A stretch of DNA of 64,000 nucleotides from Odontesthes bonariensis. Taxonomy: Eukaryota > Chordata > Actinopteri > Atheriniformes > Atherinopsidae. Each line of letters begins with the position of its first letter. Positions within the stretch are counted from its first letter, which is position 1. The notes beneath the pieces are model-generated. The model had not been told where the DNA came from, made no database searches, and saw only the letters and a list, made by a program, of their open reading frames with translations. The DNA is taken from assembly GCF_027942865.1 (NCBI RefSeq), contig NC_134526.1, positions 3,092,470 through 3,156,469 of the forward strand, read 5' to 3'. Below are positions 1-64,000 of the stretch, piece after piece. Position numbers and translations under genes: made by a program.

Positions 1-479
1 CTAAACTTTCAGAGCAGCTCAGACTCCAGGACTGATCATTGTATCCAAACAAACAGTCTCTGTCTCCTCCTTCTCTCCTGATTCCTCTGTAACTCACTGA
101 TATATCAACCTCTCCTCTCCACTCGACCTCCCAGTAACAGCGACCAGTCAGAACATTTCTACACAGCAGCTGAGGCCAGTCATCAAACCTGTCTGGATGA
201 TCAGGATATGACTGAACCTCCTCCACATATGTCACCTTCCTGTTGTTGTCAGACAGTTTCAGTTCTCTGTTCACTGTGTTTGTGTCAATTGTGAGTTGAC
301 AGGAATCTGATGGAGAGAACAAACACAATCCAGCTGCAGTTATTGATCTATCATCTGTTCACTTTGATCAATGAGTGATGTGACAGTGTGAAGATGGCTG
401 GATGTCATGAATCAGATGAAGAACACACTCACACTTCCTCAGCCCTGGTGTCAGCCATCGTTCTCCAGCAGGCTCCACC
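1..479 (-). CDS. Gene 1 junction exon and partial B30.2 (PRY-SPRY) exon
   Basis: The 47-bp junction exon (433-479) encodes [15 protein letters not shown] and splices in phase 1 to the B30.2 exon, which begins at 306 after a CCATCAG acceptor. The visible part holds the PRY start ([28 protein letters not shown]) and the SPRY core ([20 protein letters not shown]). The rest, including the variable loop that is poly-Ser in genes 2 and 3, lies off the left edge. B30.2 domains bind protein or other ligands through variable loops; the ligand here is unknown. Confidence 0.88.
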
Positions 480-3400
480 CTGAAAGGAGGAGGGGGGTCA
501 GAGCAGCACCGTCTCTTTCAGCATCAAACATGGACATTACATGGCTCTCACACACACTTTGGGCCTCATGCAAGAACCGTTCGTACGCACAGATTTGTTC
601 TTAAATCGTCCGTACGAGTGATTTAAGAGAATTTGCGCATTCACCAATCTTTTCGTATTTTACGTTTTCTTTCAGGTACGAACAGAATTTACGAGTGATC
701 CAGAGCTGTCGTAGGAGTTTCGTATAATAGTCCGCTGTTATTCCAATCAAGTTTGCTTGACTAATGGATTGTATATTTAATTACTTTGAAGAAAACATAA
801 ATAAATATACATTATACCCCATAATTATGCTGACATTATTCTGTTTGACTTAAATTGTGCACTAATTGAAGGTTAATTTGACTCTGTATATAACAAGGTC
901 AATGGGAAGCGTAACCAGCGGCTGTCTTGCTACTTTTGGATGCCTTAGCGTGTCAGGCTCTTGAAGAGAACGCGTGGAGACAGACGAATGGCTGACATCG
1001 CGATTAAGATTCCCAAGGACTGTGCTGCTGCAACTATGCAGCTTGCTGGAGCCACAACTTCAGAGAAAAACACGCCGATCAAACCCAATTCCACCACACG
1101 TCCAGGTCCTCACCACCCTTGGATTTTTGGCCACTGGAACCTTTCAGAGGGAGAATGGAGACAGATCGGGGGTGTCCCAGTCCTCTGTGAGTCGTGCGCT
1201 CCCCTTGGTCATCAAAGCTCTCATCAGTTTATCATCCATGGTACATCAGATTCCCATACACCGCAGTCCAACAAGTACAAATTAAGAGGGACTTTCATGC
1301 CGTGGCTGGACTGCCAATCATAATTGGAGCACGAGACACATACGCATCAAAGCACCCGTGCTGTCGTGGAGCGCACTGAGCTGAAGGCCAGGTGGGTGTG
1401 TCTCGATACCTCGTTCATGGCGCAATATTGCCATGAACGAGGGTCTCCACCTGAACCAGCCCAGGCAGACCAGAAGGTGTGGTGCCAGAAGACCCCCCTC
1501 ATGGACCACCCCATCAAAGTGCCATCATGATGAGGCAACAACTGATTGCACGGCTTTAGTTGCAGTCATCGATTGCCTGCCCAGGGCGAGACGTTTTTTT
1601 TTTTAAGCCATTTTCATATCAAACCATTTCTTCTGTATTTCGGTGACATCACGAACTACAGATGACATAGAATTAACAGCACTCGTAATTGCTTCCCATT
1701 TCTTGGCTTTAGCAGGTCCCGTAATTCCACTGCTGACACTGCTAAAAATGACAGATTTTCCTTTCTTAATCTCTGAAAGCAGAACTTCAGTCTCAGAGCC
1801 CCTAAAGTTGTACTTTTTGCGCCTTGATGCCATTCTCATAACTCAACACTCAACACTTCCTGGCACAGGAGAGAGGAAGCACAGCCTTATATGATATAAT
1901 TTAGGGCGTGGAGTATGCAAATCTACTATCCTCGTGCACGTGAACTTAGATACGCACAGGTGTGATTCATCATTTACGCAGGTCGTTTACACACTTTTTC
2001 CGAAGTTAAGAGCATTTGTTGAATCTGACGTGGCGTGTTCGTACGAGACCTTCTTACGAAAAAAAGTGAGAGAAATTTAGAATAAAAATACGAAAATGTT
2101 CTTGCATGAGGCCCATTGTTCTACACTGAGCACTGCATGAAAAGTGGGATTTTCGTCAGTATGCGGCACTGTAGATTGTCGTGAAATTTCAGGTTTACGG
2201 CTGTTTACGGCAATTTGCAGGCAATGCAGAAAACTGCCGTGAATTGCCGGAAATTGACGTGGGCCTGGCTTGGCAGACATCCCCCTATGACCCCCCTGCT
2301 CCTAATTCTGGGGGAGGCTATACAAATGCAAATCAGGGTTGCAGGGGGAGTTTTATCCCAGGTGAGATTTTTCTAAAAGGTAAAATCTCTGGTACAAATA
2401 GATCAGGCTAAGTATAGCCTAATTATAGACTCTTACATTTTAGCTTGAATTGATTAACTACTAGATTAACTACTGTGTATGTCATTAGCGATGGCAAATG
2501 TTATGTAAAAAAAGATACACAAAATCAGAATTAGTTTTTTTGGCCAGGTTGGCGTAAACAAACAAGGAATTTGACTCAATACAATAAAAACAATAACATA
2601 AAAAAGAATATAAAAAAAGACAGAACAGTAAGAATAGAATTAAGGCTACACATAAGAATAAGACACTATGGGTGGGAATGCAACTGCCTGGAGGGGGAGT
2701 GCAGCTGGGAATGTCTGCTTTCTTGTTGTCCCTATCATCCTAGAGCTCAACCACTGTGCATAGTGGCATGACTACAGTGACCTTTTCTTTGGTCTTACTT
2801 AAATGCACAGTGGATGTATTAACATCCACAATATTAATGAATGCTTTTGGATTTTCTCTCCCAAACTCCATTTTTGAAATAGCGCCTTCTGTGGTCATAA
2901 TACTGTGAATGAGAGAGTTCATAGTTGCAATGTTCACAGAAGCGCCGAGGTCTTTCCTTCCATCTTGGGACTTCCATCTTTCAACAAACAAGAGTTTCAC
3001 AGGCACACCTTTTTTATATCATAGACGCGAGCCAGGGCGAGCTTGTCTCGCAAGTCCTTCCGTATAACAATAACCTCGCATGTGATTGGAGGAGCCCGAC
3101 GAGCCTTCTACTCCTCATCACGTGAGAGATCATGGCCACGGCTACTTGCACGACTAGCATATAAACAAGTCAAGTCAAGTCAAGTCAAAGTTTATTTATA
3201 TAGCACATTTCATATTGTTACATAGACTCAATGTGCTTTAGTAAAAGAAAGAACAGTTAAAACATAAAAAAAAATAAAAAAAATTAAATATACTTAAAAC
3301 CCAATAAAATAAAATAGTACAATACAAAAATCAGTTAAAAATCAAAGTAAAAAGTTAATCATAATTCATTAATCATTAATCATAAGCTGACGAAAATAAA

Positions 3401-6400
3401 AATGTTATTATCGTACCTAGCTAGTTCTCAGACCTTCAGCTCCAGTTCCTGTGGTTTTGCTGCCTTGTCTACACGCTAGTAAGGATTTTTGCTACAATGG
3501 CTGGATGGCGTCTCGCATTTAGCTCTCCCGCCTAAACTCCTCTGGTTGAACGCGACCAACTTCCAGCCAGTCCGCAGACCGACCACAAGAAACTGTTGGT
3601 TGCCATCAGCGGACTGTCTCGTCAGTTGAGTCGGGTTGCTACTGGCATGAACGAGCAGTTCAGTGCCGTTAACTCCAGGTTGCTGTCCAGAGGCTAACTC
3701 AAAGAAAAGAAAACGGGTGCACAATCCTAAGATTGCGGTAAGAATATGTTTGATGACTGCTAGCTAAGCTAAACGTACTATAAAACCACGCCTTTGTTGG
3801 TAGCCCAAGCTAAAAGTAGCCTTGCAAAAGAACAATAGAAGCAGTGTAAGTTTCTTTATTAAAGTGTATTTTTTGTCTTGTAATTTACAGGAAGCCGTAC
3901 GCCGAGTTCACAACTCGGAGACCAATACTAGGCGCTGCGATCCGGAGCAAGGGTAAGATTTAAATAATATGCTTTCATTCTTCTGTATAAGGAAATGGAC
4001 ACGTTAATAGATACCGATCTTAACTGTATAATTTGTTTTCACAGGCTAAACTCTCCTCACAACGAGGCCGTCACCTCTTTTTTGCTAGGAGCTATGTCCG
4101 CAAGTCCAGATTTACACGATGCTGATGATGCCGGAATTGTGTGTAAGTAACTTTTTTTTTTTTTTTTTTTAACTGGTTCTCCTTCATTGCTTGATGTTAC
4201 TGTGACTTACGTTTGATTTTTATTAATTCCACTTTCATTTAATTGTTTTCCAGCGGCCTGTAAGACGTACTTTGAAAGCATACGCCGGAATTTCCGATAT
4301 AACCAGCCAAGATTTGCAGAGCAGGCGGAAGCTGCGAAGATTTCAGCTCGGAGTAGGTCGAGAAGAAAGAGGGTAAGACTTTTTTGTTGACTATTTTTCA
4401 GATGCATTGATAGATGTGTTGTGTCCATACGCAGTGCATAGCACAGTGCTGATTGCCTTTATTTATTTGTTTTTTACAGCTGTTGGAAGCGAGACAGAGT
4501 GTGCTAGTAGCGGCCGAGGAGGAACTCTGGAAGTCCGCAACTGTCGACCTGATGTTTGACGAGGAAGACTGCACTGTTGGCGGGGTGTCTGGATGGATAG
4601 TTCGTTCTCCCTCCTTCCGTAGCCAGGACCTCTCCGAACTCTGTACTACGTTGCAGTCGCGATTGGAGGGGACTCCGAAGTACAGAGCGACCCACCATAA
4701 GCGTCTGCAACACGGCCAGCCCTCGCACAGAACGCCGCCTACTGCTCCGAGGCTGCAGAGCGGCAGTTCACACAGTTGTAGTCAAGTCAAGTCAAGTCAA
4801 AGTTTATTTATAATGCACTTTTAAAAAAACAATAACAGCTGACCAAAGTGCTAACAGGAACACCTTGAGGGACATGAACAACACAGACAATAAGACTAGA
4901 AGACACCCATAAAACACAATAAATTAAAAATAAATAGATAAGACTCAAAGACCATAAAGGATCATAAAGAAATAAAAGCCTGGGCATAAAGATGGGTTTT
5001 AAGATCTGTTTTAAAAACAGCTAAGGTGGGAGCCAGGCGGATATGAAGAGGGAGCTCATTCCACAGTTTTGGGCCAAAAACAGCCAAGATTTTGGGTACT
5101 CTTTGAATCTTTGTCAGCTACCCATACATGTTGTGTGGGCAGATCTCCTGTGTGTGTGTGTTTTAAAAAAAATAATAAAGCTCTTTCTTTGCATAAACGT
5201 GTTTCTGGTAAATGTTCCTTGCCTCAATAAATTAAATCATGTCATGCAGTAGCCTACATAAAAGAAAAATGATATACAGCACAATAGCATATAAATTAAA
5301 TAATAAACATATAATAATAATAATATTATAAATATATATATCATAATAACTATAATTTATTATTGGGGTTTACATTTATGAGCGTGCCTACTGGTAGCTC
5401 TGCCAACCAATCACGAGTGATTTTACTTGTTTGAAAAGTAGTGGTTTCATCCAATCCTGAGTAAGGACATTCAGCGCCAGGCGCGCGGTTCTGCATTCAT
5501 ATGCTAATTAGAGCCGTGAACATGGTACGTTTCCGACAATTTGTGGCACCGACAAACGCCACGTTCGCAGCCTGTAAATTGTCGTTAACTGCCGAAAATT
5601 AGGGAGATTTTCGGGCGTTTACAGGGACAAAAATCCCACTTTTCATGCAATGGAGAGAGATGCTAACTGCTCATGAGGACTTCACACAGCCCCACTTCAG
5701 AAACACAGAAATGTCCCTTTAACTGGATGAATAAAGTCTCTGAATCTGCTGAATATGTTTCCTTACAGGCTGTGCATTAACCAGCAGATGGTTGCTGGTA
5801 TGTATGTTTTCTTTGGGGCCCATTTATCTGAGGAATGACACGATAAACCTCCATCATTCTGACAGATCCACGCTGTTTTAAGGGGACACCGGCTAATGCT
5901 GGCAGACATTTCCTCCTCCTCCTCACAGAGGTTTGCTCCTCCCTCGCTGCTCGGCATCACTTCTAACCAGCTCATGAGCCGGTTAGAAGGGAAATGATTA
6001 AAGCAGCAGAGCTCTCCATACCTGAGAGTGTCCAGCCTCCACTGTGGATCCTCCAGTCCAGCTGAGAGCTGCTTCACTACTGAGTCTCCTGGATGGTTGT
6101 AGCTCAGGTCCAGCTCTCTCAGATGGGAGGGGTTGGAGGTCAGAGCTGAGACCAGAGAAGCACAGCCTTCCTCTGTGATCAGACAGCCTGACAGGCTGCA
6201 GGAAACAACACAAATGGCAGAAACTGAGAGAAAAGACTCCAACAGCAGACACCATCCTGAACAGGTCAGCTGTTCATCCATGACTGTAAAGCAGAATTAA
6301 AATGATCAGCAGCTGAACAGTTGAATGAATCCTGACCTGAGAGCTTCCAGGTTACAGTTTGGACTCTGCAGTCCAACAGACAGCTGCTTCAGCCCTGAAT

Positions 6401-9400
6401 CCTGCAGGTTGTTGTTACTCAGGTCCAGTTCTGTCAGGCTGGAGGACTGGGAGCTGAGAGCTGAGGACAGAGCTGCACAGCTTCTCTCTGAGAGGTTACA
6501 GCCGCTCAGTCTGAGGAGGGAATAACAGGAAGAGAATTAAGTTATGTAGTTATTCATTATTCAAGTTAAAGATGGTTGAATTAATTAATAATGATGACAT
6601 TTATCCTAGTTATATATTATAAAGTGTTGCCACATTCTTGCAGCGTGTTTCTTTCCTCTTGATGTAAACTGATCTGATGGAACTGTTTGCTGTGAATCTG
6701 TGTTATCTACAAACTGAAATTATCTGACAAATAACTCAGTTATTTTCTCTCCTTTTAACAAGTAAACAGAGCATTTAAAACATATTTATCTCTGTACTCA
6801 CACAGCTTTGTTGGAGGCTTTGGCCACTGGCAGCAGCCTCAGAAGAGCCTCCTCTGAAGCAGAGTATTTCTTCAGCTCAAACTCATCCAGATGTTTTCCT
6901 GATGACAGTAAGATGAAGACCAGAGCTGACCACTGAGCAGGAGACAGTTTATCTGTGGAGAGACGTCCTGAACTCAGGGCCTGTTGGATCTGCTCCACCA
7001 GAGAACGATCATTCAGTTCATTCAGACAGTGGAACAGATTGATGCTTCTCTCTGCAGACAGATTCTCACTGATCTTCTTCTTGATGTAATCAACTGTTTC
7101 CTGATTGGTCTGTGAGCTACTTCCTGTCTGTGTCAGCAGGCCTCGTAGGAGCCTCTGATTGGTCTGCAGGGAAAGACCCAGGAGGAAGCGGAGGAACAGG
7201 TCCAGGTGTCCGTTTGGACTCTCTAAGGCCTTGTTCACAGAAATCTGATGGAAGAGAGTCTTTTTCAGTGTTTTAGACTTCTTAGACTTTGGTTGTTCTC
7301 CCATCAGGTTGAGTCCAGAGTTGATGAAGGTCCGATGCACATGAAGAGCAGCCAGAAACTCCTGAACACTCAGATGGATGAAGCAGAACACCTTCTCCTG
7401 GTACAGCCCTCTCTCCTCTCTAAAGATCTGTGTGAACACTCCTGAGTACACTGAGGCTGCTGAGATATCGATGCCACACTCTGTCAGGTCTGATTCATAG
7501 AAGATCAGGTTTCCTTTCTGCAGCTGCTCAAAAGCCAGTTTTCCCAGAGACTCAATCATCTTCCTGCTCTCTGGACTCCAGTGTGGATCTGTCGCAGCTC
7601 CTCCATCATACTTGAGCTTCTTCACTTTGGCCTGAACCACCAGGAAGTGGATGTACATCTCGGTCAGGGTGCTGGGCAGCTCTCCTCCCTCTCTGGTTTC
7701 CAACACTTTCTCCAGAACTGTAGCAGTGATCCAGCAGAAGACCGGGATGTGGCACATGATGTGGAGGCTTCGGGATGTCTGGATGTGGGAGATGATCCTG
7801 CTGGCCTGCTCCTCATCTCTGAACCTCTTCCTGAAGTACTCCTCCTTCTGTGGGTCAGTGAACCCTCTGACCTCTGTCACCATGCCGACACAGCCAGCAG
7901 GGATCTGACTGGCTGCTGCAGGTCGTGTGGTTATCCAGAGGCGAGCAGAGGGAAGCAGCTCCCCCCTGATGAGGTTTGTCAGCAGCACATCCACTGAGGT
8001 GGGCTCTGTAGCATCAGTCAGGGGCTCCTTGCTGTGGAAGTCCAGAGGAAGTCGACACTCATCCAGACCGTCAAAGATGAACACAACCTGGAACTGTTCA
8101 AAGCTGCAGATTCCTGCTGCTTTGGTCTCAGTAAAGAAGTGATGAACAAGCTCCACCAAGCTGAACTTTCTCTCTTTCAGCACATTCAGCTCTCTGAAAG
8201 TGAATGGAAACATGAAGTGGATGTCCTGGTTGGCTTTGCCTTCAGCCCAGTCCAGAGTGAACTTCTGTGTTAAGACTGTTTTCCCAATGCCAGCCACTCC
8301 CTTTGTCAGCACTGTTCTGATTGGTTCATCTCTTCCAGGTGGGCCTTTAAAGATGTCTTCCTGTCTGATGGATGTTTCTGCTCTGCCTGCTTTCCTGGAT
8401 GCTGCTTCAATCTGTCTGACCTCATGTTCATCATTGACCTCTCCGCTCCCTCCCTCTGTGATGTAGAGCTCTGTGTAGATCTGATTCAGAAGGGTTGGCT
8501 TTCCTGCTTTAGGAATCCCCTCAAACACACACTGGAACTTCTTCTTCAGAGCACATTTAAGTTTAAGTTGATGCAGTTCTGATTGAAGGCAAGAAATAAC
8601 ATCAGTAAACAGACATTTCCACCCTGTACAGAATGAGTATCTGAACATCTGCTGTTCTGTGTGCTGAGACATCAGTAAATGTGTCATTTATCCAGCAGGT
8701 TAAACCTTTAGAGAAATCCTCTTACTGCTCTGCAGACGGTCAGCCAGCTCCTCCTGCTTCATTCTCCTCAGGAAGTGAACTGTGATCTTCACTAACGCCT
8801 CTCTGCTGCTCCTCTGCTCTTCATCCTCACCCTCCCTCTGACTCTCTAAGCATTCTGGGTAATCTGGACTCAGAGCCTTCTGCATCTTCTTCAGCTCCTC
8901 CTTCACAAAAGTGAGCATGTTGTCCTCCAGCAGCTGGAACAGAAAACTATATGAATGAGCCGATCAGACTGAAACCATGGAGCCAAACATCAGATCCATG
9001 TTGGACACACTGACAACCCACTGGCCTACAGAGTGCAGCATGGAGATGGCTGTGAGCAGAACAGATGGGAAAGTAGTTATTGTACATGTACAGACCATAA
9101 ATATGGAGTCCAGCTGTGTTTGATGCTGCTGGGCAGACGGACCACTGGGACCCTCTGAGCTCTGCTGGTCCACTCTGAGGAGGAATCATGAAGAATGAGC
9201 TCACATTGTGTCTGTGCACACAGAGAGCAACACAAGCTGAAGGTCCATGAAGGGATGTGTGGATTTTAACCGCCTGGCCACGCCCACACCGTTCAGAGTT
9301 TGGAAAAGTTTCTCCATGACTTTTTTCCCCCCATGTCTTAAGAGTAACCTGACCAAGTTTGGAGCTGTTACCATTAAATCTGTAGGAGGAGTTCGATCAA

Positions 9401-12333
9401 ATGCGATGTGTGGAAAAAGAAAGACGTTTCAGACCACCAGCAGGTGGCGCTAAAGGTAGATGTCACTATGTTATATGTGCGCGTTCAGGCTGGGTCCAGC
9501 ATTCACCAAATGAAGTTTGGGACAGATTGGATAATGTATGTGGGAGTTATAAGCAAATTAATTTTTTGTGGCGAGTGATGGCGAGTTATCGAACTTTGAG
9601 AAGTCACCACGCCCTTTAAGTTTTGAAAAAATGTCCCCATGATTTCCCCCCCCCCCCCATGTCTTAAGAGTAACCTGGCCAAGATTGAAGTATGTAGCAT
9701 TAAATCTGTAGGAGGAGTTCGATCTTATGCAAGGCGTGGAATCGGTCAAAAATGGCACGAAAACTCACTTTCCATCCAAAATGGCCGCCTTCCTGTGGAC
9801 GTGGGACCATGGCAACATGAGACGTTTTTAATGCGTCTGTGTTACGGCCACCAAGGCACAACATATTTGGAGGACACGAGACAAGATTGAGGGTACAAAA
9901 ATATATATTTTATTATTAAACTCTCTGGAACTTTTAGTTCTTGATTCAGCTGCTTTTGATTTTCTGTGAAGAAAAAGAGAGTTAACTTCCCTCAGTTTTC
10001 CCGTGCCCCAAGAAAGAAAGAAAAAAACACAACCCCAAAAGTATTAACAAAAGTTGGACCTGGTGAGCCGATCAAACATAACAAAACGGTACAGCAGGGG
10101 GCCAACCCTATACAGGGCCGTCGAAGCCCCTACTAGTACCGGACTAAAGCAAAAAGGAACCTAATGCAAAAGCAAGATCGAAACCAGGACAACCGGTCCC
10201 ACCAGGCCAAAATCATAACTAGAAAACGAACAAACAGAGACTAACCAAAAATACCGCATGACAGGCTGGATACGTCAGCTGCGGCCTACCGAGACTGGAC
10301 GAGCGCGCACCGCCTCAAGGCGCGTTCCCGTTGGTGATGGAGCGAGCGGCAAGGTGCAAGTGGAATGTTTTTTCTCGACATGTCGAAACCCAGCCTATTT
10401 ATAGGCGGACCAACAGCGCCTCCAATAAACGTAAACTAATTAATTACCAAAATACTTACTAATGTGCCCAAAGCACATAACAGTCTGGGCATGATGAATG
10501 CGTGTACCGAATTTAGTCGTTCCACGCGAAACTAACCCCAATGCGGGGACAATTTTTAACCATCGTAGGGGGCGCTACAGAGTCAATGAGCAACTCCCAA
10601 AGATATAACGTTTAGATTCTTTCATGTCGTCGACTGGCAGGTGGCGCTCGCAAAATTTCATGAGTTTTCGAGCACCTTTTGCAAAGAATCGGACGGAAAG
10701 ACGGCAGAATAATTATAAATCTTACAGATTAAGATCAGATTTATTGTCATTATACATGCATACACACAAAATTTGTCCTCCGCTTTTAACCCATCCATGT
10801 TGGCACCTGTTGACACACACATGCACAGGGTCACACACTCAGAGACAGATGCCAACCTGGAGCGGTGGGCAGCCATGAAGCGCCCGGGGAGCATGGGGGT
10901 ACGGTGCCTTGCTCAAGGGCACCTTAGCCGTGACAAGGAGGTGGACTGACACCCCTCCAGCTATCAGTTCCTTTTTTGAATACATTCATCAATCTTTTTT
11001 GAGTGACGAGAGTGGGAATCGAACCGCCAACCTTCTGGTTATTGGACGACCGACTCTAACCACTGAGCCACGGACAATAAGGTCCTTGCAGTTTCACTGC
11101 TCAGTCCCTATAAGAAGTGTTCAAACTGACTCTGGTACATTTTACAGTGTTACACCATTTACACACAGCTCACCTCTGAGGCCGTGAATGTTGGTCTGCT
11201 TTAAAGTTCATAAAATCATCCTTTGACCTGTCGCTCTGCATGGACACACAGCTGGGTTCAGGTTCAGGTTCAGGTTCAGATTCATATTCAGATTCAGGTT
11301 CAGGTTCAGGTTCAGGTCTCTGATAGCTGCTAACAGGAAAGAAAAACACTTGTTCAATTAAAATTTAGATGTTCAGTAAAATTCAGTTTGGATTAAACAG
11401 TAAAAATGTGACAGTTATTGTTTTACAATATTAAACTGTGATTAAATTAAACAAATAAAATCAACTGAAAACACTTTGTTTTTAATTTTTATTCAATTAA
11501 TATTACAAATGCACCAAATTACATCAATGATTGACATATCAATAAAATAATAGATTTTATATAAATCAGCTACTTACTGTTTGTCTGATGGAACATGTTG
11601 GAAATCAATGAACCGAGGATTGGACCTGTCGCTCTTAAAGGACACACAGCTGGGTTCAGATCCAGATTCAGGGGTCCGTATGATCCTTATAAAAAGAGAA
11701 AAATAAACTTGTTTAATTTAAATTTACATGTTCAGTAAAATTCAGTTCGGATTAAAAACAAAAAATGTGACGGTTATGGTTTTAAATTATTAAGATGTGA
11801 TTAAATCAAACAATTAAAATCAACTGAAAGCACTTTTTTTACAACACAAAGAGACATGCAAGAGCAGAAATAAAGACTAAAGTAAACATAACTTTACACA
11901 CATTATGCAGCTAATTAATAAAAGACATAAAGAACTGATCCAAGTCCCAAGAAATTCAGCTGAAACTGAAACATGATGCAGCTTCCACTGAACACTGACA
12001 GATACTCACTGATAGTCTGATGGAACATCACGTTGGAAATTAATGAACCGCTGCTTGGACATGTCGCTCTTAAAGGACACACAGCTGGGTTCAGGTGCAG
12101 GTTCAGGTTCAGGTCCAGGTTCAGATCCAGGCTGGTTCCTGTGAATAAAGGCGGTTTGGTGATGTGAGTGCTGAGCTCTGACATGGAGAAGAGTCATGGA
12201 CAGTTAGAGATGGTCACCTCACCTCTGAGCTTTGCTCCGGCTCTCATGTTCCCCACACAGAGAGGTTTTAGTGTCCTCACACTGATCCATGCTGCTGAAC
12301 TCACATCAGCTCACACACACTTTCTACCTTCAT
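1..12333 (-). CDS. NLR gene 1: FISNA-NACHT-LRR-B30.2 receptor (NLRC3-like), 3' end cut by window edge
   Basis: Predicted cytosolic pattern-recognition receptor of the fish NLR-C/NLRC3-like expansion. Exons read 5' to 3' on the minus strand: 12223-12333, 12010-12138, 11578-11685, 11174-11329, 9096-9174, 8726-8933, 6802-8578, 6337-6510, 6022-6195, 433-479 and the B30.2 exon ending at 306 and running off the left edge. Every boundary has GT/AG and all phases match; the N-terminal and LRR exons are symmetric (phase 2-2). I chose the ATG at 12290, which opens MDQCED, the usual start of this family. A ten-codon upstream ORF starts at the first base of the same exon (12333). The LRR-to-B30.2 intron is swollen by Harbinger and CACTA elements, and a 5' intron holds a solo LTR. 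No frame break is seen in visible exons. Ligand and signalling output are unknown. Confidence 0.9.
974..1530 (+). pseudogene. HARBI1-like Harbinger transposase, broken
   Basis: The first block (974-1240) reads like the N-terminal half of HARBI1-type nucleases: [44 protein letters not shown]. The match then shifts frame ([24 protein letters not shown] near 1235-1330) and jumps to the C-terminal [15 protein letters not shown] segment near 1360-1410. The middle part carrying the DDE catalytic residues is missing, so the product cannot be active. Confidence 0.75.
1603..1839 (-). CDS. Myb/SANT-like DNA-binding protein of the Harbinger element
   Basis: A 78-codon ORF with the pattern of the Myb/SANT-like domain found in the second Harbinger gene (NAIF1-like): [13 protein letters not shown] near the start, then [12 protein letters not shown] and [12 protein letters not shown]. 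In this superfamily the protein binds the transposon ends and helps bring the HARBI1-like nuclease into the nucleus. It ends early compared with the usual 200 or more residues, so it is probably truncated. It may have more exons that I cannot place. Confidence 0.6.
   Translation of the reverse strand: MRMASRRKKYNFRGSETEVLLSEIKKGKSVIFSSVSSGITGPAKAKKWEAITSAVNSMSSVVRDVTEIQKKWFDMKMA
3165..3400 (-). mobile_element. LINE 3' tail fragment with (GTCAA)n, antisense
   Basis: GTCAA repeats at 3168-3190 are followed by TTTATTTATATAGCACATTT and TCAATGTGCTTTA, the reversed 3' UTR of L2/Rex1-like fish LINEs; the LINE at 40690 ends with the same motif. About 3290-3400 is AT-rich. No coding capacity. Confidence 0.6.
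3891..4779 (+). CDS. Spliced passenger gene inside the CACTA element (C14orf93-like?)
   Basis: Four exons with consensus splice sites and matching phases: 3891-3952 (62 bp), 4045-4142 (98 bp), 4254-4372 (119 bp) and 4480 to about 4779. Readable blocks include [64 protein letters not shown] and [17 protein letters not shown] further upstream exon ending at 3737 ([12 protein letters not shown]) has a frame break near 3692, so the 5' end is uncertain. From memory the pattern resembles C14orf93-related proteins seen near fish EnSpm elements; I could not check this. The basic RS-rich stretch suggests nucleic-acid binding or nuclear location. The last exon is cut by a LINE tail at 4780. Confidence 0.6.
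4780..5110 (-). mobile_element. LINE 3' end (L2/Rex1-like), antisense
   Basis: GTCAA repeats are followed by a reversed LINE 3' end. The minus strand at about 4990-5100 reads [19 protein letters not shown], the conserved C-terminal block of L2/Rex1-type ORF2. It truncates the last exon of the passenger gene, so it inserted into the CACTA element after gene capture. Confidence 0.7.
6022..6510 (-). CDS. Gene 1 LRR exons (two of 174 bp)
   Basis: Exon 6337-6510 encodes a ribonuclease-inhibitor type LRR pair ([29 protein letters not shown]). Exon 6022-6195 is a second type ([27 protein letters not shown]). Each is 174 bp and phase 2-2, so exons can be gained or lost without shifting frame. Donors are GTCAGG and GTATGG. 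Gene 1 has one exon of the first type where genes 2 and 3 have two. LRRs of NLRs form the curved sensor and autoinhibitory region. Confidence 0.9.
6802..8578 (-). CDS. Gene 1 FISNA-NACHT exon
   Basis: One 1777-bp exon (592 codons). The FISNA-associated start ([38 protein letters not shown]) occupies residues 9-60 of the exon. Walker A GVAGIGKT is at 93-100 and Walker [11 protein letters not shown] at 164-173. Winged-helix/HD2-like blocks follow ([46 protein letters not shown]). It binds ATP/dATP and drives NLR oligomerisation. The start is set by a CTTCAATCAG acceptor, not by an upstream in-frame Met, whose codons lie in the intron. The donor GTGAGT is at 6796-6801. Confidence 0.95.
8726..8933 (-). 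CDS. Gene 1 helical exon before FISNA
   Basis: A 208-bp exon encoding [19 protein letters not shown], then SPDYPEC, a Glu-rich GEDEEQRSS stretch and [16 protein letters not shown]. This charged, helix-prone segment is constant in fish NLRC3-like proteins and lies where mammalian NLRs have a death-fold domain. Exon ends are fixed by a TTCCAG acceptor and a GTAAGA donor. The intron to the NACHT exon is 147 bp in genes 1 and 2. Confidence 0.88.
9096..12333 (-). CDS. Gene 1 N-terminal exons, including PE-repeat exons
   Basis: Exon 1 (12223-12333) has the ATG at 12290. Exon 2 (12010-12138) reads [18 protein letters not shown]. Exon 3 (11578-11685) reads [16 protein letters not shown]. Exon 4 (11174-11329) reads [13 protein letters not shown], then [14 protein letters not shown]. 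The 79-bp exon (9096-9174) reads [11 protein letters not shown] and [11 protein letters not shown]. Exons 2-4 are copies of one module: an acidic Pro-Glu run, the SCVS-KSDRS motif, then F-N/D-F. All are phase 2-2. The Pro-Glu run is a coding TTCAGG hexanucleotide repeat and so is length-variable. Its function is unknown. The 79-bp exon uses a weak GTCTGT donor. Confidence 0.8.
9262..10720. repeat. Dispersed repeat block in a gene 1 intron, split by a solo LTR
   Basis: Similarity to genes 2 and 3 stops at about 9262 and resumes beyond 10720. The block contains two related sub-copies (shared GTCTTAAGAGTAACCTG and AAATCTGTAGGAGGAGTTCG, near 9340-9400 and 9660-9725) and several short CAGGTGGCGCT motifs. 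I cannot classify it. A C-tract lies at 9646-9658. Confidence 0.6.
9840..10482 (-). mobile_element. Solo LTR, 643 bp, with 5-bp target duplication
   Basis: Begins TGTTA and ends TAACA, flanked by GTCTG at 9835-9839 and 10483-10487. No internal retroelement sequence is present, so it is a recombined solo LTR. On the minus strand a CTATAAATAGG promoter-like motif (about 10400) precedes an AATAAA (about 9910), so I place it on the minus strand, the same as gene 1. The superfamily is not determined. Confidence 0.8.
10725..11085 (-). mobile_element. tRNA-derived SINE-like element, antisense
   Basis: Reversed, it starts with a tRNA-like head: A-box-like TGGCTCAGTGG at about 11060-11070 and B-box GGTTCGATTCC at about 11014-11024, followed by a body shared with 49650-50275 (AAGATCAGATTTATTGT, TTGGCACCTGTTGACACACA). 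It has no cloverleaf and is not a tRNA gene. Confidence 0.6.
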
Positions 12334-13233
12334 CTGCAGAGGAAACACACATCATTCATCTGCACATCAACTCACATCCTCTTTTCCATCATCTGTGCTG
12401 TAAAAAGATCAGCTGCTCCTCCTCTGATTGGCTCTGATTCTCTGTTTCATATCAGTGTCAGCTGAATGCAGTCAGACAGGAGTGCTGAGGCAGAGGAAGC
12501 TGCCATCAGCTGCTGTACTTCCACCACCTGTCCACTAGAGGGAGGCATGGAGCTACAGCCCAGCACACACCTCATGGTCCCGATGACGATGATGAAGGAT
12601 TCTGTCAGTTTAGTTTTCAGAGGACTTTTTAACAGCAAATACAAACAGGGACAGATGTTAGATCTGAGCTGTGTGAGGCTTTTAATAAAGCTGATCAAAA
12701 GTCTAAATACTGAGAAAAAGGAGCTGAAATTAAATCAAATGAAACGTTTGAAAACAGGAAACAGATCAACAACGAAACTAAAGGACGATGTTAAAGAATT
12801 ATTTTAGTCTGAATGTAAAGTCTGACTGAACCACAATGAACTCTGAACATTCTCATCATCATCAGACTAAACAAGTTAAATATCTGCTGCATCACAGCTT
12901 CATAACTGACATTCTGCTCATTTTATTCTGAAAGGTCTGACAGGAAGCTGCTCTTTCTGAGACAACACTTTGATTCTATGAAATAAACACATGAGGCAGT
13001 TTTTTTTGAAGAAAACACAAAAAACATCAGCTGATCATCATGTTGATTGATTCCAGTTAATCAATATCAACATCATGTAGATTTGGCTTCAAACTCAAAC
13101 TGATCAAAGTTTGTTCTGAAATAAGAAGTGAACATGTTCTCCGACATCACAGAGCAGAAACAAACAGGAAAGTTTGAACTTACAGATCGTTCAGAGCTGA
13201 AGAAGAAGACTCTCCACTCGACAGATATCTGTA
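12334..13233 (-). promoter_or_regulatory. Gene 1 5' flank with a 5' noncoding exon remnant
   Basis: Bases 12270-13190 are nearly the same as 32480-33250 upstream of gene 2, so they were copied with the gene. A GTAAGT donor at 13178-13183 follows a short exon-like block (13184 to about 13229) that also occurs at 16497 and 37996. Here its 5' part is cut off by foreign DNA from 13230. I see no TATA box. It is probably intron 1 plus a broken copy of the noncoding first exon. Confidence 0.5.
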
Positions 13234-13345
13234 AAAAGATACAGATACCTGGGTACTGGACGATAAACTGAGTCGTCTGCTAACATAGATACAGTGTACA
13301 GGAAGGCACAGAGCTGTCTCTTCTTCCTGAGACGGGTACTACTAA
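13234..13345 (+). mobile_element. Short LINE ORF2 fragment
   Basis: In broken frames the plus strand gives LDDKLS, then YRKAQSC and FFLRRV, the block after the reverse transcriptase in L2-like LINEs. It truncates the first noncoding-exon copy. About 110 bp only. Confidence 0.4.
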
Positions 13346-16320
13346 ATCCTAAACTATGATATTTCAAAATTGGCTGAATATTCTAAAAAGCTGAATTAGA
13401 CAGTTATAGGCAAATGTCTTGAGACCCGTCTTGCTCACATTAGCTAGCTGCAGTTAAACTACAACTAGCTGGTTAACACGATTAATTAACTAAAACTGGC
13501 AACATGAAACAACGCTGTTGACTTTATTAGTTCAAGAGCAGTCAGCTAATACCTTGTATATATTGATAAATTGTAATTTCATCAACTTACCAGAGAAAAT
13601 ACTTCAGAAACACCAAAAATAAACAGCGTTCAATGGTGGAACTGCTGGTGTTTGTAACTATCTGCAGCTCCATGATCCACGTGACTTTTCTTTCTATAGA
13701 AGTCTGTGGGAGTGTCGCCACTCTGATTTTAAACCACTTTGAACATGAACCGCGTGACGATGTGTCAGTCAGTTGTGAGAATGCCGATTAAGCATTCTCA
13801 GTACAGTGTTCCTGTTTTATTTTTCCATATTCTCAGTTCCTCCGTCGCATAACTACTCCTGCATACTTTCACAGATTTCAACAATTTTGGTCTCAAAACG
13901 TTCAACACATTCAGGAGATGTGTGCTATGAATTTTGGTACTTATAACTTTTTTACTTTCCAAAATATTAAACTTTTATTAAAATTTTCCCATCATTCAAA
14001 TGAATGGGAAATGCTTCAAACCCTTCTTCCTCTTTTCAACCTACTTCTGCATACTTTCAGCCAGAGACACCATTCAAACTTTAAACGAGTCACAAGACAA
14101 TCAGCTATTACCAAATGGTTCAGCTTTTTTCAAATATTTAGCCAATTTTGAAATACCTCATCTTCAAAAACATTGTTGCTCCTTCTTGGTTTTTATGAAT
14201 GGGGAGGCAGCAGAGTGACGCACTGATAATTTTCAGCTTGTTCTGATATAAACAAATTCCTCTAACTTTCATACAGTTTTACTTACATCTGCAAATTATA
14301 CCCTTAAAACACAGCTAAATCTCTCCTCTTTCAGCCAATGTTACTACCAAAGTGCTGACATTTATAGAATTTAGCTATGAGCCTCCAAGCGAGAGAAACT
14401 CTTCAGATGCCTCCATTGACTCCAATGGAACATTGTTTGGAGGAAAGCAGACCGCTCCTGTGTTTCGAATCGCTCTCGTTTCCACATCTTTCACTTCCTT
14501 GAAATAAAAACTACATTACCGCGTTCCTCTAACCCTTCTGGCTCTCAAAGTGTTAAATTATTTTCATGGCTCTTATAGGTTTCTCTCAAGAGGTCATAGT
14601 ATGAAGAGGGCTTACAGCGCTTCCCTTCAGCCATCTTCTCCTCCTTGTCCATTTCTGTCTGTGTGTGTGTGAGCTCGTTAAGCCGCAGCTGTTTACAAAC
14701 ATTCCTATCACTGTGAGGACATCTTTCTTCCACTCTTCTGCTACATATTACACAGCAGCCATTTTAACAATTAGTCACCTGACCTTTGACCTTCTTAGTA
14801 GAAAACTGTGCTAATTAAGAATTCACCAATTGGTTTTCTTCTAAAATTCTACTTTTCTTTTGCTACTTTGGCATCTTCAGGTGTCTTCATGACTTCAACC
14901 TTGAAGTAAAATGTGAGCCCATTTTTTCTTGCTCGTTGTTCAAATTAGATGCTTTGAATTAAACCATTTATTTCATGTAGCTCCAGGTCCTTTCAAAAAT
15001 GCCTTTCAGACATTTTGAAACTTCAGCAACTAACTTTCTGCTAAATTTTCACTTTTTGTTTCTCATTTCCCTTCTTTTCTTCTTCTCCTTCTGTTGTTTT
15101 TAACCCTTTACCCTTTTTTTGCTGAAACTTCTTCAGTTCTTCCAATAGCTTGAAATCATTCCACTATTGTCATTTCAACTTCAAATTCTTTCAACCAAGA
15201 CTTCAGCAACTGGTTTTCTCCTAAAATATAAGAACAGCTTTTTCTAGTTAACTATTAACTTTGACTCAGTAAAAAAGACCAGTTTTAACATCCATTTTTT
15301 TCCACCTAGACCTCTTCACATATGAACATAGAAATGGATGTGAAACAGATCTGAGCTCACATTAAAAACATGTTGGATGACCCCCAACACTTTTTACTGA
15401 TCCTCTCGTAAAGGACCCACTGCTGTACTGAGGTTCAGCTTCATGTTATTGATCCATGTGACTTTGTTCATGTTAGACTGTTTGTAAAGCAGCCGACTTT
15501 GTTCATGACATTTATTTTAGAAAAAGTTCCTATATGATAAATATTATTATTAATATTTTACTCAGGAAATAAAAACATGAATTAGTTTGTTTGTGAAGAA
15601 AACAAAAAAAACTTTTCTTTTTTTTTTAAACTTTGCCTCTTAACTCAGCCATACTTCATCACAGAGACATCATTCAAAGTTTAAACGGGTCAGGAAAGAT
15701 TCAACTTTAACTGAACTAAAGTGTTTGCTGATATGTTGTAAAGCTTTGACACAACAGCAGTTTAACTTTTGGGAAAAATCAGGACTCCTCTCACTCTGCT
15801 GTCCTGGGGTCTCACACTTTTTTTACCAGCTCCAAATTAATACCAAAATCACTCAAACAAACTTCTCTCACATTCAAAATGTTTGCTGCACCTAGACAAA
15901 TTATACTTAAAATGTAGGTATTTTTGTCCTCTTTCACCCAAAGTCACCCTCATTGTGCTTGGCCTCACGGTTTTCTCTCAAATCCCCTCTGAGCGCAGAG
16001 AGCGACCACTCGGGCTGCCATTGACGGCCATTATAACCAGGTCACCTCATCTCCTTGTCAAATCAGTGTGAAGGCTGTTTTTAAAACTGCCATAAAAAAA
16101 ATCTGTACATAGGAGAAGAATAAAAAATACACCAGTGGCTTCTGCCGTCCCTTCTGGCGCTCACAGTTGAAGAAGTTTTCAGATATAACTTATAGTTTTT
16201 GAACAACGACTGTTTGTTCAAGGCAAACATGTCAGTATTGAACACCAAGGTCTCCCTATGTTATAATATTATATAATACAATAATAAAGCTTAACTTATA
16301 TAAAATGAAAACATGAAACA
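13346..16320. repeat. AT-rich dispersed repeats, no gene seen
   Basis: No supportable gene. 13620-14500 and 14900-16260 carry recurring phrases such as CATAACTCAGCCA, ACATCATTCAAAGTTTAAAC and GCATACTTTCA. 15370-16260 is repeated at about 33850-34680 upstream of gene 2. One unit of the 35-bp motif that is expanded at 62.9-63.5 kb lies at about 15460-15505. Reading frames here are short and unconvincing. Confidence 0.55.
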
Positions 16321-16600
16321 TAAAAATCACCTGATCATCATGTTGATTGATTCCAGTTAATCAATAATCTGATCATCATGTAAATTTGTCTTCAAACACA
16401 AACTGATCAAAGTTTGTTCTGAAATAAGAAGTGAACATGTTCTCCAACATCACAGAGCAGAAACAAACAGGAAAGTTTGAACTTACAGATTGTTCAGAGC
16501 TGAAGAAGAAGAAGACTCTCTGCTCGACAGACTGAGACACAGGTGAGCTGCTTCCTGGAACCAGTCAGAGCCGAGTCCACCTGTGATGGAGGCGGGACAG
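16321..16600 (-). promoter_or_regulatory. Second copy of the 5' noncoding exon (gene 1 side)
   Basis: GTAAGT donor at 16491-16496, then an exon-like block from 16497 (TTCAGAGCTGAAGAAGAAG on plus). 16321-16600 matches 37860-38130 upstream of gene 2. It is the better candidate for gene 1's first noncoding exon and promoter side, since the copy at 13184 is truncated. The transcription start cannot be placed. Confidence 0.45.
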
Positions 16601-16934
16601 ATAGAACCTGTCTGACCAGTGGAGTTCATGTTAAACACACCTCCAAGTTCCTGAACAACAAACTCTGATCTGAAGATATTTATTCAGCCGTTCTCTCTGA
16701 ATGTTCTCTGAGATTCTCCAGAATCGCCATCAGAAACATTGAAACCACGGTTTAAACTGGGATTTGTTCTGTGCAGGAGCTCTGTAGCTTTAGTGCTGCT
16801 ACAGATGCACCAGATGTGTGCAGGTAGACTAAAAACATCTGTCATCATGTGACCAACTGTGAACACATCAAGGTGACATCTCTCTGGTCTGCACACCAAT
16901 CAGAGTCATCCTGGATCCAGCTGTCTGTGTGGGA

Positions 16935-17335
16935 GTGGTGCACCGTCGACACCTTGTATGGTGGGGACGGGGTTCTGCTGATCTCAACTAGGGACGTTCT
17001 GAGTCGATGGGGGGAATAGTTCGAGGACCTCCCCACTCCTACCAACACGCCTTTCCGATGAGAAAATAGAGTCGGGGAGGTCGGATGTGGGGCCTCCCAT
17101 TTCTGGGGCTGAAGTTGCCGAGGTGGTCAAAAAGCTCCTCGGTGGTAAGGCCCCGGGGGTGGATGCAGTCCCTCCGGAGTCCCTCAAGGCTCTGGATGTT
17201 GTGTGGCTGCCTTGGATGACACGCCTCTGCAACATCGCGTGGACATCGAAGACAGTGGGGACAAAAGGGGGGCCGGAAGGTTCCAACTACAGGGGGATCA
17301 CACTCCTCAGCCTCCCTGGTAAGGTCTATGCACAA
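16935..17335 (+). mobile_element. RTE-like LINE fragment
   Basis: Same family as 43386-45725. The plus strand reads EVVKKLLGGKAPGVD and SNYRGITLLSLPGKVY, the region just before and into the reverse transcriptase. The 3' part is missing and joins the satellite block at 17336. Stops and small indels make it inactive. Confidence 0.75.
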
Positions 17336-18260
17336 GTTTACTAAAGCTGTCCAATAATCAATAAGAATAACAATTAATAATCAAATCACAATCCAACAGT
17401 TTTTTTCTGATAAAGCAAATAAATGTTAACATCAGAACAACAAATCATATCACGACATGGGACAGGCAGCAATACATTTCTAGAATATCAACAACTTGAG
17501 TCTATAATAACTAAGAAATATATCTTCCACCAACCAGACTTACAACTCCCCATTAGGGTAGCAGAATTTTAAGCATCTGCACCCCAAAACTGCAATCAAA
17601 AATATATAAATTACTGTAGAAGACAGATGACACGATTTCTCTACCATCCTCAAAATGGGAGGCAGATACCCTAACTCTAACCCTAAGGGTCACAGGACCA
17701 TAGCCCTAACCTTAAGTGCCCCACTCCATGCCACGTTTCAAAAAATGAATTTTCATAAATGTAATGATTTTTCCCCAAAAACTTTCTTATCCTAAATCGG
17801 ATCCCCTATCTTTCTTCTTCTTTCTTTTTTAAGCCTTCCCCTCCCACATTTCCTTCCACATTTCCTAACCCTAAGGGTCACAGGACCCGGGCCCTAACCC
17901 TAAGTTCCCCACTCCATGCCACGTTTTGAAAAATTAATTGTAATAATTTAAATAAAATTTTTTCCCCAAAAATGTTCTTACCCTAAATTAAACCCCTTAC
18001 CTTTCCTTTTGTATACCTTCCAATCCCACATATCCTAGCCCTAATGTCATGGGACCATAGGCCTAACCTTAAGTGCCCCACATGCCATGTTTTGAAATAA
18101 TTAATTTTTTTTTTAATTCTTTCCCAAAAAATTTATTTAAGACCCCCTACTTTCTCTTTTTATGCCTTCCCCTACCACATATCCTAACCCTAAAGGTCAC
18201 AGGACCCGAGCCCTAATCTTAAGTCTGGCTCTCCATGCCAGTGTAAAGGAAAAATTAATT
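17336..18260. repeat. Satellite-like tandem repeat with telomere-like CCCTAA motifs (copy A)
   Basis: About four units starting near 17690, 17876, 18042 and 18196 (roughly 155-190 bp each) share CCTAAGGGTCACAGGACC, CCCACTCCATGCCACG and a pyrimidine-rich TTTCTTCTTCTTTC stretch. Between units are one to three CCCTAA repeats. The leading 17336-17640 is the same as 47055-47320. Confidence 0.7.
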
Positions 18261-18740
18261 CACATATACATTGTATGAGTGTTACTCTGTATCACCTGGT
18301 AATAACTCATTTAAGACACTTGTTTTTCTCTTTTCTCCCTCTTTCAATGAGGGTATTGTGCTCTTATGATTTAACAACTTTAAGGGGTTTGACAGGGAAG
18401 ATGGCACGATACAGAGGCGCCTTGGCTGTAGAAAGGGAGGAAAGATAGATAACAAAGTCTTGAACATATCAAAGGAGTGACTACGTATTAACCTGTATAT
18501 TAACTGACTTGTTTTCGTCTAAGAGTCAGAGCAACTCTGAACTCTGTTCTGTGTTGTTCTTTCTTGCAAGATATTATTAAAAGCATCTTATCTCCTCAGA
18601 AAATAACTGACTCTGTGCCTTACTAAAATTTCCACAACACCACGATTTGAAAGATCAATTTCAATAATCTTAATAATTTTTCCCAAAAATTTATTTCAAT
18701 ATCTTGTTACAGCCTTGCTGTACAATCTTTAACCCTAACC
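18261..18740. other. Gene-free stretch between satellite and segmental duplication
   Basis: AT-rich single-copy-looking sequence absent from the 47-50 kb duplicate. Only short ORFs; I see no motif or repeat that I can name. Confidence 0.4.
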
Positions 18741-19624
18741 CTTTGTGCCATGATTGATGATGTCACACCTGTAACCCTGCGGTGTTGACAGTCTAATCAC
18801 TGGGGAGGCCAAACAACCACCAACACTGCACAATTCCCTTTCTGTATCATTATAATTATGATGTAAATACATGCTCAGTTATGACATGGTCATGCAGCAG
18901 AGCTTCATTGTGGGTTATGCTGGAGCACCCAGGCATTCACCGCCATCCGGGCCTCTTTTGTGGGCCACAGAAGACCGTTGCCAGCCACCACCACCAGGTG
19001 GGGTATAATGGTTGTCATATGAATAGTGGCGCCCCATGGTTACACCACTTCTTGGCAAGCCTCCCTATCCACTGGACGACTGCACAGATGCTACACCAGA
19101 GCAGGGTGTGCACAGAGGTCGGGTTCAGGGTCCCTGTCCCATGACTCATGGTCCAAGCCTTCACCTTGGCACCTTTACCTCAACATGGTATGGTGATGTC
19201 GTCCTGGCTGTTTGTGCTCCACTTCCAGGAACACAACTCTTGTCCCTCTTCTTCCCTCCTCTGGTGGTAGCAGCGAGGTTCAGAGGTCCCGAGAGGAGAG
19301 CTTTACCATCACGGACCATTAGAAACTTTAGAGAAGGGAATTTTATGCGGTCAGTTTGAAAATCAGTTGCACGTTTTCTCCTCTGCCATCTTTCCTTCGT
19401 CTGGAGCGCAGTCCATTCTGGGGGTACAAGCCCATACAAGTCCCCCCACGTGCATCTTGGGTAAAATGGGCGGAGCGAGAACAAATCCGAGCACGTCGAC
19501 CATACCTGCCTTGTTGTGTACTTTGAACTGTAACAGTACTTGGGCCGAGACTGTGATGTTTCAGAACACAAGCAGAGACAGGTCCGCAGACTGAGAGACG
19601 GCCACAGCGTCAACAGTTCAGAAA

Positions 19625-19860
19625 CCGTGAACAGGAAGTTCAGAAACACCACCACCGTCTGGTTGTCTTTCCTCTGAACACACACCAGCCTGTTGGCACC
19701 CTGTGAGCACACAAACACACATTTGTTTCCTGTAAAAACAGCCCGAGAGGCCCGGTTCTGATCAGCTCTGAGTGTGTGTGTTTGTGTCACCTGACTGCTC
19801 TGGAAGTGTGTGTGCTCGGGGATTCGGACCACCAGCTCGGTCTCATATGTGCCATCGTTT
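19625..19860 (-). pseudogene. Possible integrin alpha-like exon remnants (copy A)
   Basis: Minus strand: one block reads YETELVVRIPEHTHFQSSQ followed by a GTGACA donor. A second block after a CTCACAG acceptor reads NRLVCVQRKDNQTVVV. The order and pattern recall the integrin alpha leg region (YE-EL-V-LP, then RL-C--KK-N-T). The second block runs into frame breaks. The same pair occurs at 51195-51445. Family assignment is from memory and tentative. Confidence 0.3.
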
Positions 19861-20094
19861 ATGGCCTACACCGACAACAACACTGACTGATCATCGCCGA
19901 CCGACACACTCTTAGACACACTAACATGTACACACACGTGTTGGTACTTCAGGGTTTCTGAGGACCTTTGCAGAGGATAAAACCCTCTGAAGTGAGGACC
20001 GCCACATATATACCTGTATAGTCTGTTTATACCTTTCAGCATTGATGGAGCCTTTCCAGATGTGCACGTTTCCAGTAACTTATGATGCATTGGG

Positions 20095-20225
20095 TTGTCC
20101 CCCCAGAAGAGCTGGAGGAAGTGGCCGGGGACAGGGACGTCTGGGTCTCTTTGCTCAAGCTGCTGCCCCCGCGACCCGATCCCCGGACCAGCGGAAGATA
20201 ATGGATGGATGGATGGATGGATGGG
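20095..20225 (+). mobile_element. RTE-like LINE 3' tail with (GATG)n
   Basis: Matches 45617-45725: AGAGCTGGAGGAAGTGGCCG followed by CTGCTGCCCCC and a GATGGATGGATGG tail, typical of 5'-truncated copies of this LINE. Confidence 0.75.
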
Positions 20226-21428
20226 TTGGATACTCCCTTTAATATCCGTTACCAAGGAGATGCTGGTGTTTGCGTTGGAGAAGCCAAAAACTGGCAGACC
20301 TAAACTGGTGACCCACCGGATGTAAAATACAATAATTGGTTTATTAGTTGGTAATCTCCCTTCGGGGATCAATGAGTAGAACGAGTACTCGCTTTCTCAT
20401 TCGCTCAGTTACCGGTGCAGACTTATTATTGATCAGATCAGCAGCTGGCTTTGGAATAGATATGGCCTCCTCCTGTGACAAGTATGTAGCCACCGCCGGG
20501 TGCTCAATAGTCTTAATTTTGGCCCTCATACTGCACCATACCTTCCAGGTCCGTGATGAGTCTCTGCCTCAAGTGGAGAAGTTTAAATAGCTCAGGATCC
20601 TATTAAATCTAAATTATAAAAGTATCAAATACTCTGGAAGAAAAATCTATTAAAACTCAACGTCCTCTAATAAAAAGTAACAATTGAATCAATCTGTTGA
20701 GATAAAGAGTAAAATATGTTCAAATAAAAATGATAAACAATCCACAAAGAAATAAAAATGTAAGATAAAACATCTGAGATACAATTTATAAAAATGATAC
20801 ATTTTCATCAAAAAAGTAAAGTTTTTAGATAAATAATTAAACATTTGATCAAAAAGTCTAAAATCATTAAAAAGTCTAAATGTTCAGATACTAAATACAA
20901 ATTTAATTTAAGAGAAAATATCAGAATGATTTTTGAAAATCTTTATTGAAGATTTTAAAAATTCAACATTTCAAAGACAAAGTCAAACATTGTGAGACTG
21001 AATTTTAAAAAATTATGTAAAATTGTGTAAAATATCAAATGTCTGAGAGGAGAAATCAATAATACAGTCTATAATCACACATCATCAGGATGAACCCTAG
21101 CTGCTCACCAAACTTCTGCTCATTGGAGCAGAATCAGTGAAGATCTGTGAGCAGGTTTAAATTCATCTGGGCTGATTGCAGCTCAGTGATTCCTCTCTGA
21201 TGTCACAGTTTGTCACATACATTCTAAGTACATCAAACATTACTAAAAATAAAAAAAATGTGCAACAAATAAAACAGGATGAATAACTTTTAAAGAAATA
21301 TATGAAACAATCATTAAACCTAACAAAATAAAATGTAATAAATCAACTGTTACCATCTCGTTAATCCACAGTTTGCAGCGTGTTGGAGTGAAAAACCCGT
21401 CTGGCTGCTTCTGTTTGTAACTCATAAC

Positions 21429-21434
21429 TTTATT
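21429..21434 (-). terminator. Gene 2 polyadenylation signal
   Basis: AATAAA on the minus strand about 325 bases after the gene 2 stop, within a 3' UTR (about 21410-21759) that is conserved with gene 3. Confidence 0.6.
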
Positions 21435-21759
21435 GATAGGAAATTCTCTGCTGGCCCCGTTCTCCCCCAGGTGGAGGCTGACCTCCAAACAACAAAAGGT
21501 CCAGCTCCAAACTGTTTCCTTTTGCCGACGACAAAGGACAGCTTAGTTGAATAACTACATGAGGTTTTAACGTAAATTTCAGTGTGAAGCTTTGACTGGA
21601 AACACACAGAAAAACAACATCCTGGAAGAATGGCAGCTTCCATCTTTAAAGGACTGGAAGAGGAAGAAGTTTCCAAGGAATCATTCAGAAGAGTTTCAAA
21701 CAAAACTGTTGAACTATCTGTTCAGCAGGGATTCTCTGACAGGAGGACACTCTGTATAC

Positions 21760-22462
21760 TCAGCACAGAGACAACCAGGAACCAGGTGAGAAGAACCCAA
21801 ATCCAGGATGCAGAGGTTCTGCAGTGAATGTGGTGCTGAAGGTGTGGAGGTGGATCAGTGTGTCAGAGGAGACTCTGTAGAAGGACAGAGTGCCAGCAGG
21901 ACGGTCCACATACACTGCTGCTCTGTTACCGACAGAGGAGGAGGAGGAGGGGGGGGAGGAGGATATTTCTCTGTCATTGTGCCAGACAGAGTAACCTCCA
22001 TCAGAGCAGATCAGACTCCAGGACTGATCATTGTATCCAAACAAACAGTCTCTTTCTCCTCTCCTGCTGATTCCTCTGTAACTCACTGATATATAAACTC
22101 TTCCTCTCCACTCGACCTCCCAGTAACAGCGACCAGTCAGAACATTTCTACACAGCAGCTGAGGACAGTCATCAAACCTGTCTGGATGATCAGGATATGA
22201 CTGAACCTCCTCCACACGTGTCACCTTCCTGTTGTTGTCAGACAGTTTCAGTTTCCTGTTCACTGTGTCGAATGTGAGTTGACAGGAATCTGATGGAGAG
22301 AACAAACACAGTCCAGCTGCAGTTATTGATCTATCATCTGTTCACTTTGATCAATGAGTGATGTGACAGTGTGAAGATGGCTGGATGTCATGAATCAGAT
22401 GAAGAACACACTCACACTTCCTCAGCCCTGGTGTCAGCCATCGTTCTCCAGCAGGCTCCACC
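21760..22462 (-). CDS. Gene 2 junction exon and B30.2 exon
   Basis: Junction exon 22416-22462 ([15 protein letters not shown]) and B30.2 exon 21760-22289. The PRY part reads [12 protein letters not shown] and [10 protein letters not shown]. The SPRY part reads [36 protein letters not shown] and LHPGFGF. Between WSL and the YVDRPAG core lies a loop with Pro/Ser repeats encoded by a GGA/GGG-rich plus strand (about 21936-21962). The stop TGA is at 21760. The family's usual end GVW--S--LC is slightly lengthened here. Confidence 0.92.
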
Positions 22463-25400
22463 CTGAAAGGAGGAGGGGGGTCAGAGCAGCACAGTCTCTT
22501 TCAGCATCAAACATGGACATTACATGGCTCTCACACACACATTGTTCTATCCTCCTCCTCCTCCTCCTCCTCCTCCTCCTCCTCCTCCTCCTCCTCCTCC
22601 TCCTCCTCCTAGAAATTTTGATGGGTGCCAATCTACTGCCCGCCCTATCAACAAACCCTTTAGTTCAGTTAAAGCCAAGAGTCTCCTGTCACATATAAAC
22701 TTTGAATGAGGTCTGTGTTATGGTTTATGGCTGAGTTTTATGGCCTCTGAAATGAGGAATTGAGCTCATGAGCCGGTTAGAAGGGAAATGATTAAAGCAG
22801 CAGAGCTCTCCATACCTGAGAGTGTCCAGCCTCCACTGTGGATCCTCCAGTCCAGCTGAGAGCTGCTTCACTGCTGAGTCTCCTGGATGGTTGTAGCTCA
22901 GGTCCAGCTCTCTCAGATGGGAGGGGTTGGAGGTCAGAGCTGAGACCAGAGAAGCACAGCCTTCCTCTGTGATCAGACAGCCTGACAGGCTGCAGGAAAC
23001 AACACAAATGGCAGAAACTGAGAGAAAAGACTCCAACAGCAGACACCATCCTGAACAGGTCAGCTGTTCATCCATGACTGTAAAGCAGAATTAAAATGAT
23101 CAGCAGCTGAACAGTTGAATGAATCCTGACCTGAGAGCTTCCAGGTCACAGTTTGGACTCTGCAGTCCAACAGACAGCTGCTTCAGCCCTGAATCCTGCA
23201 GGTTGTTGTTACTCAGGTCCAGTTCTGTCAGGCTGGAGGACTGGGAGCTGAGAGCTGAGGACAGAGCTGCACAGCTTCTCTCTGAGAGGTTACAGTCGCT
23301 CAGTCTGAGGAGGGAATAACAGGAAGAGAATTAAGTTATGTAGTTATTCATTATTCAAGTTAAAGATGGTTGAATGAATAAATATGATGATATTTATCCT
23401 AATTATGGGTGCCGATGCCGAAGGCATTAAAACACATATTACTCCTGTGCTGGACTATTATTCTTCCGTTTCCGTCATGAATTTCGGTTTGCTACTGGTC
23501 TAGCAGTGATGGTCCGACCGGCATAAAAAGCACACCGCTGCGTGCGCAACGACCTCGATCGTTGTGCAATGACGTTTGGCTCTCATTAGTCAAAAGGAAT
23601 TCCGTCTAAATCGGAAAAAGTTGGAAAATTGTGGATGGGAAAATGCATTGAAAAGCACTTAACAAGCCCATTTTGGCGCTCAAAATTCCTCATTTCAGAG
23701 GCCATAAAACTCAGCCATAAACCATAACACAGACCTCATTCAAAGTTTATATGTGACAGGAGACTCTTGGCTTTAACTGAACTAAAGGGTTTGTTGATAG
23801 GGCGGGCAGTAGATTGGCACCCATCAAAATTTCTTCAGAAATTTTCTAATTATATATTATAAAGTGTTGCCACATTCTTGCAGCGTGTTTCTTTCCTCTT
23901 GATGTAAACTGATCTGATGGAACTGTTTGCTGCGAATCTGTGTTATCTACAAACTGAAATTATCTGAGAAATAACTCAGTAATTTTATCTCCTTTTAACA
24001 AGAAAACAGCAGACACCATCCCGAACAGGTCAGCTGTTCATCCATGACTGTAAAGCAGAATTAAAATGATCAGCAGCTGAACAGTTGAATGAATCCTGAC
24101 CTGAGAGCTTCCAGGTCACAGTTTGGACTCTGCAGTCCATCAGACAGCTGCTTCACCCCTGAATCCTGCAGGTTGTTGTTACTCAGGTCCAGTTCTGTCA
24201 GGCTGGAGGACTGGGAGCTGAGAGCTGAGGACAGAGCTGCACAGCTTCTCTCTGAGAGGTTACAGCCGCTCACTCTGAGGAGGGAATAACAGGAAGAGAA
24301 TTAAGTTATGTAGTTATTCATTATTTAAGTTAAAGATGGTTGAATGAATAAATATGATGATATTTATCCTAATTATGGGTGCCGATGCCGAAGGCATTAA
24401 AACACATATTACTCCTGTGCTGGACTATTATTCTTCCGTTTCCGTCATGAATTTCGGTTTGCTACTGGTCTAGCAGTGATGGTCCGACCGGCATAAAAAG
24501 CACACCGCTGCGTGCGCAACGACCTCGATCGGTGTGCAATGACGTTTGGCTCTCATTAGTCAAAAGGAATTCCGTCTAAATCAGAAAAAGTTGGAAAATT
24601 GTGGATGGGAAAATGCATTGAAAAGCACTTAACAAGCCCATTTTGGCGCTCAAAATTCCTCATTTCAGAGGCCATAAAACTCAACCATAAACCATAACAC
24701 AGACCTCATTCAAAGTTTATATGTGACAGGAGACTCTTGGCTTTAACTGAACTAAAGGGTTTGTTGATAGGGAGGGCAGTAGATTGGCACCCATCAAAAT
24801 TTCTTCAGAAATGTTCTAGTTATGGGTGCCAAAGCCAAAGGCATTGGCAGACATCTTACTACTGAGCCAGATTATTATTTTCCCGTTTCCGCCCTAAAGT
24901 TCGGCGCGCTACTAGTCTGGCTGCGATTGTCCCACCGACATAAAAAGCGCACCGTTAGGTGCGCTTTCCTCAGGAGAAGGGTGCAAAGACTTTTGGCTCT
25001 CATTAGTCAAAAGGAATTCCGGAAAAATGGGAAAACGTCGGAAAATTTAAACAGGGAATCCTCATCAAAAAGTCAAAAACTGCCGATTTGGAACCTTAAC
25101 GAGCTTGAAAAGGGCATTTTTAGAGGCCTTATAACTCAGCCATACAGCATCGTACAGACCTCATTCAAAGTTTGTAAGTGACACGAGACTCTCGGCTATA
25201 ACCGAATAGAAGGGCTTGAATATATTCAATACGGCTTGGACACGACGGCAGTTTACGTTTGAGGGTGCCAAAATGTCAGATCTGGCTTCTCTCACACTCA
25301 AGCGCTCACTCTAAATATCATTAATCACGGATTCTTCAAACAAAACTCTCTCATGTCTGAAATATCTGGCCGATCTGGACAATTTTTATCACAAAACGTA

Positions 25401-28400
25401 GGTATTTTTGTCCTCTTTCACACAATGTCACACTCATTGACCTCTGCCACCCAGATTTATCACAAATTGCCTCTGAGCGCAAAGTTCCATCCCTCAATCC
25501 CATTATAAATGGCTAAAATCCTAAAATCTGTGTTTAAATGTGATTTTAAAATTGCCATTTAAAAGGAGCCCGAGGGGTTAGCCGAATGAAAATCACACCG
25601 CTGGATTCGGCCGTCCCTTGTGGCGCTCACGGTACAAAAATGATACGGATTCGAGCTTTACTTTTCGAGCTGTGACCGTTTGTTCGAGAAAGTAGCCGGA
25701 AATCAAAAATGCTCCATTTTAAGCAGCTCATAGTCTGTGTCATTTGCAGCACCTGGCAGTTAAAAGTCTATGCAAACTTTAACGAGCGGTCTCCTAGCAA
25801 CAAGCTTAAGAGCCTGCTCAGGGCTGAGACAGACTGCTTAGGAAGAATAGACCGAGATGGAGCCCGTCAGTAGCCATTTTGGGGCTTCCACATCTTATCC
25901 AAGTATCCAAGTAAATGCATTAAAGGGCCAGTTCGCCTCTTTTAAGGTACAGAACGCTTCTTTAAAGGCACAGTTCGCCGCTTTAAAGGCTCAGTTCGCC
26001 TCTTTTAAGTGACAGTTTGCTGCGTTAAAGGGCCAGTTCGCCTTTTTAAAGGTACAGAACACTTCTTTAAAGGCACAGTTCGCCGCTTTAAAGGCCCAGT
26101 TCGCCTCTTTTAAGTGACAGTTTGCTGCTTTAAAGGGCCAGTTCGCCTTTTTAAAGCTACAGAACGCTAATTTAAAGGGCCAGTTCGCCTTTTTAAAGGT
26201 ACAGAACGCTTCTTTAAAGGGACAGTTCGCCGCTTTAAAGGCCCAGTTCGCCTCTTTTAAGTGACAGTTTGCTGCTTTAAAGGGCCAGTTCGCCTTTTTA
26301 AAGGTACAGAACACTTCTTTAAAGGCACAGTTCGCCGCTTTAAAGGCCCAGTTCGCCTCTTTTAAGTGACAGTTTGCTGCTTTAAAGGGCCAGTTCGCCT
26401 TTTTAAAGCTACAGAACGCTAATTTAAAGGGCCAGTTCGCCTTTTTAAAGGTACAGAACGCTTCTTTAAAGGCACAGTTCGCCGCTTTAAAGGCCCAGTT
26501 CGCCTCTTTTAAGTGACAGTTTGCTGCTTTAAAGGGCCAGTTCGCCTTTTTAAAGCTACAGAACGCTAATTTAAAGGGCCAGTTCGCCTTTTTAAAGGTA
26601 CAGAACGCTTCTTTAAAGGCACAGTTCGCCGCTTTAAAGGCCCAGTTCGCCTCTTTTAAGTGACAGTTTGCTGCTTTAAAGGGCCAGTTCGCCTTTTTAA
26701 AGCTACAGAACGCTAATTTAAAGGGCCAGTTCGCCTTTTTAAAGGTACAGAACGCTTCTTTAAAGGCACAGTTCGCCGCTTTAAAGGCCCAGTTCGCCTC
26801 TTTTAAGTGACAGTTTGCCGCTTTAAAGGCCCAGTTTGCCTCTTTTAAGGGACAGTTTGCTGCTTTAAAGGGCCAGTTCGCCTTTTTAAAGCTACAGAAC
26901 ACTTCTTTAAAGGGACAGTTCGCCGCTACAAATTCATTTTACATCTACAAAGTGTCTTCAGAAGACCTGTCTCAGAGAATTTTGGGTCTCGCAGAGACCC
27001 AAAATTCCATTGAAATATCTATTGAAAAGCACTTAACGAGCCAAATATGCCAAAAAATGCCCTGTTTTGGAGGCCTCAAAGCTCAGCCATACGACATCGC
27101 AAAGACCTCATTCAAAGTTTATATGTACCAGGAGGCTCTCAATGTTCTTCAGAAGACCTGTCTTAGGAATTTTGGGTCTCGCAGAGACCCAAAATTCAAA
27201 GGAAAAATCGCTTTAAAAGCACTATTTTGGAGTTGCCATAACTCTGTCATACGACATCACAGACACCTCATTCAAAGTTTATATGTCACAGGAGTCTCTC
27301 AACTTTCTTCAGAAGACCTGTCTTAGGAATTTTGGGTCTCGCAGAGACCCAAAATTCAAAGGAAAAATCGCTTGAAAAGCACTTAACGAGCCAAAAATGC
27401 CAAAAAATGCCCTGTTTTGGAGGCCTCATAACTCAGCCATCCGACATCGCAGAGACCTCATTCAAAGTTTATATGGGACAGGAGACTCTCGACTTTAACT
27501 AAACTAAACATTTTTAAATTTTTGGGCGGGCAGTAGATTGGCACCCATCAAAATTTCTTCAGAAATTTTCTAGTTATATATTATAAAGTGTTGCCACATT
27601 CTTGCACCGTGTTTCTTTCCTCTTGATGTAAACTGATCTGATGGAACTGTTTGCTGTGAATCTGTGTTATCTACAAACTGAAATTATCTGAGAAATAACT
27701 CAGTTATTTTCTCTCCTTTTAACAAGTAAACAGAGCATTTAAAACATATTTATCTCTGTACTTACACAGCTTTGTTGGAGGCTTTGACCACTGGCAGCAG
27801 CCTCAGAAGAGCCTCCTCTGAAGCAGAGTATTTCTTCAGCTCAAACTCATCCAGATGTTTTCCTGATGACAGTAAGATGAAGCCCAGAGCTGACCACTGA
27901 GCAGGAGACAGTTTATATGTGGAGAGACTTCCTGAACTCAGGGCCTGTTGGATCTCCTCCACCAGAGAACGATCATTCAGTTCATTCAGACAGTGGAACA
28001 GATTGATGCTTCTCTCTGCAGACAGATTCTCACTGATCTTCTTCTTGATGTAATCGACTGTTTCCTGATTGGTCTGTGAGCTACTTCCTGTCTGTGTCAG
28101 AAGGCCTCGTAGGAGCCTCTGATTGGTCTGCAGGGAAAGACCCAGGAGGAAGCGGAGGAACAGGTCCAGGTGTCCGTTTGGACTCTCTAAGGCCCTGTAC
28201 ACAGCAATCTGATTGAGATCATTCAGATCAATGGCGGTTGTTTCTTCTTGTTCTTCATCTTCTCTCATCAGGTTGAGTCCAGAGTTGATGAAGGTCAGAT
28301 GCACATGAAGAGCAGCCAGAAACTCCTGAACACTCAGATGGATGAAGCAGAACACCTTCTCCTGGTACAGCCCTCTCTCCTCTCTAAAGATCTGTGTGAA

Positions 28401-31400
28401 CACTCCTGAGTACACTGAGGCTGCTGAGATATTGATGCCACACTCTGTCAGGTCTGATTCATAGAAGATCAGGTTTCCTTTCTGCAGCTGCTCAAAAGCC
28501 AGTTTTCCCAGAGACTCAATCATCTTCCTGCTCTCTGGACTCCAGTGTGGATCTGTCTCAGCTCCTCCATCATACTTGAGCTTCTTCACTTTGGCCTGAA
28601 CCACCAGGAAGTGGATGTACATGTCAGTCAGGGTGCTGGGCAGCTCTGCTCCCTCTCTGGTGTCCAACACATCCTCCAGAACTGTAGCAGTGATCCAGCA
28701 GAAGACCGGGATGCGGCACATGATGTGGAGGCTTCGGGATGTCTGGATGTGGGAGATGATCCTGCTGGCCTGCTCCTCATCTCTGAACCTCTTCCTGAAG
28801 TACTCCTCCTTCTGTGGGTCAGTGAACCCTCTGACCTCTGTCACCATGCCAACACAGCCAGCAGGGATCTGATTGGCTGCTGCAGGTCGTGTGGTTATCC
28901 AGAGGCGAGCAGAGGGAAGCAGCTTCCCCCTGATGAGGTTTGTCAGCAGCACATCCACTGAGGTGGGCTCTGTAGCATCAGTCAGGGGCTCCTTGATGTG
29001 GAAGTCCAGAGGAAGTCGACACTCATCCAGACCGTCAAAGATGAACACAACCTGGAACTGTTCAAAGCTGCAGATTCCTGCTGCTTTGGTCTCAGTAAAG
29101 AAGTGATGAACAAGCTCCACCAAGCTGAACTTTCTCTCTTTCAGCACATTCAGCTCTCTGAAAGTGAATGGAAACATGAAGTGGATGTCCTGGTTGGCTT
29201 TGCCTTCAGCCCAGTCCAGAGTGAACTTCTGTGTTAAGACTGTTTTCCCAATGCCAGCCACTCCCTTTGTCATCACTGTTCTGATTGGTTCATCTCTTCC
29301 AGGTGGGCCTTTAAAGATGTCTTCATGTCTGATGGATGTTTCTGCTCTGCCTGCTTTCCTGGATGCTGCTTCAATCTGTCTGACCTCATGTTCATCATTG
29401 ACCTCTCCGCTCCCTCCCTCTGTGATGTAGAGCTCTGTGTAGATCTGATTCAGAAGGGTTGGCTTTCCTGCTTTAGGAATCCCCTCAAACACACACTGGA
29501 ACTTCTTCTTCAGAGCACATTTAAGTTTAAGTTGATGCAGTTCTGATTGAAGGCAAGAAATAACATCAGTAAACAGACATTTCAACCCTGTACAGAATGA
29601 GTATCTGAACATCTGCTGTTCTGTGTGCTGAGACATCAGTAAATGTGTCATTTATCCAGCAGGTTAAACCTTTAGAGGAATCCTCTTACCGCTCTGCAGA
29701 CGGTCAGCCAGCTCCTCCTGCTTCATTCTCCTCAGGAAGTGAACTGTGATCTTCACTAATGCCTCTCTGCTGCTCCTCTGCTCTTCATCCTCACCCTCCC
29801 TCTGACTCCCTAAGCATTCTGGGTAATCTGGACTCAGAGCCTTCTGCATCTTTTTCAGCTCCTTCTTCACAAAAGTGAGCATGTTGTCCTCCAGCAGCTG
29901 GAACAGAAAACTATATGAATGAGCCCATCAGACTGAAACCATGGAGCCAAACATCAGATCCATGTTGGACACACTGACAGCCCGCTGGTCTACAGAGTGC
30001 AGCATGGAGATGGCTGTGAGCAGAACAGATGGAAAAGTAGTTGTTGTACATGTACAGACCATAAATATGGAGTCCAGCTGTGTTTGATGCTGCTGGGCAG
30101 ACGGACCACTGGGACCCTCTGAGCTCTGCTGGTCCACTCTGTGGAGGAATCATGAAGAATGAGCTCACAATGTGTCTGTCCACACAGAGAGCAACACAAG
30201 CTGAAGGTCCATGAAGGGATGTGTGGATGTGAGCAGTGAACGCAGCCATAAAGCAGCTGATTAACTCTGAAGCTGCACATCATCAGCATCTGTGTTCCAG
30301 AAGATAAGAGCTCAGTGTGTTTCTCACAGTGGGAGGAAGCTGAGGTCAGATGAAGCAGTGTGAGGAGGAAGGGATACAGAACTGTGTGAACTGACAAAAG
30401 ATTTGTTTCTTTGTGAGGAGTCCAGCTGACGTGTTGGTTGGATCGTAGCTGTAGTTTCTAAAATACAACAAAAACTTCAGTCTGGAATTAGTTCATTGGT
30501 TTCCAAATTTATTGAACAGAAACGAGTTCAAAGAAATGATTTCAGAGTCTTCACTGACCGACTTCTTTGTATTTAGAAAACAGAACCAAATGTAGAACCT
30601 GATGCAGCAACACTCAGTAAAAGTTGTTCTGGAGTCACAGAAAGACGGAAAGTTTACAGAATCTACAGGAACAGCGTTCTGGAAGCTTCTCCAACCAGCA
30701 GGTTATCTGCTGACAGGTGAGGGTGTCAGGATTGGGTATAACAGCAGCATCCACCAAAGGTTCAGCCTCTCCAACAAGGATGGGTCATGGCTCACCACTT
30801 TGGGCCAAACTCCATCAGAGAATCATCAGTAAGTTCAGCAAATATTTCTCAGAGTAAGATTGTAAATAACTTTGGTCTTTCAGCATCAAAATGTTAATTT
30901 GACTCCCTAAAATTTGTTTCAATAAAGAGCTGCAAGACTAAAGTAACTAAATTGTAACTATATATATGACATAGTATTGTAAATAAACTAACTAATAGTA
31001 ACTAAAGTGGAGCTCCTCCCCCATCTGAAGGAAACTCATTTCAGCTACTTGTATCCACGACCTCCTTCTGTGGGTCTCTACCCAGATCTGTGCCCACAGG
31101 TGAGGGTTGGAGCAAAGATGGAGCAGTAACCTGAAAGCTTCTCCTTCCTGCTCAGCTCCCTCTTCACCACCACAGACCGGAGCAGCGCCCTCATTACTGC
31201 CGACGAAGCCCCAATCCGTCTGTCCATCTCTAACTCCAACTCACCATCACTGAGAACCAGATCTAAAGATACTTAAACTCCTTCGCCTGCGACAGAGACT
31301 CATCCTCGACTAGGAGAGAGCATTCCACCTTTTTCCGGTTGATAACCATGATTTAGAAGAGCCGACTTTCATGACAGCTGCTTCCCACTCAGCTATGAAC

Positions 31401-32540
31401 TGCTCCAGAGCAGCTGAAGGTCATGGCTTACATCTCTGGAAAGCAGAGATGTAACCCTCAGCTTCCCAAACCAGACACCCTTGTCTCCCTGACTACACAT
31501 CCAGATCCTGTTCATGAAAACCACAAACAGGATCAATGACAGGGGGCAGCACTGGTGGAGTCCAACACGCACCGTAAACCAGCTCCACTTTGGACCAAGA
31601 ATGCGGACACAGCTCTTGCTTTGGTTATACAGGAACCAGATAGCTTGTAAAAGCAGCTCCGGTACTCTTTACTCCCTCAGCACCCATCATAGAATCCCTT
31701 GAGGAACACTGTCATAAGCTTTCCCAAGTCTACAAAACATGTCGACTGGATGTTCAAACTCCCATGATCCCTCAGTAACTCTTTGAGGGCAAAGATCTGA
31801 TCCACTGTTCCATAACCTAGGAAAAAAGAACACTGCTCCTCCTGAACGAGGTTCAACAATTGGTCTGAGCCTCCTCTCCAACACCCTGGAGTAAACCTTT
31901 AGTACACCCTTTCTTCAAAATGGGAACCACCATCCCTGTCTGCCACTCCATGGGTGTTGACCCAGACCGCATGTGACATTGAAGATGCGTGTCATCTAAG
32001 ACAGCCATGTCCACAGCCTTAAGCATTTTAGGACAAAAACTCAGAGGTACTTTCTCTTTTCCAGGCGAAGTGACTGTTGTTTTCTTGTGCCGCTGCATTG
32101 AAGTCTTTAAAAACTGGTTATCATCGGAAATATGATGCAGCCTCAGCTGAATACTGAAAACTACTTCCCGATTGTCCAATGAAACATTCCGTTTGCAATC
32201 CGAAACATTTTCCATGAACTTTCTCTGACTGGACACACTGCTGTGCTGAGGTTCAGGTTCGACTTTAAATCTCTGATCTCTGAAAATATATTATTCAGTG
32301 TATTTGATTAGTGAAATCCCCCCTGAATAGAAAATTAACTGACTTTGACTTTACCTGTTATGTATAGCTGGACATGATGAATATTAATACATTGTACAGA
32401 TATCAAATATAATTTTAACTGAGAACTATTCATCATCTTAATGGTTTGTCAGCTTGGTTTGAATACTGAAGACTTACTTTCTGTCAGATGGATCCATGCT
32501 GCTGAACTCACATCAGCTCACACACACTTTCTACCTTCAT
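21760..32540 (-). CDS. NLR gene 2: FISNA-NACHT-LRR-B30.2 receptor (NLRC3-like), rearranged 5' end
   Basis: Exons 5' to 3' on the minus strand: 32478-32540 (ATG at 32497), 30060-30138, 29690-29897, 27766-29542, 24101-24274, 23131-23304, 22816-22989, 22416-22462 and 21760-22289. From the 79-bp exon onward all frames are open and phases match. The first exon encodes only MDPSDRK, a hybrid of exon 1 and the end of an N-terminal repeat exon. The Pro-Glu repeat exons present in genes 1 and 3 are missing, because an antisense RTE fragment and a deletion occupy their place. Exon 1 can splice straight to the 79-bp exon in frame, so a short-N-terminus receptor is possible; a regulatory or pseudogene fate cannot be excluded. 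A 5' noncoding exon lies at 37996. Confidence 0.88.
22551..22609. repeat. (CCT)n microsatellite
   Basis: About 19 CCT units in the intron between the second-type LRR exon and the junction exon of gene 2. It sits exactly where about 300 bp shared by genes 1 and 3 is missing. Confidence 0.95.
22610..22770 (-). repeat. Inverted fragment of the GGGTGCC dispersed repeat
   Basis: Reverse copy of the right end of the repeat at 23407-23845 (GATGGGTGCCAATCTACTGC, then CTCCTGTCACATATAAAC). It replaces deleted intron sequence next to the microsatellite. Confidence 0.7.
22816..24274 (-). CDS. Gene 2 LRR exons (three of 174 bp)
   Basis: 24101-24274 and 23131-23304 both encode [14 protein letters not shown] / [15 protein letters not shown] repeats and differ only slightly; 22816-22989 encodes the [14 protein letters not shown] type. 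The first two lie 970 bp apart, and the flanking intron, with the same inserted repeat, is copied with them. This is a recent exon-plus-intron tandem duplication. All are phase 2-2. Confidence 0.92.
23407..23845 (+). repeat. GGGTGCC dispersed repeat, copy a
   Basis: Body starts GGGTGCCGATGCCGAAGG and ends with a hairpin AAAATTTC-TTCA-GAAATTTT. It is flanked by CTAATTAT on both sides (23399-23406 and 23846-23853); the related site in gene 1 near 6605 is empty. The 8-bp direct repeat suggests a DNA transposon, while a 3' hairpin followed by CTAA/CTAG also recalls Helitrons. Class unresolved, no ORF. Confidence 0.7.
24377..24815 (+). repeat. GGGTGCC dispersed repeat, copy b
   Basis: Almost the same as copy a, including flanking CTAATTAT / CTAGTTAT. 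It was carried along in the LRR exon duplication and lies directly next to copy c. Confidence 0.7.
25921..26935. repeat. 147-bp higher-order tandem array of seven 21-bp units
   Basis: The 21-bp unit has the form CCAGTTCGCC-TTTAAAG. Seven variant units form a 147-bp block; the marker GCTACAGAACGCTAA recurs at 26408, 26555 and 26702, exactly 147 apart. Because 21 is divisible by three, the minus strand stays open for 303 codons (25991-26902) as heptads such as [14 protein letters not shown] and AFCTFKK. No start context, splice signal or known domain supports a protein. Confidence 0.9.
26975..27360. repeat. Tandem units with a repeated perfect palindrome
   Basis: TTTTGGGTCTCGCAGAGACC and its continuation form a stem-loop repeated at about 26980, 27170 and 27328. 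The intervening sequence (CTTCAGAAGACCTGTC, GCCATACGACATC, TTCAAAGTTTATATG) repeats with spacing of roughly 160-190 bp. Confidence 0.75.
27766..29542 (-). CDS. Gene 2 FISNA-NACHT exon
   Basis: 1777 bp, the same length and frame as genes 1 and 3. Walker A GVAGIGKT and Walker [11 protein letters not shown] are intact. Compared with gene 1 there are about twenty scattered amino-acid changes plus one patch (about 28195-28275), where gene 2 reads [18 protein letters not shown] instead of the Lys/Ser-rich [12 protein letters not shown] shared by genes 1 and 3. The donor is GTAAGT. The patch suggests conversion from another family member. Confidence 0.95.
29690..29897 (-). CDS. Gene 2 helical exon before FISNA
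   Basis: 208 bp; reads [21 protein letters not shown] and [14 protein letters not shown]. Acceptor TTCCAG, donor GTAAGA. The first Lys change (KKELKK for KEELKK) and a Gly in ECLGSQRE distinguish it from genes 1 and 3. Confidence 0.88.
30060..30138 (-). CDS. Gene 2 79-bp N-terminal exon
   Basis: Encodes [20 protein letters not shown] then LDSIFM, in phase 2 from upstream and phase 0 into the helical exon. The acceptor CCTCCACAG and weak GTCTGT donor are as in the other copies. Confidence 0.85.
30139..31024. other. Gene 2 intron, partly shared with gene 3
   Basis: 30139-30930 corresponds to 60588-61240 of gene 3, with an extra segment at about 30645-30770. At 30930 it jumps to sequence equal to about 61702 in gene 3, so the part that holds the Pro-Glu repeat exon in gene 3 is deleted. 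No exon seen. Confidence 0.55.
31025..32100 (-). mobile_element. RTE-like LINE fragment, antisense
   Basis: The minus strand reads [13 protein letters not shown] and further broken blocks of the same reverse transcriptase family as 43386-45725. Plus-strand phrases such as CAGCTCCCTCTTCACCACCA are the reverse of its C-terminal region. Many stops and shifts. It sits inside gene 2's 5' intron, in the place of the missing N-terminal exons. Confidence 0.7.
32101..32279 (-). pseudogene. Degenerate N-terminal repeat exon of gene 2
   Basis: After a TTTTCAG acceptor (32280-32282), the minus strand reads [20 protein letters not shown], recognisably the PEPE-SCVS module but with the Cys and KSDRS motif lost. 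I find no donor in the required phase, and the frame runs on into LINE sequence. It is probably skipped. Confidence 0.45.
32478..32540 (-). CDS. Gene 2 first coding exon (hybrid)
   Basis: Begins at the same CTGCAG acceptor and ten-codon upstream ORF as gene 1 exon 1, but after MDP joins the end of an N-terminal repeat exon (SDRK) and its GTAAGT donor (32472-32477). Phase 2 is kept, so splicing to the 79-bp exon stays in frame. Confidence 0.65.
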
Positions 32541-33250
32541 CTGCAGAGGAAACACACATCATTCATCTGCACATCAACTCACATCCTCTTTTCCATCATC
32601 TGTGCTGTAAAAAGATCAGCTGCTCCTCCTCTGATTGGCTCTGATTCTCTGTTTCATATCAGTGTCAGCTGAATGCAGTCAGACAGGAGTGCTGAGGCAG
32701 AGGAAGCTGCCATCAGCTGCTGTACTTCCACCACCTGTCCACTAGAGGGAGGCATGGAGCTACAGCCCAGCACACACCTCATGATCCCAATGTGATGATG
32801 AAGGATTCTGTCAGTTTAGTTTTCAGAGGACTTTTTAACAGCAAATACAAACAGGGACAGATGTTAGATCTGAGCTGTGTGAGGCTTTTAATAAAGCTGA
32901 TCAAAAGTCTAAATACTGAGAAAAAGGAGCTGAAATTAAATCAAATGAAACGTTTGAAAACAGGAAACAGGTCAACAACAGAAACTAAAGGATGATGTTA
33001 AAGAATTATTTTATTCTGAATGTAAAGTCTGACTGAACCACAATGAACTCTGAACATCCTCATCATCATCAGACTAAACAAGTTAAATATCTGCTGCATC
33101 ACAGCTTCATAACCGACATTCAGCTCATTTTATTCTGAAAGGTCTGACAGGAAGCTGCTCTTTCTGACTTTAAAGGTGGAGACGACACTTTGATTCCAGG
33201 AAATAAAAACATGAAACAGTTTGTTTGTGAAGAAAACAAAAAAGAAAAAC
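32541..33250 (-). promoter_or_regulatory. Gene 2 5' flank duplicated from the array
   Basis: Near-identical to 12334-13010 upstream of gene 1, for example TCCACTAGAGGGAGGCATGG. Probably intron 1. No promoter motif is evident. Confidence 0.45.
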
Positions 33251-34690
33251 ATTGTTTGATTCCAGTTAATCAGTAATCTTATAATCGTGTAGATTTTTTT
33301 AGCTCTGTTCTATATTGTATTTTTTTTTTTCTTTTCTTTCTTGATTTTATGCCTTTTAAGATTGTCTTGTTTATTGTTGTGGCTTGTAATTTTTTGTTTC
33401 TATGAGGTGAGATATAATTATAAACCTCTCTGGGTTTTTTTAATCTCACCTGCACATCTGGTTTGCTGTATTTTAGCGGTTTGTTTGTTATATTTGTGCA
33501 AATAAATAAATCAAATCAAATAAATCAAATCAAATTTGTCTTAAAGCACAAACTGAAAACTGTGAAAACCTGTAAAAACCCTTTGGAAATGCATTAAAAT
33601 TCATGTATGATGGGACAAAAATAGCCCCATTTGGAGGCCTCATAACTCAGCCACAGAGACATCATTCAAAGTTTAAACGGGGCAGGAAAGACTCAACTTT
33701 AACTGAACTAAAGGCTTTGCTGATATATTGTAAAGCTTTGACACAACAGCAGTTTAACTTTTAGGAAAAATCAGGACTCCTCTCACTCTGCTGTCCTGGG
33801 GTCTCACACTCTATTTTTACCAGCTTGAAATTAATACCAAAATCCCCAAGACCCCCAACACTTTTTACTGATCCTCTCATAAAGGACCCACTGCTGTACT
33901 GAGGTTCAGCCTCATGTTATTGATCCATGTGACTTTGTTCATGACATTTATTTTAGAAAAAGTTCCTATATGATAAATATTATTATTAATATTTTACTCA
34001 GGAAATAAAAACATGAATTAGTTTGTTTGTGAAGAAAACAAAAAAAACTTTGCCTCATAACTCAGCCAGACTTCATCATAAACACATCATTCAAAGTTTA
34101 AACGGGTCAGGAAAGATTCAACTTAAACTAAACTAAAGGGTTTGCTGATATATTGTAAAGCTTTGACACTACAGCAGTTTAAGTTTTAGGAAAAATCAGG
34201 ACTTCTCTCGCTCTGCTGGGTCTCACACTCTATTTTTACCAGCTCCAAATTAATACCAAAATCACTCAAACAAACTTCTCTCATGTCCAAAATGTTTGCT
34301 GCACCTCGACAAATTAAACTTCAAAATGTAGGTATTTTTGTCCTCTTTCACCCAAAGTCTCCTTCATTGAGCTTTGTCGCATGGTTTTCTCTCAAATCAC
34401 CTCTGAGCGCAGAGAGTGACCACTCGGGCTGCCATTGACGGCCATTATAACCAGGTCGCCTCATCTCCTTATCAAATCAACGTGAAGGCTGTTCTTAAAA
34501 CTGCCATTAAAAAAATACCGTACATAGGAGCAGCATAATAAATACACCAGTGGCTTCTGCCGTCCCTTCAAGCGCTCACAGTTGAAGAATATTTCAGATA
34601 TGACTTATAGTTTTTGAACAGCGACTGTTTGTTTGAGGCAAACATGTCAGTATTGAGCACCAAGGGAGACCTTGGTGCTCAATACTGACA
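33251..34690. repeat. Dispersed repeats shared with 14.9-16.3 kb
   Basis: 33600-34680 repeats the pattern of 15370-16260, with two tandem sub-copies. 33490-33535 holds AAATC microsatellite-like sequence. At 34645-34690 a perfect inverted repeat (TCAGTATTGAGCACCAAGG and complement) forms a short stem-loop, absent from the copy at 16229. No gene. Confidence 0.6.
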
Positions 34691-35235
34691 CAGTCTCTGA
34701 AAACAGTTATCTGAACAGAGAATAATACTATCATCAGCAAAAAGGACATATTTCAAAATATTGTACACTCTATGTCGTTTACATACATAATGAATCCTTT
34801 TGGTCCAAGTATCGGACCCTGTGGCACTCCGTACAGAATGTCTGCTGACTTTTTTACAACATAATATTATGGTCTATGGCATCAAAAGCTTCCTTCAGGT
34901 CCAAGAAAACCCCCACTGCAAACTTCTTCTCATCAGCTGCACTTCAAAGCTCTTCCATAAGCTCCATCAAAGCCAATGAAGTTGCTCTACTTTCTCTAAA
35001 ACCATATTGACAATCAATTATTTATCAGCAACTTTTTTTCAGGAAAACTGTTGCAGGATTTCTGGCACCAAACCAGTGCTCGGCACTGCTTTCTTCTGGC
35101 GGTATTATTTCCAGTTTGGGGCCCACTGATACAAAGAATTTATTAAAACCCTTTTTAATCATGTCATCTACAACTTTTCCATTGGCAATAAAATTATTAT
35201 TATGGCTTATTACTGGCTCCTATATGGAGGAATGG
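34691..35235 (-). mobile_element. LINE reverse-transcriptase remnant, antisense
   Basis: The minus strand gives broken but recognisable blocks: QYGFRESRATSLALMELME, VFLDLKEAFDAIDHNI, LYGVPQGSD and FADDSIILCS. These are the standard RT motifs of jockey/Rex1-like LINEs. Stops and indels make it a relic. Confidence 0.65.
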
Positions 35236-37170
35236 AGCTACATCCAGTTAACACTTGAAGGCCCAAAGTGCAGACTTTAGTCTGCAATGAAATCTCCCCC
35301 AAATGTATGAATAAGTCTAACCACTAACTGCCTCCCATTGTTGTGTAAAGAAGCCTAATTATTGGGCTGTGCCCCTGCCAGCACCCCATATATGTTTCTT
35401 ACTTCTTTCTACTTGTATAACTTTGACAATTCTAGTATTTTACAGTCAGGTTTCCTGTTTTATGAAGCAGCTCTACGAGGCTACAGCCTCTGACAGGTTT
35501 GTTTTATTTATTTCGTCTCCATAGCAACCACTCTGGTGTTAGCCCGATTCTTTTATTGGAAGCCCAAGAACAAGCTGGAGAAATCTTAAGTTAAACAAAG
35601 AATTTATTCGTGGTCACATGTGAAGTTTAGCCGTGCTGAACTCAGAGAGACAGAGCCCTCGCAGGGCCTCCATCAGAGAGAGTCCCGATATCCGGAAACA
35701 TTTCATATTTATGTCCACCTTTATCTCACAGAGGTTGTACTTACACTTGATAAAGTATAATTGGACATTTGCTAGTGATATCACTAGCAAATGCAGGCCA
35801 TCCACCGTCTTTGTCATGTTCTTTGGATGTGATAAACGATGTGTGTGTGTGTGTGAGTGTTGTTTCAGGCGTGCATCTACTGTACCAGACCTATCTGACA
35901 TACATTTCGTTTGTATGAGCAGAGTGTAAACGTACAGACTAGGAACATAGATTATCTAGTGAACTACAGAATATGAATACAGAAAGTCTAAGAATAAAAC
36001 CAATTTATAACACTGGTTTTACCTGATGCTTACATCTATTAAATGCAGAAGCAAAGAAGATTCAAAATGACAACGAATGACAATGGTTCACTGCAGGTTC
36101 ACTGATGAAATTGAGAAATATTTAATTAAATTAAACCTAAATGAAACACATGGCACAAACAGGAAAAATTATCTCATCATTTTGCCTTTCCAGAACACAT
36201 TAGAAAACACTAAATTAATATATTAAGCTCAAATTCTGCTCTGCATAAAAATATAAAACACACAGAGGATGACCTCAATTCTCAGTCTGCATGCCACCCG
36301 ACACCTGGACACCAAAGCATGTTTTTCTTTTCCAATCTCCGCTTTGATCATAATCTTTATAATAAGAGTAGCAAAGCAGATCACTCCCAGCCTTTGAGCC
36401 GACTCTGCTACGTGGAATTTGATGTTTCAGATGGGACGTTTGATGAGATAAATCACAAAAAAAAACACGATGCTATCTCAAAATTCCTAGTATTTTCACA
36501 GAGGGTGCTGCAGTTTACAGAAAAGCATATTAAACCTTCGCAAATCTCACATGGAGACTTAAATCTGTAACGAAAAAGGACAAGAACTCACCCGTCAACT
36601 CAAAAACAAACCAATTATCTCAGTAGTATTTATCAGAAAGTGTTAAAACAGCCTGTAGGTTACGGAGAAACGTTAGACCTTAATGTCACATTTACAGGGT
36701 TGTACCCTGGCAGGTCGCAGTGAGCTGGACCAGTCCTGAATAATTAGTATTCCTCAGAGTACCGGAGGTAAACACACTGCAACCTGCAATGGAACATAAT
36801 TTAAATCACCCTGTTTTAACCACAAGAAAAGCATAAAACAATGATTTAACTTGTGATAATTATGCTGGGAAGATGTTCGAATTAATGGCTGCATTTCTAA
36901 ATAGTGACGTCTTTCAAGCTGGGCAAAAAGCAGTTAAAGTGCATGGTTGTTTTGACAATCTGTTCTGATTTAGTATTTATGAGGCCTGTGGAGGGTTTGA
37001 GGCTTGGTTTGACATTTTAAAACACAGCAACAGACAAAGTGCTCACTACCCAAAGACATGTTTTAATTGGACTGCGTTTCCTCGTGTAAAGGATGACCAT
37101 CAGTGCTCCTGACCTCATCGGGCACATCCATATTTATGCTGATCTTCAAACGTGCGCAGGTCCTTGAGCC
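35236..37170. other. Gene-free stretch, no recognised element
   Basis: Short ORFs only (for example 36319-36570 +, 35614-35901 -), without motifs I recognise. There is a TG-rich run at about 35837-35855 and a short inverted repeat near 35775 (GCTAGTGATATCACTAGC). It shows no similarity to the rest of the window, so it may be older single-copy DNA. Confidence 0.4.
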
Positions 37171-37292
37171 GTAATGTCCTTCATGGCCAACATCGGGAAG
37201 CTTCCCTGGGTGACAACAGACATCCTCCAGATGAAACGGCAGCCAGTGGATGATTGGCGTTGCCTGGAGAAACCCAGGTCAGTCAGTGAGTA

Positions 37293-37529
37293 TCAGTGTT
37301 TTCTCCATAGTATGAAGGACATGAGCAGGATGAGGCCTGCCGACAGGCCGGCGATCACAAACTGGTGGATGGAGAGGACGTTCTCCAGAGCGTGGCACTT
37401 CTCCAGTGCCATGGAGAATGTATTCTCCATGGCACTGATATGGGAGTCGAGCTTCTCATCCTTGTTACTGGTTTGGTAGTAGTCATAGACGGTCCAGGCC
37501 ATACTCAGAATTTCCACCACCGGCGGCAT
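37293..37529 (-). CDS. Hypothetical 78-residue protein with C-terminal membrane segment
   Basis: I do not recognise the family. The ORF starts MPPVVEILSMAWTVYDYYQT in a good initiation context (CTCACCATGC). An acidic/polar middle follows (KDEKLDSHISAMENTFS), then a hydrophobic stretch (FVIAGLSAGLILLMSFIL), and it ends WRKH. This is the layout of a tail-anchored or single-pass type III protein. A TTTCAG acceptor lies about 55 bases upstream of the ATG, so this may be the second exon of a small gene. The surrounding DNA is not obviously repetitive. It could equally be chance or part of an unrecognised element. Confidence 0.4.
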   Translation of the reverse strand: MPPVVEILSMAWTVYDYYQTSNKDEKLDSHISAMENTFSMALEKCHALENVLSIHQFVIAGLSAGLILLMSFILWRKH

Positions 37530-37859
37530 GGTGAGGCAGAGAGGTGGGCTCAGCTGTAGGTGGCACAAGCTCTGTCAAATACTGAAACAAAGGCATGCGA
37601 TTTTAGATGAGATTTTAGTTTGGTTTTAAGCTGTTTTAAAGTTGGTAAATTCCAGGAAAAAGGTTAAAAATGGCTGATGACTCATGAAGAATGAAGAATA
37701 TGTCAGAATGAAGAGACATAAATAGCTTGAATGTAACGTTTGTCAATTCTGATTGACAGTAGAGCTGCACAATAAATAAAAAAACTTAATTATAAAAAAG
37801 AATACATTGAAGGCAATGATGACGATTGTAGACAAATGCAACTCTCTGCGCTCAAGTTA

Positions 37860-38130
37860 ACTACTTTAATCAATAATCTGATGATCATGTTGATTTGTCT
37901 TCAAACTCAAACTGATCAAACTTTGTTCTGAAATAAGAAGTGAACATGTTCTCCAACATCACAGAGCAGAAACAAACAGGAAAGTTTGAACTTACAGATT
38001 GTTCAGAGCTGAAGAAGAAGTAGACTCTCCACTCGACAGACTGAGACACAGGTGAGCTGCTTCCTGGAACCAGTCAGAGCCGAGTCCTCCTGTGATGGAG
38101 GCGGGACAGATAGAACCTGTCTGACCTTCA
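37860..38130 (-). promoter_or_regulatory. Gene 2 5' noncoding exon and flank
   Basis: GTAAGT donor at 37990-37995 and an exon-like block from 37996 to about 38060, the same as at 16497 and, truncated, at 13184. It lies 5.5 kb upstream of gene 2's ATG exon. The transcription start and promoter elements cannot be placed. Confidence 0.45.
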
Positions 38131-39086
38131 GAGTTCATGTTAAACACACCTCCAAGTTCCTGAACAGCAAACTCTGAACTTTGTACTGCAGTTCTCTCTG
38201 AGATTCAGTGTAAATTCCCCTCATGAACATGGCTGCCTTTGCATCAGAACAGGTGTGTTCAGGTGTGCTCTGATGCTCATCAGCTCAGGATCAACAGTGA
38301 AATGAACTCTGTGAAAACAGACCACTCATCCTGGCAGTCAGGGAGGAGAGGATGGGCTAAACTGGATCCAGTGTTGGCTTTGTGTCAGCCTTTAATCTCA
38401 GTCTATATTTTAGTCTGATTTTCATGCTGATGACCAGTTTTGATCTCAGTAGAATAAAAAAAAGATGTGTTTTTAAGTCTAAGGCTGCAAAGTATACTGC
38501 AAGAATCGTTTTAAACTGCTGGGATTCTAATTTTCCATCAGTGTTGGTCATGTTTACTGTCTCAAACAGCTGAATGATCATGTGATCAGTCATGTGTGGA
38601 AGGTGTTTAGAAATTATTCACAAAAGCTGTTTTCCACAGCAAAAGGAAACAAAACTTTATTGTAATTTTCTGTTTGGTTTTAAGATGTTTGGTAGTTCAG
38701 ACGGTGGATAAAGAGCAGAAATAATGAAAATCTGGGCCCTCTGAGGGCAGAAGCTCAGACAGTAAATGCTCAGGTGGGCAGGAGTCCATCAGGACATCCG
38801 CCTCCCCTCCCAGAGGAGACTCATAATAACACAGAAACAAGTGATGGCCTTTATCCAATAAAAGCGACTGAACTGTTTCACTTATATTTTGCTTTTGGGT
38901 GGATATAACAAACAAGACAAACATCCAGAAGCACAGCTGCTTGCCTCTGCAGGCAGATTTACTTTACAGGCCGTAACAAGCAGAGAAACATCACACAGCA
39001 GCCACCTTTGATAGCCTGATGTGTCAATAATTAATCTATCTGAGCAGCTCAGAGTGGCTTCATAAAACTGAGCCCATCATGGAGAC
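38131..39086. other. Gene-free stretch
   Basis: No gene, repeat or motif that I can name; short ORFs only. It ends where the duplicated LINE-bearing segment begins (GGGTGGGGCTAAATCCCACA). Confidence 0.4.
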
Positions 39087-40689
39087 GTCCAGGAATGGGT
39101 GGGGCTAAATCCCACAGTCAGATAAACTAAACACTGTCAGCGTTCATAGGTCGTCTTTATTTCTGTATTATCTTTGGAGGAAGCAGAATTTCATTTATTA
39201 CATGTGATACCTGCCTGATGTGGGAGGACAAGCCGTCTGTAAAATGGCACAGATATCTGTTATGGATAATAATACAGATATAATTTACCCGTAATAATAA
39301 AAGGCGGCTTTAAAAGTCCTGAATTTGAGGAGGGGAAGGGGTGCATAGCTCTGTATACACAAGTTTTCTTTTTGGGTATTATTTCTTGTTTGTTTCACAA
39401 TAATAAATATATTTACATCTTCAAGGTTTTTACGGCATGTTGTGTAAATGATGGTGATCTGAATACTGTGCCAAACACATTCGCTTTGCCAAGGGAAATA
39501 CTCACATTTCTGTGAACACATTTGCCAAGAATCCTTCTTCCAGTCGACAGCTTCCAACAGTTAAACACGGTGATGGGTGAGGACCCGTCAATACCGTGTA
39601 TGGTGAGGGCGGGGCTCTGCTGACCTCATCTAGGGACGTTGTGAGTCGGTGGGGGGAATACTTCGAGGACCTCCTTAAACCTACCGACACGCCTTTCTGA
39701 TGAGGAAGCAGAGTCGGGGAGCTCGGATGTGGGGCCTCCCATTTCTGGGCCTGAGGTCACCGAGGTGGTCAAAAAACTCCTCGGTGGCCCCGGGGGTGGA
39801 TGAGGTCCCTCCGGAGTTCCTCAAGGCTCTGGATGCTGTCGGGCTGTCTTGAATGACACGTCTCTACAACATTGCGTGGACATCGGGGGCAGTGCCTCTG
39901 CACTGGCAGATCGGGGTGGTGGTGCCCCTCTTTAAAAAAGGGGGACCGGAGGGTGTGTTCCAACTATAGGGGGATCACACTCCTCAGCCTCCCTGGTAAG
40001 GTCTATTCAGGAGTACTGGAGAGGAGGATCCGTTGGATAGTCGAATCTCGGATTCAGGAGGTGCAGTGTGGTTTTCGTCCTGGCCGTGGAACAGTGGACC
40101 AGCTCTACACCCTCAGCAGGATCCTGGAGGGTGCATGGGAGTTCGCCCAACTGGTCTACATGTGTTTTGTGGACTTGGAGAAGGCGTTCGACCGTGTCCC
40201 TCAGGGAGCCCTGTGGGGGGTGCTACAGGAGTATGGAGTGCCGGACCCCTTGATAGGGGCTGTTCGGTCTCTGTATGACCGGTGTCAGAGTTTGGTCCGT
40301 ATTGCCGGCAGTAAGTCGGACATGTTTCCTGTGAGGGTTGGACTCCGTCAGGGCTGCCCTTTCTCACCGATTCTGTTCATAATTTTTATGGACAGAATTT
40401 CTAGGCGCAGCCAGGGCGTTGAGGGGGTCCGGTTTGGCGACCTCAGAATCGGGTATCTGCTCTTTGCGGATGATGAGGTTTTGTTAGCATCGTCGGGCCG
40501 TGACCTTCAGCTCTCACTGGAGCGGTTCGCAGCCGAGTGTGAAGCGGCTGGGATGAGAATCAGCACCTCCAAATCCGAGACCATGGTCTTTGGCCGGAAA
40601 AGGGTGGAATGCCCTCTCCGGGTTGGGAATGAGATCCTTCCCCAAGTGGAGGAGTTCAAGTATCTCGGGGTCTTGTTCACGAGTGGCAA
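39087..40689 (+). mobile_element. RTE-like LINE, 3'-truncated copy with flank
   Basis: 39087-39600 is flank shared with 43390-43890. 39872-40689 encodes reverse transcriptase: SNYRGITLLSLPGKVYSGVL, VQCGFRPGRGTVDQLYTLS, CFVDLEKAFDRVPQG, GLRQGCPFSPILFIIFMDR, LLFADDEVLLASSG and QVEEFKYLGVLFTS. The catalytic FADD motif is present. The frame is open for about 270 codons but lacks the 5' endonuclease part, and is cut at 40690 by another LINE. Confidence 0.85.
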
Positions 40690-43385
40690 TGCAGGCAAGG
40701 CATCTTTATTGATGTAGCGCATTTCATACCACAGGCAACTCAATGTGCTTTGCATAAAGACAAGGCATTTAAAAGATAAAAATTAAAACACAGTTAAAAG
40801 CAATCAAAGAGGAGGGGGAAAAAGAAAAATATAAAAAATAATCATTAATTAATTTAAACGCGAAGAGTGCAGATAAAATACTTTCAGGTGTCATATGCAC
40901 AGCTAAATAGAACTGTTTTCAGCCTGGATTTAAACATTGTCAGAGTTGAGGCCTGTCTCACATCTTCTGGAAGACTGTTCCAGATTTTAGGAGCATAAAA
41001 CTGAAACGCAGCCTCAGCTTGTTTAGTCCTGACTCTGGGCCCCAGCAGGAAACCCCTCCCTGAGGTTCTCAGAGTCCGAGTTGGTTCATATGGCTCTAAA
41101 ATGTCAGAGATATACTTTGGTGCTTGACCATGAAGAGACTTGTACACAAGCAGAGCTGTTTTAAAGTCTATTCTCTGAGCGACAGGAAGCCAGTGCAGAG
41201 ACCTGAGCACTGGACTAATATGGTCGTATTTTCTGGTTCTAGTCAGGACTCGAGCAGCAGCGTTCTGGATGTACTGCAGCTGTCTTACAGCCCGTTTAGA
41301 GCCCAGTGAGCAGGCCGTTACAGTAGTCTAACCTGCTGGAGACAAACGCATGGATCAATCTTTCTAAGTCTGCTTTAGACACTATTCCTTTGATTCTGGC
41401 AATGTTTTTTAGATGGTAAAAAGCTGCTGATGTTACTGATTTAATGTGGCTGTTAAAGTTCAGGTCTGAGTCCAATATTACCCCAAGATTTCTAACTTGA
41501 TTATTAGGTTTTAGAGAGAGAGTCTCAAGGTGACTGATAACACTTTCTCTGTGTTTCTGTGGGCCACAGACAATGATTTCATTTTGATCTGAGTTTAGCT
41601 GGAGGAAATTGTTTTGCATCCACACACTGATCTGTTCGATGCAGCGACACAGTGTATCTACAGGCCCGTGTTCTCCTGCCGTCAGTGACACGTAGATCTG
41701 AGTGTCATCTGCATAGTTGTGGTAGGACACATTATAGCTGCGTATTAGCTGGACTAATGGAAGCATGTACAGATTGAACAATACGGGTCCCAGGATTGAC
41801 CCCTGGGGAACCCCACAGGTCATAGCCATTTGGTCTGAGACACAGTTACCAATTTCAACAAAATATTTCCTGTCCTCCAGATAGGACTTGAACCAGTTTA
41901 AAGCACGACCAGAGATTCCCACCCAGTCTTCTAACCTCTGTAATAAGATCGCATGGTCAACTGTGTCAAAGGCAGCACTCAGGTCCAGCAGAACTAAGAC
42001 TGTGACTTTACTTGCATCTGTGTTCAGGCGGATGTCATTTGTCACCTTGATCAGAGCTGTCTCAGTGCTGTGGTGGGGCCTAAAGCCTGATTGGAAAGTA
42101 TCAAAAGCATTGTTAGACAGGAGAAAGTCACTAAGCTGTTGGTATATAACTTTTTCTAGGACTTTGCCTAAGAATGGTAGGTTTGATATGGGCCGGTAGT
42201 TGTTCAGTACTGTGGCATCAAGATTGCTCTTCTTTAGAAGGGGCTTAATGACAGCGGTTTTTAAGGCCTTTGGAAATGTTCCAGTCTGGAGTGAGATGTT
42301 GACTAGATGAGCGAGTTGTGGTAACAAACTGCTCAGTACAGACTTTAGGAATCTAGTGGGCAACTCATCAAGGCAGCACGTTGATGAACTCAGACTGCAG
42401 ATGGTCTCTTCGACTGTTTTGTCAGTAACAGGTGTGAAATGTGTCAGCTCTAGGTGTCTAGCTGGCTGCAGAGTAGTTATTTGTGTTGTGGAAATTATTG
42501 CATTTTTAATGCCTTGAACTTTTTCATTAAAGAATATTGCAAACTCATTACACTTAGATGTAGAAATGAGTTCTAAATGCAGTGAAACTGAAGGGTTTGT
42601 TAATCTGTTTACTGTAGCAAACAGGACACGAGAGTTGTTACTGCAGTTTTTGATGATTTCAGAAAAATAACTCTCCCTTGTTCTACGCAAAGTCTGGTTG
42701 AACACACATAGCTTTTCTTTGTAAGTCTCATAATGAACCTGGAGCTTTGACATGCGCCATTTCTGTTCGGCTCTCCGGCACTCCCTTTTCTGTGCCCTGA
42801 CCGACTCTTCTTTCCTCCATGGCGCCCTTTGCCTACTTTTAACCATTCTAACCTTGACAGGAGCAATGGTATCCAAAACATTTAAGAGACTTGATGTGTA
42901 AGAGTTCAACAGATCATCAACATCAGAACACGGGGTGTTCTCAAACCTAATCATTTCCATAAACTGTGTCCCTGTTCTGTCATTTATGAGTCTTCCCCGA
43001 ACAACTGCAGACCCAGCTGCTGGTTTGGGTATAACAGATAGGTCGAAGAAAACACAGAAATGATCAGATAAAGCAACATCGACGACATCCACGTTTTGAA
43101 ATAACAACACCCCTTGAAATGAGCACATCTAGAGTGTGCCCTCTGTTGTGGGTGGGCTCAGTCACATGCTGAGTTAGACCAAACATTTCAAGGACAGCAG
43201 TGAGCTCTTTAGCTTGCTTGTTATGGGCTACATCCACATGCACATTCAAGTCCCCTGTTATGACTAAACAGTCAAAAGCAGTGCACACAATTGAAAGTAG
43301 TTCAGTAAAATCATCAATAAAACAATTCTGTGGTGGTTTATAAATGGTGATATAAAGTATGGAAGATTGTTTTATCTCCATTTTG
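40690..43385 (-). mobile_element. L2/Rex1-like LINE, 5'-truncated, antisense
   Basis: On the minus strand, 43064-43385 encodes the C-terminal part of an APE-type endonuclease (CLVITGDLNVHVD). 41296-43128 is a 610-codon ORF with RT motifs (NYRPISNLPFLGKVLEKV, FQSGFRPHHSTETALIKV, LLDLSAAFDTVDHAILL, GVPQGSILGPVLFNLYM, YHNYADDTQIYVSL). 40884-41210 encodes the C-terminal LRSLHWLPVAQRIDFK / FYAPKIWNSLPEDVRQ block. Frame breaks near 41290 and 43120 and loss of the 5' end make it inactive. The 3' end lies near 40690. Confidence 0.88.
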
Positions 43386-45725
43386 AATGAGTGGGTGGGG
43401 CTAAATCCCACAGTCAGATAAACTAAACACTGTCAGCATTCATAGGTCGCCTTTATTTCTGTGTTATCTTTGGAGTAAGCAGAATTTCATTTATTACATG
43501 TGATACCTGCCTGATGTGGGAGAACAAGGCGTCTGTAAAATGGCACAGATATCTGTTACGGTGAATGATGAATAATTAACCGTAATAATAAAAGGCGGCT
43601 TTAAAAGTCCTGAATTTGAGGAGGGGAAGGGGTGCATAGCTCTGTATTCACAAGTTTTCTTTTTGGGTATTATTTCTTGTTTGTTTCACAATAAAAAATA
43701 TATTTACATCTTCAAGGTTTTTACGGCATGTTGTGTAAATGATGGTGATCTGAATACTGTGCCAAACACATTCGCTTTGCCAAGGGAAATACTCACATTT
43801 CTGTCAACACATTTGCCAAGAATCCTTCTTCCAGTCGACAGCTTCCAACAGTTAAACACGGTGATGGGTGAGGACCCGTAAACACTGTGTATGGAGGGGC
43901 TCTGCTGACCTCAACCAGGGACGTTGTGAGTCGGTGGGGGGAATACTTCGAGGACCTCCTCAATCCTACCGACACGCCTTTCCGATGAGGAAGCAGAGTC
44001 AGGGAGCTCGGATGTGGGGCCTCCCATTTCTGGGGCTGAGGTCACCGAGGTGGTCAAAAAACTCTTCGGGGGAAAGGCCCCGGGGGTGGATGAGGTCCGT
44101 CAAGGCTCTGGATGCTGTAGGGCTGTCTTGGTTGACATGCTTCTGCAACATCTCAGGGACATCGGGGACAGTGCCTCTGCATTGGCAGATCGGGGTGGTG
44201 GTCCCCCTCTTTAAAAAGGGGACCGGAGGGTGTGTTCCAACTATAGGGGGATCACACTCCTCAGCTTCCCTGGTAAGGTCTACTCGGGAGTACTGGAGAG
44301 GACGATCCATTGGATAGTCGAATCTCGGATTCAGGAGGTGCAGTGTGGTTTTCGTCCTGGCCGTGGAACAGTAGACCAGCTCTACACCCTCAGCAGGATC
44401 CTGGAGGGTGCATGGGAGTTCGCCCAACCGGTCGACATGTGTTTTGTGGACTTGGAGAAGGCGTTCGACCGTGTCCCTCGGGGACTCCTGTGGGGGGTGC
44501 TCCGGGAGTATGGAGTGCCGGACCCCTTGATATGGGCTGTTCGGTCTCTGTATGACCGGTGTCAGAGTTTGGTCCGCATTGCCGGCAGTATATCGGACAT
44601 GTTTCCTGTGAGGGTTGGACTCCGTCAGGGCTGCCCTTTGTCACCGATTCTGTTCATAATTTTTATGGACAGAATTTCTAGGCGCAGCCAGGGATTGAGG
44701 GGGTCCGGTTTGGCGACCTCAGAATCGGGTCTCTGCTTTTTGCGGACGATGTGGTTCTGTTGGCGTCGTCGGGCCGTGACCTTCAGCTCTCACTGGAGCG
44801 GTTCGCAGCCGAGTGTGAAGCGGCTGGGATGAGAATCAGCGCCTCCAAAACCGAGACCATGGTCCTCGGCCGGAAAAGGGTGGAATGCCCTCTCCTGGTC
44901 GGGAATGAGATCCTTCCCCAAGTGGAGGAGTTCAAGTATCTCGGGGTCTTGTTCACGAGTGAGGGACGAATGGAGCAGGAGATTGACAGGCGGATCGGTG
45001 CGGCGTCTGCAGTGATGCGGGCTCTGCACCGGCCCGTCGTGGTGAAGAAGGAGCTGAGCCAGAAGGCGAAGCTCTTGATTTACCGGTCAATCTATGTTCC
45101 TACCCTCACCTATGGTCACGAGCTGTGGGTAGTGACCGAAAGAACGAGTTCCTACCCTCACCTATGGTCACGAGCTGTGGGTAGGGACCGAGAGAACGAG
45201 ATCCTACCCTCACCTATGGTCACGAGCTGTGGGTAGTGACCGAAAGAACGAGTTCCTACCCTCACCTATGGTCACGAGCTGTGGGTAGGGACCGAGAGAA
45301 CGAGATCCTACCCTCACCTATGGTCACGAGCTGTGGGTAGTGACCGAAAGAACGAGTTCCTACCCTCACCTATGGTCACGAGCTGTGGGTAGTGACCAAA
45401 AGAACGAGATCGCGAATACAAGCGGCTGAAATGAGTTTCCTCCGCAGGGTGTCTGGGCTCTCCCTTAGAGATAGGGTGAGAAGCTCGGTCATCCGGGAGG
45501 GGCTCGGAGTAGAACCGCTGCTCCTCCGCATCCAGAGGAGTCAGATGAGGTGGCTCGGGCATCTATGTTCAGACTATGTTTCTCGGCTGGCCTGGGAACG
45601 CCTCGGGGTCCCCCAAGGAGAGCTGGAGGAAGTGGCCGGGGACAGGGACGTATGGGTTTCTCTACTTAAGCTGCTGCCCCCACAACCCGACCCCCGGAGA
45701 AGCAGCAGATGATGGATGGATGGAT
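43386..45725 (+). mobile_element. RTE-like LINE, longer copy with 3' tail
   Basis: Starts in the same flank as 39087. RT blocks run from about 44040 (KAPGVDEV) through SNYRGITLLSFPGKVYSGVL, CFVDLEKAFDRVPRG, GLRQGCPLSPILFIIFMDR, QVEEFKYLGVLFTSEGRMEQ and EMSFLRRVSGLSLRDRVRSS to a GATGGATGGATGG tail at about 45710. A one-base change near 44690 shifts frame just before the FADD motif, and a 52-bp tandem expansion (45099-45410) breaks it again. It is close to consensus, so recently active but dead here. Confidence 0.88.
45099..45410. repeat. 52-bp tandem repeat inside the LINE
   Basis: CCTACCCTCACCTATGG starts at 45099, 45151, 45203, 45255, 45307 and 45359, exactly 52 apart. Units alternate between a GTAGTGACCGAAAG and a GTAGGGACCGAGAG form, giving a 104-bp dimer. 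Since 52 is not a multiple of three, the expansion disrupts the reading frame. Confidence 0.95.
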
Positions 45726-46199
45726 GCAGTTGATTTGTCTCCTACAAACTGGATCAGATCTTTCCATGACTTTTCAGTGTCAGCTGGTTTCTTTTCTTTG
45801 TTCAGATATTTCACAGGCAGCTCTGAACCTTCAACATTTAAAGGAAAATATCATGTATGTTCATTAGAAAATAAGAATAAAAAGATGAGGAAACTAACAG
45901 AGTCAAGTTCTGTTTCAATGTGAGACAAGGCCAAAAAGAAAGCAGGCTGATTCATTTTCATTCGTTAGTGTTACAGCTGGGAGTTGATCTGATTAGCACA
46001 CATAACATCATATGATGTAATGCTGAGAGCTTTCAAGCTAATCTGCTTCATAGGTTAGTTTGAGCTTGAATTCAGCAGCTAGTTTTATTTAACAGTAAAT
46101 AGAGGAAAGTTACAGAATAACTGAAGTTACAGTCTGATTTAGTAAAGTCTAAACATTGTTTAAGATGGATATAAACTGCTCTAATAAAGTATTTTTCCA
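45726..46199. other. Gene-free stretch after the LINE tail
   Basis: AT-rich, no recognised gene or repeat. Confidence 0.4.
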
Positions 46200-46680
46200 C
46201 CCAGCTGTCACTCTGTCTGTCTCATGGGGGACAGCAGATCGCTGACCAAAATGCTCTCCGTGATGGACAATCCATCACATCCTCCCCATGAAACTCTACA
46301 GACTCAGCGGAGGTCACTCTGCAACAGACTGATTCAGTTCTGCTTCTACAATGAACGCTTCACGGAAACATTCCTAACATTCACCATCTCTCTGTTCAAC
46401 AGCTCACCTCTGCAACAGGTGAACTCACCACTGCAGTCCACATCTGTTTATATTATTAATATATTGTTAAAACACTCTTAATAATCTTAACTAACTTAAC
46501 TTATCTTAACTATGTCAGTTTTATTGCACTGCCATAAGTATTTAACTTTTAAATCTTGGGACACTCTGTAAATAAAGTTCTATATTTTTATTATATATTT
46601 TAAGCTGTTCTGTCATTATTTATTCTTATTGGTTATTTTAAAATAAGATTTTGTACATACTATTTTAACTTTTGCATTGT
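46200..46680 (+). mobile_element. LINE 3'-end fragment
   Basis: The plus strand reads MDNPSHPPHETLQTQRRSLC, then CNRLIQFCFYNERF and FLTFTISLFNSS, which resembles the last block of ORF2 in fish jockey/Rex-like LINEs. An AT-rich 3' UTR follows. Assignment is from pattern memory. Confidence 0.5.
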
Positions 46681-47049
46681 GACTACCCTGCTGCTACCGT
46701 CATTGTCATCATGTGAACCGGAACAGAGAAACTACGATCATCACTGCCCTCCAGTGGTCACGGTCAGTAACTACAACTCCTCACATGCAGTGATACTGAT
46801 GTTCTCACCAACATTACTCCTCTTACTGCAGTATTTTGGCACAAATGTTCATCAGTCTGATTATGAGAGTGTACACAGAGAGATAACTGACAGATATGAA
46901 CTGACAGTGAGAAAAAGTCTGCCATCACACTCAGATGCAGATGTGGTTCCAAGAACTCAGAACATCTGTGTTAGTTGAGACAACAGCTGTTCAGAGTTAG
47001 ACTCAAACTGTTTAATATGTTAAAGTCATCGTCAAACAACATGTTGCAG
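46681..47049. other. Gene-free stretch
   Basis: No gene or repeat recognised. It joins the duplicated segment at about 47052 (GCACAAGTTTACTAAAGCTG). Confidence 0.4.
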
Positions 47050-47790
47050 TGCACAAGTTTACTAAAGCTGTCCAATAGTGAATAAGAATAACAATTAATA
47101 ATCAAATCACAATTCAACAGTTTTTTCGAATAAAGCAAACGAATGTTAACATCAGAACAACAAGTCCTATCACAACATGGGACAGGCAGCAATATATTTC
47201 TAGAATATCAACAACTTGAGTCTATAATAACTAAGAAATATATCTTCCATCAACCATTAGGGTAGCAGAATTTTAAGCATCTGCACCCTAAAACTGCTAT
47301 CAAAAACATATAAATTAAAAATGGGAGGCAGATACCCTAACCCTAACCCTAAGGGTCACAGGACCACAGCCCTAAACTTAAGTCCCCCACTCCATACCAC
47401 GTTTTGAAATATTGATTTTAATAATTTTCCCAAAAACTTTCTTATCCTAAATCGGAAACCCTACTTTTCTTATTCTTTCTTTTTTTATGCCTTGCCCTCC
47501 CACATTTCCTAAACCTAAGGGTCACAGGACCCAGGCCCTAGCCCTAAATCCCCACTCCATGCCACGTTTTGAAAAATGAATTTGAATAAATTTTATGATT
47601 TTTTCCCCGAAAACTTTCTGATCCTAAATCGGATCCCCTATCTTTCTTCTTCTTTCTTTTTTAGGCCTTCCCCTCCCACATTTCCTCCCACATATCCTAG
47701 CCCTAATGTCACAGGACCATAGCCCTAACCTTAAATCCCCCACAAGATAACACGTTTTGAAATAATTAATTTTAATAATTCTTCCCCCCT
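47050..47790. repeat. Satellite-like tandem repeat with CCCTAA motifs (copy B)
   Basis: Same leader and unit type as copy A (17336-18260). Three exact CCCTAA units stand at about 47335-47352. Units start near 47352, 47517 and 47708. The order differs from copy A, and an L1 fragment follows at 47795. Confidence 0.7.
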
Positions 47791-47794
47791 CACA

Positions 47795-49070
47795 ATGACT
47801 CAAAATCCTAATTTGCGGCGCATACAATACAAAATTCTTCACAGAACACATTATACAGGACAAAGGATGTACAGGATGGGTCTTGCACACTCAAATATCT
47901 GCTCACATTGCACAGATAACACACCTGATGATTATGCACACGGTTTGTGGTTTTGTGCTCCTGTCCAGATGTTCTGGCTTGAGGTCTGTGAGGACCTATC
48001 AGCATGACTTAAGTGTAGTATTCCTGCATGCCCCACACTGTGCATACTGGGGGACTTAGACCACGTCAGCATGGAAATTAACTCAGCACACATGGTCCTC
48101 ACACTGCTATGTATCGCAAAAAAAACTATTCTCATGAACTGGAAGGCAAAGAACAATCTGTGTATTAACCAGTTTAGAAATTTTCTTTTAGATTATATTA
48201 GCATGGAAACAACGTCTGCCTCCTCAAAACATCAATTGGGTGAATTTAATTCTCTCTGGTCCCCACCGATTAGCTTTATCACATAGTGGGGGTGGTGTGT
48301 TGCTGTCCCACCACTCGGTTGACTGTGGCCTGGTTGGCAGTTTGTGGGGCTTGCGGGTGGAGCTCTCTTGTGGATGGAGCTTTCTTGCGCAATGGGCGGG
48401 GTCACTTGGGGACCCCGGGGTGGTGGCTGCTGGCTCTGGGTCGGGTGGCCGCGCCGCTTTGGTGTGGGTGGTAGTGTCTGGGGTGTCCTGCCTGTGCCCG
48501 GGGAGTCTGGGTTGCCCTGGGCGTGCCACGGTGTGGGTGGGTTGGTGCAGGTCCTGGTGTCGGGCTGGTTGCTCTGGGATCTCCGATGTGTCCGCAGATT
48601 TTTCTTTTTTAGGTTGTGGTGGTGCTTTTCCCCTGTTGGGGGCAGCTTGGGTGAGCCTGGTTGATGGTGGGTCTCAGGCCCGGGCTGTTGCGACTGTGTG
48701 TTTTTATTTTTTTGTTTGTTTTTTTCTTTTCTTTACTTGTAGGGGCCATCTAGGGTGGGTTAGGTGGGTGCCTTCTGGGTGCCAAGTAGCTCCCCGAATA
48801 CGGTCGCTGCAGGCGCCGGACCTGGTGGACATCAGGCCCTCCTGCCCTGTGGCAGGTCCCAGGAAACGGGGGTGCCTATTGCGGCCAATCTCTGGCTGCC
48901 CTCTCGCGTATATTATGTCTATGAGGTGAGCTCAACAAACCCAGAAGAAGAGCAGCCACTGACGTCACTCTCCTGCGCCGCTTGGGATTACGAATTTAAA
49001 TTGAATTATGGAAAATATTTTGTGCGGGCGGGCATGAAAACAAAAACAAAAACAAAAAAAAATCAACAAA
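47795..49070 (+). mobile_element. L1/Tx1-like LINE 3' end with A-rich tail
   Basis: 47795-48007 reads NPNLRRIQYKILHRTHYTGQ, then SNICSHCTDNTPDDYAHGLW, the Cys-His C-terminal block of fish L1-type ORF2. After a stop at 48007 the frame resumes as LCIAKKTILMNWKAK (about 48100). A GC-rich 3' UTR (48290-48960) and an (AAAAC)n/A tail at about 49037-49068 complete the 3' end. Strongly 5'-truncated, as usual for L1 copies. Confidence 0.75.
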
Positions 49071-49505
49071 TGTCTTTTTCTTTATAATTTTAAGTAAGTA
49101 ACTAAATGAGCATTCTTGAAAGAGAAAAATGAAAATGCAGTTTAGATGATCTATTATTAATTTTAATTATGAGTCAAATAATGCAGCTAAGAGCTTGAAA
49201 TGAAGAAGCATTTCTGCGAATGTAATTTCATTTTAATTATTGTAAAGATTTGCTTCCATAGACATCATCTAACAGTGCATTAGGTCATAGTCAGATTAAT
49301 AATCTTAAGTAAAACATGTGCATCATTAACAGCTGTCTTCAAAGGCTACATGAAGCCCATAGACATAAGACCTAAAGGCTCAGAGGCAGATGAAACCCAG
49401 CTGTGCCTTCATTCCAACCAGATGATCTCAAGTGTCAGCAGGAAACTCAGCTTGAACTATTGATCAACCAGCCAATCAATCCATCTATCACAGTATCAAT
49501 ATTAA
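49071..49505. other. Gene-free AT-rich stretch
   Basis: No gene or repeat recognised. Confidence 0.4.
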
Positions 49506-49511
49506 GATTAA

Positions 49512-49650
49512 GATTAAGTGGGGTGGTGTGGTGGGTTGAGCAGGCGCCCCATGTACAGAGGCTACAGTCCTCGCTGCTGCTGGCCCCGGTTCGAGTCCCG
49601 CATTCAACTGTCCTGTCCATTAAAGGCATAAAAGCCCCCAAAAATAATTT
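49512..49650 (+). mobile_element. tRNA-derived SINE head
   Basis: GTGGTGGGTTGAGCAGGCG resembles an A box, and CCCGGTTCGAGTCCCGC at about 49585 is a strong B box, followed by a short body ending in AAAAATAATTTAAAAG. It has insertions compared with a true tRNA and does not fold as one by eye. Confidence 0.6.
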
Positions 49651-50275
49651 AAAAGATTAAGATCGGATTTATTGTAATGCATACACACACATTCTCCGCT
49701 TTTAACCCTATCCAGGTTGGCACCTGTTGACACACACATGCACATGCACAGGGTCACACACTCCTCGAGACAGATGCCAACCTGGAGCAGTGGGTGTAGT
49801 GGAGAAAAGGAGTCAAAACCGCGTCGGTCAGCCTTTCATTGGGGAAGTTTATTTGAACAAGCCGTCACAGAAAATGTGACCTCATTTTGTGACACCCTTT
49901 TATACTAATCTGGATCATACAATGCATACGTGGCCAAGCCCAATCTTCTCTGGAGGTGCCTGGCTTTTGCCATTATCGTAAACAAGCTCAATCCAACTAT
50001 CAACAATATTCATATGAACCAGTCAACAAAGCACACGATGTAATTAGGCCATGTCATGACATTTCTCTCCCACATGGGCAGCTATTCACAGCGCCTGGGG
50101 AGCATGGGGGGTATGGTCCCTTGTTCAAGGGCACCTCAGCTGTGACAAGGAGGTGGACTGACACCCCTCCAGCTATCAGTTTCACCAATCTTTTTGGTGG
50201 CGAGAGTGGGAATCGAACCACCAATTGTTCGCCAACCTTGAACGACTGACTAACCACTGAGCCACGGCCGCCTAA
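49651..50275 (-). mobile_element. tRNA-derived SINE-like element, antisense, split by a solo LTR
   Basis: Same family as 10725-11085. The tRNA-like head is at about 50208-50268 (reversed B box GGTTCGATTCC and TGGCTCAGTGG). Interrupted at 49795-50074. Confidence 0.6.
49795..50074. mobile_element. Solo LTR, 280 bp, with 4-bp target duplication
   Basis: Begins TGTAGTGGAGA and ends TCTCCCACA, flanked by TGGG (49791-49794 and 50075-50078). The intact form at 10862 has a single GTGGGCAG. No internal region. Family undetermined. Confidence 0.75.
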
Positions 50276-50309
50276 TATTAAATCCTCTCTTTGTCTCTCT
50301 GAGAGACAA

Positions 50310-52665
50310 CCTTTGTGCCATGATTGATGATGTCACATCTGTAACCCTGCGGTGTTGACAGTCTAATCACTGGGCAGCCAAGCAACCACGAACACTGCAC
50401 ACTTCCCTTTCTGTATCATTATAATTATGATGTAAATACATGCTCAGTTTTGGCATGGTCACGCAGCAGAGCTTCATTGTGGGCTATGCTGAAGCACCCA
50501 GGCATTCACCGCCATCCGGGCCTCTTTTGTGGGCCACAGAAGACCGTTGCCAGCCACCACCACCAGGAGGAAACGGATAGGTGTCATCTGAAGAGTGGCG
50601 CCCCATGGTTCAACCACTTCTTGGCAAGCCTCCCTATCCACTGGACGACTGCACAGATGCTACACCAGAGCAGGGTGTGCACAGAGGTCGGGTTCAGGGT
50701 CCCTGTCCCATGACTCATGGTCCAAACCTTCACCTTGGCACCTTAACTTCAACATGGTATGGTGGTGTCGCCCTGGCTGTTTGTGCTCCACTTCCAGGAA
50801 CACAACTCTTCTCCCTCTTCTTCCCTCCTCTGGTGGTAGCAGCGAGGTTCAGAGGTCCGGAGAGGAGAGCTTTACCATCACGGACCATTAGAAACTTTAG
50901 AGAAGGGAATTTTATGTGGTCAGTTTGAAAATCAGTTGCACGTTTTCTGCTCTGCCATCTTTCCTTCGTCTGGACCGCAGTCCATTCTGGGGGCACAAGC
51001 CCATACAAGTCCCCCCCACTTGCATCTTGGGTAAAATGGGCGGAGCGAGAACAAATCCGAGCACATCGACCATACCTGCCTTGTTGTGTACTTTGAACTG
51101 TAACAGTACTTGGGCTGAGACTGATGATGTTTCAGAACACAAGCAGAGACAGGTCCACAGACTGAGAGACGGCCACAGCGTCAACAGTTCAGAAACCGTG
51201 AACAGGAAGTGCAGAATCACCACCACCATCTGGTTGTCTTTCCTCTGAACACACACCAGCCTGTTGGCACCTTGTTAGCACATAAACACACATTTGATTC
51301 CTGTAAACACAACCCGAGAGGCCCGGTTCTGAGCCGCTCTGAGTGTGTGTGTTTGTGTCACCTGACTGCTCTGGAAGTGTGTGTGCTCGGGGATTCGGAC
51401 CATCAGCTCGGTCTCATATGTGCCGTAGTTTAAGGCCGACACGACAACAACACTGACTGATCATCACCGACCAACTCTTAGACACACTAACACACACACA
51501 GGTGTTGGTACTTCAGGGTTTCTGAGGACCTTTGCAAAGATAAAACCCTCTGAAGTGAGGACCGCCACATATATACCTGTATAGTCTGTTTATACCTTTC
51601 AGCATTGATGGAGCCTTTCCAGATGTGCAGGTTTCCAGGTACTTATAATGCATTGGGTTGGATACTCCCTTTATATCCGTTACCAAGGAGTTGCTGGTGT
51701 TCGGAGAGGCCAACAACTAGCAGACCTAAACTGGTGACCCACCTGATGTAAAATACAACAATTGGTTTATTAGTTGGTAATCTCCCTTTGAGGATCAATG
51801 AGTAGAACGAGTACTCTCTTTCTTATTGGCCACCGTCGGCCACTCAGTTACCGGTGCGGACTTATCATTGATCAGATCAGCAGCTGGCTTCAGAATAGTT
51901 ATAGCCTCCTGTGACAAGTATGTAGCCACCGCCGGGTGCTCAATAGTCTTAATTTTGGCCCTCATACTGCACCATACCTTCCAGGTCCGTGATGAGTCTC
52001 TGCCTCAAGTGGAGGAGTTTAAATAGCTCAGGATCCTATTAAATCTAAATTCTAAAAGTATCAAATACTCTGGAAGAAAAATCTATTAAAACTCAACGTC
52101 CTCTAATAAAAAGTAACAATTGAATCAATCTGTTGAGATAAAGAGTAAAATATGTTCAAATGATAAACAATCCACAAAGAAATAAAAATATAAGATAAAA
52201 CATCTGAGATACAATTTATAAAAATGATACATTTTCATCAAAAAAGTAAAATTTTTAGATAAATAAGTAAACATTTTATCAAAAAGTCTAAAATCATTAA
52301 AAAGTCTAAATGTTCAGATACTAAATACAAATTTAATTTAAAAGAGAAAATATCAGAATGATTTTTGAAAATCTTTATTGAAGATTTTAAAAATTCAACA
52401 CTTCAAAGACAAAGTCAAACATTGTGAGACTGAATTTTAAAAATAATAATGTAAAATGATGTAAAATATCAAATATCTGAGAGGAGAAATCAATAATACA
52501 GTCTATAGTCGCACGTCATCAGGATGAACCCTGGCTGCTCACCAAACTTCTGCTCATTGGAGCAGAATCAGTGAAGATCTGTCAGCAGGGTGGAATCCAT
52601 CTGGGCTGATTGCAGCTCAGTGATTCCTCTCTGATGTCACAGTTTGTCACATGTCACATGACATC
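50310..52665. repeat. Segmental duplication, copy B
   Basis: Matches 18741-21240 with small indels. Lacks the RTE tail found there. Just beyond it, 52660-53045 holds about 390 bp that copy A lacks (near 21215), including TTGTGGAGAAAAAACAGAG; I cannot classify that insertion. Confidence 0.8.
51195..51445 (-). pseudogene. Possible integrin alpha-like exon remnants (copy B)
   Basis: Minus strand reads NYGTYETELMVRIPEHTHFQ and NRLVCVQRKDNQMVVV, as in 19625-19860. Donor and acceptor positions are kept but the second block breaks frame. Tentative. Confidence 0.3.
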
Positions 52666-53259
52666 AACTGAATGGTCTCAGCTGAAGTGAGCTGCAGAGA
52701 AACACAAGATATATGTTGTGGAGAAAAAACAGAGTAGTGGGATTTGTCCGGACAGACTCTTGGGGAATTTGGGGAACAAGAACCGAAAAGACACACAGCA
52801 GGATATAAGGACTTCCTAAAGACAATAGATATTGTCTAAATGGTATTGTTTAATACTTTCTCTGTGTGCTGCCACTATGTCTGAGATTTCCACAAACATC
52901 TTCTGTTGTTGACCTTATCAGAGAACATCCCAACCTCATTCAGGATGTGGTGTGGAGTTTGATTCACTCCTACATATGCCCCCTGAAATCCCTAAACAGT
53001 GATTTAAAAAGCAAACTAAATTGATTGATAATTTATATAATCTACTGCCATACATTCTAAGTACATGAAACATTACCAAATAAAAATAATGTGCAACAAA
53101 TAAAACACCACTAATAACTTTAAAAAAAATATATGAAACAATCATAAAACCTAACAAAATAAAATGTAATAAATCAACTGTTACCATCTCGTTAATCCAC
53201 AGTTTGCAGCGTGTTGGAGTGAAAAACCCGTCTGGCTGCTTCTGTTTGTAACTCATAAC

Positions 53260-53265
53260 TTTATT
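53260..53265 (-). terminator. Gene 3 polyadenylation signal
   Basis: AATAAA on the minus strand in the same conserved 3' UTR context as gene 2 (CTATCAATAAAGTTATGAG), about 385 bases after the stop. Confidence 0.6.
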
Positions 53266-53648
53266 GATAGGAAATTCTCCGCTGGCCCCATTCTCCCCCA
53301 GGTGGAGGCTGACCTCCAAACAACAAAAGGTCCAGCTCCAAACTGTTTCCTTTTGCCAACGACAAAGGACAGCTTAGATGAAAAACTACAAGAAGTTCTT
53401 GAGCAAATTTCAGTGTGAAGCTTTGACTGGAAACACCCAGAAAAACAACATCCTGGAAGAATGGCAGCTTCCATCTTTAAAGGACTGGAAGAGGAAGAAG
53501 TTTCCGAGGAATCATTTAGAAGAGTTTCAGACAGAAACTGACTGAATCCATGAATCTGAAAAGGTGTTTCTGAGTGAAAGAGACAGACATGAACAGACTG
53601 AACTATCTGTTCAGCAGGGATTCTCTGACAGGAGGACACTCTGTATAC

Positions 53649-54390
53649 TCAGCACAGAGACAACCAGGAACCATGTGAACCTAACCAGACTGTAAACCCA
53701 GGATGCAGAGGTTCTTCAGTGAATGTGGTGCTGAAGGTGTGGAGGTGGATCAGTGTGTCAGAGGAGACTCTGTAGAAGGACAGAGTGCCAGCAGGACGGT
53801 CCACATACACTGCTGCTCTGTTACCGACAGAGGAGGAGGAGGAGGAGGAGGAGGAGGAGGAGGAGGAGGAGGAGGAGATGGATGTTTCTCTGTTATTGTG
53901 CCTGACAGAGTAACCTCCATCAGAGCACCTCAGACTCCAGGACTGATCATTGTATCCAAACATACAGTCACTGTCTCCTCCTCTCCTGCTGATTCCTCTG
54001 TAACTCACTGATATATAAACTCTTCCTCTCCACTCGACCTCCCAGTAACAGCGACCAGTCAGAACATTTCTACACAGCAGCTGAGCACAGTCATCAAACC
54101 TGTCTGGATGATCAGGATATGACTGATCCTCCTTCACACATGTCACCTTCCTGTTGTTGTCAGACAGTTTCAGGTTTCTGTTCACTGTGTTTGTGTCGAT
54201 TATGAGTTGACAGGAATCTGATGGAGAGAACAAACACAATCCAGCTGCAGTTATTGATCTATCATCTGTTCACTTTGATCAATGAGTGATGTGACAGTGT
54301 GAAGATGGCTGGATGTCATGAATCAGATGAAGAACACACTCACACTTCCTCAGCCCTGGTGTCAGCCATCGTTCTCCAGCAGGCTCCACC
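53649..54390 (-). CDS. Gene 3 junction exon and B30.2 exon with poly-Ser loop
   Basis: Junction exon 54344-54390 and B30.2 exon 53649-54217. PRY ([22 protein letters not shown]) and SPRY ([34 protein letters not shown]) motifs are intact. An uninterrupted (GGA)n tract at about 53831-53875 of the plus strand encodes a long Ser run between the WSL block and the YVDRPAG core, longer than in gene 2. The C-terminus ([10 protein letters not shown]) also differs from the usual family end. Confidence 0.92.
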
Positions 54391-57300
54391 CTGAAAGGAG
54401 GAGGGGGGTCAGAGCAGCACCGTCTCTTTCAGCATCAAACATGGACATTACATGGCTCTCACACACACACTGTTCTACACTGAGAGAGATGCTGACTGCT
54501 CATGAGGACTTCACACAGCCCCACTTCAGAAACACAGAAATGTCCCTTTAACTGGATGAATAAAGTCTCTGAATCTGCTGAATATGTTTCCTTACAGGCT
54601 GAGCATTAACCAGCAGATGGTTGCTGGTATGTATGTTTTCTTTGGGGCCCATTTATCTGAGGAATGACACGATAAACCTCCATCATTCTGACAGATCCAC
54701 GCTGTTTTAAGGGGACACCGGCTAATGCTGGCAGACATTTCCTCCTCCCCCTCACAGAGGTTTGCTCCTCCCTCGCTGCTCGGCATCACTTCTAACCAGC
54801 TCATGAGCCGGTTAGAAGGGAAATGATTAAAGCAGCAGAGCTCTCCTTACCTGAGAGTGTCCAGCCTCCACTGTGGATCCTCCAGTCCAGCTGAGAGCTG
54901 CCTCACTGCTGAGTCTCCTGGATGGTTGTAGCTCAGGTCCAGCTCTCTCAGATGGGAGGGGTTGGAGGTCAGAGCTGAGACCAGAGAAGCACAGCCTTCC
55001 TCTGTGATCAGACAGCCTGACAGGCTGCAGGAAACAACACAAATGGCAGAAACTGAGAGAAAAGACTCCAACAGCAGACACCATCCTGAACAGGTCAGCT
55101 GTTCATCCATGACTGTAAAGCAGAATTAAAATGATCAGCAGCTGAACAGTTGAATGAATTCTGACCTGAGAGCTTCCAGGTCACAGTTTGGACTCTGCAG
55201 TCCAACAGACAGCTGCTTCAGCCCTGAATCCTGCAGGTTGTTGTTACTCAGGTCCAGTTCTGTCAGGCTGGAGGACTGGGAGCTGAGAGCTGAGGACAGA
55301 GCTGCACAGCTTCTCTCTGAGAGGTTACAGCCGCTCAGTCTGAGGAGGGAATAACAGGAAGAGAATTAAGTTATGTAGTTATTCATTATTCAAGTTAAAG
55401 ATGGTTGAATTAATGAATAATGATGACATTTATCCTAATTATGGGTGCCGATGCTGGACTATTATTCTTCCGTTTCCGTCATGAATTTCGGTTACCTACT
55501 AGTCTAGCAGCGATGGTCCGACCGGCATAAAAAAGCACACCGCTGCGTGCGCAACGACCTCGATCGGTGTGCAATGACGTTTGGCTCTCATTAGTCAAAA
55601 GGAATTCCGGCTAAATCGGAAAAAGTGGGAAAATTGTGGATGGGAAAATGCATTGAAGAGCACTTAACGAGCCAATTTTGGCGCTCAAAATTCCTTATTT
55701 CAGAGGCCATATAACTCAGCCATAAACCATAACACAGACCTCATTCAAAGTTTATATGTGACAGGAGACTCTCAGCTTTAACTGAAGTAAAGGGTTTGTT
55801 GATAGGGCGGGCAGTAGATTGGCACCCATCAAAATGTCTTCAGAAATTTTCTAGTTATATATTATAAAGTGTTGCCACCTTCTTGCAGCGTGTTTCTTTC
55901 CTCTTGATGTAAACTGATCTGATGGAACTGTTTGCTGTGAATCTGTGTTATCTACAAACTGAAATTATCTGAGAAATAACTCAGTTATTTTCTCTCCTTT
56001 AAACAAGAAAACAGCAGACACCATCCTGAACAGGTCAGCTGTTCATCCATGACTGTAAAGCAGAATTAAAATGATCAGCAGCTGAACAGTTGAATGAATC
56101 CTGACCTGAGAGCTTCCAGGTCACAGTTTGGACTCTGCAGTCCAACAGACAGCTGCTTCAGCCCTGAATCCTGCAGGTTGTTGTTACTCAGGTCCAGTTC
56201 TGTCAGGCTGGAGGACTGGGAGCTGAGAGCTGAGGACAGAGCTGCACAGCTTCTCTCTGAGAGGTTACAGCCGCTCAGTCTGAGGAGGGAATAACAGGAA
56301 GAGAATTAAGTTATGTAGTTATTCATTATTCAAGTTAAAGATGGTTGAATTCATTAATAATGATGACATTTATCCTAGTTATATATTATAAAGTGTTTCC
56401 ACATTCTTGCAGCGTGTTTCTTTCCTCTTGATGTAAACTGATCTGATGGAACTGTTTGCTGTGAATCTGTGTTATTTACAAACTGAAATTATCTGAGAAA
56501 TAACTCAGTTATTTTCTCTCCTTTTAACAAGTAAACAGAGCATTTAAAACATATTTATCTCTGTACTCACACAGCTTTGTTGGAGGCTTTGACCACTGGC
56601 AGCAGCCTCAGAAGAGCCTCCTCTGAAGCAGAGTATTTCTTCAGCTCAAACTCATCCAGATGTTTTCCTGATGACAGTAAGATGAAGACCAGAGCTGACC
56701 ACTGAGCAGGAGACAGTTCATCTGTGGAGAGACTTCCTGATCTCAGGGCCTGTTGGATCTCCTCCACCAGAGAACGATCATTCAGTTCATTCAGACAGTG
56801 GAACAGATTGATGCTTCTCTCTGCAGACAGATTCTCACTGATCTTCTTCTTGATGTAATCAACTGTTTCCTGATTGGTCTGTGAGCTACTTCCTGTCTGT
56901 GTCAGCAGGCCTCGTAGGAGCCTCTGATTGGTCTGCAGGGAAAGACCCAGGAGGAAGCGGAGGAACAGGTCCAGGTGTCCGTTTGGACTCTCTAAGGCCT
57001 TGTTCACAGCACTCTGGTAGAAGAGAGTCTCTTTCAGTGTTTTAGACTTCTTAGACTTTGGTTGTTCTCTCATCAGGTTGAGTCCAGAGTTGCTGAAGGT
57101 CAGATGCACATGAAGAGCAGCCAGAAACTCCTGAACACTCAGATGGATGAAGCAGAACACCTTCTCCTGGTACAGCCCTCTCTCCTCTCTAAAGATCTGT
57201 GTGAACACTCCTGAGTACACTGAGGCTGCTGAGATATCGATGCCACACTCTGTCAGGTCTGATTCATAGAAGATCAGGTTTCCTTTCTGCAGCTGCTCAA

Positions 57301-60300
57301 AAGCCAGTTTTCCCAGAGACTCAATCATCTTCCTGCTCTCTGGACTCCAGTGTGGATCTATCTCAGCTCCTCCATCATACTTGAGCTTCTTCACTTTGGC
57401 CTGAACCACCAGGAAGTGGATGTACATCTCAGTCAGGGTGCTGGGCAGCTCTGCTCCCTCTCTGGTGTCCAACACATCCTCCAGAACTGTAGCAGTGATC
57501 CAGCAGAAGACCGGGATGTGGCACATGATGTGGAGGCTTCGGGATGTCTGGATGTGGGAGATGATCCTGCTGGCCTGCTCCTCATCTCTGAATCTCTTCC
57601 TGAAGTACTCCTCCTTCTGTGGGTCAGTGAACCCTCTGACCTCTGTCACCATGCCAACACAGCCAGCAGGGATCTGATTGGCTGCTGCGGGTCGTGTGGT
57701 TATCCAGAGGCGAGCAGAGGGAAGCAGCTCCCCCCTGATGAGGTTTGTCAGCAGCACATCCACTGAGGTGGGCTCTGTAGCATCAGTCAGGGGCTCCTTG
57801 CTGTGGAAGTCCAGAGGAAGTCGACACTCATCCAGACCGTCAAAGATGAACACAACCTGGAACTGTTCAAAGCTGCAGATTCCTGCTGCTTTGGTCTCAG
57901 TAAAGAAGTGATGAACAAGCTCCACCAAGCTGAACTTTCTCTCTTTCAGCACATTCAGCTCTCTGAAAGTGAATGGAAACATGAAGTGGATGTCCTGGTT
58001 GGCTTTGCCTTCAGCCCAGTCCAGAGTGAACTTCTGTGTTAAGACTGTTTTCCCAATGCCAGCCACTCCCTTTGTCAGCACTGTTCTGATTGGTTCATCT
58101 CTTCCAGGTGGGCCTTTAAAGATGTCTTCCTGTCTGATGGATGTTTCTGCTCTGCCTGCTTTCCTGGATGCTGCTTCAATCTGTCTGACCTCATGTTCAT
58201 CATTGACCTCTCCGCTCCCTCCCTCTGTGATGTAGAGCTCTGTGTAGATCTGATTCAGAAGGGTTGGCTTTCCTGCTTTAGGAATCCCCTCAAACACACA
58301 CTGGAACTTCTTCTTCAGAGCAGATTTAACTTTACGTCCACAAAGTTCTGAATGAAGAGAACAAGTAACATCAGTCAACAGACATTTCAACCCTGTACAG
58401 AATGAGTATCTGAACATCTGCTGTTCTGTGTGCTGAGCAGGGCTCCGAACCGGTTCAAGGAACGAAAACGAAAACCGAAAACGAACGGAATTTTACGAGG
58501 AACGGAAACGGAAACGAAAACGAAATGGTCTTCAACTATTCCGGAACAGAAACGTTATTCTGAAATCCACAAAACCGGTTAATAACGTTTTTTTTCGTTC
58601 TCTATATATTTTATAAAGTTTCACAAAAGCATAGCCTTTGTCAGGGGAAAAAAAAAGACTACTTCCGGTTGTGCGTTCACTTCGCTGCCCGCTAGGCTCA
58701 ATGCAGGCAGCTGTCACGAATCACTTCCTTTATCCACTACTTAGTCTAGTTATCCACTAGTTATCCACTAGTTAAGTGATGGTTCGGAGTAGATTCACCC
58801 TAGGGTCATTTGAACCGTGACATCCAGCCAAGTAGCCCACCCGCAGTTTTTCCGATATTGGCTGAACATCAGCTGAGTTACTGAGTTATCCCGAATAGCT
58901 TAGTACAAGCGCTAACGGACCCTGGCAGTATCTCCAAAATGACCACACTAAAATCACATGCCATGACACCAAACTTCTACAGTAGTACAACTATGGTCTG
59001 TACTCACAAAACGATGCATTTGGAAGTTTGTACATAGTCCAGGAGTTTATTATTATCAACACAAGCCTAATAGCTTCTCTGTTGCTAAAGCTGCGTCAAC
59101 GTCACTTCCTTGATCTGGGAGCTTCAATGTAAGATGAGGGTTGATCTACTACTGTAGACAACAAAGCAAGGCTGCTCAATTTCTCCATTGATAAAATAAA
59201 TTCACAACTCTACAACAATAAAAATTCATAAAAAAACCATGTAGAATATAGCATATACTTTGTTGTCTCCAGTAGTAGATCAACCCTCATCTTACATTGA
59301 AGCTCCCAGATCGAGGAAGTGACGTTGACGCAGCTTTAGCCCATCTGAATGTTTTTGGATGCTGCCGGTGATTTATTATTTTTGGGCATAGAGCTACGGT
59401 GTAAATCAAGGGCAAATACTAATGAGTACGTCTATTCTAAGGTAAAGTCCACACACGTAGACTTGATAGGCCCGCCAAACACTGCTGGAACGATAAGAAC
59501 GAACGATATTTTACGTTCCGAACCGGAAAACGTTAAACATGCCTGAACCGTTCGGAACGGAACGATTGAAAAATAATTTCGTTTTCATGCCCTGGTGCTG
59601 AGACATCAGTAAATGTGTAATTTATCCAGCAGGTTAAATCTTTAGAGAAATCCTCTTACTACGGTGAGTAAAATGCGGCAATGACAAAAACGACCGGAGC
59701 ACACGCGCTGCAAACCCCAAAACACAATGGAAGTTCGCAAGGCCACTAGGGGGTCTCGACCTGTGGGATAGGGGATCGACTATGGGAGATCTACTATATT
59801 AATGAAAGAGAAGAAAGTCAAAAGGTACGTTGTCATTTATGTCTTTTTTAAACACTTGGCCGTAATCTTTTACTTTATTATAGAAGAGCAGCGGAGTTAT
59901 GTCACTATAATAAGGTAAAAGATTACGGCCAAGTGTTTAAAAAAGACTTTCTTCTCTTTCATTAATGTGGTAGATCTCCCATAGTCGATCCCCTATCCCA
60001 CAGGTCGAGACCCCCTAGTGGCCTGGCGAACTTCCGTTGTGATTTGAAGTTTGCAGCATTTTTCTCTTGCAGCATTTTATTGTTGGATTTGTTTCGGCGT
60101 TTGCAGCACTTTTGCACGTGTCGGCCACCGTATCTTACTGCTCTGCAGACGGTCAGCCAGCTCCTCCTGCTTCATTCTCCTCAGGAAGTGAGCTGTGATC
60201 TTCACTAATGCCTCTCTGCTGCTCCTCTGCTCTTCATCCTCACCCTCCCTCTGACTCTCTAAGCATTCTGGGTAATCTGGACTCAGAGCCTTCTGCATCT

Positions 60301-63300
60301 TCTTCAGCTCCTCCTTCACAAAAGTGAGCATGTTGTCCTCCAGCAGCTGGAACAGAAAACTATATGAATGAGCCAATCAGACTGAAACCATGGAGCCAAA
60401 CATCAGATCCATGTTGGACACACTGACAACCCGCTGGCCTACAGAGTGCAGCATGGAGATGGCTGTGAGCAGAACAGATGGAAAAGTAGTTGTTGTACAT
60501 GTACAGACCATAAATATGGAGTCCAGCTGTGTTTGATGCTGCTGGGCAGACGGACCACTGGGACCCTCTGAGCTCTGCTGGTCCACTCTGTGGAGGAATC
60601 ATGAAGAATGAGCTCACATTGTGTCTGTCCACACAGAGAGCAACACAAGGTGAAGGTCCATGAAGGGATGTGTGGATGTGAGCAGTGAACGCAGCCATAA
60701 AGCAGCTGATTAACTCTGAAGCTGCTCATCATCAGCATCTGTGTTCCAGAAGATAAGAGCTCAGTGTGTTTCTAACAGTGGGAGGAAGCTGATGTCAGAT
60801 GAAGCAGTGTGAGGAGGAAGGGATACAGAACTGTGTGAACAGACAAAAGATTTGTTTCTTTGTGAGGAGTCCAGCTGACGTGTTGGTTGGATCGTAGCTG
60901 TAGTTTCTCAAATACAACAAAAACTTCAGTCTGGAATTAGTTCATTGGTTTCCAAATTTATTGAACAGAAACAAGTCCAAAGAAATTATTTCAGAGTCTT
61001 CATTGACCAACTTCTTTGTATTCAGAAAACAGAACCAAATGTAGAACCTGATGCAGCAACACTCAGTAAAAGTTGTTCTGGTTCAGTCTCTCAACAAGGA
61101 TGGGTCGTGGCTCACCGCTTTGGGCCAAACTCCATCAGAGAATCATCAATAAGTTCAGCAAATATTTCTCAGAGTAAGATTGTAAAGAACTTTGCTCTTT
61201 CAGCATCTAAATGTTAATTTGACTCCCTAAAAGAGACCTATTTTAACATCCATTCTTTCCACTTTGACAGTTTCACATGTGAACATGAAATGGATGTGAA
61301 TCAGAGCTCACATTAAACACAAGTTGGAATAAGAACTGTTCAAACTGACTCTGGTACATTTTACAGTGTTACACCATTTACACACAGCTCACCTCTGAGG
61401 CCGTGAACGTTGGTCTGCTTTAAAGTTAATAAAATGATCCTTTGACCTGTCGCTCTGCATGGACACACAGCTGGGTTCAGGTTCAGGTTCAGGTTCAGGT
61501 TCAGGTTCAGGTTCAGGTTCAGGTTCAGGTTCAGGTTCAGGTCTCTGATAGCTGCTAACAGGAAAAAAACACTTGTTTAATTTAAATTTACATGTTCAGT
61601 AAAATTCAGTTTGGATTAAAAAGTAAAAATATGACAGATTTTGTTTTAAATTACATCAATAAAATGATACAAATATATCAATAAATCAACTGAAAATTAC
61701 ATTTTGTTTCAATAAAGAGCTGAAAGACTAAAGTAAACATCACATTACACACATGATGCAGATAATTAATCTCATCAGAGCAGAGGTGTCAAGTAACGAA
61801 GTACAAATACTTTGTTACTGTACTTAAGTACACTTTTTATGTATCTGTACTTTACTCCATTACTTATTTTTCTGCCTACTTCTGACTTCTACTTATTACA
61901 TTTTCACACAAGTATCTGTACTTTCTATTCCTTACATTTTCAAAACAAACAGCCTCGTTACTTTTTTTTCAGTTTAATGTTTATGTATTTCACGTCATGT
62001 GCGCCATCCACACCTAGTGAGAACGAGTGTAATTGGATGAATCATATAACGCAAACACTCATCGGTTAGGTTATTCGTCAAATTTGTGCTGACACACAAG
62101 GAAATCGTCATTCGTCAGAAGCAAGCAGGTGTTCTACAAACTGCAAAAGCGAAGCGTGTAACATAATCTTAGTATGTATGCAAAATTGTTGCACTCTCCT
62201 ACTCCGTGCCATTTTCAGAGCGTTTTAGGTGCTCTGTATGTAGTGTTAAAAAGCTCATTTTCGTTTCAGTTTTTGTCTTGACTGTCAGCTATGACAAAGG
62301 GGGAACGTGCGTGTGTATATCTTTTTTCTTTGAATTTTTCAGACAGTAAGACTTTTTTTTTTTTTTTTTTTGATGGGACGAACAGGAATACCTCACGACC
62401 TATCTCTTGAATACTACCTCATGTGTAATTGAATTCCAATAAAGTTTGAGAAAGAACATGCTCCTTGAGTGACTTTGTCTTTGACAGTAATGGTTTTTAT
62501 GATTGTTGTCTTGGGCCACATGTAGCACTAACCAGTTTTCAAATTAAGCTTGCAATTCATATAGTGGCATCTACCTTTTTGTGTGTGTTTTTTTTTACTT
62601 TATTTTTTTTTTTTTATTTAAAGGTTACTTTATACTTTTATACTTTAAGTAGGTTTTGGAGCACATACTTTTTCACTTTTACTTGAGTAGAGGTCAAGTT
62701 GATACTTCAACTTTTACCAGTGTTTTAAAACTGCAGTATCTATACTTCTACTTAAGTAACAAATGTGTGTACTTTTGACACCACTGCATCAGAGACATCA
62801 AGAACTGATCCAAGTCTGAAATAATTCATCTGAAACATGATGCAGCCTCCACTGAACACTGAAAACTACTGACTGACAGTCTGATGAAAGACTCTGTCTG
62901 AGCCCCCCAACACTTTTTACTGATCCTCTCGTAAAGGACCCACTGCTGTACTGAGGTTCAGCTTCATGTTATTGATCCATGTGACTTTGTTCATGTTAGA
63001 CTGTTTGTAAAGCAGCTGACTTTGTTCATGTTAGACTGTTTGTAAAGCAGCTGACTTTGTTCATGTTAGACTGTAAAGCAGCTGACTTTGTTCATGTTAG
63101 ACTGTTTGTAAAGCAGCTGACTTTGTTCATGTTAGACTGTTTGTAAAGCAGCTGACTTTGTTCATGTTAGACTGTTTGTAAAGCAGCTGACTTTGTTCAT
63201 GTCAGACTGTTTGTAAAGCAGCCGACTTTGTTCATGTCAGACTGTTTGTAAAGCAGCCGACTTTGTTCATGTTAGACTGTTTGTAAAGCAGCTGACTTTG

Positions 63301-63858
63301 TTCATGTTAGACTGTTTGTAAAGCAGCTGACTTTGTTCATGTTAGACTGTTTGTAAAGCAGCTGACTTTGTTCATGTTAGTCTGTTTGTAAAGCAGCTGA
63401 CTTTGTTCATGTTAGACTGTTTGTAAAGCAGCTGACTTTGTTCTTGTTAGACTGTTTGTAAAGCAGCTGACTTTGTTCAGTTAGACTGTTTGTAAAGCAG
63501 CTGACTTTGTTCATGACATTTATTTTAGAAAAAGGTCCCATATAATAAATATTATGATTAATATTTTACTTCCTAAAAGAGACCTATTTTAACATCCATT
63601 CTTTCCACTTTGACAGTTTCACATGTGAACATGAAATGGATGTGAATCAGAGCTCACATTAAACACAAGTTGGAATAAGAAGTGTTCAAACTGACTCTGG
63701 TACATTTTACAGTGTTACACCATTTACACACAGCTCACCTCTGAGGCCGTGAACGTTGGTCTGATTTAAAGTTAATATAACGACCTGCTGACCCATCGCT
63801 CTGCATGGACACACAGCTGGGTTCAGGTTCAGGTTCAGGTTCAGGTCTCTGATAGCTG
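53649..63858 (-). CDS. NLR gene 3: FISNA-NACHT-LRR-B30.2 receptor (NLRC3-like), 5' end beyond window
   Basis: Exons 5' to 3' on the minus strand within the window: 63739-63858, 61393-61554, 60509-60587, 60139-60346, 56571-58347, 56106-56279, 55166-55339, 54851-55024, 54344-54390 and 53649-54217. All frames are open and phases agree. The start codon exon lies past the right edge. The intron between the helical and NACHT exons is 1791 bp; subtracting the two transposons and their target duplications leaves exactly 147 bp, the size in genes 1 and 2. The gene carries three DNA-transposon insertions and an expanded minisatellite, yet no coding damage. Confidence 0.92.
54851..56279 (-). CDS. Gene 3 LRR exons (three of 174 bp)
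   Basis: 56106-56279 and 55166-55339 encode the [14 protein letters not shown] type (940 bp apart, nearly the same); 54851-55024 encodes the [14 protein letters not shown] type. The duplication is shared with gene 2, but here only the intron following the second copy carries the GGGTGCC repeat on its upstream side. The donor of the last exon is GTAAGG, stronger than the GTATGG of genes 1 and 2. Confidence 0.92.
55443..55850 (+). repeat. GGGTGCC dispersed repeat in gene 3 intron
   Basis: Shorter relative of copies a and b (lacks the CGAAGGCATTAAAAC segment), flanked by CTAATTAT (55435-55442) and CTAGTTAT (55851-55858). Same site in the intron as in gene 2, so the insertion predates the split of these genes. 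Confidence 0.7.
56571..58347 (-). CDS. Gene 3 FISNA-NACHT exon
   Basis: 1777 bp, 592 codons. Walker A GVAGIGKT and Walker [11 protein letters not shown] are intact. The first dozen codons ([12 protein letters not shown]) differ from the [12 protein letters not shown] of genes 1 and 2, and the upstream intron end differs with them, while the rest is very close to gene 1. The exon start is set by a CTTCATTCAG acceptor. Confidence 0.95.
58438..59594. mobile_element. Non-autonomous hAT element with internal inverted repeat
   Basis: Ends CAGGGC at 58438 and GCCCTG at 59594, flanked by the 8-bp duplication GTGCTGAG (58430-58437, 59595-59602). The empty site is intact in genes 1 and 2. 8-bp duplications and CAGGG ends define hAT. 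Subterminal sequence is rich in GGAACG/AACGAAA motifs. Inside, 59084-59166 and 59258-59340 are near-perfect 83-bp inverted arms, a probable nested element. No transposase ORF. Confidence 0.88.
59660..60132. mobile_element. Foldback DNA element at a splice donor
   Basis: Ends TACGGTG at 59660 and CACCGTA at 60132, flanked by TCTTAC (59654-59659, 60133-60138). Long inverted arms at about 59729-59880 and 59912-60035 with a short loop would make a large hairpin. On the minus strand the duplicated 6-mer is GTAAGA, the splice donor of the helical exon, so the exon-side copy still serves as donor. Superfamily not recognised; no ORF. Confidence 0.82.
60139..60346 (-). CDS. Gene 3 helical exon before FISNA
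   Basis: 208 bp, [20 protein letters not shown] and [19 protein letters not shown] in place of ITVHF. The exon end is followed by GTAAGA and then transposon sequence. Acceptor TTCCAG. Confidence 0.88.
60509..63858 (-). CDS. Gene 3 N-terminal exons (79-bp exon and two PE-repeat exons)
   Basis: 60509-60587 encodes [11 protein letters not shown] and QTQLDSIFM. 61393-61554 (162 bp) and 63739-63858 (120 bp) are two copies of the SYQR-(PE)[10 protein letters not shown] module; the first has about a dozen PE pairs, the second four. The flanks (61230-61392 and 63574-63738) are also duplicated, so the exon was copied with its intron. All are phase 2-2. Confidence 0.85.
61781..62786. mobile_element. 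Tol2-like non-autonomous hAT element
   Basis: Ends CAGAGGTGTCAAGTAACG at 61781 and CACCACTG at 62786, with subterminal inverted TACTTAAGTA motifs as in Tol2-type hATs. Flanked by the 8-bp duplication CATCAGAG (61773-61780, 62787-62794). The interior is AT-rich with poly-T runs (62352-62371, 62589-62614) and no transposase. It lies in a gene 3 intron between the two PE-repeat exons. Confidence 0.88.
62980..63515. repeat. 35-bp minisatellite in a gene 3 intron
   Basis: About 15 head-to-tail copies of a 35-bp unit (GACTTTGTTCATGTTAGAC then TGTTTGTAAAGCAGCT). One unit is shortened and the last two have small changes. The same motif is present as little more than one copy at about 15460-15505 and is partly deleted near 33935, so the expansion is local. 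Confidence 0.93.
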
Positions 63859-64000
63859 CTAACAGGAAAGAAAAACACTTGTTTAATTTAAATTTACATG
63901 TTCAGTAAAATTCAGTTTGGATTAAAAAGTAAAAATGTGACAGATTTGGTTTTAAATTACATCAATAAAATTATACAAATATATCAATAAATCAACTGAA

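What the first reader, a model, noticed from the sequence alone, without database searches (positions are those of the whole stretch)
59654..60138. Foldback transposon landed on a splice donor and its target duplication rebuilds the donor
Seen: the helical exon of gene 3 ends at 60139, followed on the minus strand by GTAAGA (60138-60133), then TACGGTG-ended foldback DNA, then a second GTAAGA (59659-59654) and normal intron. In genes 1 and 2 there is a single GTAAGA at this exon. The 6-bp TSD equals the donor hexamer, so the insertion is splice-neutral in sequence and leaves two candidate donors. Removing both inserts and their TSDs leaves exactly 147 bp of intron, as in the paralogs. Inference: the element may favour GTAAGA-like targets, a way to enter genes without harm.
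Basis: partly seen in the sequence, partly recalled or inferred. Interest (0 to 1): 0.85.

Follow-up and report, generated by a model that had tools for sequence, protein, structure and literature searches.

The report
Transposon copy sitting on splice donor
In a fish immune-receptor gene a small hairpin-forming jumping element landed exactly at an intron start and copied the six letters that mark it, but sister copies examined elsewhere in the genome landed on unrelated sequences, so this looks like a lucky landing and not a donor-seeking habit.

Summary
The anatomy is confirmed to the base. In gene 3 of a teleost-like FISNA-NACHT-PRY/SPRY cluster, a 473-bp element (TACGGTG..CACCGTA, 59660-60132) is flanked by identical GTAAGA hexamers (59654-59659, 60133-60138). 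The outer one is donor +1..+6, the inner its duplicate. Genes 1 and 2, and a fourth paralog fetched next door, have one GTAAGA at this junction. The 1791-bp intron is 147 + 479 + 1165, the last being a hAT-like insert with its TSD. By published signatures (6-bp TSD, TAYGG..CCRTA ends) the element fits a non-autonomous IS3EU transposon, here with foldback arms; no transposase was found. The proposed preference for GTAAGA-like targets fails: of 22 other independent insertions recovered from the same genome, none is GTAAGA or GTRAGN, and mean similarity to GTAAGA equals chance. The family has a weak palindromic target pattern that this site fits, but generic splice donors score slightly below random. 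Best reading: an ordinary insertion, tolerated because the -3..+6 donor 9-mer is untouched, leaving two nearly equal donors 479 nt apart at the base of a strong hairpin. Inner-donor use would truncate the protein. Which donor is used needs RNA-seq.

The parts
60139..60346 (-). Helical exon of gene 3 (208 nt, phase-1 end ..CTGCAGAGC A|)
   Evidence: 98-99% identical to exons at 8726-8933 and 29691-29897; reads LLEDNMLTFVKEELKK..ELADRLQS; 0 Pfam hits for the ORF holding it
60133..60138 (-). Outer copy of TSD GTAAGA = original donor +1..+6 (D1, GCA|GTAAGA)
59660..60132 (-). 473-bp non-autonomous IS3EU-like foldback element, TACGGTG..CACCGTA
   Evidence: sister copies
59707..59819 (.). Arm of the element's inverted repeat (pairs with 59945-60057, 113 nt, 94% complementary)
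59945..60057 (.). Other arm of the element's inverted repeat
59654..59659 (-). Inner copy of TSD GTAAGA = second candidate donor (D2, GTA|GTAAGA)
58430..59602 (-). Second insert in the same intron: hAT-like element 58438-59594 (1157 bp, CAGGGC..GCCCTG) with 8-bp TSD CTCAGCAC on both sides
58348..60138 (-). Gene 3 intron, 1791 nt; 147 nt without both inserts and one TSD each
56570..58347 (-). Open part of the gene 3 exon with FISNA, NACHT, NOD2_WH and NLRC4_HD2 domains (its 3' splice-out point was not located)
53652..54269 (-). Stop-to-stop ORF holding the gene 3 PRY/SPRY domain
8579..8725 (-). Empty site: gene 1 intron, 147 nt, single GTAAGA
29543..29689 (-). Empty site: gene 2 intron, 147 nt, single GTAAGA (exon ends in G, GCG|GTAAGA)

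Best explanation
A small non-autonomous IS3EU-type DNA transposon, mobilised by a transposase acting in trans (inferred), inserted by a 6-bp staggered cut at the first six bases of a 147-nt intron of one NLR paralog after the paralogs had separated. Gap repair duplicated the cut hexamer, which here is the splice donor (shown as sequence). The insertion survives because the whole -3..+6 donor 9-mer next to the exon is untouched and everything inserted lies in an intron (shown as sequence; survival for this reason inferred). The second GTAAGA is a by-product of the duplication and a near-equal cryptic donor. I expect the exon-proximal donor to be used mostly: it keeps the 208-nt exon, while the inner one makes a 687-nt exon with a stop after 20 further codons (usage inferred, not tested). 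The position is a coincidence within a weak palindromic target preference unrelated to splicing.
For: Empty sites in genes 1, 2 and 4. Exact intron arithmetic. 25 of 40 distinct places scored in the same genome (23 independent events including this one) have both ends and identical 6-bp flanks. Published IS3EU signatures: TA..TA termini and usually 6-bp TSDs (PMC10045372, passages); 6-bp TSDs and TAYGG..CCRTA ends in fungal families (PMC12730594, passages). The 22 other targets show no GTAAGA bias but a palindromic pattern that 0 of 1000 background draws reached. The used site scores in the top 4.4% of random sites and is 9th of 142 possible sites in the homologous gene 1 intron.
Against: No IS3EU transposase was identified for this family. 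Donor usage is unmeasured. The sample of 22 is small: zero of 22 leaves room for up to about 13% donor-like targets at 95% (own arithmetic). Distance of the other copies to exons could not be tabulated, since the genome is unannotated here. Element ends were looked for with TACGGTG-like motifs, so agreement of the ends is partly built in. 4 of 40 places have both ends but no TSD.
Confidence: 0.86

Rival explanations
1. The transposase recognises donor-like GTAAGA or AG|GTRAGN sequence, so the element enters genes harmlessly.
For: This one site, which also fits the family's own target pattern well (top 4.4%); the published IS3EU-type element Styx inserts preferentially closer to genes (PMC10853768, passages).
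Against: 0 of 22 other TSDs are GTRAGN on either strand; similarity to GTAAGA is at chance; the recalled donor matrix scores below random under the family's target pattern. Of 20 flanking ORFs scanned out of 144, the two with Pfam hits were mobile-element genes, which is too few to say where copies lie. [quoted passage not shown]
Confidence: 0.03
2. Gene 3 has become a two-donor gene: the hairpin brings both donors together and their competition makes a regulated fraction of transcripts that end shortly after the helical exon, giving a short NLR form without NACHT or a decay target.
For: D1 and D2 score 4.70 and 4.91 with a recalled donor matrix, both weak because exon -1 is A; inner-donor use gives a stop after 20 further codons; the hairpin (-288 kcal/mol) closes at the very ends, with both hexamers unpaired in the MFE structure of the element plus TSDs.
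Against: No transcript data. Predicted accessibility in longer context is unremarkable (mean unpaired D1 0.52, D2 0.40, gene 1 donor 0.53). Exon definition would favour the 208-nt exon (recalled principle).
Confidence: 0.12
3. Selection after random landing: insertions elsewhere around this exon were lost and donor-compatible ones kept (survivorship), which would give a mild genome-wide excess at intron ends without any targeting.
For: The 9-mer donor is intact and the insert is intronic.
Against: Most intron interior positions should be equally harmless, so no excess at the donor is predicted; a hAT-like insert sits in mid-intron of the same gene.
Confidence: 0.08
4. Assembly or sequencing artefact.
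For: Long hairpins and tandem paralogs are hard to assemble (general knowledge).
Against: Exact TSD, exact intron arithmetic and 23 structurally consistent events in the same genome.
Confidence: 0.02

Closest known systems
IS3EU (IS3EU/GingerRoot) DNA transposons
   Same: 6-bp TSDs and TA..TA termini (PMC10045372, passages); TAYGG..CCRTA ends in fungal families (PMC12730594, passages); IS3EU is listed in one of four teleosts compared at 17,838 copies (PMC4746887, table passage)
   Different: No transposase found here; arms are long and in sister copies carry 34-bp minisatellite units; this copy has only 7 bp of terminal repeat left at one end
Foldback-type elements (Drosophila FB, Galileo, Tetris; seen as titles and abstract starts, otherwise recalled)
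   Same: Near-palindromic element with internally repetitive arms (L051: 41.6 copies of 34 bp)
   Different: Galileo is filed under the P superfamily (abstract start); TSD and ends here fit IS3EU
Introners (DNA transposons that create introns, some recruiting splice sites from TSDs; PMC9860276, passages)
   Same: A MITE-like element whose TSD carries a splice site
   Different: No new intron: it entered an intron that three paralogs have without it
Styx, an IS3EU-type element of Zymoseptoria (PMC10853768, passages)
   Same: 6-bp TSDs of varied sequence (ATCGAG, CGTGAT, TGTGAT, CATAAG are the four quoted in the passages)
   Different: About 7.9 kb, coding, fungal; authors report no sequence preference, whereas a weak palindromic one is seen here
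Dada transposons (PMC3706591, parts 1-2 of 4)
   Same: 6-7 bp TSDs, present in fish, target-specific DNA transposons
   Different: No terminal inverted repeats and small-RNA-gene targets; neither holds here

Membership tests
IS3EU | 6-bp TSD | tested here: met
   25 of 40 places, 23 independent events, identical 6-mers; 4 of 40 two-ended without TSD (L020, L025, L046, L048), 11 of 40 not two-ended in the DNA fetched
IS3EU | TA..TA termini | tested here: met
   23 of 23 events with TSD; the end search required TA and that required T..A with at most 3 of 12 mismatches, so this is partly built in
IS3EU | TAYGG..CCRTA ends (described for fungal families) | tested here: met
   21 of 23 events; L040 left end (TACAG) and L051 right end (AAGTA) deviate; same caveat on the end search
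IS3EU | IS3EU-type DDE transposase in autonomous relatives | not tested
   No autonomous copy was recovered; further genome searches did not complete. Stop-to-stop lengths of the 23 elements were measured, not scanned against profiles
IS3EU | TIR longer than 30 bp (fungal families) | tested here: inconclusive
   Window copy: 7 bp perfect, 14 of first 30 matched. In 21 of 22 sister events both ends begin with the family's 12-mer with 0-2 mismatches, L004 at one end only, and the printed first 150 bases of both ends are largely alike; TIR length was not measured
Introner | Insertion creates a new intron | tested here: not met
   Intron present in genes 1, 2 and 4 without the element
Dada | No TIRs; small-RNA gene targets | tested here: not met
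   Inverted termini present; target is a protein gene; no Rfam match at gathering score in 58300-60400
Foldback-type architecture | Long, internally repetitive inverted arms | tested here: met
   Inverted arms and fold of the window copy; tandem units measured in one sister copy, L051
hAT (second insert) | 8-bp TSD, CAGGG-type ends (recalled signature) | tested here: met
   CTCAGCAC twice, CAGGGC..GCCCTG; transposase not tested

The most novel reading that the evidence does not exclude
The duplication plus hairpin turned a constitutive NLR splice junction into a two-donor switch: two nearly identical donors held together at the base of a stable stem, whose choice sets the ratio of full-length receptor to a short helical-domain-only product, so a transposon's target duplication by itself created alternative splicing in an immune receptor.
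Probability: 0.1. Interest if true: 0.5.

Novelty: new member of a known kind. Interest (0 to 1): 0.3.

Why it matters
It is a clean natural test of donor choice: the same exon with two near-equal donors 479 nt apart, separated by a strong hairpin, and empty-site controls in three near-identical neighbours. It also shows that one striking insertion site does not imply targeting: a family census removes the idea and puts in its place a weak palindromic target pattern for an IS3EU-like family in this genome.

Tried and rejected
Donor targeting: rejected on 22 other insertions. Dada: rejected after reading parts 1-2 of 4 of the paper. Shorter or longer TSD readings (TA, TAA, 7 or 8 bp): sister copies fix 6 bp; the 7th base matches on the left in 9 and on the right in 7 of the 22 other events, near chance. 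Introner: rejected, no intron gained. Copies of the element in public collections: 0 in three exact-pattern viral-contig scans; the one genome-contig hit (L001) is a bacterial MAG; around the 19-mer I saw no further likeness in the printed sequence (by eye), so chance. Gene context of other copies: 20 of 144 flanking ORFs of 75+ codons scanned with Pfam, two hits, both mobile-element domains (L036 integrase core and zinc-binding, L009 DDE_3); too partial to tabulate distance to exons. Donor scores use a 5' splice-site matrix recalled from memory. Per-position p values of the target pattern are not corrected for the number of positions; the summed test is the one relied on. Papers seen as passages only: PMC10045372, PMC12730594, PMC9860276, PMC12763893, PMC4746887, PMC12277486, PMC10853768; the GingerRoot paper PMC6839031 was not held. 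A precedent for a TSD that duplicates an existing splice donor was sought in three searches: 9 of 9 papers listed; 15 of 56 listed; 15 of 59 listed; none was seen in titles and abstract starts, which is not proof of absence.

Full report
What is there. The window is teleost-like DNA (inferred from the fish-specific FISNA domain). Gene 3's main exon carries FISNA, NACHT, NOD2_WH and NLRC4_HD2 domains, and a downstream ORF a PRY/SPRY domain (Pfam; only gene 3 was scanned). Genes 1 and 2 have the same exon on the same strand, 98.5% and 97.0% identical to each other pairwise with gene 1 as query (gene 3 and gene 2 respectively). A helical exon lies just upstream: 8726-8933 in gene 1, 29691-29897 in gene 2, 60139-60346 in gene 3. 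In genes 1 and 2 the intron between them is 147 nt and starts GTAAGA. In gene 3 it is 1791 nt.

The insertion. On the minus strand gene 3 reads ..CTGCAGAGCA | GTAAGA | TACGGTGGCCGA ... TTTTACTCACCGTA | GTAAGA | GGATTTCTC. The element is 473 bp; with its extra hexamer it adds 479. A second, hAT-like insert (1157 bp, CAGGGC..GCCCTG, TSD CTCAGCAC) adds 1165. 1791 - 479 - 1165 = 147. A fourth paralog, about 20 kb beyond the window, is 99.0% identical in the exon, has an acceptor-side sequence closer to gene 3's than to gene 1's by eye, and is empty at both points. So both insertions post-date the split of gene 3 from it, unless gene conversion erased them.

What kind of element. 6-bp TSDs with TA..TA termini are given as the mark of IS3EU (PMC10045372, passages), and TAYGG..CCRTA ends with 6-bp TSDs for fungal IS3EU (PMC12730594, passages). 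The window's own genome (945,434,557 bases, 187 contigs) could be searched once: 237 matches, 623 first-look candidates, 40 scored, with the match list cut. The listed matches fall in 40 distinct places (my count), so this is a best-matching sample and not the whole family. In 25 of the 40 both ends and identical 6-bp flanks were found (three are one segmental triplication, leaving 23 independent events with the window's); four had both ends but no TSD (L020, L025, L046, L048); eleven lacked one or both ends in the DNA fetched. The ends were sought with TACGGTG-like motifs, so their likeness is partly built in; the TSDs were not. Lengths of the 23 run from 473 to 2036 bp. The arms of L051 hold a 34-bp unit in 41.6 copies, so 'foldback' is a fair description of the architecture. 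The longest stop-to-stop frames, up to 521 codons, read the terminal repeat and units of this kind; a transposase was not found. Membership in IS3EU therefore rests on termini and TSD, not on an enzyme.

A detail of this copy. In 21 of 22 sister events both ends begin TACGGTGGCCGA with 0-2 mismatches (L004 at one end only). The window copy does so on the exon side; on the other side only TACGGTG is kept before sequence that lies about 50 bp inside the arm of its relatives. Because the TSD at that end is perfect, either the element moved with a 7-bp terminus on one side or the rest of that repeat was lost later.

Is the target special? For the 22 other events the hexamers are all different; none is GTRAGN on either strand and 3 of 22 begin with GT on one strand; the mean best-strand match to GTAAGA is 50/22 = 2.27, the same as expected for random hexamers of that composition. 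There is a real but weak palindromic pattern over the TSD and its flanks: G favoured at -4, A nearly absent at -2 (2 of 44 symmetrised), G/C at +1, A at +2, A/T at +3 and the mirror images; 0 of 1000 sets drawn from the flanks reached its summed information. The gene 3 site scores 2.42, reached by 4.4% of random sites, and ranks 9th of 142 in the homologous gene 1 intron. A typical vertebrate donor (recalled matrix) scores -2.48 at positions -3..+6 against -1.77 for random sequence, so donors as a class are not favoured; this donor (GCA|GTAAGA, 1.76) does better because its exon end is an unusual GCA. [quoted passage not shown]

How surprising is it? Given an insertion in this intron, 1 of 142 positions gives a TSD equal to donor +1..+6. 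Genome-wide, with an assumed 200,000 introns in 945 Mb, a random insertion does this about 2 times in 10,000 (own estimate). For the few hundred candidate copies of this family that predicts less than one case; for the hundreds of thousands of DNA transposon copies that a fish genome may hold (recalled order of magnitude) it predicts tens. A reader going through windows for oddities will find one now and then.

What it does to splicing. The original donor GCA|GTAAGA is intact from -3 to +6. The inner candidate is GTA|GTAAGA. With the recalled matrix they score 4.70 and 4.91. Use of the inner donor extends the exon from 208 to 687 nt and brings a stop as codon 90 of the exon, after 20 further codons. 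As RNA the element with its TSDs folds at -288.2 kcal/mol (z -28.4), the stem closing at the terminal TACGGTG/CACCGTA and leaving both hexamers outside it; in longer context their predicted accessibility (0.52 and 0.40) is close to that of gene 1's donor (0.53). I expect mainly outer-donor use, by exon definition (recalled), but no transcript evidence was available.

Verdict. Observation confirmed; targeting inference not supported; the remaining open and testable point is donor choice in gene 3.

Noticed in passing
58438-59594: Second insert in the same intron, hAT-like, with an internal 83-nt inverted repeat (59084-59166/59258-59340, 98%) and its own GTAAGA starting at 59295.
   Followed up: partly
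59660-59726: Inner end of the window copy keeps only 7 bp of the family's terminal repeat yet has a perfect TSD: a natural deletion that may tell how little terminus the transposase needs.
   Followed up: partly
L051:1219-2634: Arm of a sister element holds a 34-bp minisatellite of 41.6 units; unit number may explain the length range of the family.
   Followed up: partly
L013, L014, L015: One insertion (TSD GCTTTC/GAAAGC) in three copies on contig C2 at about 1.76, 1.77 and 2.28 Mb: a segmental triplication that seems to have carried the element along.
   Followed up: no
L036:1262-1666: A sister copy lies 57 bp beyond an ORF with integrase core and H2C2 zinc-binding matches, probably an insertion into or beside a retroelement.
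   Followed up: no
60243: Inside the helical exon a donor-like site (AGG|GTGAGG, 8.7 by the recalled matrix) stronger than either GTAAGA; the stretch is identical in genes 1 and 2.
   Followed up: no
25994-26938: 315-codon stop-free minus-strand frame of repeated units (NWAFKAANCxLKEA-like) downstream of gene 2's NACHT exon, looks like a minisatellite.
   Followed up: no
29684-29692: Gene 2's donor is GCG|GTAAGA (exon -1 G), stronger by the recalled matrix (7.9 versus 4.7) than in genes 1 and 3.
   Followed up: no
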